NCBI GenBank assembly: GCA_026197075.1
Contig: JAPHQV010000035.1
Span: 1 to 40,126 of the forward strand
DNA from: Gammaproteobacteria bacterium
GTDB taxonomy: Bacteria > Pseudomonadota > Gammaproteobacteria > DSM-19610
Length of the DNA: 40,126 nt
Direction of reading: 5' to 3'
Positions 1-40,126 of this stretch are shown piece after piece. Position numbers and translations under genes: made by a program. The first letter of the stretch is position 1. The number at the start of each line of letters is the position of its first letter. Below the pieces are notes generated by a model. It searched no databases. It saw only the letters and a program-made list of their open reading frames with translations, and was not told the origin of the DNA.

Positions 1-6
1 AGGGAT

Positions 7-41
7 GCGGCCGTCAAGCCTACAGGGACGTATTCACGGCG
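7..41. repeat. Dispersed hairpin repeat, copy A (left edge)
   Basis: This segment begins with GCGGCCG and continues with a block containing TACAGGGACGTATTCAC. It matches the segment at 40086-40120 in the same orientation: GCGGCCG is identical and 24 of the next 28 bases agree. The left arm of the hairpin seen in copy B would lie before the window start, so this copy is cut by the window edge or diverged. It lies downstream of the site-2 protease gene, in intergenic DNA, as expected for a dispersed REP-like element. The match is seen directly; family membership is inferred. Confidence 0.7.
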
Positions 42-88
42 CCCCGCCGACAGGCACGACGTCCCGCCAAAGCCCGCCGATGGTTGTC

Positions 89-778
89 CTAGCCACCCAG
101 CAAGACCCGCAGGATATGTTCAAACGCCTGGGCCGACAAGCCGGTGAGGGAGGCGAAGGCCGCGATCACCCGCACGACGATGGGCCAGAGGATGCCACCC
201 AGCAGGCCGGTGAACAACAGGGCCAGCAGGATCCAGATGCCAAAAGGCTCGATGCGCGCCAGGGGGCGCGCCAGGCGATCAGGCAGCACGCCCACCGCCA
301 CCCGGCCGCCGTCCAGGGGCGGCAAAGGCAAAAGGTTGAGCACCATCAGGATGGTGTTGATGAAGATGCCGGCCACCGCCATCAGCACCAGGGGCTGACC
401 CGCCCAGCCCCCGATGGCACCGCCCAGTTGGGCCAGCAGGGCCCAGCCCAATGCCATGCACAGGTTGGCGAAGGGCCCGGCCGCCGCCACCCAGGCCATG
501 TCCCGGCGCGGGCGACGCAGGTTGCGGGCATCCACCGGCACCGGCTTGGCCCAGCCGAACACGAAGCCGGTGAGGAACAGCATGAGGCCCGGCACCAGCA
601 CCGTGCCCACCGGGTCGATGTGACGCAGGGGATTCAGGCTCAAGCGTCCCAGCATACTGGCGGTCTGGTCGCCGAAATGGCGCGCCACCCAGCCGTGGGA
701 TACCTCGTGAACGGTGATGGCCAGCAGCACCGGCAATACCCATACGGCGATTTTCTGGGCCAGACTCAGTTCCAGCAT
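89..778 (-). CDS. Site-2 protease family (M50) membrane metalloprotease
   Basis: A 229-residue polytopic membrane protein of the short M50 (YwhC/Rip-like) zinc metalloprotease family. The zinc-binding HExxH motif is HEVSHG near residues 24-29, in the first membrane segment. The second active-site motif is NLLPLPPLDGG near residues 148-158, which supplies the third zinc ligand (Asp). About five hydrophobic segments are visible and there is no PDZ domain. The family cleaves substrates within the membrane, but the substrate here is unknown. The ATG start follows a GGGGG stretch and lies 1 base after the yciO stop, so it should be the last gene of the PHP protein-yciO-protease operon. The reading frame is intact. 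Confidence 0.92.
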   Translation of the reverse strand: MLELSLAQKIAVWVLPVLLAITVHEVSHGWVARHFGDQTASMLGRLSLNPLRHIDPVGTVLVPGLMLFLTGFVFGWAKPVPVDARNLRRPRRDMAWVAAAGPFANLCMALGWALLAQLGGAIGGWAGQPLVLMAVAGIFINTILMVLNLLPLPPLDGGRVAVGVLPDRLARPLARIEPFGIWILLALLFTGLLGGILWPIVVRVIAAFASLTGLSAQAFEHILRVLLGG

Positions 779-779
779 G

Positions 780-1403
780 TCATGCCCCCAGCATACTGGC
801 GTCGCCCTTGCCCTGGCGCAGCACTTCGGCCACGCCGCTGGCCAGATCGATCACCGTGGTGGGCTCGAAGCCGCAGTTGCCACCGTCGATGATGAGATCC
901 ACCAGCTTGTCGAGCCGGTCACGAATCTCCTCGGCGTCGGTTTCCGGCAGTTCGGCGCCGGGCAGGATCAGGGTGGAGCTCATGATGGGCTCACCCAGTT
1001 CGGCAAGCAGGGCCTGCGCCACGCGATGGTCCGGCACCCGCAGGCCGATGGTCTTGCGCTTGGCATGCTGCAGGCGGCGCGGGACCTCGTGGGTGGCGGG
1101 CAGCAGGAAGGTGTAGGGGCCCGGGGTGAGGGACTTGAGCAGGCGATAGGCCTGGTTATCCACCTTGGCGTAGGTGGCGATCTCCGACAGGTCGCGGCAT
1201 ACCAGGGTGAAATGATGACGGGCATCCAGCTGACGGATGCGGCGGATGCGCTCCATGGCGTCCTTGTCACCCAGGTGACAGCCGATGGCATAACTCGAAT
1301 CGGTGGGATAGATCACCAGGCCACCGTCGCGAATGATGTCGACGGCCTGGGACACCAGGCGCGGCTGGGGATTATCGGGATGAATCTGGAAAAACTGGCT
1401 CAT
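780..1403 (-). CDS. yciO: YciO, YrdC/Sua5-family protein
   Basis: A 207-residue protein that follows E. coli YciO almost from the first residue (MSQFFQIHPDNPQ). It carries the YrdC fold signatures: YPTDSSYAIGC near 32-42, the KRKTIGLRVPDH segment, and SSTLILPG in the nucleotide-binding cleft. YrdC and Sua5 make threonylcarbamoyl-AMP for the t6A modification of tRNA. YciO is the shorter paralogue, and its own role is less settled; weak threonylcarbamoyl-AMP synthase activity has been reported. Many automatic annotations call it L-threonylcarbamoyladenylate synthase. It lies 15 bases after the PHP gene and just before the protease, so co-transcription is likely. Confidence 0.95.
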   Translation of the reverse strand: MSQFFQIHPDNPQPRLVSQAVDIIRDGGLVIYPTDSSYAIGCHLGDKDAMERIRRIRQLDARHHFTLVCRDLSEIATYAKVDNQAYRLLKSLTPGPYTFLLPATHEVPRRLQHAKRKTIGLRVPDHRVAQALLAELGEPIMSSTLILPGAELPETDAEEIRDRLDKLVDLIIDGGNCGFEPTTVIDLASGVAEVLRQGKGDASMLGA

Positions 1404-1418
1404 GGGAAATGGGGTCCA

Positions 1419-2270
1419 TCAGGCCGCGCGCGGCAGCCAAAGCTCACTCTCCCACAGCGGGTGGCAGCCCGGCGGAAGTTCCTGCAAACGACCCAGTTCC
1501 ACCCAGGGATTCTCCGGCCCGTGAAAATCGGAACCACGGCTGGCCAGCAAGGGGGTGGTGCGACTCAGGGCCGCCATGGTCAGGGCCTCGTCACGACTGT
1601 GACTGCCGGACACCACTTCCATGCCAACCCCGCCACCCTCGCGGAATTCGCCCAACAGGCGGCGCAGTTTGCTGGCGCTCAAGCGATAGCGGGCCGGATG
1701 GGCCAGCACCGCCAGCCCGCCCGCGGCCTGGATCCAGCCCAGGGCATCCTCCAGGGACGCCCATTGACCGGGCACATAGCCGGGCTTGTTGTTCACCAGG
1801 TAACGTTTGAACACCTCGCGCATCGTGGCGGCATGACCCCGCTCCACCAGGAAGCGGGCAAAATGGGTACGGCTGACGATACGTCCCTGGGCCAGACCAC
1901 GAGCGGCCTCGAAGCCACCCTCGATGCCGGCCTTGGCCAGCCGGCGCCCGATCTCCTCGGCGCGCCAGTCACGAAACGCCTGCAAGGAGCGCAGGCCCGC
2001 CTGCAGTTCCGGGCAATGGCGGTCCACCTGCAGGCCCAGCACATGGATGGTCTGCTTGGACCAGGTCACGGAAATCTCCACCCCCGGCACCAGTCGCAGC
2101 CCCTGTTCGCGCGCGGCGCTGTCTGCCTCCGCCAATCCGTCCAGGGAATCGTGATCGGTCAGGGCGAGCACATCGACGCCCGCCGCGCGTGCCCGCGCCA
2201 CCAGCGCGGCGGGGCTGAGGGTGCCGTCGGATGCCAGCGAATGGCTATGCAAATCATGGTGTAAAGTCAT
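1419..2270 (-). CDS. rnm: PHP-domain 5'-3' exoribonuclease (RNase AM / YciV type)
   Basis: A 283-residue PHP phosphoesterase related to E. coli YciV (TrpH, now RNase AM), which trims RNA 5' ends, including those of rRNAs, and degrades short oligonucleotides. Metal ligands are visible at HDLHSHSLASDGTL near residues 4-17, LTDHD near 38-42, the HPARY segment, and GSDFHG near the C terminus. I chose the ATG at 2270. An upstream in-frame start at 2321 would add 17 residues that do not resemble the family and would run further into the promoter region of the divergent gene. It is the first gene of a three-gene operon. The pairing with yciO is also found in E. coli. Confidence 0.92.
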   Translation of the reverse strand: MTLHHDLHSHSLASDGTLSPAALVARARAAGVDVLALTDHDSLDGLAEADSAAREQGLRLVPGVEISVTWSKQTIHVLGLQVDRHCPELQAGLRSLQAFRDWRAEEIGRRLAKAGIEGGFEAARGLAQGRIVSRTHFARFLVERGHAATMREVFKRYLVNNKPGYVPGQWASLEDALGWIQAAGGLAVLAHPARYRLSASKLRRLLGEFREGGGVGMEVVSGSHSRDEALTMAALSRTTPLLASRGSDFHGPENPWVELGRLQELPPGCHPLWESELWLPRAA

Positions 2271-2347
2271 CGGCCCATTGTACCGCAGTGGCAGGCGTTG
2301 TAGGTCAAAATACGCTATCATATGCCCTTTCCACGTCGATGCCCCCC

Positions 2348-3121
2348 ATGGAACTCCAGATCCATCCTGACCAGGATTATTTTCGCCTGCGCCTGCACCA
2401 GCTGCTGGATGTCCTGCGGCACGCCCGGGACGCCTGCGCGGACAAGCCCCCTGGGGACGACCCTGCCCTGCTGGAGGAAGCCCTGCACCAGCTGCTGGAC
2501 ATCATCGCCCGGGTGGAATCGGATGCCCGCGCCACCGACAGCGACCGGCGCGGCAAAACCCACAGCCGGCAAGGGGTGCGTGAAGCCGATATCACCGAAC
2601 TGGGGGAATACAGCATCGGCCTGCTGGGCGAGCTGGAGCACTGGCTGCAACGTCACCAGCTGGAGGAGCAATTGACCCTGCTGGCGGAGGTACAAATGGC
2701 CCTGGGCCTGTGGATCGCCCGTCATGGCGGCGAACTGGTGACCCTGGAACCGGTGGTGGATGCCCTGGCCCAGTTTGCCAACCGCACCCTGGATTCGGAA
2801 CAATTGATACAGTTATTTACCTATATGGGCGAGATCGTCGAGGCCGTGGCGCCGGTCATTCGTCAGGACCTGGAGAAAACCAATCCCGGCCGGCCCTGGC
2901 GGGTACTGCACCTGAACCGGGCCATCGTCGCCACCCGCAGCCATGACCCGGCGGCCATCCAGGAAGCCTATGACCGGCTGGAGGAACTGCTGCCCGAAGA
3001 GGCACCACGCTTCTTTGCCGAGGGCATGGAGCAGATGGACGCCCTGGATTACCCGCCTCATGTGCGCAATCTGGTGGAAACCTACTACCAGGACTGGAAT
3101 CGCAAGCACCGTCTGCATTAG
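2348..3121 (+). CDS. Conserved hypothetical, predicted all-helical protein
   Basis: A 257-residue soluble protein with no signal peptide, membrane segment or motif that I recognise. It is rich in Leu, Glu and Ala and appears almost wholly alpha-helical, with repeated heptad-like stretches such as LHQLLDVLRHARDA and LEEALHQLLDIIARVES. I prefer the ATG at 2348 (MELQIHPDQDYF); a second ATG at 2339 is also possible. The longer open frame from 2231 runs back into the divergent PHP gene. It precedes yciB by 40 bases on the same strand. An adaptor or envelope-associated role would only be a guess. Confidence 0.8.
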   Translation: MELQIHPDQDYFRLRLHQLLDVLRHARDACADKPPGDDPALLEEALHQLLDIIARVESDARATDSDRRGKTHSRQGVREADITELGEYSIGLLGELEHWLQRHQLEEQLTLLAEVQMALGLWIARHGGELVTLEPVVDALAQFANRTLDSEQLIQLFTYMGEIVEAVAPVIRQDLEKTNPGRPWRVLHLNRAIVATRSHDPAAIQEAYDRLEELLPEEAPRFFAEGMEQMDALDYPPHVRNLVETYYQDWNRKHRLH

Positions 3122-3161
3122 CATCGAACGCGGCACAAACCGAGCCGGACACAACTGAATC

Positions 3162-3713
3162 ATGAAACTACTCTACGACTTCTTCCCCATCCTGCTCTTC
3201 TTCATTGCCTACAAGGTCTATGACATCTATGTGGCTACCGCCGTGGCCATCGCCGCGGCCTTCGTGCAGACCGGCCTCTACTGGCTCAAGCACCGGCGCT
3301 TCGAGAACACCCATCTGCTGACCCTGGGGCTGCTGGTGGTGTTCGGTGGACTGACGCTGGCCCTGCACGACCCGGTGTTCATCAAGTGGAAACCCACCCT
3401 GGTGAACTGGCTGTTCGCCATCGGTTTCCTGGGCAGTCATTTCATCGGTCGCAAGCCCCTGGTGGAACGTATGATGGGCCATGCCGTGACCTTGCCGGCA
3501 CCGGTCTGGTCGCGCCTGAACCAGGCCTGGACCTGGTTCTTCGTGGCCATGGGGGCACTGAACCTCTATGTCGCCTACAACTTCTCGGAAGATACCTGGG
3601 TGAACTTCAAGCTGTTCGGCATGCTTGGCCTGACCCTCGCCTTCGTCATCGCCCAGTCCCTGTACCTGAGCCGGCACATGGTGCCCGAACAGGATTCCGA
3701 GGGGGACCAGTAG
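3162..3713 (+). CDS. yciB: YciB (IspZ), inner-membrane septation and envelope protein
   Basis: A 183-residue inner-membrane protein with about five hydrophobic segments and the typical YciB opening [14 protein letters not shown]. Further family signatures are the HxxF region [12 protein letters not shown] and the [12 protein letters not shown] loop. YciB is implicated in cell-envelope biogenesis and septation, and interacts with elongasome and divisome proteins in E. coli. The length matches the family (about 180 residues). Its TAG stop overlaps the GTG start of yciI by one base, so the two genes are translationally coupled. E. coli also encodes yciB close to yciI. Confidence 0.96.
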
Positions 3714-4012
3714 TGCTCTATGCCATCATCACCCGGGATGTGGACGACAGCCTGGAAAAACGCCTGGGCGCCCGCCCCGCCCATCTCGAGCGGCTGGAGG
3801 CCTTGCGTGATGACGGGCGCCTGGTCCTGGCCGGCCCTCATCCGGCCATCGACAGTAACGACCCCGGACCCGCCGGTTTCAGCGGCAGTCTGGTGGTGGC
3901 GGAATTTACCTCCCTGGAAGATGCGCGCGCCTGGGCCGATGCCGATCCCTATGTCCAGGCCGGGGTCTACGCGCAGGTCACCGTAAAGCCTTTCAAAAAA
4001 GTACTTCCCTAA
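3713..4012 (+). CDS. yciI: YciI family protein (GTG start)
   Basis: A 99-residue protein closely matching E. coli YciI along its whole length, including [28 protein letters not shown] and [13 protein letters not shown]. The YciI-like fold is a small ferredoxin-like barrel, and the conserved His and Asp residues suggest an enzyme of unknown reaction. The start is GTG at 3713, inside the yciB stop codon (TAGTG). No ATG gives a sensible N terminus; a longer frame from 3386 runs through yciB out of phase. The next gene starts 19 bases after the stop. Confidence 0.95.
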
Positions 4013-4031
4013 CCAACACGGATCAATATTT

Positions 4032-4862
4032 ATGAAAAAACTGCACACCGTACTTGCCCTGACCATGGCCCTGGGCCTGGCCGCCTGCAACGAGCAACCG
4101 GCCAGCGTGATGCCGCCAGACGCAAGCACCGCCTCCGCCGCCGATGCCAGCCCGGTACTGGCTACCGTGAACGGCGTTCCGATCACCCAGAACATCCTGA
4201 ATTTCCACAAGCAGCAACGCAACGCACGGCGCCCGGGTGAACCCATCGAAGATGAGCAGCTCCTGCAGGAAATCATCAATCTGGAGCTCATGCACCAGGA
4301 GGCGCAGAAATCAGGCATCGACAGCCGCCCGGAGATCGCCATACAGCTCGCCCATCAGCGACGCGGCTTCCTGGCCAGTGTCGCCGTCCAGCAATACGCC
4401 GCGAACAATCCGGTGACCGAGGATGCCATCCGCGCCCTGTACGATGAGCACTTCGGCACCGCAGACCAGGAATTCAAGGCCCGCCATATCCTGGTGGAAA
4501 CGGAAGACCAGGCACGGGAGATCATCACCGCCCTGGAAGGAGGTGGTGATTTCGCAGCCCTCGCCAAGGAACACTCCACCGATCCCATGGGCGCCAACGG
4601 CGGCGACCTGGGTTGGTTCGCCCCCGGGCAGATGGTGAAACCTTTCGCCGAGGCGGCCGCGCAACTGGAAACCGGCCAGTACAGCAAGGATCCGGTGCAG
4701 ACCCAGTTCGGCTGGCACGTGATCCTGCTGGAAGACCGGCGCGAGACCACCCCGCCTGCCTACGAAGAGATGCGCGAGCAGCTCAGGATGATGGCGCAGA
4801 ACCAGCAGCTGCAGCAGTACCTGGAGAAGATGCAGCAAGATGCCAGCATCGAAATGAAATAG
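4032..4862 (+). CDS. Parvulin-type peptidyl-prolyl isomerase, lipoprotein
   Basis: A 276-residue exported foldase. The N terminus has a charged start, a hydrophobic core and a lipobox LAAC with the lipidated Cys at residue 19. It is therefore predicted to be anchored to a membrane in the envelope. An N-terminal SurA/PrsA-like helical region (about 35-130, TVNGVPITQNILNFHKQQRN) precedes one parvulin domain at about 148-245. The domain shows ARHILVETEDQA, ALAKEHSTDP, GGDLGWFAPGQMV and FGWHVILL, all typical of PpiC. A Gln/Met-rich helix closes the protein. The family isomerises proline bonds and assists folding of outer-membrane or periplasmic proteins. It lies 19 bases after yciI. Confidence 0.93.
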   Translation: MKKLHTVLALTMALGLAACNEQPASVMPPDASTASAADASPVLATVNGVPITQNILNFHKQQRNARRPGEPIEDEQLLQEIINLELMHQEAQKSGIDSRPEIAIQLAHQRRGFLASVAVQQYAANNPVTEDAIRALYDEHFGTADQEFKARHILVETEDQAREIITALEGGGDFAALAKEHSTDPMGANGGDLGWFAPGQMVKPFAEAAAQLETGQYSKDPVQTQFGWHVILLEDRRETTPPAYEEMREQLRMMAQNQQLQQYLEKMQQDASIEMK

Positions 4863-4912
4863 ATGCGTACCGGCCGGCAGGCCCAGCCTGCCGGCTTCCC
4901 GCCCCAGAATTC

Positions 4913-5116
4913 ATGAAGGATTCCGAATTGCCCGCGTGGGTACAATGGCTGGCCCAGGATGCCGACGGCACCTGGTGGGGCTACGAGGTGGAACCCCTGC
5001 AGCGGGACCATGGCTGGTATGAGAACGAACTGGGTCGGCATATACGCCTGCAACAGGAAGTCGCCAATCCCGCGTGGGCAGAAACCCTGCGACGGCTGAG
5101 GACCAAGGTTTCGTAG
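4913..5116 (+). CDS. Small conserved hypothetical protein, Trp-rich
   Basis: A 67-residue soluble protein starting MKDSELPAWVQWLAQDADG, with five Trp residues and a charged C terminus. There is no signal peptide or known motif. I chose the ATG at 4913 because the longer in-frame reading from 4613 overlaps the parvulin gene in another phase. It begins 50 bases after the parvulin stop and ends 7 bases before the convergent lipoprotein gene. The composition looks like a real small protein rather than a chance frame, but I do not recognise its function. Confidence 0.72.
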   Translation: MKDSELPAWVQWLAQDADGTWWGYEVEPLQRDHGWYENELGRHIRLQQEVANPAWAETLRRLRTKVS

Positions 5117-5123
5117 GCTGGCG

Positions 5124-5759
5124 TCACTCCCCGGTCACCTGTAACAAATCCTGCACCAACTCCCCATAGATTTCCGCCAGGGCCACATCGAAGGCCGTTA
5201 CCGCGGCGGCGGGACTGCCATTGTTCGCCATCACCTCACGCATATAACGCCGCACCAGCAGCGGCGGCTCACGGCCGGCGGGCTGGGCAATCAGGCCCAG
5301 CTCCACCCGCACGGCGGCACCGTTGACATGCAGGCGACGGGAAAAATCCCGCACCTCCAGCCGCAAGTGCAAATCGGCATTGCGGTCCATGGAATCCGTC
5401 GCCACCAGATCGGCAAGGCGGCGGTCGCGCAGGTATTGCACCAGCTGGTCCTGCACGAGTACCGGCGGCGGACCTACCCAGTGATGGTAGTGATGGCGTT
5501 GCAACTGCTGGGGGGCGGCGGCATGGCTGTACAACAGGGCACGGTCGCGCAACAGGCCAACCGCCTCGACGCGCTCCACCCGCAGCACGCCGGCCAGGGG
5601 TGGTGACTCGAAGGGTTGTTCCACCGACAGGGTCGCCAGGCGGTAGAAATGATCCTCGGGCACGGCGTCGGTGCCGGCGCAACCGCCCAGGAACAGCACC
5701 AGGCACAGGTACAGGCATATTCCCGGACAGCATCGCTTGCCACCATTTTCCCTACTCAT
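5124..5759 (-). CDS. MCE-transport auxiliary lipoprotein (PqiC-like)
   Basis: A 211-residue lipoprotein of the ABC-type transport auxiliary (DUF330, PqiC-like) family. The signal sequence ends in a lipobox, LGGC, followed by AGTDAVPEDHFYRL; the FYRL segment is typical near the start of the mature domain. Such proteins sit in the outer membrane and dock to MCE-protein tubes that move lipids between membranes. I chose the ATG at 5759, which overlaps the end of the MCE gene by 8 bases; a start at 5777 would add six residues. It is the last gene of the seven-gene cluster. A second family member is encoded at 38475-39092. Confidence 0.88.
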   Translation of the reverse strand: MSRENGGKRCCPGICLYLCLVLFLGGCAGTDAVPEDHFYRLATLSVEQPFESPPLAGVLRVERVEAVGLLRDRALLYSHAAAPQQLQRHHYHHWVGPPPVLVQDQLVQYLRDRRLADLVATDSMDRNADLHLRLEVRDFSRRLHVNGAAVRVELGLIAQPAGREPPLLVRRYMREVMANNGSPAAAVTAFDVALAEIYGELVQDLLQVTGE

Positions 5760-6699
5760 GGGACACTCCTTGCTCACGGGGCGGCTTGCCGCCCAGCAGC
5801 AGGCCGGGATTCTGGCGAATCTGGCGACTGAATTCGTTCATGTTGCGGCTGGTGCCTTCCATGTCATGGAGGATCACACTCGTGTAATCGGCAACTTCCT
5901 CCAGGGTGCGGCGCAGGGAGCGGATGGACTGCTCCAGGTCCTCGCGATTATCCTCCACCAGGCCATGGCTGGACTCCAGCAGCACCTGGGCTTCCTGCTG
6001 CAGGTCCAGCAGACCCTCGGACAGCAGCAGCATATTGGCGGACATCTGGTCGGTATTGTCGATGACCCGCACCAGTTGCTTCTCCCGATCGCTGTCCAGG
6101 ATGCGATTGATGCGCCCGGCACTCTCCTGCAGGGAGGACACCAGGCCCTGCAGGCCGCCCAGTATCAGCGGCAGTTGTTCACCCACCTGGTCTCCCAGGC
6201 TGTTGATGCGGCGGTCCAGGTTGTCCAGCAGCGGCCGCACGCCGTCACGGGTCAGCCCGCTCACCTCCTCGGCGACGGTGGCCAGGGCCGCGAACAGGTC
6301 CACGCCGGCCTGGCCCTGCAGTTCGGTACCCGGTGAGAGGAATTCGACACTGGTGCCTTCCTCGATGTTGATCACCCTTTCCGCAAGCAGGCCTTCCGAA
6401 TAGATCCTGGCGATACTGTCGACGGGGATCTGCCAACCGTCGCGGACACGCAGGTCGACCCGGTATTGCATGCCGGCGGGGCGCCGCTCGGGATGGATGG
6501 CGTCCACCGCACCGACCCGGAATCCCTCGTAGGTCACCGGCGTACCCGCCTTGATACCGCCCACGCGCTCGTAATACACATGGTAGACATCCCGTTCCCC
6601 TACCCCGCCGGTGAGGCGGAACAGGACGTAGAGCAGCAGGAGGAAGGCCGCCAGGACCGTGCTACCCACCACCAGGTAATTGATATTGTCTCGTCTCAT
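5752..6699 (-). CDS. MCE-domain (MlaD-type) lipid-transport substrate-binding protein
   Basis: A 315-residue membrane-anchored periplasmic protein with one N-terminal transmembrane helix (about 7-28) and one MCE domain (about 38-115). Typical MCE features are VGGIKAGTPVTYEGFRVG and the EGLLAERVINIEEG segment. A long, probably coiled-coil tail of about 150 residues follows, richer than in E. coli MlaD (183 residues). MCE proteins form hexameric rings that carry phospholipids across the periplasm; the long helical tail may form a tube reaching the partner lipoprotein. It lies 16 bases after the ATPase gene and overlaps the lipoprotein gene. Confidence 0.92.
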   Translation of the reverse strand: MRRDNINYLVVGSTVLAAFLLLLYVLFRLTGGVGERDVYHVYYERVGGIKAGTPVTYEGFRVGAVDAIHPERRPAGMQYRVDLRVRDGWQIPVDSIARIYSEGLLAERVINIEEGTSVEFLSPGTELQGQAGVDLFAALATVAEEVSGLTRDGVRPLLDNLDRRINSLGDQVGEQLPLILGGLQGLVSSLQESAGRINRILDSDREKQLVRVIDNTDQMSANMLLLSEGLLDLQQEAQVLLESSHGLVEDNREDLEQSIRSLRRTLEEVADYTSVILHDMEGTSRNMNEFSRQIRQNPGLLLGGKPPREQGVSHE

Positions 6700-6715
6700 G
6701 TCAACTCACAGGTTA

Positions 6716-7534
6716 TCAATCAGTCAGGCGCCGCAGGTATTCCTCGGGATCCACATCGATTTCCTCGGAACGGCGATTCAGCAGGTTTTGCACCCGCTCA
6801 CTGGGGCTGTTGCGGACTTCCTCCACCGTGCCCGTGATCAGGATGCGGCCCTGGTCCAGTACCGTGATGCGATCGGCGATGCGAAAGGCGCTGTCCAGCT
6901 CATGGGTCACCACCAGGATGGTCACCCGCAGCGCATCGCGCAGACGCAGGATCAACTCGTCCAGGTCCGCCGACACCACCGGATCCAGACCCGCGGAAGG
7001 CTCATCGAAAAACAACAGGCTGGGATCCATCACCAGGGCACGGGCCAGGGCGGCGCGTTTGATCATGCCGCCGGACAACTGGGCCGGCATGAGTCGTTCG
7101 AAACCGGCCAGGTTCACCACTTCCAGTTTCATGCGCGCCATGATGCGAATGGTGCGCTCATCCAGGCGGGTATGCTCACGCAGGGGGAATGCCACGTTCT
7201 CTTCCACGGTCATGGAGTTGAACAGGGCGCCGTTCTGGAAGGACACGCCCATGCGACGTCGCAGTTGGTACAGTTCACGCGCCGAGGCCTGGCTGATATC
7301 CGCACCGAACAGGCTCACCCGCCCGGCAGCGGGGCGATTGAGGCCGAGCAGATGGCGCAGCAAGGTGGACTTGCCCGAGCCGCTGCCACCCATCACCACC
7401 ATGATCTCGCCGGGCCGCACTCGCAGGCTGACCTCGTCGAGGATACGCCGTGAATCGTAGTAACTGACCAGGTCTTCGACCTCGATGGCGTATGGCGTTG
7501 CGCTGGCGGTAACGGTGGCGGCTTGCGGCATCAT
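6716..7534 (-). CDS. MlaF-type ABC transporter ATP-binding protein
   Basis: A 272-residue ABC ATPase of the Mla/Ttg2A family. Walker A is GGSGSGKST (about 50-58), the signature is LSGGM followed by IKRAALARAL, Walker B is LLFFDEPSAGLDP, and the switch His is in VVTHELDSAF. The LLFFDEPSAGLDPVVSADLDELI stretch and the loss of the usual Gln after LSGG (Met here) are common in MlaF-type proteins. It should power the permease encoded immediately upstream, 3 bases away. The C-terminal tail (EEIDVDPEEYLRRL) extends beyond the core; in E. coli, MlaB (STAS) binds MlaF, which gives the STAS gene of this operon an obvious partner. Confidence 0.94.
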   Translation of the reverse strand: MMPQAATVTASATPYAIEVEDLVSYYDSRRILDEVSLRVRPGEIMVVMGGSGSGKSTLLRHLLGLNRPAAGRVSLFGADISQASARELYQLRRRMGVSFQNGALFNSMTVEENVAFPLREHTRLDERTIRIMARMKLEVVNLAGFERLMPAQLSGGMIKRAALARALVMDPSLLFFDEPSAGLDPVVSADLDELILRLRDALRVTILVVTHELDSAFRIADRITVLDQGRILITGTVEEVRNSPSERVQNLLNRRSEEIDVDPEEYLRRLTD

Positions 7535-7537
7535 GGC

Positions 7538-8326
7538 TCAGCGGTTCAAAAAATAGGTGAAGATCATGTCAGCGACCACGATCGCGGCGATGGACAGCAC
7601 CACGGAACGTGTGGTGAAGCGCCCCAGTCCTTCCGCGCCACCACTGACCGAAAAGCCATTGGCGCAGGCGATCAGGGCGATGAGGGTGCCGAACACCAGT
7701 GCCTTGTAGAGTCCCTGCGCCAGGTCCGACCAGTCGAGCACATCGAAACACTGCTCGATGAACACGGCCAGGGGCATGGACAGGGTCATGCTGGTATAGA
7801 TGCCGCCACCAATAATGGCGGCGGCATTGGCGAACATGGTCAGCACGGGCATCATGATGAGCATGGCGAGCAGGATGGGCGCGACCAGGTGCCGCACCGG
7901 CTCCACGCCCATGACCCGCAGCGCATCCACTTCCTGGGACATCTGCATGGAACCGATTCGTGCCGCAATGGCGGAACCGGAACGGCCGGCGACGACAATG
8001 GCGGCAATCAGCACACCAAATTCACGCGTCACGGAATAGGCGATACCGGCCACCACCTGTGACTCGGCACCAAACTCCCGTAGGGTGGCCAGACCCTGGA
8101 TCGCCATCATGGCGCCATTGGCGAAGGCCAGCAGCAACACTACGGGCACGGCCAGCACACCGATCTTCATCATCTCCGCAACGACTGCCGACAGGCGCAC
8201 CGGCTGTTGTAGAAAGGGTCCGGCCAGGAGCCAGTAGAGGCTCTCAATGCACAGGGAGAAGGCGTAACCTAGTTCCTCGATAGCCCCCAGGGTACGTTCG
8301 CCGGTCCGTTCGATGAAGGTGCGCAT
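7538..8326 (-). CDS. MlaE-type ABC transporter permease
   Basis: A 262-residue inner-membrane permease of the MlaE/Ttg2B (DUF140) family. The protein begins with an amphipathic segment, then has about five to six hydrophobic segments. Diagnostic segments are VVAGRSGSAIAARIGSMQMSQEVDALRVMGVEP, followed by LVAPILLAMLIMMPVLT. The conserved EVDAL and MGVEP elements couple to the ATPase. It forms a dimer in the inner membrane with the MCE ring above it. It starts 13 bases after the STAS gene and stops 3 bases before the ATPase gene, so the transporter genes form one transcription unit. Confidence 0.94.
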   Translation of the reverse strand: MRTFIERTGERTLGAIEELGYAFSLCIESLYWLLAGPFLQQPVRLSAVVAEMMKIGVLAVPVVLLLAFANGAMMAIQGLATLREFGAESQVVAGIAYSVTREFGVLIAAIVVAGRSGSAIAARIGSMQMSQEVDALRVMGVEPVRHLVAPILLAMLIMMPVLTMFANAAAIIGGGIYTSMTLSMPLAVFIEQCFDVLDWSDLAQGLYKALVFGTLIALIACANGFSVSGGAEGLGRFTTRSVVLSIAAIVVADMIFTYFLNR

Positions 8327-8339
8327 GCAGCGAGACCCG

Positions 8340-8672
8340 CTAACGGGTGTCCTTCAGGCGCGCCTCAAGGGAGGCGTAGATGGGGAAGACCTTGTCCAGT
8401 CGCGCCAGACGCAACACGTTCATGGCCGCATCGCTGACCCCGATGAGGCCGAAATCCAGCTGCCGGCTGCGCGACAACTGGTAACCTTCCACCAGACTGG
8501 CCACCCCGGAGCTGTCGATGTAATCCACGCCAGACAGGTCCACCAGCAGGGGCATCTTCTTCTGCAAGCAATCCAGAATGACCCTGCGTGCATCCGGCGA
8601 GCGATTCAGGTCCACTTCGCCGGTCAGTCGCACCACTGCGTAGCCATCCTTTTCATCCACCTGGTACGACAT
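8340..8672 (-). CDS. STAS-domain anti-sigma-antagonist / MlaB-like regulator
   Basis: A 110-residue single STAS domain. The phosphorylation loop reads YIDSSGVASLV, with the Ser-Ser pair at 54-55 in the position phosphorylated in SpoIIAA and RsbV. The ATG at 8672 (MSYQVDEKDG) has an AAGGGG sequence 8 bases upstream; an ATG at 8690 would add six residues. The gene overlaps the kinase gene by 20 bases and is followed directly by the permease. By position it could act as the transporter's MlaB. By sequence it looks like a substrate of an RsbW-type kinase. Which role applies, or whether both do, is inference. Confidence 0.9.
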   Translation of the reverse strand: MSYQVDEKDGYAVVRLTGEVDLNRSPDARRVILDCLQKKMPLLVDLSGVDYIDSSGVASLVEGYQLSRSRQLDFGLIGVSDAAMNVLRLARLDKVFPIYASLEARLKDTR

Positions 8673-9105
8673 GCCCCTCACCCCTTTCATGTATGAACTT
8701 GATCATTTCAAACAAGTTGCCCTTGCCACCACAATCCACGAAGGTGGCTTCATCCATGATGCTGTCGATGAAATGCGTCCCCAGGCCACCGGGCCGCAGG
8801 TCGCCGAGATCCCGGGGACGCACCTGGCTGGCATCCACACAGGGAGCATCATCCCGCAGGCGAAACACCAGGGCCTGTCCGTCCGTGTGTACGGTCAGGC
8901 GAATTTCGCCATCGGGATCATTCCGGTACCCGTGCTGGATGATGTTCATGCAGGCTTCGTTTACAGCCAGCACCACGTTATCGGCATCCGCCCGGGACAG
9001 GCCAGCGGCGGATGCGGCATCCCGCACCAGGCTGCGCAACAGTTTCAGACGATCCGGCCGGGCGGGGAAACGCAGTTCGATTAGCGGGTCAGTGTCTTCC
9101 AGCAC
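8653..9105 (-). CDS. RsbW/SpoIIAB-like serine kinase (HATPase_c)
   Basis: A 150-residue GHKL ATPase of the anti-sigma kinase type. The N box is NEACMNIIQHGY (49-60). The G1 region is LRDDAPCVD near 83-91 and the G2-like glycine motif is GGLGTHFIDSIMDE (106-119). Family members phosphorylate the conserved Ser of STAS partners and bind sigma factors or other targets when the STAS protein is phosphorylated. The start is GTG at 9105, 4 bases after the phosphatase stop, with GAAGG upstream. The last 20 bases overlap the STAS gene start. No sigma factor gene lies in this cluster, so its target is open. Confidence 0.92.
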   Translation of the reverse strand: MLEDTDPLIELRFPARPDRLKLLRSLVRDAASAAGLSRADADNVVLAVNEACMNIIQHGYRNDPDGEIRLTVHTDGQALVFRLRDDAPCVDASQVRPRDLGDLRPGGLGTHFIDSIMDEATFVDCGGKGNLFEMIKFIHERGEGHVVPGG

Positions 9106-9109
9106 CGTT

Positions 9110-10795
9110 TCAGCCTTCTATCATGAGCAGGGTGAGATCGTCATCCATCACCCCGGAATCGCCACGTACTGCCGCCACGATATGTTGCAGCCGTTCCACC
9201 GGCGCCGCGTCACTGTGCCTGGCCAGCAGTTCGAGCAGACCCTCCCGCTCCAGGCGACGTCCACCGGCAAGCCGTGCTTCCAGCAGGCCATCAGTATATA
9301 GGTACAAACTATGGTCCTCCAGGCAAAAATCCACACCCGGAAACTCCGCCTCGGGCACGATGCCCAGCGGTGGCGCATCCGCGGGATATTCGCGTACCAG
9401 GCGACGATCGTGCATCACCACAGAAGGCAGATGCCCGGCGTTGGCCAGGCGTACCACGCGTGATTCAGGATCGAAGATGCCCGCCGTCATGGTGACGAAC
9501 ATACCCCGTATGGAGGTTTCCAGGATTTCGCGATTGAGCATCGCCAGCAGGCGGGACGGATCCAGTATGCTCTTGCCGAGACAGCGGTAGAGGCTACTGG
9601 TCTTGGCCATGAGCATGGCGGCATTCATGCCCTTGCCGGAGACGTCGGCAATACAGAAGGCCACCTGTCCCGTATGCAGGCGATAGAAGTCATAGAAATC
9701 ACCGGACACCTCCCGGGCGGATAGATTCAGGCCCACCACGCCGCGGGTCTCGCCTCCCTCCGCCGGTAGCAGGCTGCGTTGCACCTCGCGGGCCAGCTCC
9801 AGTTCGCGGGCCAGTTCCGCCGCCACGCGATCCCGTTCACGCAGAATCTGCTCCAGTTGCCAGTTCATTTCCTGAAAACTCAGGTTCTCTTCCAGCAGGC
9901 ACATATTGGCCTGGCGCAACACCTCACCAAACTCCGGCTGGGCACCGACCTGAAAACCAAAGGCGATCGCCGCTTCCTGCATGTGCCCGGCCACCTGGTC
10001 CAGCAATCCATCGCATTGTTCCACCTTGATGCCGAAATGCTCATCGAGCAGGCGGCGGCATTCCCGCACCGCCAGGCGTTTGTCCTCGGCGCTGAACACG
10101 GCCGCCATCCAGTCCGCGCATTCTGCAACCCGGCACAATTGAACCGTGGCAGCCGGTGTATTTTCCGGCGTGCCCGCATGATGCATACCCATGGCAATAC
10201 CCAGCTCGGTGGGCAGGTTCCAATTCCGGGCCAGCTGCTGCCCGACCTGTTCGTGGCTCGTCTGGAACAACTGGTGTTCCAGTTCGAGGCGCGCATCCGG
10301 CGTGGCCTCGTGCAGGCGACGCCATTCGCTGATCCGGTGCTGCATGAGATGAAACATCACCAGCAGACCGAAATCCTGCAAGAGGCCGACGGTGAAACAT
10401 GCCTCCGCGTCGAGATGCACCAGGCTCGCCAGGCAGCGCGCGCAGACGGCGCGTCGCAGCGCCGCCTCCCAGAACTGCTCCACGGGAAAGGCGGGCAACT
10501 GCTCGGCGCGCAGGGCATCGCGCATGGCAAGGCAGAGCACCAGGTTGCGCAACGCCTTCTGCCCGATCACCGTCACGGCCCGGGGAATGGAGGCGATCTC
10601 GCTGGCAAAGCCGAAATAGGCGGAATTGGCCACCCGCAGCAACTCGGCGGCCAGGGTGGGGTCACGACAAATGATGTCCCCCAGGTCCCGGGCATCCACC
10701 CCTTCCTGGGTACAGGCATGCACCAGGCGTATGGCCTCCTGCGGGGGCGCGGGAAGCTCGGTGGGTTTGAGGGTGTCCATGGCAGGGGCTGACAC
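9110..10795 (-). CDS. HDOD domain fused to PP2C-type SpoIIE phosphatase
   Basis: A 561-residue two-part regulator. Residues about 10-215 are an HDOD domain (PAPPQEAIRLV, RDPTLAAELLRVANSAYFG, IPRAVTVIGQKALRNLVL), a signalling fold related to HD phosphohydrolases. A coiled-coil linker (about 300-345, REVQRSLLP at its end) leads to a PP2C/SpoIIE phosphatase at about 350-560. Its metal-binding Asp motifs GDFYD, ADVSGKG, TDGLLEA and DDDLTLL are all present, so it should be active on phospho-STAS. The GTG start at 10795 is preceded by GGAAGGAA at good spacing; an internal ATG at 10780 has none. It is the first gene of the partner-switching and MCE operon. Confidence 0.93.
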   Translation of the reverse strand: MSAPAMDTLKPTELPAPPQEAIRLVHACTQEGVDARDLGDIICRDPTLAAELLRVANSAYFGFASEIASIPRAVTVIGQKALRNLVLCLAMRDALRAEQLPAFPVEQFWEAALRRAVCARCLASLVHLDAEACFTVGLLQDFGLLVMFHLMQHRISEWRRLHEATPDARLELEHQLFQTSHEQVGQQLARNWNLPTELGIAMGMHHAGTPENTPAATVQLCRVAECADWMAAVFSAEDKRLAVRECRRLLDEHFGIKVEQCDGLLDQVAGHMQEAAIAFGFQVGAQPEFGEVLRQANMCLLEENLSFQEMNWQLEQILRERDRVAAELARELELAREVQRSLLPAEGGETRGVVGLNLSAREVSGDFYDFYRLHTGQVAFCIADVSGKGMNAAMLMAKTSSLYRCLGKSILDPSRLLAMLNREILETSIRGMFVTMTAGIFDPESRVVRLANAGHLPSVVMHDRRLVREYPADAPPLGIVPEAEFPGVDFCLEDHSLYLYTDGLLEARLAGGRRLEREGLLELLARHSDAAPVERLQHIVAAVRGDSGVMDDDLTLLMIEG

Positions 10796-10822
10796 GGTGC
10801 GATTCCTTCCGTCTGATCCCCT

Positions 10823-10852
10823 GTGCTAGCGGCCCGGAGGCGGAATGGTTAA
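10823..10852 (-). promoter_or_regulatory. Weak candidate promoter for the partner-switching/MCE operon
   Basis: Read on the minus strand, TTAACC and TAGCAC are 18 bases apart, a poor match to a housekeeping promoter just upstream of the phosphatase GTG start. The gap to the GGDEF gene is only 70 bases, so read-through from that gene is an alternative. Confidence 0.28.
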
Positions 10853-10865
10853 GGCTTGCGGCGTT

Positions 10866-11825
10866 TTACCCCCCATTCCTCAAGGGCCGCAGACACACAC
10901 GGCCACCGCCCTGGCGTTTGGCATCCGCCAGGGCACGGGACACGGCGCTCATGAAGCGGGCCGGGTCAAGGTCGGGACCGGGGAGCCCGGACACCAGGCC
11001 GATACTGGCGCTGAGGTGCTGTCCATCGGGGTTCTGCAGGGGTAACTCCCAGACCCGACGGCGGATGCTCTCCGCCAGGTCCAGGGCGGCCGCCTCGGTC
11101 ATGCCATCCGAAGAGGCAATGAATTCCACGCTGCCATAGCGCGCCACCACATCGGTATTCAAGGGAAAGCTGGTCTGCAGGATATGGGCAACACGCTGCA
11201 GGCATTCGTCGCCTGCATGGGTACCCAGGGCTTCGTTGAACTGCTTGAAGTCATCCAACCCGATATTGAATAACGCCAAGGGGCATTGGTCATGCAGACA
11301 ACGCTGCCACTCCCGTTCCAGGCGTTTGAGAAAATAGCGGCGGTTATAGAGGGTGGTGAGGGTATCGCGGGTTGCCAGCTTGACCAGCTCCCGGCTGCTG
11401 AGCTCGAGTTCGTGCTCCAGGATCTGCACCTGCTCTCGCAGGCTCACCAGCGGGTTGATGTCCCGGAGCATGACCAGGCAGTGACTGGTCTGTCCGCGCT
11501 CATCGCGCAGCGGCATCGTGGTCAGCTCAATCCAGAAGCAACTGCCATCCAGGCACATGCCGGGCATGGTCAAGGTGGTGCTGGAGTCTGCCGCCAGGCA
11601 GCTGGCCAGGTCACGGTGGATTTCCGCCCCGGCATCCTCGGGCAACAGGAAGCGGGGATGGCGGCCAAGCACCTGTTCGCGACGATAGCCCGTCAGCGTT
11701 TCGAAGGCCCGGTTTGCATGGGTGATAGGGTGATTGCCAGCACGAGCGTCCGTCAGCACCAAACCATCTGGTACCTGTTCCACGATCCGGGCATACAGGG
11801 TCGTGTCAGCCGAATATTCGTCCAT
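10866..11825 (-). CDS. PAS-GGDEF protein with degenerate catalytic motif
   Basis: A 319-residue protein with a PAS domain (about 10-125), a short coiled coil (about 128-150) and a GGDEF domain (about 152-315). The PAS domain resembles LOV domains (ANRAFETLTGY, VLGRHPRFLL), but the photoactive Cys of the NCRFLQ motif is replaced (HPRFL). The GGDEF signature is GSVEF at 231-235, and the first metal-binding Asp is Gly (IGLDDFK). Both metal ligands known from PleD are therefore missing, and no RxxD inhibitory site precedes the motif. It is probably not an active diguanylate cyclase. I favour the ATG at 11825, with GGGGGT upstream; starts at 11831 and 11840 (GTG) are possible. Confidence 0.9.
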   Translation of the reverse strand: MDEYSADTTLYARIVEQVPDGLVLTDARAGNHPITHANRAFETLTGYRREQVLGRHPRFLLPEDAGAEIHRDLASCLAADSSTTLTMPGMCLDGSCFWIELTTMPLRDERGQTSHCLVMLRDINPLVSLREQVQILEHELELSSRELVKLATRDTLTTLYNRRYFLKRLEREWQRCLHDQCPLALFNIGLDDFKQFNEALGTHAGDECLQRVAHILQTSFPLNTDVVARYGSVEFIASSDGMTEAAALDLAESIRRRVWELPLQNPDGQHLSASIGLVSGLPGPDLDPARFMSAVSRALADAKRQGGGRVCLRPLRNGG

Positions 11826-12022
11826 CGGCATTACCCCCACACCCCGAACGGCAAGGATTGCCGGCCGTCAGCCACGGCGCAATCCTGGATATCCTCGACA
11901 TGACTGCATCCTGTGTATTCGTTGCGGGCCAGGCACTCGTCTTCTTGTTGTTTTTTGCCGTCGGACCTGTGTTCAGTGTAGTACAGGAACCTGGCGACAA
12001 TGGCTAAAAAATTTGATCAAAG

Positions 12023-12331
12023 TCAATTCATGGCCTGCCAGCTGCCGGTGAAGGCCTGTAAATCCTGCTCCTGCAATCGACGGTTCACATACAGTCCGTC
12101 CAGGGTATCGCGGTCAAAGGTTTGGGCGTGGCCTTCGGCATCCCGGTAGATCCATTCCCCCTGAATGACGAGTTCGAACAGGGTCACCATGATGTCGTCG
12201 AGGCGGATGGCATGCACCTGCGCCAGGCGCCGGAAGTCATCCAGCCTCAGCGCCCTGCCCAGTCGGCGGGATTCCTCCCGGGCCAGTGCCTCCAGGGCCA
12301 CATCCCACTTACTGATTTCCACATCCTGCAT
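12023..12331 (-). CDS. Conserved hypothetical protein, about 100 residues
   Basis: A 102-residue soluble, charged protein (MQDVEISKWDVALEALAREE) with a helical first half and a short strand-like motif QGEWIYRDAEG in the second. There is no signal peptide, metal motif or membrane segment. The ATG at 12331 has AAGGTG six bases upstream; a start at 12361 has no ribosome site. I do not recognise the family. It is divergent from the radical SAM gene, with 171 bases between them, and is followed by about 200 bases before the PAS-GGDEF gene on the same strand. Confidence 0.7.
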   Translation of the reverse strand: MQDVEISKWDVALEALAREESRRLGRALRLDDFRRLAQVHAIRLDDIMVTLFELVIQGEWIYRDAEGHAQTFDRDTLDGLYVNRRLQEQDLQAFTGSWQAMN

Positions 12332-12435
12332 TGCGTTCACCTTGTTTGCCTCCCACTGCATGGAATGTCTCGCATGCAGGGTAGCGGCCGGATTTCCCCC
12401 TTATTGACCCGGAACGCGCCATATCTCCCATCGGC

Positions 12436-12484
12436 TTGACCAGGATCATTGCCTGGTTTCCCTGAGCGTGGAATGCTTGTCGGC
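12436..12484 (+). promoter_or_regulatory. Candidate FNR-type class II promoter of the radical SAM gene
   Basis: TTGAC-CAGG-ATCAT at 12436-12449 matches 8 of 10 defined bases of the FNR/ANR box. An extended -10 (TGG before AATGCT at 12472-12477) would start RNA at 12484, placing the box centre at -41.5. The -10 hexamer itself is poor (3 of 6), so this is weaker than the katA and TauD-like promoters. Confidence 0.35.
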
Positions 12485-12502
12485 AGATCAAGGAGATATC
12501 CC

Positions 12503-13117
12503 ATGCCCGTCTCGCCGGCCACAGGCACCATCGCCTATGACATCCGCGGCAAGCGCTATCTGAACATCACCTCGCACTGCAACCTGCGTTGCGGTTTCTG
12601 CCCCAAGTTCAACGGTCGCTGGGATGTACAGTCCTACCGCCTGAAACTGCGCGGAGAACCCGATTGCAGCCAGGTGCTCGAGGCCATCGGCGACCCTGCC
12701 CCCGTGGAGGAAATCGTGTTCTGCGGCCTGGGCGAACCCACCCGGCGCCTGCACACCTTGCTGCAGGTGAGCGAGGCGATGCAGGCCCGGGGCAAGCCGG
12801 TGCGCATCAACACCGACGGCCTCGCCAATCTCTACCACGGCCTGGATATCACCCCCTGGCTAAAGGGTCGCGTGGATGCCCTGTCCATCTCCCTCAATGC
12901 CCAGAACGAAGAACTCTACAACGCCCACTGCCGGCCCTTGCGCCAGGGAAGTTACGGCGCGCTGCTGGAATTCATCGAACGCGCCGTGGACCAGGTCCCC
13001 GAGGTGACGGTCACGGCGATCGATGGCCTGCCCGGCGTGGATATCGAGGCCTGCGCCGAGATCGCCAACCGCCTCGGCGCCCGATTCCGGCGCCGCATCC
13101 TCGACCAGGTGGGCTAG
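12503..13117 (+). CDS. Radical SAM protein, TatD-associated type
   Basis: A 204-residue compact radical SAM protein. The iron-sulfur motif is CNLRCGFC at about 29-36, right after a short first strand (YLNITSHC), and the glycine-rich SAM motif is FCGLGEPTRRL. The length and layout resemble the family often linked to tatD genes, whose reaction is unknown. No tatD gene lies in the window. The ATG at 12503 has a perfect AAGGAG at 12490-12495; the longer frame from 12449 is not needed. The Cys-rich cluster implies oxygen sensitivity, which fits the possible FNR-type box upstream. It is convergent with the oxidoreductase gene, which ends 4 bases away. Confidence 0.87.
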   Translation: MPVSPATGTIAYDIRGKRYLNITSHCNLRCGFCPKFNGRWDVQSYRLKLRGEPDCSQVLEAIGDPAPVEEIVFCGLGEPTRRLHTLLQVSEAMQARGKPVRINTDGLANLYHGLDITPWLKGRVDALSISLNAQNEELYNAHCRPLRQGSYGALLEFIERAVDQVPEVTVTAIDGLPGVDIEACAEIANRLGARFRRRILDQVG

Positions 13118-13121
13118 GAGT

Positions 13122-14120
13122 CTAGTCCATCACCAGCACCAGTTTGCCATGGGTATGGCCGGACTCGATGGCGCGGTGGGCCGCGGCGGCTTCGCGCAGG
13201 GGAAATTCCTGGGCCACCTCGATGTGCAGCCGACCCTCCTCGCACCAGCGTCCGCACTGGTCCAGGATTTCACCCTGGTGGGCACGCGCTTCGGGCAGAC
13301 CGCCCAGCAGCGGGGTGAGCATCAGCTCGAAACCGATGCGCAAGTTGCGATTGCGCGCCTCCTTCCAGTCCACATCGGGACCGGGATCCAGCAGCGTGAC
13401 CAGGGTGCCGTAATGGGCCATGGCGGCCAGACTGCGCTGGAATACCGCACCGCCCATGATGTCCAGGACCACGTCCACGCCCCGGCCAGTGGTCCAGTCC
13501 TGCACCGCGGCCACGAAATCCTCCTGGTCATGACGCACCACCCGTTCCGCACCCAGGATTTTCGCGAACCTGGCCCCGGCCTCGCTGCCCACCGTGGTAC
13601 ACACCCGCGCCCCGCGCAGCCGCGCCAGTTGCACTGCCACATGGCCGACGCCGCCGGCGCCACCCTGTACCAGCACCGTTTGGCCTTCCTTTAGACCGGC
13701 GCGATCGTAGAGCGCTTCCCAGGCCGTGATCAGCACCAGCGGCGCCGCCGCGGCCTGCTGGAAGCTCAGGCTGGCCGGCTTCAGGCGCGCGACCGCCTCG
13801 TCCAGGAGGCAATACTCCGCATAGTTGCCCGGCGCGCCACCCAGTCCGCCGTTGCAGAACCAGACCTCATCGCCGACCTGCAGTCGGGTCACCGCTTTCC
13901 CGGTCTCCACCACCACCCCGCTGCCGTCGCAACCCAGGATGGCCGGCAGGGCCTCGGGATACAAAAGGCCGCGGCTGCGCAGCTTGGCATCCACGGGATT
14001 CACGCCCGCCGCCTTCAGGCGCACCTTTACCTGGCGGGGATCCTCCAGTTCCGGCTCCGCAAGCTCGCCAACCTGTAACTGCTCCGGACCACCGGGCGCC
14101 AGCATCTGTATCGCCTTCAT
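13122..14120 (-). CDS. Zinc-type alcohol dehydrogenase-like quinone oxidoreductase (MDR)
   Basis: A 332-residue medium-chain dehydrogenase/reductase of the quinone oxidoreductase branch. The N-terminal GroES-like domain has GVNPVDAKLRSRG and GCDGSGVV. The Rossmann domain carries VQGGAGGVGHVAVQLA, the NADPH-binding glycine motif. Structural and catalytic zinc Cys clusters are absent, as usual in this branch. It should reduce quinones or other enones with NADPH in the cytoplasm; the exact substrate cannot be deduced. The ATG at 14120 follows GGGAGG. It is divergent from the CDP-archaeol-synthase-like gene, with 109 bases between them, and stands alone. Confidence 0.93.
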   Translation of the reverse strand: MKAIQMLAPGGPEQLQVGELAEPELEDPRQVKVRLKAAGVNPVDAKLRSRGLLYPEALPAILGCDGSGVVVETGKAVTRLQVGDEVWFCNGGLGGAPGNYAEYCLLDEAVARLKPASLSFQQAAAAPLVLITAWEALYDRAGLKEGQTVLVQGGAGGVGHVAVQLARLRGARVCTTVGSEAGARFAKILGAERVVRHDQEDFVAAVQDWTTGRGVDVVLDIMGGAVFQRSLAAMAHYGTLVTLLDPGPDVDWKEARNRNLRIGFELMLTPLLGGLPEARAHQGEILDQCGRWCEEGRLHIEVAQEFPLREAAAAHRAIESGHTHGKLVLVMD

Positions 14121-14229
14121 GATTGCCTCCCTTTTGTTCTGTCCCTATGCTTCGCTTACCCCATGTTGGAGCCAATAGTACTGACTGCCGTGTGAACTTC
14201 ACCTACTGCAAGCAGGCCACTCTCAAACC

Positions 14230-14721
14230 ATGGATCATTACCTCCGCGACCTGCAACTGCTGCTCCTGCTGATCACCGCCAACGGCATGCCCATCCTGGC
14301 CCGCAAGTGGTTCGGTGCACGCTGGGCGCGGGCCATTGACGGCGGCCGACACGCCTGGGACGGACGGCCCTGGCTGGGTGCCTCCAAGACCTGGCGCGGC
14401 CTGCTGGCCGCCCTGGCCGTCACGCCCGTCATGGCGTTACTGCTGGGCCTGGAAGCAGGCCTCGGCTTCCTGATCGCCCTCGGCGCCATGGCCGGCGACC
14501 TGGCTTCCAGCTTCCTCAAGCGCCGTCTCGACATCCCGCCCAGTGGCCAGGCCCTGCTGCTGGACCAGGTGCCGGAAGCCCTGCTGCCGCTGCTGCTGGT
14601 GGCGCCCATGCTGCAGCTCGCCCTGCTGGACATCCTGCTCCTGGTGCTGGCCTTCGTCCTGCTGGAAATGTTGCTGTCACGCATCCTCTACGTCCTCCAC
14701 ATTCGCCGTCGCCCCTATTGA
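14230..14721 (+). CDS. CDP-archaeol synthase (CarS)-family membrane protein
   Basis: A 163-residue integral membrane protein with about four or five hydrophobic segments. The motifs match the CarS/CdsA cytidylyltransferase group: GASKTWRG at 50-57, GDLASSFLKRR at 89-99, and LDQVPEALLP at 111-120. CarS moves CMP from CTP to an archaeal ether lipid; bacterial CdsA makes CDP-diacylglycerol. This short form in a bacterium probably activates a phospholipid or polyprenyl-like lipid with CTP, but the acceptor is unknown. It is convergent with the metallophosphoesterase, whose end lies 7 bases away. Confidence 0.85.
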   Translation: MDHYLRDLQLLLLLITANGMPILARKWFGARWARAIDGGRHAWDGRPWLGASKTWRGLLAALAVTPVMALLLGLEAGLGFLIALGAMAGDLASSFLKRRLDIPPSGQALLLDQVPEALLPLLLVAPMLQLALLDILLLVLAFVLLEMLLSRILYVLHIRRRPY

Positions 14722-14728
14722 GCCGAGG

Positions 14729-15703
14729 CTACGCGTGGGCTTGTTCCAGATTACCGCTGCCCTGGGTCAGGCGATGCAGGGTGATCTCCGCCGGACAGTT
14801 GATGCGGGCATCGAGTATGGATACCCCCGAGCCGCGTGAGGTGTAGCCCTGCATGCCCCGGAAGCGCCATGCGCCGGAACAGAATGCGCGCGGGCAGTTG
14901 GCATTGCAGGTGACGGGGATGCCGCCGGGCAGGCAGATCTGTCCGCCGTGGGTATGACCGGCCAGCATCAGGTCGAAACCGCTGTGGGCCGCCTGTCGAA
15001 AGATCTCGGGGGTATGGGTCAGCAGGATGGAAGTCACCCCGGCGGGGATGCCCTCGGCCGCCTTTTCCAGGTTATCGGCCCGGTAGTAATGGGGGTCGTC
15101 GATGCCCGCCACATAGAGCCGCGCGCCCTGGCGTTCCAGGACGGTGTGCTCGTTGAGCAATACCGCGATACCCAGGTCTTCCATGGCCGGCACCATGCGC
15201 AGGCTGTCATGGTTACCGAGCACCGCCAGCACCTCGCCGCGCAAGTGCGTGCGCAGCCGTCGCAACCCCTCGATGGCGTCGCGGCACGAACCATGGGTAC
15301 GAAAACGGTAATCCCCGGTGAGCACGCACAGGTCATACTCCAGGTTCCGCACGGCCTCGCTCAGCACATGGGGCACGTCCTCGGCCAGGTCCAGGTGCAG
15401 GTCGGTAATGTGCAGTACCCGGTAACCCTCGAAGGCCACAGGCAGATGGGGTACCACCACCGGGTTGTGTTGCAACTGGATACGACGGGCATTGCGTCGC
15501 GCCCAGCCCTGTAACCCGCTCAGGTGCAGGCCGGCACCCAGCAGGCGCGTCAGAGTGCGCCAGTTCTCCGGATGAAAAAAGGTACGGCCCTGGCCGAAGA
15601 TGCGCGCCTCGGCCTCCTGTTCGATGCCGAGACGCAGCGCCAGGTGATGCGCCGCCACCCGCTGGCGCAGCCGGTCCAGGGTGTGCGGATCCAGGGCTTC
15701 CAT
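14729..15703 (-). CDS. Calcineurin-like metallophosphoesterase (YkuE/YaeI type)
   Basis: A 324-residue phosphoesterase with the full two-metal signature: ITDLHLD, LTGDYRF, LGNHDSLR, LLTHTPEI and LAGHTHGGQICLPGG. In this family the GHTHGGQ form is typical of YkuE/YaeI enzymes, some of which hydrolyse lipid-linked pyrophosphates such as UDP-diacylglucosamine analogues. An N-terminal helical extension of about 85 residues precedes the domain, and no clear signal peptide or transmembrane helix is visible. The ATG at 15703 is the first start of the frame. Pairing with a lipid cytidylyltransferase-like gene across the convergent end suggests lipid metabolism, but that is speculation. Confidence 0.92.
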   Translation of the reverse strand: MEALDPHTLDRLRQRVAAHHLALRLGIEQEAEARIFGQGRTFFHPENWRTLTRLLGAGLHLSGLQGWARRNARRIQLQHNPVVVPHLPVAFEGYRVLHITDLHLDLAEDVPHVLSEAVRNLEYDLCVLTGDYRFRTHGSCRDAIEGLRRLRTHLRGEVLAVLGNHDSLRMVPAMEDLGIAVLLNEHTVLERQGARLYVAGIDDPHYYRADNLEKAAEGIPAGVTSILLTHTPEIFRQAAHSGFDLMLAGHTHGGQICLPGGIPVTCNANCPRAFCSGAWRFRGMQGYTSRGSGVSILDARINCPAEITLHRLTQGSGNLEQAHA

Positions 15704-15813
15704 GGCAGGGATTATCCTGCTTCAAATACCCGGGGTCTATCGGGATATTCGCCCACACGGGTAAGGTCCCGACGCCGGGCCGAGGTGGCGCCGGAACAGG
15801 CCGCCATCCAGCC

Positions 15814-16281
15814 TTATTGCAAGGCGCGCAGCATCCAGGCGGTTTTTTCATGCACGCGCATGCGATCGGAAACCAGCGCGGCCGAGGATTCGTCTCCGGC
15901 TTCCTGGGCAACGCCCAATACCTCGCGACAGGTTTTTACCACCTGCTCATGTCCATGAGTCAGAATTTCGACCATCTCCCTGGCCGGGGGAATGTCTTCC
16001 ACCTCTTTGATGGAACTCAGCGCGGCGAAGGCCTTGTAAGTGCCGGGTGCCACCACATCCAGCGTACGGATGCGCTCGGCAACCTCGTCCACGGCAGTGG
16101 CCAGTTCGGTGTAGTGTTCCTCGAACATCAGGTGCAGTTCGCGAAACTGCGGCCCGGTCACATTCCAGTGAAAGTTGTGTGTCTGCAGATACAGGGTGTA
16201 GGAATCCGCCAGGAGGCGCTTCAGCCCTTCCGCGATGCTGGTTCGATCCTGTTGATTGATCCCGATATCGATCTTGCTCAT
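15814..16281 (-). CDS. dps: Dps-family ferritin-like DNA-protection protein
   Basis: A 155-residue Dps protein. The ferroxidase residues typical of the family are present: [13 protein letters not shown] (His35 and His38) and the [19 protein letters not shown] helix with its acidic residues. Dps dodecamers oxidise and store iron using hydrogen peroxide, protecting DNA in starvation and oxidative stress. Its neighbour on the same strand is catalase, a natural partner in peroxide defence. An extended -10 lies upstream and a strong hairpin separates the two genes. The ATG at 16281 follows AGGAA, with GGGAG a little further upstream. Confidence 0.95.
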
Positions 16282-16314
16282 TTCCTATTGCTCCCGATCA
16301 GAAAATCCGTATTT

Positions 16315-16323
16315 ATAATAGCA
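16315..16323 (-). promoter_or_regulatory. Extended -10 promoter of dps
   Basis: Read on the minus strand, TGC precedes TATTAT (5 of 6 to consensus), giving an extended -10. Transcription would start near 16308, 27 bases before the ATG. The expected -35 position is GC-rich and has no match, as is common with extended -10 promoters. It lies just after the katA hairpin, so dps probably has its own transcript. Confidence 0.5.
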
Positions 16324-16340
16324 TGGGGTAACCCGTCCCG

Positions 16341-16368
16341 CCCCGGTCCGGCCAACGCCGGACCGGGG
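16341..16368 (-). terminator. Strong hairpin after katA, terminator-like without T tract
   Basis: A perfect 12-base inverted repeat (CCCCGGTCCGGC and its complement) around a CAAC loop lies 25 bases after the katA stop. No run of T follows in the katA direction, so it is not a textbook intrinsic terminator. It may end or stabilise the katA message, or separate it from dps. Confidence 0.55.
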
Positions 16369-16392
16369 CGCATTCAGGATACCACCACGCCT

Positions 16393-17856
16393 TCAGGCCG
16401 CTTCGACTTCGTTCGGAGCGATACCCAGTGCCTGCGCCACGCCCGCACCATAGGCCGGATCGGCCTTCATGCAGTTACGAATGTGGCGTTTCCTGACCAC
16501 ATCATCGACACCATCCATGGCGCGCGCGGTATTCTCGAACAACACCTGTTGCTGTGCCGGTGTCATGAGGCGAAACAGATCACCGGGTTGGGTGTAGTAG
16601 TCGTCGTCATCCTCGCGTGCATTCCAGTGGTACGCTGCGCCGCCAATGGCGAGCGGCGGTTCCTTGACCTCGGGCTGTTCCTGCCATTCACCCAGACTGT
16701 TGGGTTCATAGCCCTTGGTACTGCCAAAGTTTCCGTCCACGCGCATCAGTCCGTCACGGTGGAAGCTGTGGACCGGGCAACGCGGGGCATTGACCGGAAT
16801 CTGTCCATGGTTCACGCCGAGGCGATAGCGCTGGGTATCCCCGTAGGAGAACAGGCGGCCTTGCAACATCTTATCGGGCGAAAAGCCGATGCCAGGTACC
16901 ACGTTGGTCGGATTGAAGGCGGCCTGCTCGACCTCGGCATGATAGTTCTCCGGATTGCGATTGAGTTCCAGCACCCCCACGTCGATCAGCGGATAGTCCT
17001 TGTGTGACCAGACCTTGGTGAGGTCGAAGGGATGGAAGCGATAGGTATCCGCCTCCTTCTCCGGCATGATCTGCACCTTGAAATCCCAGCGCGGATAATC
17101 GCCTCTTTCAATGGCTTCATACAGATCTTTCTGGTGCGTCTCGCGATCCTTGCCGACCAGTTCCTCGGCTTCCTGGTCGCTCAGGTTCTCGATGCCCTGC
17201 TGGCTCTTGAAGTGAAACTTGACCCAGAATCGCTCGTTATCCGCATTGATGAAACTGAACGTATGGCTGCCAAAACCATGCATGTGGCGGTAGGTACGGG
17301 GAATACCGCGGTCGCTCATGACGACGGTAACCTGGTGCAGGGCCTCGGGCAGCAGGGTCCAGAAGTCCCAGTTGCTCTGTGCGCTGCGCATATTGGTACG
17401 TGGATCCCGCTTGACGGCATGGTTGAGGTCCGGGAATTTCAGAGGGTCACGCAGGAAGAACACGGGTGTGTTATTGCCGACCATGTCCCAGTTGCCTTCC
17501 TCGGTATAAAACTTGAGCGCAAAACCGCGAATATCGCGCTCCGCATCCGCCGCGCCACGCTCACCCGCCACGGTGGAGAAACGCGCGAACACCTCCGTCT
17601 TCTTGCCGACCTCGGAAAACAGCTTGGCCCGGGTGTAACGGCTGATGTCGTGGGTCACCGTAAAGGTGCCATAGGCCCCGGAGCCCTTGGCGTGCATGCG
17701 CCGCTCCGGGATGACTTCGCGGTCGAAGTGGGCCAGTTTTTCCAGAAACCAGATATCCTGCAGCAGCATGGGACCACGGGGACCCGCCGTCTGCACATTC
17801 TGGTTATCGGGTACCGGGGCACCATTGGTCATGGTCAATTTCTTCTTGTCGTTCAT
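16393..17856 (-). CDS. katA: Monofunctional heme catalase (KatA type, small subunit)
   Basis: A 487-residue catalase with the length of the small-subunit (clade 3) group. The catalytic His is in [14 protein letters not shown] at residue 55, the Asn in VGNNTPVFF and the heme-ligating Tyr in [14 protein letters not shown] at residue 338. It breaks hydrogen peroxide into water and oxygen in the cytoplasm. The ATG at 17856 has AGGAGA at good spacing. The upstream region holds an FNR-type class II promoter about 150 bases away and no clear OxyR site. Dps follows on the same strand. Confidence 0.97.
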
Positions 17857-17941
17857 GTCTGTCTCCTAATCAAATCCGTCGGGCGAAGACCCCTGGCCGG
17901 GGCTGGCAGGTACACTGTATGCACCCCCGTTACATAGTGGA

Positions 17942-17980
17942 AATCATTTGTTTAAATTTAATTGATTACCAAATACTATC
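17942..17980. promoter_or_regulatory. AT-rich stretch in katA leader with short dyad
   Basis: A markedly AT-rich block sits within the predicted untranslated leader of katA. It contains an AATCA...TGATT dyad (17942-17946 and 17963-17967). It may be a binding site or a second promoter, but no hexamer pair is convincing on either strand. I include it because it stands out in a GC-rich neighbourhood. Confidence 0.3.
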
Positions 17981-18008
17981 ACCGGCGTGGGTGGCTTAAC
18001 CTGCGATC

Positions 18009-18057
18009 TGGAATCATTATAAATTTCTCTTGGATCGAACCGTCTGATCTGCATCAA
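18009..18057 (-). promoter_or_regulatory. FNR/ANR-type class II promoter of katA
   Basis: On the minus strand TTGAT-GCAG-ATCAG (18044-18057) matches 9 of 10 defined bases of the FNR-type box. A perfect TATAAT -10 lies at 18016-18021, giving a start at 18009. The box centre is then at -41.5, the class II activation position. In Pseudomonas aeruginosa, katA is known to respond to ANR, which supports the reading. The katA leader would be about 150 bases long. Confidence 0.65.
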
Positions 18058-18117
18058 GCCCGCCTCCGAATACCGTCCGGAGATCCCGCGCTCCGGGACC
18101 TCCCCGGGACGTTCCGG

Positions 18118-18123
18118 TACAAT
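18118..18123 (+). promoter_or_regulatory. Candidate -10 of the flavin reductase-rimO operon
   Basis: TACAAT (5 of 6) lies 31 bases before the chosen ATG at 18155, with GGGACC 17 bases further upstream as a poor -35. A similar TACAATGGCCGG sequence stands before the AMP phosphorylase gene at 29457. Confidence 0.4.
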
Positions 18124-18154
18124 GGCCGGTCATTCGCTCTACAAGGTTTGCTCC

Positions 18155-18766
18155 ATGAAATTCAGCATCATCTGCGGCAGTCACCGCGCCGGTTCCCAAA
18201 GCGGGAAGGTAGGCCGCTTCATCGAAAGGACACTGCTGGAACAGGGCCTCTGCGAAGAGGTGTTTTTCTTCGACCTGGCCGACTTCCCCCTGCCCCTGTG
18301 GGACGAGGGCATCTGGGACGGCGACCCCGAGTGGAAGGAACGGCTGGCGCCCATTTCCGCGGAACTGGCCGCCAGCGATGCCTTCGTGGTCATCAGCCCG
18401 GAGTGGCACGGCATGGCACCCTCGGGCCTGAAGAATTTCTTCCTGATGTGGTCCAAGGGCGAGCTGGCCCACAAACCTGCCCTGCTGTGCGCCGTGTCCA
18501 GCGGCGACGGCGGCGCCTACCCCGTCGCCGAGCTGCGCATGAGCAGCTACAAGAACAACCGTCTCTGCTACATCCCGGAACAGGTGATCGTGCGCAACGT
18601 GGAGAAGGTCCTCAACGAAGAGGGCGAGAACCTGGCCAGTGCCGACGAATACTTCCGTGAACGCATCCCCTTCGCCCTGGGCATCCTGAAGGAGTATGCC
18701 CTGGCCCTGCGGGCGGTACGCGCCAGCGGCAAGACCTTCGATCTCAAGTTCAAGAACGGAATGTAA
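18155..18766 (+). CDS. NADPH-dependent FMN reductase family flavoprotein
   Basis: A 203-residue flavodoxin-fold reductase. The FMN phosphate-binding loop is [13 protein letters not shown] near residues 6-18, and the second flavin-contact segment is [16 protein letters not shown]. These enzymes use NADPH to reduce FMN, quinones or azo compounds in the cytoplasm. The ATG at 18155 has AAGGT upstream; the longer frame from 18122 overlaps the promoter-like TACAAT. It ends 1 base before rimO, suggesting co-transcription, although no direct functional link is known. Confidence 0.9.
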
Positions 18767-18767
18767 T

Positions 18768-20078
18768 ATGGAACGCAAGGTCGGGTTCGTGAGCCTGGGC
18801 TGCCCCAAGGCACTGGTGGATTCGGAGCAGATCCTTACGCAACTACGCGCCGAGGGCTATCAGATCAGCCCCAGCTACGAACAGGCCGACCTGGTGGTGG
18901 TGAACACCTGCGGCTTCATCGATGCCGCCGTGGAGGAATCCCTGGACGCCATCGGCGAGGCCCTGGCGGAGAACGGCAAGGTCATCGTCACCGGCTGCCT
19001 GGGCGCCAAGGGCGACATCGTGCAGCAGACCCATCCCCAGGTACTGGCCGTCACCGGCCCCCATGCCCTGCAGGAAGTCATGGCCGCCGTGCATCGGCAC
19101 CTGCCGCCCGAGCACGATCCCTACACCAGCCTGATCCCACCCCAGGGCATCAAGCTCACACCAGGACACTATGCCTACCTGAAGATCTCCGAGGGCTGCA
19201 ACCACCGCTGTCGCTTCTGCATCATCCCTGCCCTGCGCGGCGATCTGGTCAGCCGGCCCATCGGCGAGGTCATGCAGGAGGCGGAACACCTGGTGCAGGC
19301 CGGGGTGAAGGAACTGCTGGTGATCTCCCAGGACACCAGCGCCTATGGCGTGGACCTGAAATACCAGACCGGCTTCTGGGGCGGCAAGCCGCTCAAGACC
19401 CGTTTCCTGGACCTGGCCCGCGCCCTCGGCGACCTGGGAGTGTGGGTGCGGCTGCACTACGTCTATCCGTATCCCCATGTGGACGAGGTCATCCCGCTGA
19501 TGGCGGACGGCCTGATCCTGCCCTACCTGGATATCCCCTTCCAACATGCCAGCCCGCGGGTGCTGAAGGCCATGCGCCGTCCCGCCCACAGCGAAAACAC
19601 CCTGGAACGCATCCGCCGCTGGCGCGGGGTCTGCCCGGACCTCACCCTGCGCAGCACCTTCATCGTCGGCTTCCCCGGCGAGACGGAGGAGGACTTCACC
19701 CAGCTGCTGGAATTCCTCGATGAGGCGCAACTGGACCGGGTGGGTTGCTTCCCCTACTCTGCCGTGGAGGGGGCCGCCGCCAACGAGTTGCCCGATCCGG
19801 TGCCCGAGGAGCTCAAGCAGGAACGCTTTGCCCGCTTCATGGAAAAGCAGGCGGACATCAGTGCCGCCAAACTGCAGGGCCGGATCGGCCAGCGCCTGAC
19901 CGTGCTGGTGGACGAAATCGACGAAGACGGTTGCGTGGCCCGCAGCCCGGCCGACGCACCGGAGATCGATGGCCTGGTCTATATTGAGGATGCGTCCGAG
20001 GTATCTCCCGGCGACTGGCTGGAGGTGACCGTCACCGGTGCCGATGCGCATGACCTGTACGCGGCCAGGCCGGCCTGA
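18768..20078 (+). CDS. rimO: Ribosomal protein S12 methylthiotransferase RimO
   Basis: A 436-residue radical SAM methylthiotransferase. The N-terminal MTTase domain has its three cluster Cys at 12, 48 and 77 ([21 protein letters not shown]). The radical SAM motif CNHRCRFC gives Cys 144, 148 and 151. The C-terminal TRAM domain runs from about 370. RimO adds a methylthio group to the conserved Asp of ribosomal protein S12. The start is the ATG at 18768, directly after the reductase stop; the longer frame from 18696 overlaps that gene. Length and motifs match E. coli RimO. Confidence 0.97.
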
Positions 20079-20086
20079 AACGAAAA

Positions 20087-20116
20087 ATATTAACCATACA
20101 TTTCAATATGTAATAT
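20087..20116 (+). promoter_or_regulatory. AT-rich dyad with possible -10, after rimO
   Basis: ATATTA and CATA on the left pair with TATG and TAATAT on the right, with two unpaired bases. TAATAT at 20111-20116 could be a -10 for the small membrane protein gene, but no -35 is evident. A weak terminator of rimO is the alternative; there is no T run. Confidence 0.35.
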
Positions 20117-20178
20117 CATTGACCTCACCCATGGCCAGATGAGTTCAAATTTTCCGCCCAGTGTCCGATATCCTCCCT

Positions 20179-20340
20179 ATGAATCGATCAACCCGGAAAG
20201 CCCTGAAAACCGCCCTGTCCATCACCATCGCCGTGCTGGTAGCCGGCCTGGTGTTTTTCCTGGTGGCGAAATACGCCCCCGAGGACCCCTTCGTGGACAG
20301 CGGCTTCGTGCAGGACGTGGGCAAACAAAACCGATACTAA
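20179..20340 (+). CDS. Small single-pass membrane protein (53 residues)
   Basis: A 53-residue protein, MNRSTRKALKTALSITIAVL at its start. A basic N terminus is followed by one transmembrane helix (about residues 13-31) and an acidic tail with APEDPFVDSGF. The N-in topology predicted by the positive-inside rule would put the tail in the periplasm. No strong ribosome site is visible: CCTCC precedes the ATG, and an in-frame GTG at 20161 is an alternative. Codon use looks like the neighbours (many GC-ending codons), which argues against a chance frame. Function unknown. Confidence 0.6.
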   Translation: MNRSTRKALKTALSITIAVLVAGLVFFLVAKYAPEDPFVDSGFVQDVGKQNRY

Positions 20341-20413
20341 CAAGCCTCATGGCGTACCGGCTTCCCACCAGCGGGGCTGTGCACCTTGGATGACACACTG
20401 AAGGGAAACGGCC

Positions 20414-22693
20414 ATGACCATCTCCGCGGGGGAAGATCGCCAATTCTGGATCAGGCAGTTCCGTGTTCCCCTGCTCCTCTCCCTGCCGCTGATCGCCATC
20501 GCCCAGTACAATTTCCTGCTGTTCCATACCCTGGCGGAATTCTTCGCCATTTTCGTCGCCTTCCTGATCGGGGTAGTGGCCTGGAACACGTTTGAGTTTT
20601 CCCGTAACCACTACCTCATGTACCTCGGTTGCGGTTACCTGTGGATAGGCCTGCTCGACACCCTGCACACCCTGACCTTCCCGGGCATCGGTGTCTTTTC
20701 CCCCGGCGGCATGAATGCGACCCTCGGTTTCTGGATCGGCACCCGCCTGCTGGAGGGCATGATCCTGCTCACGGCGCCCCTGTTCCTGCGCCATACCCTC
20801 ATGCGTACACCCGCAATTCTTGGATTTGGCCTGTACTCCCTGGTCCTCATCCTGCTCGTCGGGCGCGACATGCTGCCCGACCTGTACATCCCGGGCGAGG
20901 GCCTTACCCGCGTCAAGATCTACAGTGAATACCTGATCATTCTCCTGCTCGCCGCCGCCACGGCCTATCTTTGGCTGCGGCGCCGTTGGGTCGAACCCCG
21001 CATCCTGCTACTCATGTTCTGGTCCATCGGGTTGACCATGGCCTCGGAGCTGATGTTCACCCAGTACATAAACCCCAACGACCAGATCCTCATGGTCGGC
21101 CACCTGTTCAAGCTGGCCTCTTACTGGCTGATCTACGCCGCCATCGTGCAAACGGGTCTGGAGGAGCCCTTTCGCATCCTGGCACGCAGTGCCCACACCT
21201 ACGACGCCATCCCCGACCCGGTGTTGCTGGTGGACAGGCAGGGCCGGGTACACGAGGCGAACCATGCAGCCCTGCGCACCGCGCGCAGCGCCGAACACGA
21301 ACTGCTGGGGCATAGCAGTCATCGACTCTTTCATGACCCGGCGCTTCCCGAGCAGGATTGCCCGGTCTGCCAGTCCATTCACAACGGTCGACCCGGCAGC
21401 ATCACCGTAGCGCTGCCGGGAAGTGACGAATGGCGGGAAATCGCCCTCTCGCCGATACGCAGCGCCGGCCTGCACCAGGGCATGGTGCAGACGATTCGCG
21501 ATATCACCACCCAGAAGCGTAATGAGACGGAAATCATCCGCCACCGCCAGGAGCTGCAGAACCAGGTCACAAAGCGCACCGCGGAGCTGGAAGAAAACCG
21601 CCGCATCCTCAGCAACCTCATCAGTAACCTGCCGGGTGCCGTATACCGCTGCTGGAATGATGAGAACTGGACCATACTGTTCATGAGCGATGGCATCCGT
21701 GCCCTGACCGGCTACAGCGCGCAGTCATTCCTGGACAAGAAGATCCTGCTGGGCAGGGATATCATCCACCCGGAGGATCGAGAACGGGTATGGCGCGAAG
21801 TACAACAAGGACTGGAACAGGACGGCAGTTTCCAACTCACCTACCGTATACGCACTGTCGAGGGCGAAACCCGCTGGGCCTGGGAAAAAGGCATTGGCAT
21901 CTATGATGAACAGGGCAACCTGCTCAGCCTCGAGGGCTTCATCACCGACATGACCGACCGCAAGGAGGCCGAGGAAGCGCTGCTGCAGACGTCCAACCGG
22001 CTGGCGTTCATGAACCAGGAGCTGGAGGGATTCAACTATTCCGTGTCCCACGACCTGCGTGGCCCATTGCGTGCCATCGATGGATTCAGCCTGATACTGG
22101 AAGAGGAATACGCCGACCGGCTCGATGCCCGTGGCCACGATTACCTGCGACGCGTACGCATGGCGGCACAGAAAATGGGCCGGCTGATCGACGACCTCTT
22201 GCAGCTGTCGCGGGTAGGTCGTGGTGAGTTGATGCGGGAAGCTGTAGACCTTGGTGAACTGGTGCGACAGTCCCTGGCGCAACTCCAGGAATCCAATCCC
22301 GAATTGGAGGCAGAAATCCATATCGAAGACGGTTTGCGAACCTATGGAGATCGCGGGCTGTTGCAGGTGGTCACGGACAACCTGGTCGGAAATGCCTGGA
22401 AATACTCCTCGCACAAGACAAAAATACATATCCAGGTGGGCAGCATGCCCCATAACGGGACCCCGGTCTTTTTCATCCGTGACCGCGGCGCGGGCTTCGA
22501 TATGGCCTATGCCGACAAGCTGTTCGGCGCCTTCCAGCGCCTGCACAGTGACGAGGAATACGAGGGAACGGGGATCGGCCTGGCGACGGTACACCGCATC
22601 ATCCAGCGCCATGGCGGCAGCATCTGGGCGGAATCCGTCATCGACCAGGGCAGCACATTCTACTTCACCCTGGGTGACTCGACCAAAAACTGA
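20414..22693 (+). CDS. MASE3-PAS-PAS sensor histidine kinase
   Basis: A 759-residue membrane-bound kinase. Residues about 15-240 are a MASE3 membrane sensor with roughly eight helices and conserved motifs (TFEFSRNHYLMYLGCGYLWIG). Two PAS domains follow, about 255-370 and 395-520, separated by a coiled coil. The HisKA domain has SHDLRGPLRAI with the phospho-accepting His546. The HATPase domain has the N box DNLVGNAWKYSS, the G1 box DRGAGFDM and the EGTGIGLATVHRI G2 box. The C terminus ends in the kinase core, with no receiver domain. No response regulator gene lies nearby, so the kinase is an orphan. The MASE3 ligand is unknown. Confidence 0.94.
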   Translation: MTISAGEDRQFWIRQFRVPLLLSLPLIAIAQYNFLLFHTLAEFFAIFVAFLIGVVAWNTFEFSRNHYLMYLGCGYLWIGLLDTLHTLTFPGIGVFSPGGMNATLGFWIGTRLLEGMILLTAPLFLRHTLMRTPAILGFGLYSLVLILLVGRDMLPDLYIPGEGLTRVKIYSEYLIILLLAAATAYLWLRRRWVEPRILLLMFWSIGLTMASELMFTQYINPNDQILMVGHLFKLASYWLIYAAIVQTGLEEPFRILARSAHTYDAIPDPVLLVDRQGRVHEANHAALRTARSAEHELLGHSSHRLFHDPALPEQDCPVCQSIHNGRPGSITVALPGSDEWREIALSPIRSAGLHQGMVQTIRDITTQKRNETEIIRHRQELQNQVTKRTAELEENRRILSNLISNLPGAVYRCWNDENWTILFMSDGIRALTGYSAQSFLDKKILLGRDIIHPEDRERVWREVQQGLEQDGSFQLTYRIRTVEGETRWAWEKGIGIYDEQGNLLSLEGFITDMTDRKEAEEALLQTSNRLAFMNQELEGFNYSVSHDLRGPLRAIDGFSLILEEEYADRLDARGHDYLRRVRMAAQKMGRLIDDLLQLSRVGRGELMREAVDLGELVRQSLAQLQESNPELEAEIHIEDGLRTYGDRGLLQVVTDNLVGNAWKYSSHKTKIHIQVGSMPHNGTPVFFIRDRGAGFDMAYADKLFGAFQRLHSDEEYEGTGIGLATVHRIIQRHGGSIWAESVIDQGSTFYFTLGDSTKN

Positions 22694-22733
22694 AGGCTCT
22701 CATCATCGCGAGCCGGTATACCTCCAGTTAGGC

Positions 22734-23168
22734 TCAGTCGTGCTGGCCGGGCTTGAAGCGGGTGAGGTAATGCAGCGTGATGAACGTGAGTACCGAGAGC
22801 ACGATGGCCACCTCCAGTCTTCTGTACGCCACCGCCATGCCGATGGCGCCGGTGGACCAGATCGCGGCCGCCGTGGCCAGCCCCTTGACGCTGGTGGAAT
22901 TCTTGAGAATGACGCCACCGCCGATGAAGCCGATCCCCGTGAGCAGGCCCTGTACCGCACGGGACTGGGCATCCTCTCCGGGAAACACCGACAGGCTGAT
23001 CAGGATATAGGCGCAGGCGGAAACCGCCACCAGCGAGAAGGTGCGCAAGCCCGCAGAGTGGGTGGCACGCTCCCGCTCCCAGCCAATCGGCAATGCCAGT
23101 AAATAGGCAACGGACATCAACAGCAAATGGTTGCCCACCAGGTTCCAGTCCACATCCAGATTAAGCAT
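22734..23168 (-). CDS. MgtC/SapB family inner-membrane protein
   Basis: A 144-residue protein with four hydrophobic helices and the MgtC N-terminal domain hallmarks: LLALPIGWERERATHSAGLRTF and GLLTGIGFIGGGVILKN. MgtC-type proteins help cells cope with low magnesium, acid or host-cell stress and often modulate the F-ATPase. This short form lacks the C-terminal ACT-like domain, as many environmental members do. The ATG at 23168 has a clear GGAGG five bases upstream; the longer frame to 23228 is out of line with the family. It lies 35 bases after the CHAD gene. Confidence 0.92.
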   Translation of the reverse strand: MLNLDVDWNLVGNHLLLMSVAYLLALPIGWERERATHSAGLRTFSLVAVSACAYILISLSVFPGEDAQSRAVQGLLTGIGFIGGGVILKNSTSVKGLATAAAIWSTGAIGMAVAYRRLEVAIVLSVLTFITLHYLTRFKPGQHD

Positions 23169-23203
23169 GTATACCTCCGCATCCATTCCATGCCGAACCA
23201 CAC

Positions 23204-24112
23204 CTATTCCACACGCCGGATTTCCCACCAGGATTCGATGCGCTTGCGAAATCGCTTGGATTTTTCCGCATACACACGATAGCCAACCCGGTATGCCTCG
23301 CTGCGGAGCACATCCTGGCGATGCTCGATACTCCGCTGCAACGCTTCGACAATCGTCTCGGGAAGGGTGTCCTCGGGGAGTTCCCGCAGCCTCTGGTGGA
23401 ACATGGCAAGGTCATGATCGTCGCCCAGCAGATCCGATAGTCGTTTCATCTCCTTTGCATAGGGTTTCATCAACCTGGGCCAGACATCCACCAGCAGGCG
23501 ACTGTGATACCAATGGTCCTTGACCCGCTTGCGCCATTCATGGAAACGGGAGTCGGTGGGCGATTCGCGGGTCTTGCGCAGCGTCTTGCGGCCCCGGGCA
23601 TGAGTCCATTGCAGGCCCTTCCCCAGGGCCTCGAAACCCTGCCCATCGATGGACAGGCGGGTCATCTCCTGGTGCGCTGCCCGCAAGTCCTCCGCGACGG
23701 CCGCCATCCGCGTCTTCAGATCCCGGCTGTCTTCGCCGGCTTCCTGACCGGAACCTGCGGCGAGTTTGCACCGCAAGACAGACAGATCCGGGGCAGCCGC
23801 GTCGACCCGCATAGCCTCCTCCAGCTCATCCAGTGTTCGCAGCAGGACATCGGCGTCGCGAGCACTCGCCAATGATCGACCCAGGTCCCGGAAACGACGA
23901 TTCCAGTCCTTGTAGACCTCGCGGTCCAGGGCGGGACGAACCAGTCGCAACAGACTACGCAGTTTCTTGAGGCGCTTGCGGGCCTGGTGCACGGCCTTGG
24001 CGGGATCCAGTTCAGGGTCGGTCAGGTCCGCGCTGGCGCGCTCGAGCTGCTGACAGGCGATGCGTCGCAACTCCTGTTCCACGTTCTTTCGGGATTTGAA
24101 ACGATATGCCAC
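23204..24112 (-). CDS. CHAD-domain protein (polyphosphate-binding)
   Basis: A 302-residue all-helical protein made of one CHAD domain. The family signatures are VHQARKRLKKLRSLLRLVRP, FRDLGRSLASARDADV and RKRVKDHWYHSRLL, rich in Arg, Lys and conserved His that bind polyphosphate. It is not fused to a CYTH triphosphatase domain here, and no CYTH gene lies nearby. The start is uncertain: GTG at 24112 gives VAYRFKSRKNVEQELRRIA, the usual family opening; GTG at 24169 would add 19 residues. PPK2 at 36272 is another polyphosphate gene in the window, but unlinked. Confidence 0.9.
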   Translation of the reverse strand: MAYRFKSRKNVEQELRRIACQQLERASADLTDPELDPAKAVHQARKRLKKLRSLLRLVRPALDREVYKDWNRRFRDLGRSLASARDADVLLRTLDELEEAMRVDAAAPDLSVLRCKLAAGSGQEAGEDSRDLKTRMAAVAEDLRAAHQEMTRLSIDGQGFEALGKGLQWTHARGRKTLRKTRESPTDSRFHEWRKRVKDHWYHSRLLVDVWPRLMKPYAKEMKRLSDLLGDDHDLAMFHQRLRELPEDTLPETIVEALQRSIEHRQDVLRSEAYRVGYRVYAEKSKRFRKRIESWWEIRRVE

Positions 24113-24174
24113 GCAGTGTTCTCTTGCCCGCCGCCCAGGTTCATATACAACAGGATAGCCCGGATTCACGACGA

Positions 24175-24190
24175 TGACACGGGAGTGTCA
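24175..24190. repeat. Perfect 6+4+6 palindrome, operator-like
   Basis: TGACAC, four bases, then GTGTCA forms a perfect inverted repeat between the porin terminator and the CHAD gene. There is no T run, so it is not a terminator; it could be a repressor site upstream of the CHAD-mgtC pair. Confidence 0.45.
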
Positions 24191-24234
24191 GGAAAGAGAT
24201 CAATTCCCGAAATGGAGCGTGGGTATACACGAAG

Positions 24235-24263
24235 AAAAATGACCTGCCGTCCCTGGCAAGGTC
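24235..24263 (-). terminator. Intrinsic terminator of the porin operon
   Basis: Read on the minus strand, GACCTTGCC pairs with GGCAGGTC (one unpaired T) around the loop AGGGAC, followed by ATTTTTC. It begins 16 bases after the porin stop codon and has the form of a standard rho-independent terminator. Confidence 0.78.
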
Positions 24264-24278
24264 TCTGACAGCGGGGGC

Positions 24279-25586
24279 TCAGAAGATCGCCAGCACCTGC
24301 ACGGCCAACCGGTTGTCGATGCCATCCAGGATCTGGTTGGGTACCGCGGTTCCCGCCAGATTCGGCGCCTCGGCATCGCGGATCTCGTAGTTGAAGATCA
24401 GCCGGGTCTTGCGGTTGAGGAAGTACTGCGCACCCAGGGTCAAGGTCTCGAACTGGCGTTCAGCGGCGGCCACATTCGTCACCCGGTTGAGCACATCGTA
24501 GCGGATGTCCAGTTCCCATTTGGGGCTGACCGCGTAACCGAAATGGGCATACCAGCCATCGGCCTCGCCATCCGTCGCCACGTTCCAGGAAGCCGTGGCA
24601 GTATCGGCGTTGTTGCGCGAACCCGGCACAGCGCCGCCGTCGGTACCATCCGCGACCATGCCATCAGCCTTCACGTATTCGAAGGCGGCCCGGTAGCGAT
24701 CCTTGCGGAAGGTGGTACCCACGCCCCAGCGGTCACGATCGAATTCCTGGTCCAGGTTCACCAGTGTGCGCTTGCCCTGTTGGCTCCAGGCGAACAGCTT
24801 CCAGTCGTCCCGGCGCGGACCCTGTCCGGAAAATATCTTCGCGGAGGACCAGTACAGGTAGACATCCTTGTTATCGTCATTGTCACCGCGGGCAATGCCG
24901 TTGCCGTTGCCGACCATCAAGGCATAGCTGTGTTCCCAGTCATTGTGCTTGAAGCTGTCGAACACCTGCACACCCACGTCGCGGAAGGCACCGACGGCGC
25001 CATTGGGACTGTTGGCGGATTGTGTATCCGAACCGTCACCATCATAGAACCGTTCCAGCAGCAGGCCGTTGGTCATATTGGTGAAATTGATGTAGTCGAA
25101 GACATGGATGGCCTGCAGGCCTTCTTCCGAACCCGGGTACTTGAACTGGCCGATACGAAAACGGGCACCATTGATATGATTGAAGGTTACACTGGCATCG
25201 GTGACCTTGACGCTACCACCACCATTACGGGTGATGGCGTTGTTGCCGGCTTCCACGAGGAAGAAGTAATTGACATTGCTGTCCAGGGGGAAGCCCGCCC
25301 CGCGCACGCCGAGACGGGCACGGCGGATGTTGAACTGGGAATCGGTGTTCAGGTCCGGACCGATCTGGTTGAACACCGCGGACTGACCGGAGAATGGCCC
25401 GGCCTTGAGATCGGTGCCGCTGGTACTCTGGTATTCGGGCTGGACGAAGCCCCACACCTTGGCCATTTCCGCCGAACCGACCGGTTCCGTTCCCTGCAGC
25501 ATCAGCCAGTTGGCGGAATGCGCCTGTCCCGCCAACAGGGTTGTGGCGAGCAGGGTTCCGGTTACGAATGTATTCCTGATTTGCAT
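24279..25586 (-). CDS. OprO/OprP-type phosphate-selective porin
   Basis: A 435-residue outer-membrane beta-barrel. A signal peptide of about 25 residues ends AHSA. Residues about 45-435 show alternating aromatic strands and end in F, as barrel proteins do. Markers of the OprO/P family are FNIRRARLGVRG, FRIGQFKYPGSEEGLQ and the C-terminal RLIFNYEIRDAEAP. OprP and OprO take up phosphate and pyrophosphate or polyphosphate; the specificity here cannot be read off, and family members also serve other anions. The ATG has GGAGA upstream. It lies 21 bases after the DsrE-like gene and should share its transcript. Confidence 0.9.
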   Translation of the reverse strand: MQIRNTFVTGTLLATTLLAGQAHSANWLMLQGTEPVGSAEMAKVWGFVQPEYQSTSGTDLKAGPFSGQSAVFNQIGPDLNTDSQFNIRRARLGVRGAGFPLDSNVNYFFLVEAGNNAITRNGGGSVKVTDASVTFNHINGARFRIGQFKYPGSEEGLQAIHVFDYINFTNMTNGLLLERFYDGDGSDTQSANSPNGAVGAFRDVGVQVFDSFKHNDWEHSYALMVGNGNGIARGDNDDNKDVYLYWSSAKIFSGQGPRRDDWKLFAWSQQGKRTLVNLDQEFDRDRWGVGTTFRKDRYRAAFEYVKADGMVADGTDGGAVPGSRNNADTATASWNVATDGEADGWYAHFGYAVSPKWELDIRYDVLNRVTNVAAAERQFETLTLGAQYFLNRKTRLIFNYEIRDAEAPNLAGTAVPNQILDGIDNRLAVQVLAIF

Positions 25587-25607
25587 GTGTTTTCTCCAGT
25601 CTTCTGA

Positions 25608-26057
25608 TTATGGCTTGATCAGGGTGTAACCCTGGTTGGTCAGATCGATGATGCGCACCACCCCCGCACTGACGTGGGTGGCGTGAGGATTGAGCTCCGG
25701 TTCTTCGTCCAGTAATTTGGTGAAAGCGGAAATGGTATTTTCACAGGCGGAAAACCGAACTCCGCTGTCATTGGCCAGCTGATCGATGCGCTCGACATTG
25801 GAATTGTCCTTCAGGAGCAGACGCAATCCCGGGCCGAAAGCAACGATTTCCACGTCCACAGCATCGGGCCCGTAGTGCTTGATGAGGTTCCCGGCCACAT
25901 TGAGCACCAGGGTCTGCTTGAAGGGGTCCGGATCACTGATCTGCAGGACCACCCGGTGTTGTGCGAAGGGTTTGGTGACGGATTCGGCGGTGAGCGCGGT
26001 GCTGGATAAGAACAGCAGTATGAGCCCATAACAAACGGACAAAAAATATTTAGGCAT
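25608..26057 (-). CDS. Secreted DsrE-like protein
   Basis: A 149-residue exported protein: a signal peptide (about 1-23, ending ALTA) and one DsrE/COG1416-like domain. Conserved family elements are VEIVAFGPGLRLLL, FSACENT with the single mature-region Cys at 105, and GVVRIIDLTNQGYTLIKP at the end. Cytoplasmic DsrE proteins relay sulfane sulfur through a Cys, but whether this one does so is unknown. Its sequence resembles the C-terminal domain of the anti-sigma-like protein encoded divergently at 26780. GGGAG precedes the ATG. It is the first gene of the porin operon. Confidence 0.88.
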   Translation of the reverse strand: MPKYFLSVCYGLILLFLSSTALTAESVTKPFAQHRVVLQISDPDPFKQTLVLNVAGNLIKHYGPDAVDVEIVAFGPGLRLLLKDNSNVERIDQLANDSGVRFSACENTISAFTKLLDEEPELNPHATHVSAGVVRIIDLTNQGYTLIKP

Positions 26058-26090
26058 GTAGACTCCCTGTTAGTGGGGTTATGAGAGTAC

Positions 26091-26110
26091 GGATACAGTG
26101 TCATGTGTCC
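26091..26110. promoter_or_regulatory. Imperfect palindrome upstream of the DsrE-like gene
   Basis: GGATACA and TGTGTCC, six bases apart, pair in six of seven positions. The site lies 34 to 53 bases before the DsrE-like ATG, in the region shared with the divergent sigma factor. It could be an operator; no known regulator is suggested by the sequence. Confidence 0.33.
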
Positions 26111-26115
26111 GCCCC

Positions 26116-26144
26116 TAGAGTCCTGCCACAAAGAAATTATTCCC
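26116..26144 (-). promoter_or_regulatory. Possible ECF-type promoter of the dsrE-like/porin operon
   Basis: On the minus strand GGGAATAA is followed 14 bases later by GACTCTA. A GGGAATAA-like -35 with a GTC/ACTC-like -10 would suit some ECF sigma factors, but the spacing and exact pairs are not established for this group. Confidence 0.3.
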
Positions 26145-26167
26145 GGATATCCATGATTTCGCGAAAA

Positions 26168-26197
26168 TTGAACTTTTTTCTGGAAATCGTGAATAAA
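26168..26197 (+). promoter_or_regulatory. Weak housekeeping-type promoter for the sigma factor gene
   Basis: TTGAAC and AATAAA, separated by 18 bases, each match 4 of 6 consensus bases. It would start RNA just before the sigma gene. It does not share the GGGAATAA element of the opposite strand. Confidence 0.33.
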
Positions 26198-26226
26198 ATC
26201 GTCCACTGGTGCATCTAGTGCTCAGG

Positions 26227-26778
26227 ATGAAAATCATCAGTCGCATCTGCACCAGTCATGCCCTGCGCGGCCGCATCGCGGATTCCCGCGGTCGGCTCTA
26301 CCGGGTTGCGCTCGCCTGGTGCAGCAATGCCATGCTGGCCGATGACCTGGTCCAGGAAACCATGGCCATTGCCATTCAGCGTCAGCATCAGTTACGTGAC
26401 CAGGAACGGCTCTATGCCTGGCTGTACAGCATCCTGAACAATACCTGGCGACAGCATTTGCGGCGCCAGCGCGATTACAGCCAATACGATGAAGATCTGC
26501 AGCACGACGAACGGGACCCGGAATTCAACATGCAAGCCCTGGAGATCGTCACCAAGGTGCGCAAGGCTGTTTCCGCCCTGCCCGAGGACCAGCGCCAGGT
26601 GATCGCCCTGGTGGACCTGGAAGGCTTTTCCTATTGCGAAGTCGCCGGCATCCTTGAGATCCCCATCGGCACGGTCATGAGCCGTCTGCACCGGGCGCGA
26701 AAATCGCTGCAGAATGCCCTGGAAGAACTGAAACCCCGACACGAAATTCGCAAAGGTCATCTTCGCAGAGTGAAATGA
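26227..26778 (+). CDS. ECF-type RNA polymerase sigma factor
   Basis: A 183-residue sigma-70 family factor of the extracytoplasmic-function size. Region 2 spans about 20-85 (RLYRVALAWC, ADDLVQETMAIAIQR, LYAWLYSILNNTWRQHLRR). Region 4 spans about 115-170 (VSALPEDQRQVIALVDLEGFSYCEVAGILEIPIGTVMSRLHRAR). There is no region 1.1 or 3. I use the ATG at 26227; GTG at 26209 or 26218 would add a few residues. Its stop precedes the anti-sigma-like gene by one base, the usual coupling of an ECF factor with its regulator. The divergent DsrE-porin operon is its likely target. Confidence 0.92.
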   Translation: MKIISRICTSHALRGRIADSRGRLYRVALAWCSNAMLADDLVQETMAIAIQRQHQLRDQERLYAWLYSILNNTWRQHLRRQRDYSQYDEDLQHDERDPEFNMQALEIVTKVRKAVSALPEDQRQVIALVDLEGFSYCEVAGILEIPIGTVMSRLHRARKSLQNALEELKPRHEIRKGHLRRVK

Positions 26779-26779
26779 G

Positions 26780-27502
26780 ATGAATGCACGACCAATATTC
26801 AGTGATGATTTGCTGCATGCCTACCTCGATGGCGAACTGGATGCCTTGACAGGACAGCAGATCCAGGACGCCATGAAAGAGGATGCGGCACTGCGCGGCC
26901 GCGTGCATGCTTTATTGAATACCAAGGAAATGATGCAACTGGCCTTCTCCAGCGCAAAACCGCCCAGGGCGAGCAAGCCCCTGCCGGCAACACGCGGCGT
27001 CCGTCCAATGTACGGGTTGGCGGCCTCGCTGCTGGTACTCACCCTGTGTTTTGGCGTGGGCGTACTGGGCTATCGAACCGCCCCCTTGCTGGAACAGGTG
27101 CTCGCCAGTCAGACAGCACCAAATCCCTCGACACGGCTGGTTCTGCACGTCGGTGAATCCGACCCCGAGCGTTTCGCGGCCACCCTGGCCTACGCAGAGC
27201 GGTATCTCAGCGAACAGGCTGGATCCGGTGCCATGATCGAAGTGGTGGCCAATGCCGGGGGACTGGATCTGCTGCTCCAGGGAGGCTCTCCTCATGAAGC
27301 GCGGATCCTGGAGATGATGGATCGCCATGAAAACCTGCACTTCGTGGCCTGCATGAACACCCTGCGCAAGCTGCAGCGCCAAGGCGCCACCCCGGTGCTG
27401 ATCCGGGATGTCCAAACCGACCGCACCGCCGTGGACTACATCGTAGAACGAATCTTGCAGGGCTGGACCTACGTCAAGGTCGATCAGCTACCCGAGGTCT
27501 GA
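26780..27502 (+). CDS. Transmembrane anti-sigma-like protein with periplasmic DsrE-like domain
   Basis: A 240-residue fusion. Residues 1-50 resemble an anti-sigma N terminus (DDLLHAYLDGELDALTGQQ) but without the zinc-binding HxxxCxxC motif. One transmembrane helix spans about 78-98. Residues 117-235 form a DsrE/COG1416-like domain (LVLHVGESDPERF, IEVVANAGGLDLLLQ, FVACMNTLRKL, ILQGWTYVKV), predicted in the periplasm. Its Cys191 aligns with Cys105 of the secreted DsrE-like protein. This layout suggests a signal-sensing anti-sigma factor. It follows the sigma gene by one base and its last 15 bases overlap the end of the convergent mtnC gene. Confidence 0.87.
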   Translation: MNARPIFSDDLLHAYLDGELDALTGQQIQDAMKEDAALRGRVHALLNTKEMMQLAFSSAKPPRASKPLPATRGVRPMYGLAASLLVLTLCFGVGVLGYRTAPLLEQVLASQTAPNPSTRLVLHVGESDPERFAATLAYAERYLSEQAGSGAMIEVVANAGGLDLLLQGGSPHEARILEMMDRHENLHFVACMNTLRKLQRQGATPVLIRDVQTDRTAVDYIVERILQGWTYVKVDQLPEV

Positions 27503-28180
27503 AAAATCCCGCGCCTGGGGGTGAGCAGGCGCCTTTTCCAACTCGCCGTCGCGTACCAGCTGGCAGGTCTGCATGCCGGCTCCCCGTGCCGCGTCCAGTT
27601 CCGCCACGATATCCGACAGGAAAAGGACCTGTTCGGCCGGCAGGCCGAGCACCGACAGGATGTGGCGATAGGAATCCACGGCCTGCTTGGGGCCGGTCGT
27701 GGTATCGAAGTAGCCACTGAACAAGGGGGTCAGGTCCCCCGCGGCGGTGTGACCGAACAGCAGCTTCTGGGCATGGATGGAGCCGGAGGAATACACGTAC
27801 AGCCCGATACCCTGTTCGTGCCAGCGACGCAATGCCGCCTCCGCATCGGGATAGAGATGGCCGTGCAGTTCACCATCCCGGTAGCCCTGCTCCCAGATCA
27901 GGCCTTGCAGCTGCTTGAGGGGCGTGAGCTTGCGATCCTCATCGATCCAGCGTTCCAGCTGCCCGATGACCGCCTCCAGATCGATGTCCTGCGCCGGAAC
28001 AGAGCGTTCTCCCGCCATCAGCGCCCGCACCTGGTCCAGGGCACGGGCCACCTCGGGATCATCGGAGCGCTTCCGCACGAAGTCCGCGATGCGTGCACGG
28101 GCATAGGGGAACAGCTCGTCCTTCACGAAGGACAGGGCTGTGGTGGTGCCTTCGATATCGGTGACGATGGCACGGATCAC
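27488..28180 (-). CDS. mtnC: Acireductone synthase (enolase-phosphatase MtnC)
   Basis: A 230-residue HAD-family enzyme of methionine salvage. It enolises and dephosphorylates 2,3-diketo-5-methylthiopentyl-1-phosphate to acireductone. The nucleophile motif reads VTDIEGTTT at about 6-14 (DxE, as in MtnC). Motif II is VYSSGSIHAQKLLFGH and the C-terminal acidic motif is FLSDIVAELDAA. The GTG start at 28180 overlaps the mtnD stop (GTGA). The gene is last in mtnBDC. No mtnA, mtnP or mtnK lies in the window, so the first steps are encoded elsewhere. Confidence 0.96.
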   Translation of the reverse strand: MIRAIVTDIEGTTTALSFVKDELFPYARARIADFVRKRSDDPEVARALDQVRALMAGERSVPAQDIDLEAVIGQLERWIDEDRKLTPLKQLQGLIWEQGYRDGELHGHLYPDAEAALRRWHEQGIGLYVYSSGSIHAQKLLFGHTAAGDLTPLFSGYFDTTTGPKQAVDSYRHILSVLGLPAEQVLFLSDIVAELDAARGAGMQTCQLVRDGELEKAPAHPQARDFSDLG

Positions 28181-28737
28181 ACGTTGTTACCGCAATACTC
28201 GTCCATGGAAGGGAAACGACTGGCGATGTCGCTGCCGGTGAAATCCGCTACCCAGCCTTCGGGCGTGGTGAACAGGCGGATACACTTGAAGGAGGGCGCC
28301 GCTCCCATGTCGAACCAGTGAGTGGTATTGGCCGGCACGCTGATCAGGTCACCCTCCCCGCACAGTACCAGGTAGACCTTGGAATCCACGTGCAGGTAGA
28401 AGAGCCCGCTGCCGGCCACGAAGAAGCGCACCTCGAAATCCCCGTGGGTGTGTTCGGAAAGGAACTTGTTGCGGAAGGTCTCCCGCTCCGGATGATCGGG
28501 ATTGAGGCTCACCACGTCGACGGACTGGAAGCCATACTCCTCCATCAATCGTTGCACCGGTTCCCGGTAGGCCGCCAGTACCGTCTCCTGGTCGGCATCG
28601 GGCGCCAGTTCCACGTCCGCTTCCCAGCGTTCGAAGCGCACACCGATGGCGGCCAGTTCACGGGCAATGTCCGCGCCATCGCGAAACCGCTCCTGCACGG
28701 CGCCATCCCGATCATCATGAATCGTCAGTCTGCTCAT
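28177..28737 (-). CDS. mtnD: Acireductone dioxygenase (MtnD)
   Basis: A 186-residue cupin of the acireductone dioxygenase family. The metal-binding motif is EHTHGDFEVRFFVAG (His, His, Glu) and the fourth ligand lies in TTHWFDMG. With Fe it forms the methionine keto-acid precursor; with Ni it forms an off-pathway product plus CO. The sequence cannot tell which metal is used. The start overlaps mtnB by four bases (ATGA) and the stop overlaps mtnC, so the three genes are tightly coupled. Confidence 0.96.
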   Translation of the reverse strand: MSRLTIHDDRDGAVQERFRDGADIARELAAIGVRFERWEADVELAPDADQETVLAAYREPVQRLMEEYGFQSVDVVSLNPDHPERETFRNKFLSEHTHGDFEVRFFVAGSGLFYLHVDSKVYLVLCGEGDLISVPANTTHWFDMGAAPSFKCIRLFTTPEGWVADFTGSDIASRFPSMDEYCGNNV

Positions 28738-29354
28738 GGGGCACTCACCCTTTTCATCGCCAGTTCACATTCAAACAAAAATTCGAAGGCCTCCAGATGC
28801 CGCGCCGCATTCTCGACACTGTTACCCCAGCTGTACAGCCCATGGCCGGCGATCAGGTAACCCGGCGGGACCGGGTCCGTATCCAGCCAACGCGCCACCC
28901 GGGCCGCCAGGCGCACCATGTCCTGGTCGTTGGCGAACACCGGTAGAAGCAGTTCGATTTCATGGGTATCGATACCCTGGAAGGCCTTGAGCAGTTCCAG
29001 GTCATGGAGAGGCAGCGCCTCGCCCACCATCCGTGACAGTACCGTGGCGTTCACCGAGTGGGTATGCAGGACCGCGCCCAGCTCGGGAAAATGCCGGTAG
29101 AGCTGGGTATGCAGCAGGGTCTCGGCCGAGGGGCGCTGGGGATCCAGCGCCCGGCCCTCCAGGTCCACACGCATGATGTCGGCAACGGACAAATGGCCCT
29201 TGTGGCGGCCGGATACGGTAATGGCCAGGGAATCGGCATCGATGCGGCAGGACAGGTTACCGCTGGTGGCCGGCAACCAGCCACGCCCATAGGCCTCACG
29301 CCCGATCTCCACCAGGGCAGCGGCGGCTTGCGGAAAGGGAAGGCCTGGGGACAT
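28734..29354 (-). CDS. mtnB: Methylthioribulose-1-phosphate dehydratase (MtnB)
   Basis: A 206-residue class II aldolase-like zinc enzyme. Zinc ligands are in VLHTHSVNATVLSR (two His) and in the GHGLYSWGN segment. MtnB dehydrates 5-methylthioribulose-1-phosphate, the step before MtnC. I prefer the ATG at 29354, with AGGTGG 9 bases upstream; a GTG at 29366 would add four residues. It heads the mtnBDC operon and is divergent from the AMP phosphorylase gene. Confidence 0.95.
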   Translation of the reverse strand: MSPGLPFPQAAAALVEIGREAYGRGWLPATSGNLSCRIDADSLAITVSGRHKGHLSVADIMRVDLEGRALDPQRPSAETLLHTQLYRHFPELGAVLHTHSVNATVLSRMVGEALPLHDLELLKAFQGIDTHEIELLLPVFANDQDMVRLAARVARWLDTDPVPPGYLIAGHGLYSWGNSVENAARHLEAFEFLFECELAMKRVSAP

Positions 29355-29456
29355 GGCAAGCACCACCTGTGCCGGGATTCGTAGAGGCCGTGATTGTACG
29401 TGCCACCCCAGCCCCGCTCAACCACGGCGGGGTGCCATCCACGGGATCGGTAAGGG

Positions 29457-29462
29457 TACAAT
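29457..29462 (+). promoter_or_regulatory. Candidate -10 for the AMP phosphorylase operon
   Basis: TACAAT (5 of 6) lies 30 bases before the ATG at 29493 and is followed by GGCCGG, like the element at 18118. No convincing -35 is seen. Confidence 0.38.
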
Positions 29463-29492
29463 GGCCGGCATCGACCACAAGACGGACATGGC

Positions 29493-31058
29493 ATGGAACG
29501 AGCGGCACCTCCCCGGCCCGACACCGGCAAGCGCGAACTGGATCTGCGTCGGGTGGCCATCGACACCTACCGTGAAAACGTCGCCTACCTGCACCGGGAT
29601 TGCGTCCTGTATCGCGCCGAGGGTTTCCAGGCCCTGTCCAAGGTGGAAATCAGCAATGACGGTCAACGGATCCTGGCCGTGCTCAATGTGGTGGACGATG
29701 GTCATATCGTGAATGCCCGCCAACTCGGCCTGTCCGAACAGGCCTTCGACCAGCTCGGCCTGGCCGAGGGCACCCAGGTACGGATCGACCACGCCGAGCC
29801 ACCCGCCTCCATGGAGGCCGTGCGCCGCAAGATGCGCGGCGAGCGGCTGGATCTGGGAGACCTGCGCGGCATCGCGCGCGATATCCGTGAAAACCGCTAT
29901 TCCAAGATGGAGCTGGCCGCCTTCCTGGTGGCCTCCTCGGAAGGTGGCCTGGACCGTGACGAGGTGCTGTACCTGACCCAGGCCATGGTGGAAACCGGCA
30001 AGCGCATGAACTGGAAGGAAGCGCTGGTGGCCGACAAGCATTGCATCGGCGGCGTGCCCGGTAACCGCACCTCCATGCTCATCGTGCCCATCGTCGCCGC
30101 CCACGGCATGCTCATCCCCAAGACCTCCAGTCGCGCCATCACCTCGCCCGCCGGCACCGCCGACACCATGGAGGTCCTGGCCAACGTGGACCTCACCCCC
30201 GCCCAGCTGCACGACATCGTGCGCCACCAACGCGGCTGCCTGGCCTGGGGCGGCACTGCCAACCTGGCGCCGGTGGACGACGTCCTGATCGCCGTGGAGC
30301 GGCCCCTGGGCCTCGATTCCGCCGGCCAGATGGTGGCCTCCATCCTGTCCAAGAAGATCGCCGCCGGCTCCACCCACCTGCTGGTGGACATCCCCATCGG
30401 CCCCACCGCCAAGATGCGCCACATGCGCGAGGCCCTGGCCCTGCGCAAGCTGTTCGAGTTCGTCGGCGACCGCCTGGGGCTGCACCTGGAGGTGATGCTC
30501 ACCGACGGCCGCCAGCCCGTCGGCCGCGGCATCGGCCCGGTGCTGGAGGCGCGCGATGTGATGCAGGTACTGGAGAACGACCCCGACGCGCCCCACGACC
30601 TGCGCCAGAAGAGCCTGCAACTGGCGGGCCGCATCCTGGAGTTCGATCCCGACGTGCGCGGCGGCAACGGTTATGCCATCGCCCGCGACATCCTGGAATC
30701 AGGCCGCGCCCTGGAGAAGATGCGCCAGATCATCATGGTACAGGGCGCACAGCTCATGGCACTGGAACCCTCGCCGCTCACCCTGGAGATCCCGGCCCAG
30801 GCGGACGGTGTGGTCACCCGCATCGACAATTTCCAGCTTGCCCGCATCGCACGCCTGGCGGGCGCCCCCATGGACAAGGGTGCCGGGGTGGACTTGCTGA
30901 AGAAACTCGGCGATCCGGTGCAGGCGGGCGAGCCACTGTATCGCCTGCACGCCCGTTTCCCCGCCGATTTCCAGTTCGCCCGTCGCCTTGCCGAACAACA
31001 GAGCGGCTACCAGGTGGGCGACGCCCAGGACATCCCGCCCGGCTTCGTGCTGTCCTGA
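29493..31058 (+). CDS. Archaeal-type AMP phosphorylase (thymidine phosphorylase family)
   Basis: A 521-residue member of the thymidine/AMP phosphorylase superfamily, with the extra N-terminal domain of about 90 residues that marks the archaeal AMP phosphorylase group. The phosphate and nucleoside sites are visible: [34 protein letters not shown] and [16 protein letters not shown]. In archaea the enzyme splits AMP with phosphate to give adenine and ribose-1,5-bisphosphate, which feeds Rubisco. Canonical bacterial DeoA is shorter (about 440). The start is the ATG at 29493. The TGA overlaps the ATG of the PRPP synthetase gene. Confidence 0.9.
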
Positions 31059-31954
31059 TGCTGATCCTTGCCTTCCCCGACGCCCTGCCGCAGGCGCAGG
31101 ACCTGGCCCGGGCCCTGCAACTGCCCTGTGTGGCCATCGAGGTGCATGCCTTTCCCGACCAGGAGAGCCTGCTGCGCCTGCCCGAGGCAATCCCGGAACG
31201 CGTCATCCTGTTCCGCGGCCTCGATCGCCCCAACCAAAAACTGATCGAGCTGTTGCTGGCAGCGGAAACGGCCCGGCATCTGGGTGCGCGTGAGATCATC
31301 CTGATCGCGCCCTATCTCTGCTATATGCGCCAGGACAAGGAATTCATGCCCGGACAAGCGGTCAGCCAGGCCATTATCGGCCGCTTTCTCGCCAAGCTCT
31401 GCGATACGCTGATCACCGTGGATCCCCACCTGCACCGGGTCACCGATCTGCGCACGGCCGTACCGACACAACGGGCCATCAGCCTCGGTGCCGCGCCACT
31501 GATCGGTCGCTTCATCGCCGGGCAGTGCGATCGGCCGCTGCTGGTGGGCCCGGACGCGGAGTCGGAGCAATGGGTGCGGCAGGCCGCCGACGCCATCGGC
31601 GCCGACCACGTCGTGGCCAGCAAGGTACGCGAAGGTGACACCCGGGTGCACATCGAACTGCCGGACTTCGATTACCAGGGACGCAACGTGGTGTTGGTGG
31701 ATGATATGGTCAGCACCGGTCATACCCTGATGAGTGCCGCCAGCTTGCTGCATGAGCGGGGCGCGGCACGGGTGGATGCCGCCTGCACCCACGCCCTGTT
31801 CGGAACGGCTACACAGCGCGCCCTGGAACAGGCCGGTATCGCGCGTATCTGGAGTACCGACAGTATCCCCCACCCCAGCAACCGCATCGCCCTGGCGGAG
31901 ATCCTCGCCCAGACGGTGCGCTCCTGTGAAGCAGGCATGGATAGCGCCTGCTGA
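31058..31954 (+). CDS. Ribose-phosphate pyrophosphokinase-like protein
   Basis: A 298-residue PRPP synthetase of two phosphoribosyltransferase folds. The ribose-phosphate and ATP sites are recognisable (APYLCYMRQDKEF, VTVDPHLHR-like ITVDPHLHRVTDL). The PRPP loop is VLVDDMVSTGHT, differing from the usual DMIDTGGT. It joins ribose-5-phosphate and ATP into PRPP and AMP. It is divergent from housekeeping Prs and is translationally coupled to AMP phosphorylase, so a dedicated role with it is likely. The ATG overlaps the previous stop (TGATG). Confidence 0.9.
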   Translation: MLILAFPDALPQAQDLARALQLPCVAIEVHAFPDQESLLRLPEAIPERVILFRGLDRPNQKLIELLLAAETARHLGAREIILIAPYLCYMRQDKEFMPGQAVSQAIIGRFLAKLCDTLITVDPHLHRVTDLRTAVPTQRAISLGAAPLIGRFIAGQCDRPLLVGPDAESEQWVRQAADAIGADHVVASKVREGDTRVHIELPDFDYQGRNVVLVDDMVSTGHTLMSAASLLHERGAARVDAACTHALFGTATQRALEQAGIARIWSTDSIPHPSNRIALAEILAQTVRSCEAGMDSAC

Positions 31955-32014
31955 GCAGTGCTCCTGGCGTGCGCCATGGTCCGCCCGGAAAGCGGATGCT
32001 TGCGACGGGCTTGA

Positions 32015-32425
32015 CTAGTCAGCCTTGAAACCGCAGGCCTTGTGGCTCACATCACAAAAGGGTTTGCGCTCCGACTGGCCGCAGCGGCACAGGGCGGCTT
32101 TGTTGCGGGTGGTTGCCCCGCCTTCGCTGCCCAGGATGCGCATCGGTCCCTTGAAAACCAGCATCGCATTGTTGCGCACCGTGACCTGCAAGGATCCCTG
32201 CCCTTCCAGTAGCTCCGGCTTTTCGTCATGGAGGATACCGGATGCCTCGAAGCCCACCTTCTTGTGGCTGCCATCACAAAAGGGCTTGAGGTCGGACAGT
32301 CCGCAACGACACAGGGCCACGTCGTCGGAATGCTCCAGCAGGTTACCGGCGGCATCCCGAACCTCGACATCCCCGCGGCACAACAGGGGACCGTTCTTGC
32401 GTACCTCGATTTCATTCACACTCAT
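32015..32425 (-). CDS. Tandem CDGSH iron-sulfur protein
   Basis: A 136-residue protein with two CDGSH-type [2Fe-2S] motifs. The first has CRCGLSDLKPFCDGSH (Cys39, 41, 50 and His54) and the second CRCGQSERKPFCDVSH (Cys113, 115, 124 and His128), with Gly of CDGSH changed to Val in the second. A short strand-rich segment between them resembles the MitoNEET-like Pfam CDGSH neighbours. The three-Cys one-His clusters are redox-active and pH-labile; the bacterial function is unknown. The ATG at 32425 is the only reasonable start. Confidence 0.92.
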   Translation of the reverse strand: MSVNEIEVRKNGPLLCRGDVEVRDAAGNLLEHSDDVALCRCGLSDLKPFCDGSHKKVGFEASGILHDEKPELLEGQGSLQVTVRNNAMLVFKGPMRILGSEGGATTRNKAALCRCGQSERKPFCDVSHKACGFKAD

Positions 32426-32474
32426 ATTGTCACCATAGAATCATCGGGAGACGACCCGGACCATGGATGGTGGA

Positions 32475-33128
32475 TCAGCCCACCGGACTGTCCTGCAGCA
32501 TCTGCAGCAGCCCGCTTTGGCCGATGCCGTCGATGATGAACTGTACCGCCAGCGCCGCCAGCACCACCCCGAACACCCGGCTGATGACATGCAGGCCGGT
32601 CACGCCGATGTATCTCTGCAGATGATTGGCCCCCAGCAAGGCCAGCAAAGTGATGATCATCACCAGCCCCAGGGACAACAGCACCATCATCTGCAAGCGG
32701 GGCTGGCCCTCGGCATTGGCCATCAACAACAGGATAGCGCCCATGGCCCCCGGCCCGGCGATCAACGGCGTGGCCAGCGGAAACACGGACAAGTCCTCCT
32801 TCCCGGCCGCTTCGCGGATCTCGGCATCGGTGGTGGACACTCCGCCGGAAGAGCGGGCAAAGACCATGTCGATGGCGATCAGCAACAGCAGGATGCCACC
32901 GGCGGTACGCAGCGCCGCGAGGGAGATACCCAGGTGATCGAGCACGGTGCGTCCGAACAAGGCAAAGAACAGCAGGATGCCCGCCGCCACCAGGGTGCCG
33001 CGCAAGGCCATGGCACGGCGCCGGGAAGGAGGGCTGTCAGAGCTGAGTGCCGCATACATCACCGCCACGTCGATGGGACCAACCGTCGCGAACAGAGTGG
33101 TAAAGGCCACGATGGCGGTCTCGAACAT
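32475..33128 (-). CDS. MarC family integral membrane protein
   Basis: A 217-residue inner-membrane protein with six predicted helices and the MarC/UPF0056 pattern. Typical segments are FATVGPIDVAVMYAAL, LRTAGGILLLLIAIDMVF, FPLATPLIAGPGAM and the GANHLQRYIGVTG motif before the last helix. Once thought linked to multiple antibiotic resistance in E. coli, that role has been withdrawn, and the function is unknown. The ATG overlaps the yajD stop by one base. Confidence 0.93.
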   Translation of the reverse strand: MFETAIVAFTTLFATVGPIDVAVMYAALSSDSPPSRRRAMALRGTLVAAGILLFFALFGRTVLDHLGISLAALRTAGGILLLLIAIDMVFARSSGGVSTTDAEIREAAGKEDLSVFPLATPLIAGPGAMGAILLLMANAEGQPRLQMMVLLSLGLVMIITLLALLGANHLQRYIGVTGLHVISRVFGVVLAALAVQFIIDGIGQSGLLQMLQDSPVG

Positions 33129-33514
33129 CAGGTTGAACCATCCCCCTTGAGCAGGTCCTTCAGCGCGGCAAAGGGATTGTGGGTGGCAGCGGCGGGCTTC
33201 GCGTTTTCCGTGTAGCCTGCGCCACGTACCTGATCCACATGGCGCATATGCTCATTGTCATGGCAGTACAGGCACAGCAGTTCCCAGTTGCTGCCGTCTT
33301 CCGGGTTGTTGTCGTGGTTATGGTCACGGTGATGCACCGTGAGCTCGCGCAGGTTCTCGCGGGTGAACTCGCGACCGCAACGTCCACACACCCAGGGATA
33401 GAGCTTCAGGGCACGTTCACGATAGTCGCGTTCCCGCTGATCGCGGTTACGGTGGGCCTCGGCGACGATGCGGTCGAGGCGGCTGTCGGAGGAGGAATCC
33501 TTGTTGGTTGCCAT
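33128..33514 (-). CDS. yajD: YajD family HNH nuclease
   Basis: A 128-residue HNH-type protein. The zinc-binding Cys pairs are in VCGRCGREF and LLCLYCHDNEH, and the catalytic HNH core is LTVHHRDHNHDNNPEDGSNWELL. The N-terminal helix is charged. YajD is a widespread stand-alone HNH nuclease of unknown cellular role. It is coupled to marC and divergent from the antiporter gene. Between them lies a long imperfect inverted repeat. Confidence 0.94.
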   Translation of the reverse strand: MATNKDSSSDSRLDRIVAEAHRNRDQRERDYRERALKLYPWVCGRCGREFTRENLRELTVHHRDHNHDNNPEDGSNWELLCLYCHDNEHMRHVDQVRGAGYTENAKPAAATHNPFAALKDLLKGDGST

Positions 33515-33537
33515 GCAACACCTGTGTACTGATTACC

Positions 33538-33586
33538 GTCTGGAAATTGTATATTGCCCAGCGGCGACGCAATACACAAACCAGAC
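33538..33586. repeat. Long imperfect inverted repeat between yajD and the antiporter
   Basis: The left arm 33538-33557 (GTCTGG...TATATTGC) pairs with the right arm 33569-33586 (GCAATACAC...CCAGAC), leaving an 11-base loop. Pairing is good at both ends with a few mismatches and a two-base gap in the middle. It occupies the divergent promoter region of both genes. Confidence 0.5.
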
Positions 33587-33616
33587 ACGGGTTGATGGTA
33601 TATTCGACGGCACGCC

Positions 33617-35332
33617 ATGGACATCGTCAACCAATTCATCCTGCTCGCCGCCGGCCTGCTGTTGCTCAGCATCCTGGCCAGTGCCCTGTCGGCCCGGGTG
33701 GGCATGCCATTGCTGCTGGTGTTCCTCAGCATCGGCATGCTCATCGGCGACGAAGGCCTGGGGGGTATCGTCTTCGCCGATATCCGCACCGCCTACCTGG
33801 TGGGCAGCGTCGCCCTGGCGGTGATCCTGTTCGATGGCGGCCTGCGCACCGATGTGCGCAATTTCCGTGTCGGGCTGCGCCCGGCCCTGTCCCTTGCGAC
33901 CCTGGGGGTATTGCTCACCGCCCTGATCACCGGCCTGTTCGCCGCCTGGGTACTGGGCCTTTCCTGGCTGGAGGGCCTGCTCATCGGCGCCATCGTCGGT
34001 TCCACCGATGCCGCGGCGGTATTCTCCCTGCTGCATTCCCGGGGGCTGGAACTGAAGCAGCGGGTGGGGGCCACCCTGGAGATCGAATCGGGCAGCAACG
34101 ACCCCATGGCGGTGTTCCTGACCATCGTCCTGGTGGAGGCCCTGCTGGCGGGCCAGACCCGACTCGGCTGGGACGTGGTGTGGGTCTTCGTGGTGCAGAT
34201 GGGCCTGGGGGCGGTCTTCGGCCTGGCCGGCGGCAGGCTGCTCAGCCTGGTGATCAACCGCATGCAGCTGAGCCCGGGGCTCTATCCCCTGGTGGCCCTG
34301 TCCGGGGGGGTAACGATCTTTGCCTCCGCCTCGGTGCTGGGTGGCAGCGGCTTCCTGGCCGCCTACCTGGCGGGCCTGGTGGTCGCCAACCGTCCCTTGC
34401 AGGCGGGCCAGAACATCCTGCGTTTCCATGACGGCATGGCCTGGCTGGCGCAGATCACCATGTTCCTGGTGCTCGGCCTGTTCGCCAACCCCACGGCCTT
34501 GCTGGGCAGCGCCCTGCCCGCCCTGCTCATCGCCGCCGTGCTCATGCTGGTGGCCCGCCCCCTGGCGGTATGGCTGAGCCTGCTGCCCTTCCGTTTTCCA
34601 CGCCAGGAACAACTGTTCATCTCCTGGGTGGGTCTGCGCGGCGCGGTACCCATCGTACTGGCCCTGTTCCCGCTCATGGCGGGACTGGACAACGCCTGGA
34701 TCTTTTTCAATGTGGCCTTCTTCGTGGTTCTGGTCTCCCTGGTGTTGCAGGGCTGGACCGTGACCCCGGCGGCGCGCTGGCTGAAGCTGGAGGTGCCCAC
34801 GGGCAGCGGTGTCATCCAGCGTGTGGAACTGGATGTGCCGGGCGAGTTCGACCGCGAACTGGTGGGCTATCGCCTGGATGGCGAAAGTCCGGCGGCCAAG
34901 GCCACCCGGCTGCCGCTGTTACCCGAAGGGGTCCGCTACGCGGCGGTACTGCGCGACCACCAGCCCCTGGACACCTGCGGCCTCGCCGAGCTGCAGGCCG
35001 GCGATTATGTCTACCTGCTGGCCAAGCACGACGACCTGCCGGCGCTGGACGGGTTGTTCTCCGCGGCCCCCGACATCGAACGCGATGCCGCCACCCGTTA
35101 CTTCGGTGAGTTCATCATCAATGGTGATGCCCGCCTGGAGGATCTTGCCCAGGTCTATGGTTTCGTGCTGCCGGAGGAAGTTCATGGCCACACGGTGACA
35201 GAGCTGTTCGCCACCCGCTTCGGCCGACGCCAGGTCGTGGGCGACCGCATCGTACTGGGCACGGTGGAACTGGTGGTACGCGAGACCGAAGGCGCCGAGG
35301 TCAGCCGCGCCGGCCTCAAGCTGTCCCACTGA
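33617..35332 (+). CDS. nhaP2: K+/H+ antiporter, NhaP2/CvrA type
   Basis: A 571-residue CPA1 antiporter. The transport part (about 1-395) has 12-13 hydrophobic helices with the conserved core VGSTDAAAVFSLL and ESGSNDPMAVFL. The cytoplasmic part has a TrkA-C-like domain (about 405-485) and a CorC/HlyC-like domain (about 490-571, RYFGEFIINGDARLEDLAQVYG). The length and layout match NhaP2/CvrA, which exchange K+ or Na+ for H+ and help volume control. The ATG at 33617 is only about 12 bases after a TATATT element, so the transcript start is unclear. Confidence 0.93.
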   Translation: MDIVNQFILLAAGLLLLSILASALSARVGMPLLLVFLSIGMLIGDEGLGGIVFADIRTAYLVGSVALAVILFDGGLRTDVRNFRVGLRPALSLATLGVLLTALITGLFAAWVLGLSWLEGLLIGAIVGSTDAAAVFSLLHSRGLELKQRVGATLEIESGSNDPMAVFLTIVLVEALLAGQTRLGWDVVWVFVVQMGLGAVFGLAGGRLLSLVINRMQLSPGLYPLVALSGGVTIFASASVLGGSGFLAAYLAGLVVANRPLQAGQNILRFHDGMAWLAQITMFLVLGLFANPTALLGSALPALLIAAVLMLVARPLAVWLSLLPFRFPRQEQLFISWVGLRGAVPIVLALFPLMAGLDNAWIFFNVAFFVVLVSLVLQGWTVTPAARWLKLEVPTGSGVIQRVELDVPGEFDRELVGYRLDGESPAAKATRLPLLPEGVRYAAVLRDHQPLDTCGLAELQAGDYVYLLAKHDDLPALDGLFSAAPDIERDAATRYFGEFIINGDARLEDLAQVYGFVLPEEVHGHTVTELFATRFGRRQVVGDRIVLGTVELVVRETEGAEVSRAGLKLSH

Positions 35333-35408
35333 GCCCGGGATCCGTCCCACCCGGTTCAACCTCGCTGCCATCATGGTCCCGGGTGACGCAGCGGAATCGG
35401 GCCGATAC

Positions 35409-35437
35409 TTGTTCTCTGTTGGTTCTGGTGTAATACT
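35409..35437 (+). promoter_or_regulatory. Promoter of lexA, no canonical SOS box
   Basis: TTGTTC and AATACT are 17 bases apart, the latter with an upstream TGT that forms an extended -10. RNA would start near 35444, about 50 bases before the ATG. A search of this region for CTGT-N8-ACAG found no match, so LexA autoregulation of the E. coli kind is not evident. Confidence 0.42.
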
Positions 35438-35493
35438 GAGGCCTGGTTGCATCCGGAACCTGCGGTTTCAGATAAACAAGGATCGCTAATCGT

Positions 35494-36099
35494 ATGAAAA
35501 TTAACCTCACCCGCCGCCAGCAGCAAATTCTCGACTACCTGCGCGAGCAGGACTTCGACTCCCCGCCGACCCTGGACGAACTGTGCCGGGCCCTGGGGCT
35601 GTCCTCCCGGGGCTCCCTGCACAAGCACATCAGCGCCCTGGTGGAGGCCGGCCTGGTCGAGCCCATGGACGGCAAGCACCGCGGTGTGGTGCTGCGTGAA
35701 GCGGAGACCACGGCCGACGCCGACCGGCTGCCTTTCTACGGTTATATCGCCGCCGGCCGGCCCATCGAGGCCATCCCCAGGCCCGAGAGCCTCGAGGTAC
35801 CCGCCGCCCTGCGTACCCGCCGGCCCTGCTATGTGCTGGAGGTGCGCGGCGACTCCATGATCGAGGACGGCATCCTGGACGGCGACTGGGTGGTCATCGA
35901 ACAGCGCGACCAGGCCCGCAATGGCGAGGTGGTGGTCGCCCTGGTGGACGGTGACGAGGCCACCCTCAAGCGCATCGAGCAGCAACCCGGTGAAGTGATC
36001 CTGCATCCCGCCAACGGCCGAATGGCGCCCCTGCGCTACCACCCGGACCAGGTGCAGGTGCAGGGCGTGCTGGTGGGCCAGATGCGGCGCTATCACTGA
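35494..36099 (+). CDS. lexA: SOS-response repressor LexA
   Basis: A 201-residue LexA. The N-terminal winged helix (about 1-68) has LTRRQQQILDYL and SSRGSLHKHISALVEAG as the recognition helix. The cleavage site is the Ala-Gly bond at 87-88 (YIAAGRP). The catalytic dyad is Ser121 (RGDSMIEDG) and Lys159 (ATLKRIE). RecA filaments trigger self-cleavage and release SOS genes. The ATG at 35494 is the only sensible start; AAGGA stands upstream with a rather long spacer. It is transcribed alone. Codon use is strongly GC-ending (55 of the first 60). Confidence 0.97.
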   Translation: MKINLTRRQQQILDYLREQDFDSPPTLDELCRALGLSSRGSLHKHISALVEAGLVEPMDGKHRGVVLREAETTADADRLPFYGYIAAGRPIEAIPRPESLEVPAALRTRRPCYVLEVRGDSMIEDGILDGDWVVIEQRDQARNGEVVVALVDGDEATLKRIEQQPGEVILHPANGRMAPLRYHPDQVQVQGVLVGQMRRYH

Positions 36100-36163
36100 C
36101 TCCGCAACCCTTCGAACACATGATCATTACTTGATATAGCGCAATCTTTTCCCTTTCTGCACG

Positions 36164-36172
36164 TGAGATAAT
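36164..36172 (+). promoter_or_regulatory. Extended -10 promoter of ppk2
   Basis: TGA precedes GATAAT (5 of 6), giving an extended -10 with RNA start near 36179, about 93 bases before the ATG. The intergenic block is AT-rich compared with its surroundings. Confidence 0.45.
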
Positions 36173-36271
36173 TTCCTGAAGGATTGCCAGCATCCTGCGG
36201 GCAGCGCGCCTCTGCCTATGCTTTTGTTTATGCAAATCGCCCACATGATCTCGATTTCAAGGAGTACATAA

Positions 36272-37357
36272 ATGGCCGACATCAGTAAAATCAAGAACCG
36301 CCCAGATGACAAACCATCGGTGGCAGACAGCGTGGAAGCCTATACGGTAACCCAGCAATGCGCCGAGGCCCAGGATGCCCAGATCAGTGTGGCCGAGGAT
36401 ATATTGGACCATGCGAAACCCAAGCCGGCTGGGTATGACGCCGCATTGAAAACCCTGGAAGCCATCCTGGAAGGTGCTTCACCCGACGACGCCGCCGCTT
36501 TGAAGTCGGCCCTGATGCAGTGGCAGAAGTTCGAAACCAAACTGCCCGTCAGTCCGGATGATGAACTCGTCGATGACTGGCGCAGCGCCGTATACCCCTA
36601 CAAGAATCGCCTGTCCCGCAAGAGTTACGAAAGGCAGAAATATCACCTGCAAGTGGAACTGCTGAAATTGCAGGCCTGGGTCAAAGAGACCGGTCAAAGG
36701 GTCGTGATTTTGTTCGAAGGCCGCGATGCAGCCGGCAAGGGAGGCACGATCAAGCGTTTCATGGAGCATTTGAATCCACGTGGCGCACGCGTCGTTGCAC
36801 TGGAAAAACCCAACCAGGAAGAACTGGGCCAATGGTATTTCCAACGCTACATGAAACACCTGCCAACAGCTGGCGAAATCGTCCTGTTCGATCGCTCCTG
36901 GTACAATCGTGCCGGCGTTGAACGCGTCATGGGATTCTGCTCCGAAACCGAATATTCAACCTTCATGCATCAGGCTCCAGAGATGGAACGCCACCTGGTT
37001 AACAGCGGCATCCACCTGATCAAGCTTTGGTTCTCCGTGAGCCGTGATGAGCAGCGCCGCCGCTTCAAGGAACGGAAACTTCACCCGCTGAAGCAATGGA
37101 AACTGAGCCCGATCGATCTGGCCTCGCTGGACAAGTGGGACGAGTACACCACCGCCAAAGAGGCGATGTTCTTCCATACCGATCACTCGGAATGTCCTTG
37201 GATTGTGGTCAAATCAAACTGCAAGAAACGAGCTCGCCTCAATGCCATGCGCTACGTTTTGAACTCAATGGATTACACCGGGAAAGACCCGCATAACGTG
37301 AGTCTCGCAGACCCATTGATCGTAGGACGCGCAAGCTTCACCGGAAACATGGGGTAG
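36272..37357 (+). CDS. ppk2: Polyphosphate kinase 2 (class I)
   Basis: A 361-residue PPK2 with one kinase domain (about 110-350) and an N-terminal extension of about 100 residues. Walker A is EGRDAAGKGG, Walker B is VLFDRSWYNR, and the lid is RRRFKERK. PPK2 uses polyphosphate to phosphorylate nucleoside diphosphates, most often GDP or ADP. AAGGAG lies 7 bases before the ATG. Codon use differs from the neighbours: about 65 percent of the first 60 codons end in G or C, against about 92 percent in lexA, which hints at acquisition. Confidence 0.96.
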   Translation: MADISKIKNRPDDKPSVADSVEAYTVTQQCAEAQDAQISVAEDILDHAKPKPAGYDAALKTLEAILEGASPDDAAALKSALMQWQKFETKLPVSPDDELVDDWRSAVYPYKNRLSRKSYERQKYHLQVELLKLQAWVKETGQRVVILFEGRDAAGKGGTIKRFMEHLNPRGARVVALEKPNQEELGQWYFQRYMKHLPTAGEIVLFDRSWYNRAGVERVMGFCSETEYSTFMHQAPEMERHLVNSGIHLIKLWFSVSRDEQRRRFKERKLHPLKQWKLSPIDLASLDKWDEYTTAKEAMFFHTDHSECPWIVVKSNCKKRARLNAMRYVLNSMDYTGKDPHNVSLADPLIVGRASFTGNMG

Positions 37358-37366
37358 CGGTACGCC

Positions 37367-37386
37367 CGTCATACGTCAGCATGACG
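37367..37386. repeat. Inverted repeat after ppk2
   Basis: CGTCAT and ATGACG form a perfect 6-base stem with an 8-base loop just after the ppk2 stop. There is no T run; a weak terminator or a binding site are both possible. Confidence 0.35.
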
Positions 37387-37458
37387 AGAAATACGCGGCT
37401 GCTTCAGAAGGAGTCCTGGTGCCTGTGATTGGCTATCGAATGGCGCCCCATTCCCGTC

Positions 37459-37507
37459 TTGACCTGCATCAATGGTGCGTGCGCGCCAACCTGCTAGCAT
37501 CGCGCCA
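37459..37507 (+). promoter_or_regulatory. FNR/ANR-type class II promoter of the TauD-like gene
   Basis: TTGAC-CTGC-ATCAA (37459-37472) matches 9 of 10 defined bases of the FNR-type box. The extended -10, TGC plus TAGCAT at 37495-37500, would start RNA at 37507. The box centre is then at -41.5, the class II position, 27 bases before the ATG. Confidence 0.62.
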
Positions 37508-37533
37508 CTCGTCCGTTACCCGGGAGTGCGTCC

Positions 37534-38478
37534 ATGTCTTCCATCCACCCTGCCAAGCTCGTCACGACGGCCTTCAATCCCTTCGACCTCGACCAGGACC
37601 AGGCCTACCGCGTGTGGCGTGACTGGAAGTTGGAGCATGCCCCCACCCGCCTGGAGCAACTGCTGGTGGAGATCCGCAATCCCTTGCATCTCACGCCGGC
37701 CGAGTCGCTGGCCATTCTCGATCGCTGTGCCCACACCAACATGGCGCTGTATGCCTGCGACCCCGGCCCGGAACAGGACAAGAACATCCCGCGCGCCATC
37801 GGCCAGGCCTTCGGGCTCGAACACCTGGACCACAACCTGCTGGCGGACGAAGACGCCATCACCTCGCTGACGGTCAATGGCGAGGGCGAGCATCCCCACT
37901 ACATTCCCTACACCAACCGACCCATCCAGTGGCATACGGACGGTTACTACAACGCCCCGCACCAGCAGGTGCACGGCCTGATGCTGCATTGCGTGCATCC
38001 GGCCGCCGAGGGCGGCACCAACGACCTGCTGGATCACGAACTCGCCTACATCTTCCTGCGCGACTCGAATCCCGATTACATCTGCGCCCTCATGCAGCCC
38101 GACGCCATGACCATCCCGGCGCGCCGGGATGCGGGCGGGATCGCCCGCCCGGCCCGCTGTGGTCCGGTATTCAGCATCGACCCGCGCCACCACACCCTGC
38201 ACATGCGCTATACCGCCCGCCGCCGCAACATCCAGTGGAAGGCCGATCTTGTCCTGGACCAGGCCCGGCAGCGATTGGAAGACCTGCTCGCCAGCGACCA
38301 GCCCTTCATCCTCCACGGCCGCCTGGAGCGCGGCATGGGCCTGATCTGCAACAATGTCCTGCACACCCGCCGCGGCTTCACCGATTATCCCGGCCTGCCG
38401 CCCCGCCTGCTCTACCGGGCGCGCTTCCACGATCGCATCCAGGGCACCCAGTTCGACGATTTGTGCAGCTGGCGCTAG
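37534..38478 (+). CDS. TauD/TfdA-like 2-oxoglutarate dioxygenase
   Basis: A 314-residue Fe(II)/2-oxoglutarate dioxygenase-like protein. The metal-binding His-x-Asp is in WHTDGYYN, at residues 138 and 140, and the distal His lies in HTRRGFTDYPG near 284. The 2-oxoglutarate Arg may be the second Arg of LPPRLLYRARFHD. No substrate can be inferred; TauD acts on taurine and TfdA on aryloxyacetates. The ATG follows GGGAG. An oxygen-using enzyme under an FNR-type box is unexpected. The gene is convergent with the auxiliary lipoprotein gene, overlapping it by 4 bases. Confidence 0.88.
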   Translation: MSSIHPAKLVTTAFNPFDLDQDQAYRVWRDWKLEHAPTRLEQLLVEIRNPLHLTPAESLAILDRCAHTNMALYACDPGPEQDKNIPRAIGQAFGLEHLDHNLLADEDAITSLTVNGEGEHPHYIPYTNRPIQWHTDGYYNAPHQQVHGLMLHCVHPAAEGGTNDLLDHELAYIFLRDSNPDYICALMQPDAMTIPARRDAGGIARPARCGPVFSIDPRHHTLHMRYTARRRNIQWKADLVLDQARQRLEDLLASDQPFILHGRLERGMGLICNNVLHTRRGFTDYPGLPPRLLYRARFHDRIQGTQFDDLCSWR

Positions 38479-39092
38479 CGCCCGGCCAGGCTGTCGGCAC
38501 AGAAGGCCACCAGCTCCGGCAGCAGGGCCTGCCAGGCGGTATTGGCCGCCACGGCGACCCCGCGCGGGCTGCGCTCCGGCGCCACCGCGCGGGTGCTGAA
38601 CAGGTGGCTGGCCAGTACCGCGCGCGTTTCCAGGTCCACCAGCTGCAGGCGCAGGCGCAACTGGAATTCGCTCGGCGCGACCCGGAAATCCTGGCTGAAC
38701 TCCAGTAATTCCACGTCCAGGCGCAGATCCGGCTGTGCCGCCGACCCCACCCGCACCACCGCCACGAACATCCCGCTGGCCTCCAGCGCCTCCACCAGTC
38801 CCGGCAGCAGCAGCTGCGCCGGTGTATCGACCCAGCGGCTGCGCGCGAAATACTGCAGCTGGTAGTCCTGTTCGCGGTAGGCCATGCGCGGGGTGTCCAG
38901 CTCGACCCGCGCCAGGGGGCGGGTGACCAGCAGCACCGGTGCGTCCACGTCTGCCGCCTGTGCGCGCCAGGCGGGCATGTCCAGGGTGTAGCGATCAATG
39001 ATCACCGGCTCGCTGCGCGGCAGCACCGAACAGGCCGCCAGCGCCAGGGCGAGGCCACCGGCCAGCAGCATTCCACAAACTGCTTTTCTCAT
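38475..39092 (-). CDS. Second MCE-transport auxiliary lipoprotein (PqiC-like)
   Basis: A 205-residue lipoprotein of the ABC-type transport auxiliary family. The signal sequence (MRKAVCGMLLAGGLALALAAC) ends in the LAAC lipobox, followed by SVLPRSEPVIIDRYTLDMP. Conserved segments include ELDTPRMAYREQDYQLQYFARSRWVDTPAQLL. It resembles the protein at 5124-5759 in role but is diverged in sequence. The ATG at 39092 has AGGGGAG upstream; the longer frame from 39161 does not fit a lipoprotein. It lies 19 bases after the second MCE gene. Confidence 0.88.
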   Translation of the reverse strand: MRKAVCGMLLAGGLALALAACSVLPRSEPVIIDRYTLDMPAWRAQAADVDAPVLLVTRPLARVELDTPRMAYREQDYQLQYFARSRWVDTPAQLLLPGLVEALEASGMFVAVVRVGSAAQPDLRLDVELLEFSQDFRVAPSEFQLRLRLQLVDLETRAVLASHLFSTRAVAPERSPRGVAVAANTAWQALLPELVAFCADSLAGR

Positions 39093-39111
39093 ATTCTGGG
39101 TCTCCCCTGCC

Positions 39112-40014
39112 TCATTCCCCCGGTCCCGGTTCATCCAGCCGGGGCCCGAGCAGCAGCGCACGCGGGTCCTCTTCCAGACGGTCGCTCAGGCGCTGGAAAC
39201 CGGCAGTGAGCTGGCGCATCTCCACCAGCAGGGCATCCACCTCCGGCAGGGTGCGTCCGCCCAACACCTGCAGGCTGTCGCTGCCCGCGCGCAACTGGGC
39301 CTGCACATCCTGGCTGGCGCTGCGGACATCCTCCGCCAGCGCCTCGAGGCTGGCAAGGGTGGATTCCACACGTTCCAGCACCGCCGGCAACTGCTCACCG
39401 GCGGCGGCGAAGGATTCGATACCCGCCCCCAGCGCCGGACGCCGCTCCGCCAGGGTGGCCGTGAGGAGTTCGACATGCTCGACGATCTGCCCCAATCGAT
39501 CGCGGGTATCGGAGTTCAGTAGCCCGCTCAGGTCGCGGGCCGCGCGGTTCAGGTTCTCCATCAGCTCCGTGGCCGCGGCATCAAGCCGGGTCATGAGTGA
39601 GGGTCCCGACTGGATGACGGGATAACGTTCCCCGGGCTCCGCCTGGAGCTCCGGGGACGAGGGACTACCACCACCGAGATCGATGGAGGCGATACCCGTG
39701 ACCCCCTGGAAGGTGAGTGTGGCGATGGTGTCCTCCTTGATGGGCACGCTGGCATCGATGTCCAGGGTCAGCTGTACCCGGTCAAGACGTTCCGGGTCCA
39801 GGCCCATGTCGCGCACCCGCCCGATCTGGACCCCACGGTATTTCACCGGTGCATCCAGGAACAAGCCGGATACGGAATCGGTCATGTAGACCCGGTAGCT
39901 GCGGGTTTCATAGCCCACCTGCCCGAAGGCCAGCCACAGGCTCAGCGCCACCGCCGCACTGCCCAGCAGCAGCACGAAGATCCCGACGATGACGTAATGT
40001 ACGCGTGGTTCCAT
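39112..40014 (-). CDS. Second MCE-domain (MlaD-type) protein
   Basis: A 300-residue protein with one N-terminal membrane helix (about 7-29) and one MCE domain (about 38-115, VSGLFLDAPVKYRGVQIGRV and TFQGVTGIASIDLGGG). A long helical tail of about 170 residues follows. It and the lipoprotein downstream belong to a second MCE system. Permease and ATPase genes are expected upstream of 40014, outside the window, if the order matches the first system. The ATG at 40014 is the natural start. Confidence 0.9.
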   Translation of the reverse strand: MEPRVHYVIVGIFVLLLGSAAVALSLWLAFGQVGYETRSYRVYMTDSVSGLFLDAPVKYRGVQIGRVRDMGLDPERLDRVQLTLDIDASVPIKEDTIATLTFQGVTGIASIDLGGGSPSSPELQAEPGERYPVIQSGPSLMTRLDAAATELMENLNRAARDLSGLLNSDTRDRLGQIVEHVELLTATLAERRPALGAGIESFAAAGEQLPAVLERVESTLASLEALAEDVRSASQDVQAQLRAGSDSLQVLGGRTLPEVDALLVEMRQLTAGFQRLSDRLEEDPRALLLGPRLDEPGPGE

Positions 40015-40072
40015 GTTCGGCTCGAATCACCAGATGACCAGCGGGCTGGCCGATGCCCTGTATCGGGACCGT

Positions 40073-40120
40073 CGGCCGCATGGACGCGGCCGTCGAGCGT
40101 ACAGGGATGTATTCACAGCG
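40073..40120. repeat. Dispersed hairpin repeat, copy B (right edge)
   Basis: CGGCCGC and GCGGCCG form a perfect 7-base hairpin around a 6-base loop (40073-40092). The following 28 bases, including TACAGGGATGTATTCAC, match copy A at 14-41 in 24 of 28 positions. It lies upstream of the second MCE gene. The stem-loop plus conserved tail is typical of dispersed intergenic repeats. Confidence 0.75.
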
Positions 40121-40126
40121 AGTCCC

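Follow-up and report, generated by a model that had tools for sequence, protein, structure and literature searches.

The best-known regulators of sulfur oxidation are cytoplasmic repressors, and the DsrE family consists of sulfur-handling proteins. The locus described here raises the question of whether a DsrE-like domain carried by an anti-sigma factor could report on sulfur in the periplasm and, if so, which genes such a switch would control. The window, i.e. the whole stretch of DNA analysed (40,126 nucleotides from a member of the Gammaproteobacteria), contains the following features:

24279..25586, minus strand: OprO/P-type outer-membrane porin (Pfam PF07396), 435 aa with signal peptide, last gene of the DsrE-porin operon
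25608..26057, minus strand: secreted DsrE-like protein, 149 aa with signal peptide and a single mature cysteine, C105 (PF02635; 1L1S by sequence and fold)
26116..26143, minus strand: predicted ECF26-type promoter of the DsrE-porin operon, GGAATAA-N17-TCTA
26191..26217, plus strand: predicted ECF26-type autoregulatory promoter of the sigma operon, GAATAA-N17-TCTA
26227..26778, plus strand: ECF sigma factor, 183 aa from ATG 26227 (PF04542 and PF08281)
26780..27502, plus strand: anti-sigma factor, 240 aa, with cytoplasmic helices (9-55), a long helix (78-110) that includes the membrane span, and a periplasmic DsrE-like domain (~117-233) with a single cysteine, C191

The genes and the sigma factor

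All four genes described in an earlier sequence-only reading were found in place, and the sigma and anti-sigma genes form one operon. Only ~9 bases separate the sigma ATG from the -10 element, which may leave the mRNA with almost no leader; GTG 26209 precedes the point at which transcription is predicted to begin. The porin was assigned to the OprO/P type by PF07396 (Porin_O_P, 37.4 bits against a Pfam cut-off of 20.9) and is predicted to pass anions. It is also weakly related to ExtI, the porin of a selenite/tellurite operon, with a score below the cut-off for that family.

The sigma factor matched PF04542 (47.4 bits) and PF08281 (62.3 bits), both above cut-off, with other sigma regions absent (Pfam); it thus has sigma70 regions 2 and 4 only, as in ECF sigma factors. 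It was 39-43 % identical to ECF26-type sigmas from Sinorhizobium, Methylorubrum and Agrobacterium. Alignment with RpoE6 gave 39 % identity and 94.7 bits and with an RpoE1-like sigma 98.2 bits, compared with 100 bits between RpoE6 and the RpoE1-like sigma and 85 bits for the host's own RpoE-like sigma. ECF26 promoters have been published with -35 GGAAT(AA) and -10 CGTC(T), and the ECF26 sigmas of S. meliloti and Starkeya respond to sulfite/thiosulfate (PMC6180224, PMC6527743, PMC3511301). The characterised pairs (S. meliloti RpoE1/EcfR1, RpoE4/EcfR4 and RpoE6/EcfR6; Starkeya novella SigE and RpoE1) have in common with the window pair the promoter type, a sigma gene followed by that for a single-span anti-sigma factor, autoregulation, predicted in the window, and a link to sulfur oxyanions. 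They differ in their targets, with the SorT sulfite dehydrogenase there and, by prediction, exported DsrE, the porin and Sox here.

The periplasmic domain of the anti-sigma factor

ECF26 pairs have anti-sigma factors of the COG5662 type. The cytoplasmic part of the window anti-sigma factor was 34 % identical to EcfR6 over the N-terminal 67 aa, whereas its C-terminal domain had no BLAST match to EcfR6. Class I anti-sigma domains are N-terminal, helical and sigma-binding, and a zinc motif in them is optional; here three helices were predicted in residues 9-55. With no cysteine in the cytoplasmic part and a zf-HC2 score of 18.7 bits against a Pfam cut-off of 22.2, a zinc-finger (zf-HC2/ChrR-type) anti-sigma factor was rejected. 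The periplasmic domain had no Pfam match and stayed below the PF02635 cut-off, and is therefore called DsrE-like and not a member of PF02635. It matched MTH1491 (PDB 1L1S) by sequence (E 2e-6) and as an AlphaFold model (7.0e-9, TM-score 0.88 on the target). The secreted protein belongs to PF02635 (24.7 bits, Pfam cut-off 22.7) and matched the same structure by sequence (E 3e-8) and by Foldseek with its AlphaFold model (E 1.3e-9, TM-score 0.91 on the target).

The two domains were also compared directly. BLASTP gave E 1e-10, and profile-profile alignment of the anti-sigma domain with the secreted family gave a probability of 99.7 % and E 1.4e-26 (hhalign), with C191 aligned to C105. Together with the 1L1S matches this makes the two homologous and not of unrelated folds, assigns a DsrE-like fold to the anti-sigma domain, excludes a chance likeness of the two and bears out the layout read earlier from the letters (short cytoplasmic part, one membrane helix, periplasmic domain resembling the secreted protein). 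C105 was invariant in the secreted family (n=21). C191 was one of only four invariant residues among 36 diverse anti-sigma factors and, in all 80 copies scored, the sole cysteine of the DsrE-like domain. On sequence and modelled fold, the anti-sigma factor carries outside the membrane a homologue of DsrE/MTH1491 in which one cysteine is invariant.

In fold and cysteine position, the anchored domain and the free protein alike agree with DsrE-like proteins of the MTH1491/ST0148 type (1L1S, 2PD2; PF02635), from which they differ in being exported and, in one case, in being joined to an anti-sigma factor in the membrane. The carriers of the DsrE/TusA type (DsrEFH of Allochromatium, DsrE3A of Metallosphaera) belong to the same superfamily; they are cytoplasmic and only distant fold matches (2HY5). 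DsrE3A can bear a thiosulfonate on its cysteine (Cys-S-thiosulfonate; PMC4175335). It had been thought unusual for a locus to encode two exported DsrE copies, one of them fixed to an anti-sigma factor. Export as such proved common, the host genome encoding five free DsrE-like proteins, whereas the membrane-anchored anti-sigma form is indeed unusual. As suggested earlier, the secreted copy may bind the anchored domain or compete with it. No description of a DsrE-type anti-sigma factor was found in the literature; the Arcobacter and Pseudomonas stutzeri papers gave no link to DsrE, and an apparent mention in PMC3511301 proved to be the word DsRed.

Promoters and predicted targets

The pattern GAATAA-N17-TCTA occurs twice in the window (0.03 expected), before the sigma gene and before the DsrE-porin operon, and the two sites (GTGAATAA..CATCTA and GGAATAA..ACTCTA) are variants of the published ECF26 motif (GGAAT/CGTC). 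Across 82 loci, it preceded 45 of 82 sigma genes, 26 of 54 DsrE genes and 5 of 882 other genes, and was also found before five DsrE genes whose upstream region is not the one that the sigma gene uses. Eleven of the 32 divergent DsrE genes lacked the pattern as written, so that either the pattern is incomplete or regulation varies. The exact published pattern, GGAAT-N17/18-CGTC, was recovered in the set before 34/79 sigma, 11/54 DsrE, 3/36 porin and 3/831 other genes. In each of the three porin cases no DsrE gene separates promoter and porin, and two of the three other genes encode SoxB-like exported hydrolases adjoining the sigma gene. Chance was rejected as the source of the matches, given the expectation of 0.03 in the window and a reversed pattern that preceded 1 of 831 other genes and no sigma or DsrE gene.

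The host genome was searched by pattern only. The strict pattern gave three matches, two of them before exported DsrE genes, one of which lies on another contig; further matches (C2, C39, C46, C47) fell within or between unrelated genes and were set aside as background. One predicted promoter type is found at three sites in this genome: ahead of the sigma gene, ahead of the operon for exported DsrE and porin, and ahead of another exported DsrE gene outside the window. The earlier proposal that the sigma factor regulates the DsrE-porin operon gains support from this common promoter, which recurs in the window, on the second contig and in numerous relatives, standing immediately before the porin if no DsrE gene intervenes. 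The strict motif was absent from the host sox genes; sulfur control would here cover only DsrE and porin.

Sulfur oxidation and the proposed switch

The pair is a widespread module and not the local oddity it had seemed: the fusion occurs in ~66 of the 369 genomes sampled from the class, roughly one in six. Searches of the phylum beyond the class returned free DsrE proteins only, with no full-length fusion, and a plasmid search gave no full-length match to the anti-sigma-DsrE protein. Porin homologues lie beside 36 of 83 anti-sigma-DsrE genes. Paralogous pairs of family f1 adjoin groEL and glnE, not sulfur genes. SoxB was found in at least 62 of the 66 genomes with the fusion and in 86 of the 303 others (Fisher p 3e-24, shared ancestry ignored; counts compiled by hand from two listings). 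The host has a full soxXYZAB set. In two related genomes (L100 and L113) sigma, anti-sigma and soxXYZAB genes form one operon, with the same promoter 53 bases before the sigma gene, and locus L120 contains sox genes, an additional DsrE gene and a YeeE-type transporter gene. The operons headed by the pair and the strong co-occurrence with SoxB favour sulfur among the signals suggested earlier (sulfur, redox or anion).

We put at roughly two in three the probability that the locus encodes an ECF26-like sigma/anti-sigma switch in which the anchored DsrE domain responds to sulfane sulfur or thiosulfate in the periplasm, a ligand suggested by gene context, and induces the exported DsrE protein, the OprO/P-type porin and, in some lineages, Sox. 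At rest, the cytoplasmic helices of the anti-sigma factor would hold the sigma factor. Thiosulfate oxidation or other reduced sulfur chemistry would raise periplasmic sulfane sulfur (persulfide, polysulfide or a Cys-S-thiosulfonate adduct), which would modify C191. The modified domain may change its shape or oligomeric state, or become a protease substrate, and so free the sigma factor, which would raise its own operon, the exported DsrE proteins and the porin. The porin would give passage to anions and the exported DsrE proteins would bind or carry the same sulfur, lowering the free pool and closing a negative feedback loop.

A sulfite sensor like S. meliloti RpoE1/RpoE4, with sulfite or a sulfonated thiol bound by the DsrE domain and sulfite, or a step that generates it, as the signal, is unlikely. 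The promoter type is shared, and characterised ECF26 sigmas answer taurine and thiosulfate, whose effect is put down to sulfite (PMC6180224, PMC6527743, PMC3511301). That these sigmas respond to sulfite-generating compounds and not clearly to sulfane sulfur speaks against the reading favoured here. However, the anti-sigma factors of those systems were not described as DsrE-type, and the likeness to EcfR6 is confined to the cytoplasmic part. Beside the loci examined, no sulfite dehydrogenase gene was recognised, whereas sox genes were.

Still less probably, the domain senses thiol or redox stress in general (from oxidants, metals or selenite), and the sulfur link is lineage bias only. A single invariant cysteine would fit any thiol-reactive signal, and the sub-cut-off relation to ExtI and the f1 pairs point the same way, but the recurrent motif targets are exported DsrE genes, with SoxB-like hydrolases among the few others, and soxXYZAB operons are headed by the sigma gene. 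It is very improbable that the anchored domain sees the free DsrE protein itself, with mixed oligomers setting the anti-sigma factor active or inactive and DsrE export or level being measured: the domains are homologous and a free DsrE gene adjoins the pair in 50 of 83 cases, but the other 33 pairs lack one within four genes, and the invariant cysteine argues for chemistry. An accidental neighbourhood without regulation is hardly credible: adjacency by itself is no proof of regulation, but the motif stands before the operon both here and in related genomes, even where the sigma intergenic region is not shared.

For the sulfane sulfur/thiosulfate switch favoured here, further parallels are SoxR/SoxT1B and sHdrR of Hyphomicrobium, which resemble it in the kind of signal (sulfane sulfur, thiosulfate) and, in some lineages, in the Sox targets. 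These are ArsR-type cytoplasmic repressors, whereas the proposed sensor would face the periplasm. The SoxR signal depends on the YeeE-like protein SoxT1B, and the sensing of external sulfur by regulators of sulfur oxidisers is stated to be poorly understood (PMC11582611). The switch is probably a previously undescribed bacterial way of sensing periplasmic sulfur compounds. Whether it amounts to a full transmembrane receptor for sulfane sulfur or thiosulfate in the periplasm is an evenly balanced matter: a sulfur-carrier fold would have been recruited as anti-sigma sensor, and sulfur on one periplasmic cysteine would directly switch a sigma factor controlling exported DsrE, an anion porin and, in certain lineages, the very Sox enzymes by which that sulfur is produced. 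A DsrE-sensor pair tied to sox operons is a concrete and easily tested candidate for a periplasmic sensor. If the reading is true, many unexplained exported DsrE proteins would acquire a role, and ECF signalling would gain a sulfur-sensing branch.

Gene identities and DsrE-like domains

The sequence-only reading had proposed a sigma/anti-sigma pair with a DsrE-like sensor domain opposite a secreted DsrE protein and a porin, and its positions were confirmed for all four genes: porin (24279-25586, -), secreted DsrE (25608-26057, -), ECF sigma factor (26227-26778, +) and anti-sigma factor (26780-27502, +). Pfam cut-offs were passed by the sigma factor for regions 2 and 4, by the porin for Porin_O_P and, by a narrow margin, by the secreted protein for DsrE. 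No Pfam family matched the periplasmic half of the anti-sigma factor. The upstream neighbours (20414-24112; MASE3-PAS histidine kinase, MgtC-family protein and CHAD-domain protein) had no evident connection to the pair.

The two DsrE-like parts of the window matched each other directly (E 1e-10), and each found MTH1491 (PDB 1L1S) on its own. The resemblance read earlier from short shared motifs was borne out by profile-profile (HMM-HMM) comparison: an alignment of 36 anti-sigma factors matched one of 21 exported DsrE sequences with a probability of 99.7 % (E 1.4e-26), and the cysteines of the two sets were paired. AlphaFold models of the two proteins (pLDDT 86.9 and 92.4) both gave 1L1S as best structure match, followed by other DsrE-like structures. 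Because of this profile match and the recovery of 1L1S by both models, the domains are regarded as homologous and not as unrelated folds.

Only L20, C191, G228 and W229 were invariant in the 36 diverse anti-sigma factors. Each of the 80 anti-sigma DsrE domains amenable to automatic excision contained a single cysteine, located in one and the same motif throughout, and 53 of 54 free DsrE proteins carried one cysteine beyond residue 30. An internal disulfide switch would be a poorer fit to such a lone conserved thiol than the loading of sulfur.

Distribution and gene neighbourhood

The architecture recurs throughout the family and class: 34 genomes matched in a search of 76 relatives and 134 of 369 in a class-wide search, with the full-length fusion in about 66 (manual tally from the search listing). 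In a phylum-wide sample, full-length fusions were found in 3 of 398 genomes, including the window's own, all of the same class. As far as could be found, a DsrE sensor domain has no earlier description for anti-sigma factors; no DsrE-type anti-sigma factor was found in open-licence papers, a set in which the main ECF reclassification paper was not encountered.

Within four genes of the pair, a DsrE gene was located in 50/83 cases and a porin in 36/83; 32 DsrE genes lie divergent from sigma and 10 downstream of the anti-sigma gene. Paralogous pairs, two or three per genome, occur in several genomes. Two full pairs stand in tandem at L095 and L101 (loci in relatives), flanked on each side by a DsrE gene, and many genomes of family f1 have a second pair between glnE/ilvE-like and groEL/groES genes (L062, L064-L070). 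At L033:12371-13066 (+), a sigma region 4-like stretch is joined straight to a DsrE domain with no apparent membrane helix; this protein would be either what is left of a collapsed pair or a newly arisen fusion. An exported DUF302 protein (PF03625, checked on the L033 copy) occurs in the DsrE-porin neighbourhood of six genomes (L033, L035, L038, L040, L041, L042). Three further DsrE-like proteins of the host genome (contigs C54, C34 and C4; L140-L142) have signal-peptide-like starts and are without the sigma motif; one lies beside two cytochromes c and one near rhodanese- and glutaredoxin-like genes.

Promoter motif and relation to ECF26

The intergenic regions share the motif GGAATAA-N-(C)(G/A)TCTA, which defines two predicted promoters:

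26191-26217, + strand, predicted promoter facing sigma, shared motif
26143-26116, - strand, predicted promoter facing DsrE-porin, shared motif

The window holds two copies against 0.03 expected (two copies in 0/100 shuffles). GAATAA-N15-17-TCTA occurs seven times in the whole host genome and the strict GGAATAA form three times. Of these three sites, one lies 5' of the window's DsrE gene, another 5' of a further gene for an exported DsrE protein (contig C42; PF02635, 52.9 bits), and the third somewhere else. From the predicted -10 element it is 9 bases to the ATG of sigma at 26227, and nine loci in all have a spacing of 6-9 bases here; sigma may therefore be translated from a leaderless mRNA in this family.

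Across 82 loci the motif precedes 45/82 sigma, 26/54 DsrE, 3/36 porin, 0/83 anti-sigma and 5/882 other genes. It was present at 5 of the 12 DsrE genes neither divergent from sigma nor 3' of the anti-sigma gene (Fisher p 4e-8), and porins directly opposite sigma, with no intervening DsrE gene, have their own (L052, L094, L102). The ECF26 promoters mapped in Sinorhizobium and Starkeya are of the same type (PMC6180224, PMC6527743). Applied as an external test, the published ECF26 pattern matched 34/79 sigma, 11/54 DsrE and 3/831 other genes. The pair works like ECF26 and, judged by its promoter, probably belongs near that group.

Sulfur oxidation and proposed mechanism

Thiosulfate and taurine elicit a response from the ECF26 sigma factors RpoE1 and RpoE4, which drive expression of a sulfite dehydrogenase (PMC3511301). 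At L100 and L113, from one genus, sigma, anti-sigma, soxX, soxY, soxZ, soxA and soxB follow on one strand with gaps of <190 bases, and a motif promoter lies 53 bases 5' of sigma. A third genome, of another family (L120), has the pair next to sox genes, an additional gene for DsrE and one for a YeeE-type sulfur transporter. SoxB-like exported hydrolases, matching the SoxB model below its cut-off, stand opposite sigma at L084 and L104 with the motif in front. Of 66 fusion-bearing genomes, at least 62 had SoxB above the cut-off, against 86 of 303 that lack the fusion (Fisher p 3e-24, not corrected for kinship). In the host genome, contig C26 carries soxXYZAB together with a YeeE-type transporter; the strict sigma motif was absent from these soxXYZAB genes.

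Since DsrE3A, a DsrE protein, can hold Cys-S-thiosulfonate (PMC4175335), thiosulfate or tetrathionate chemistry is plausible for the sensor. In the best-supported model, which builds on the observed gene order, fold, cysteine and promoters, a periplasmic sulfur ligand would load C191, upon which the anti-sigma factor would release sigma, by a conformational or proteolytic route; the freed sigma factor would then induce its own operon, the exported DsrE proteins and the porin, and free DsrE may feed back on the switch.
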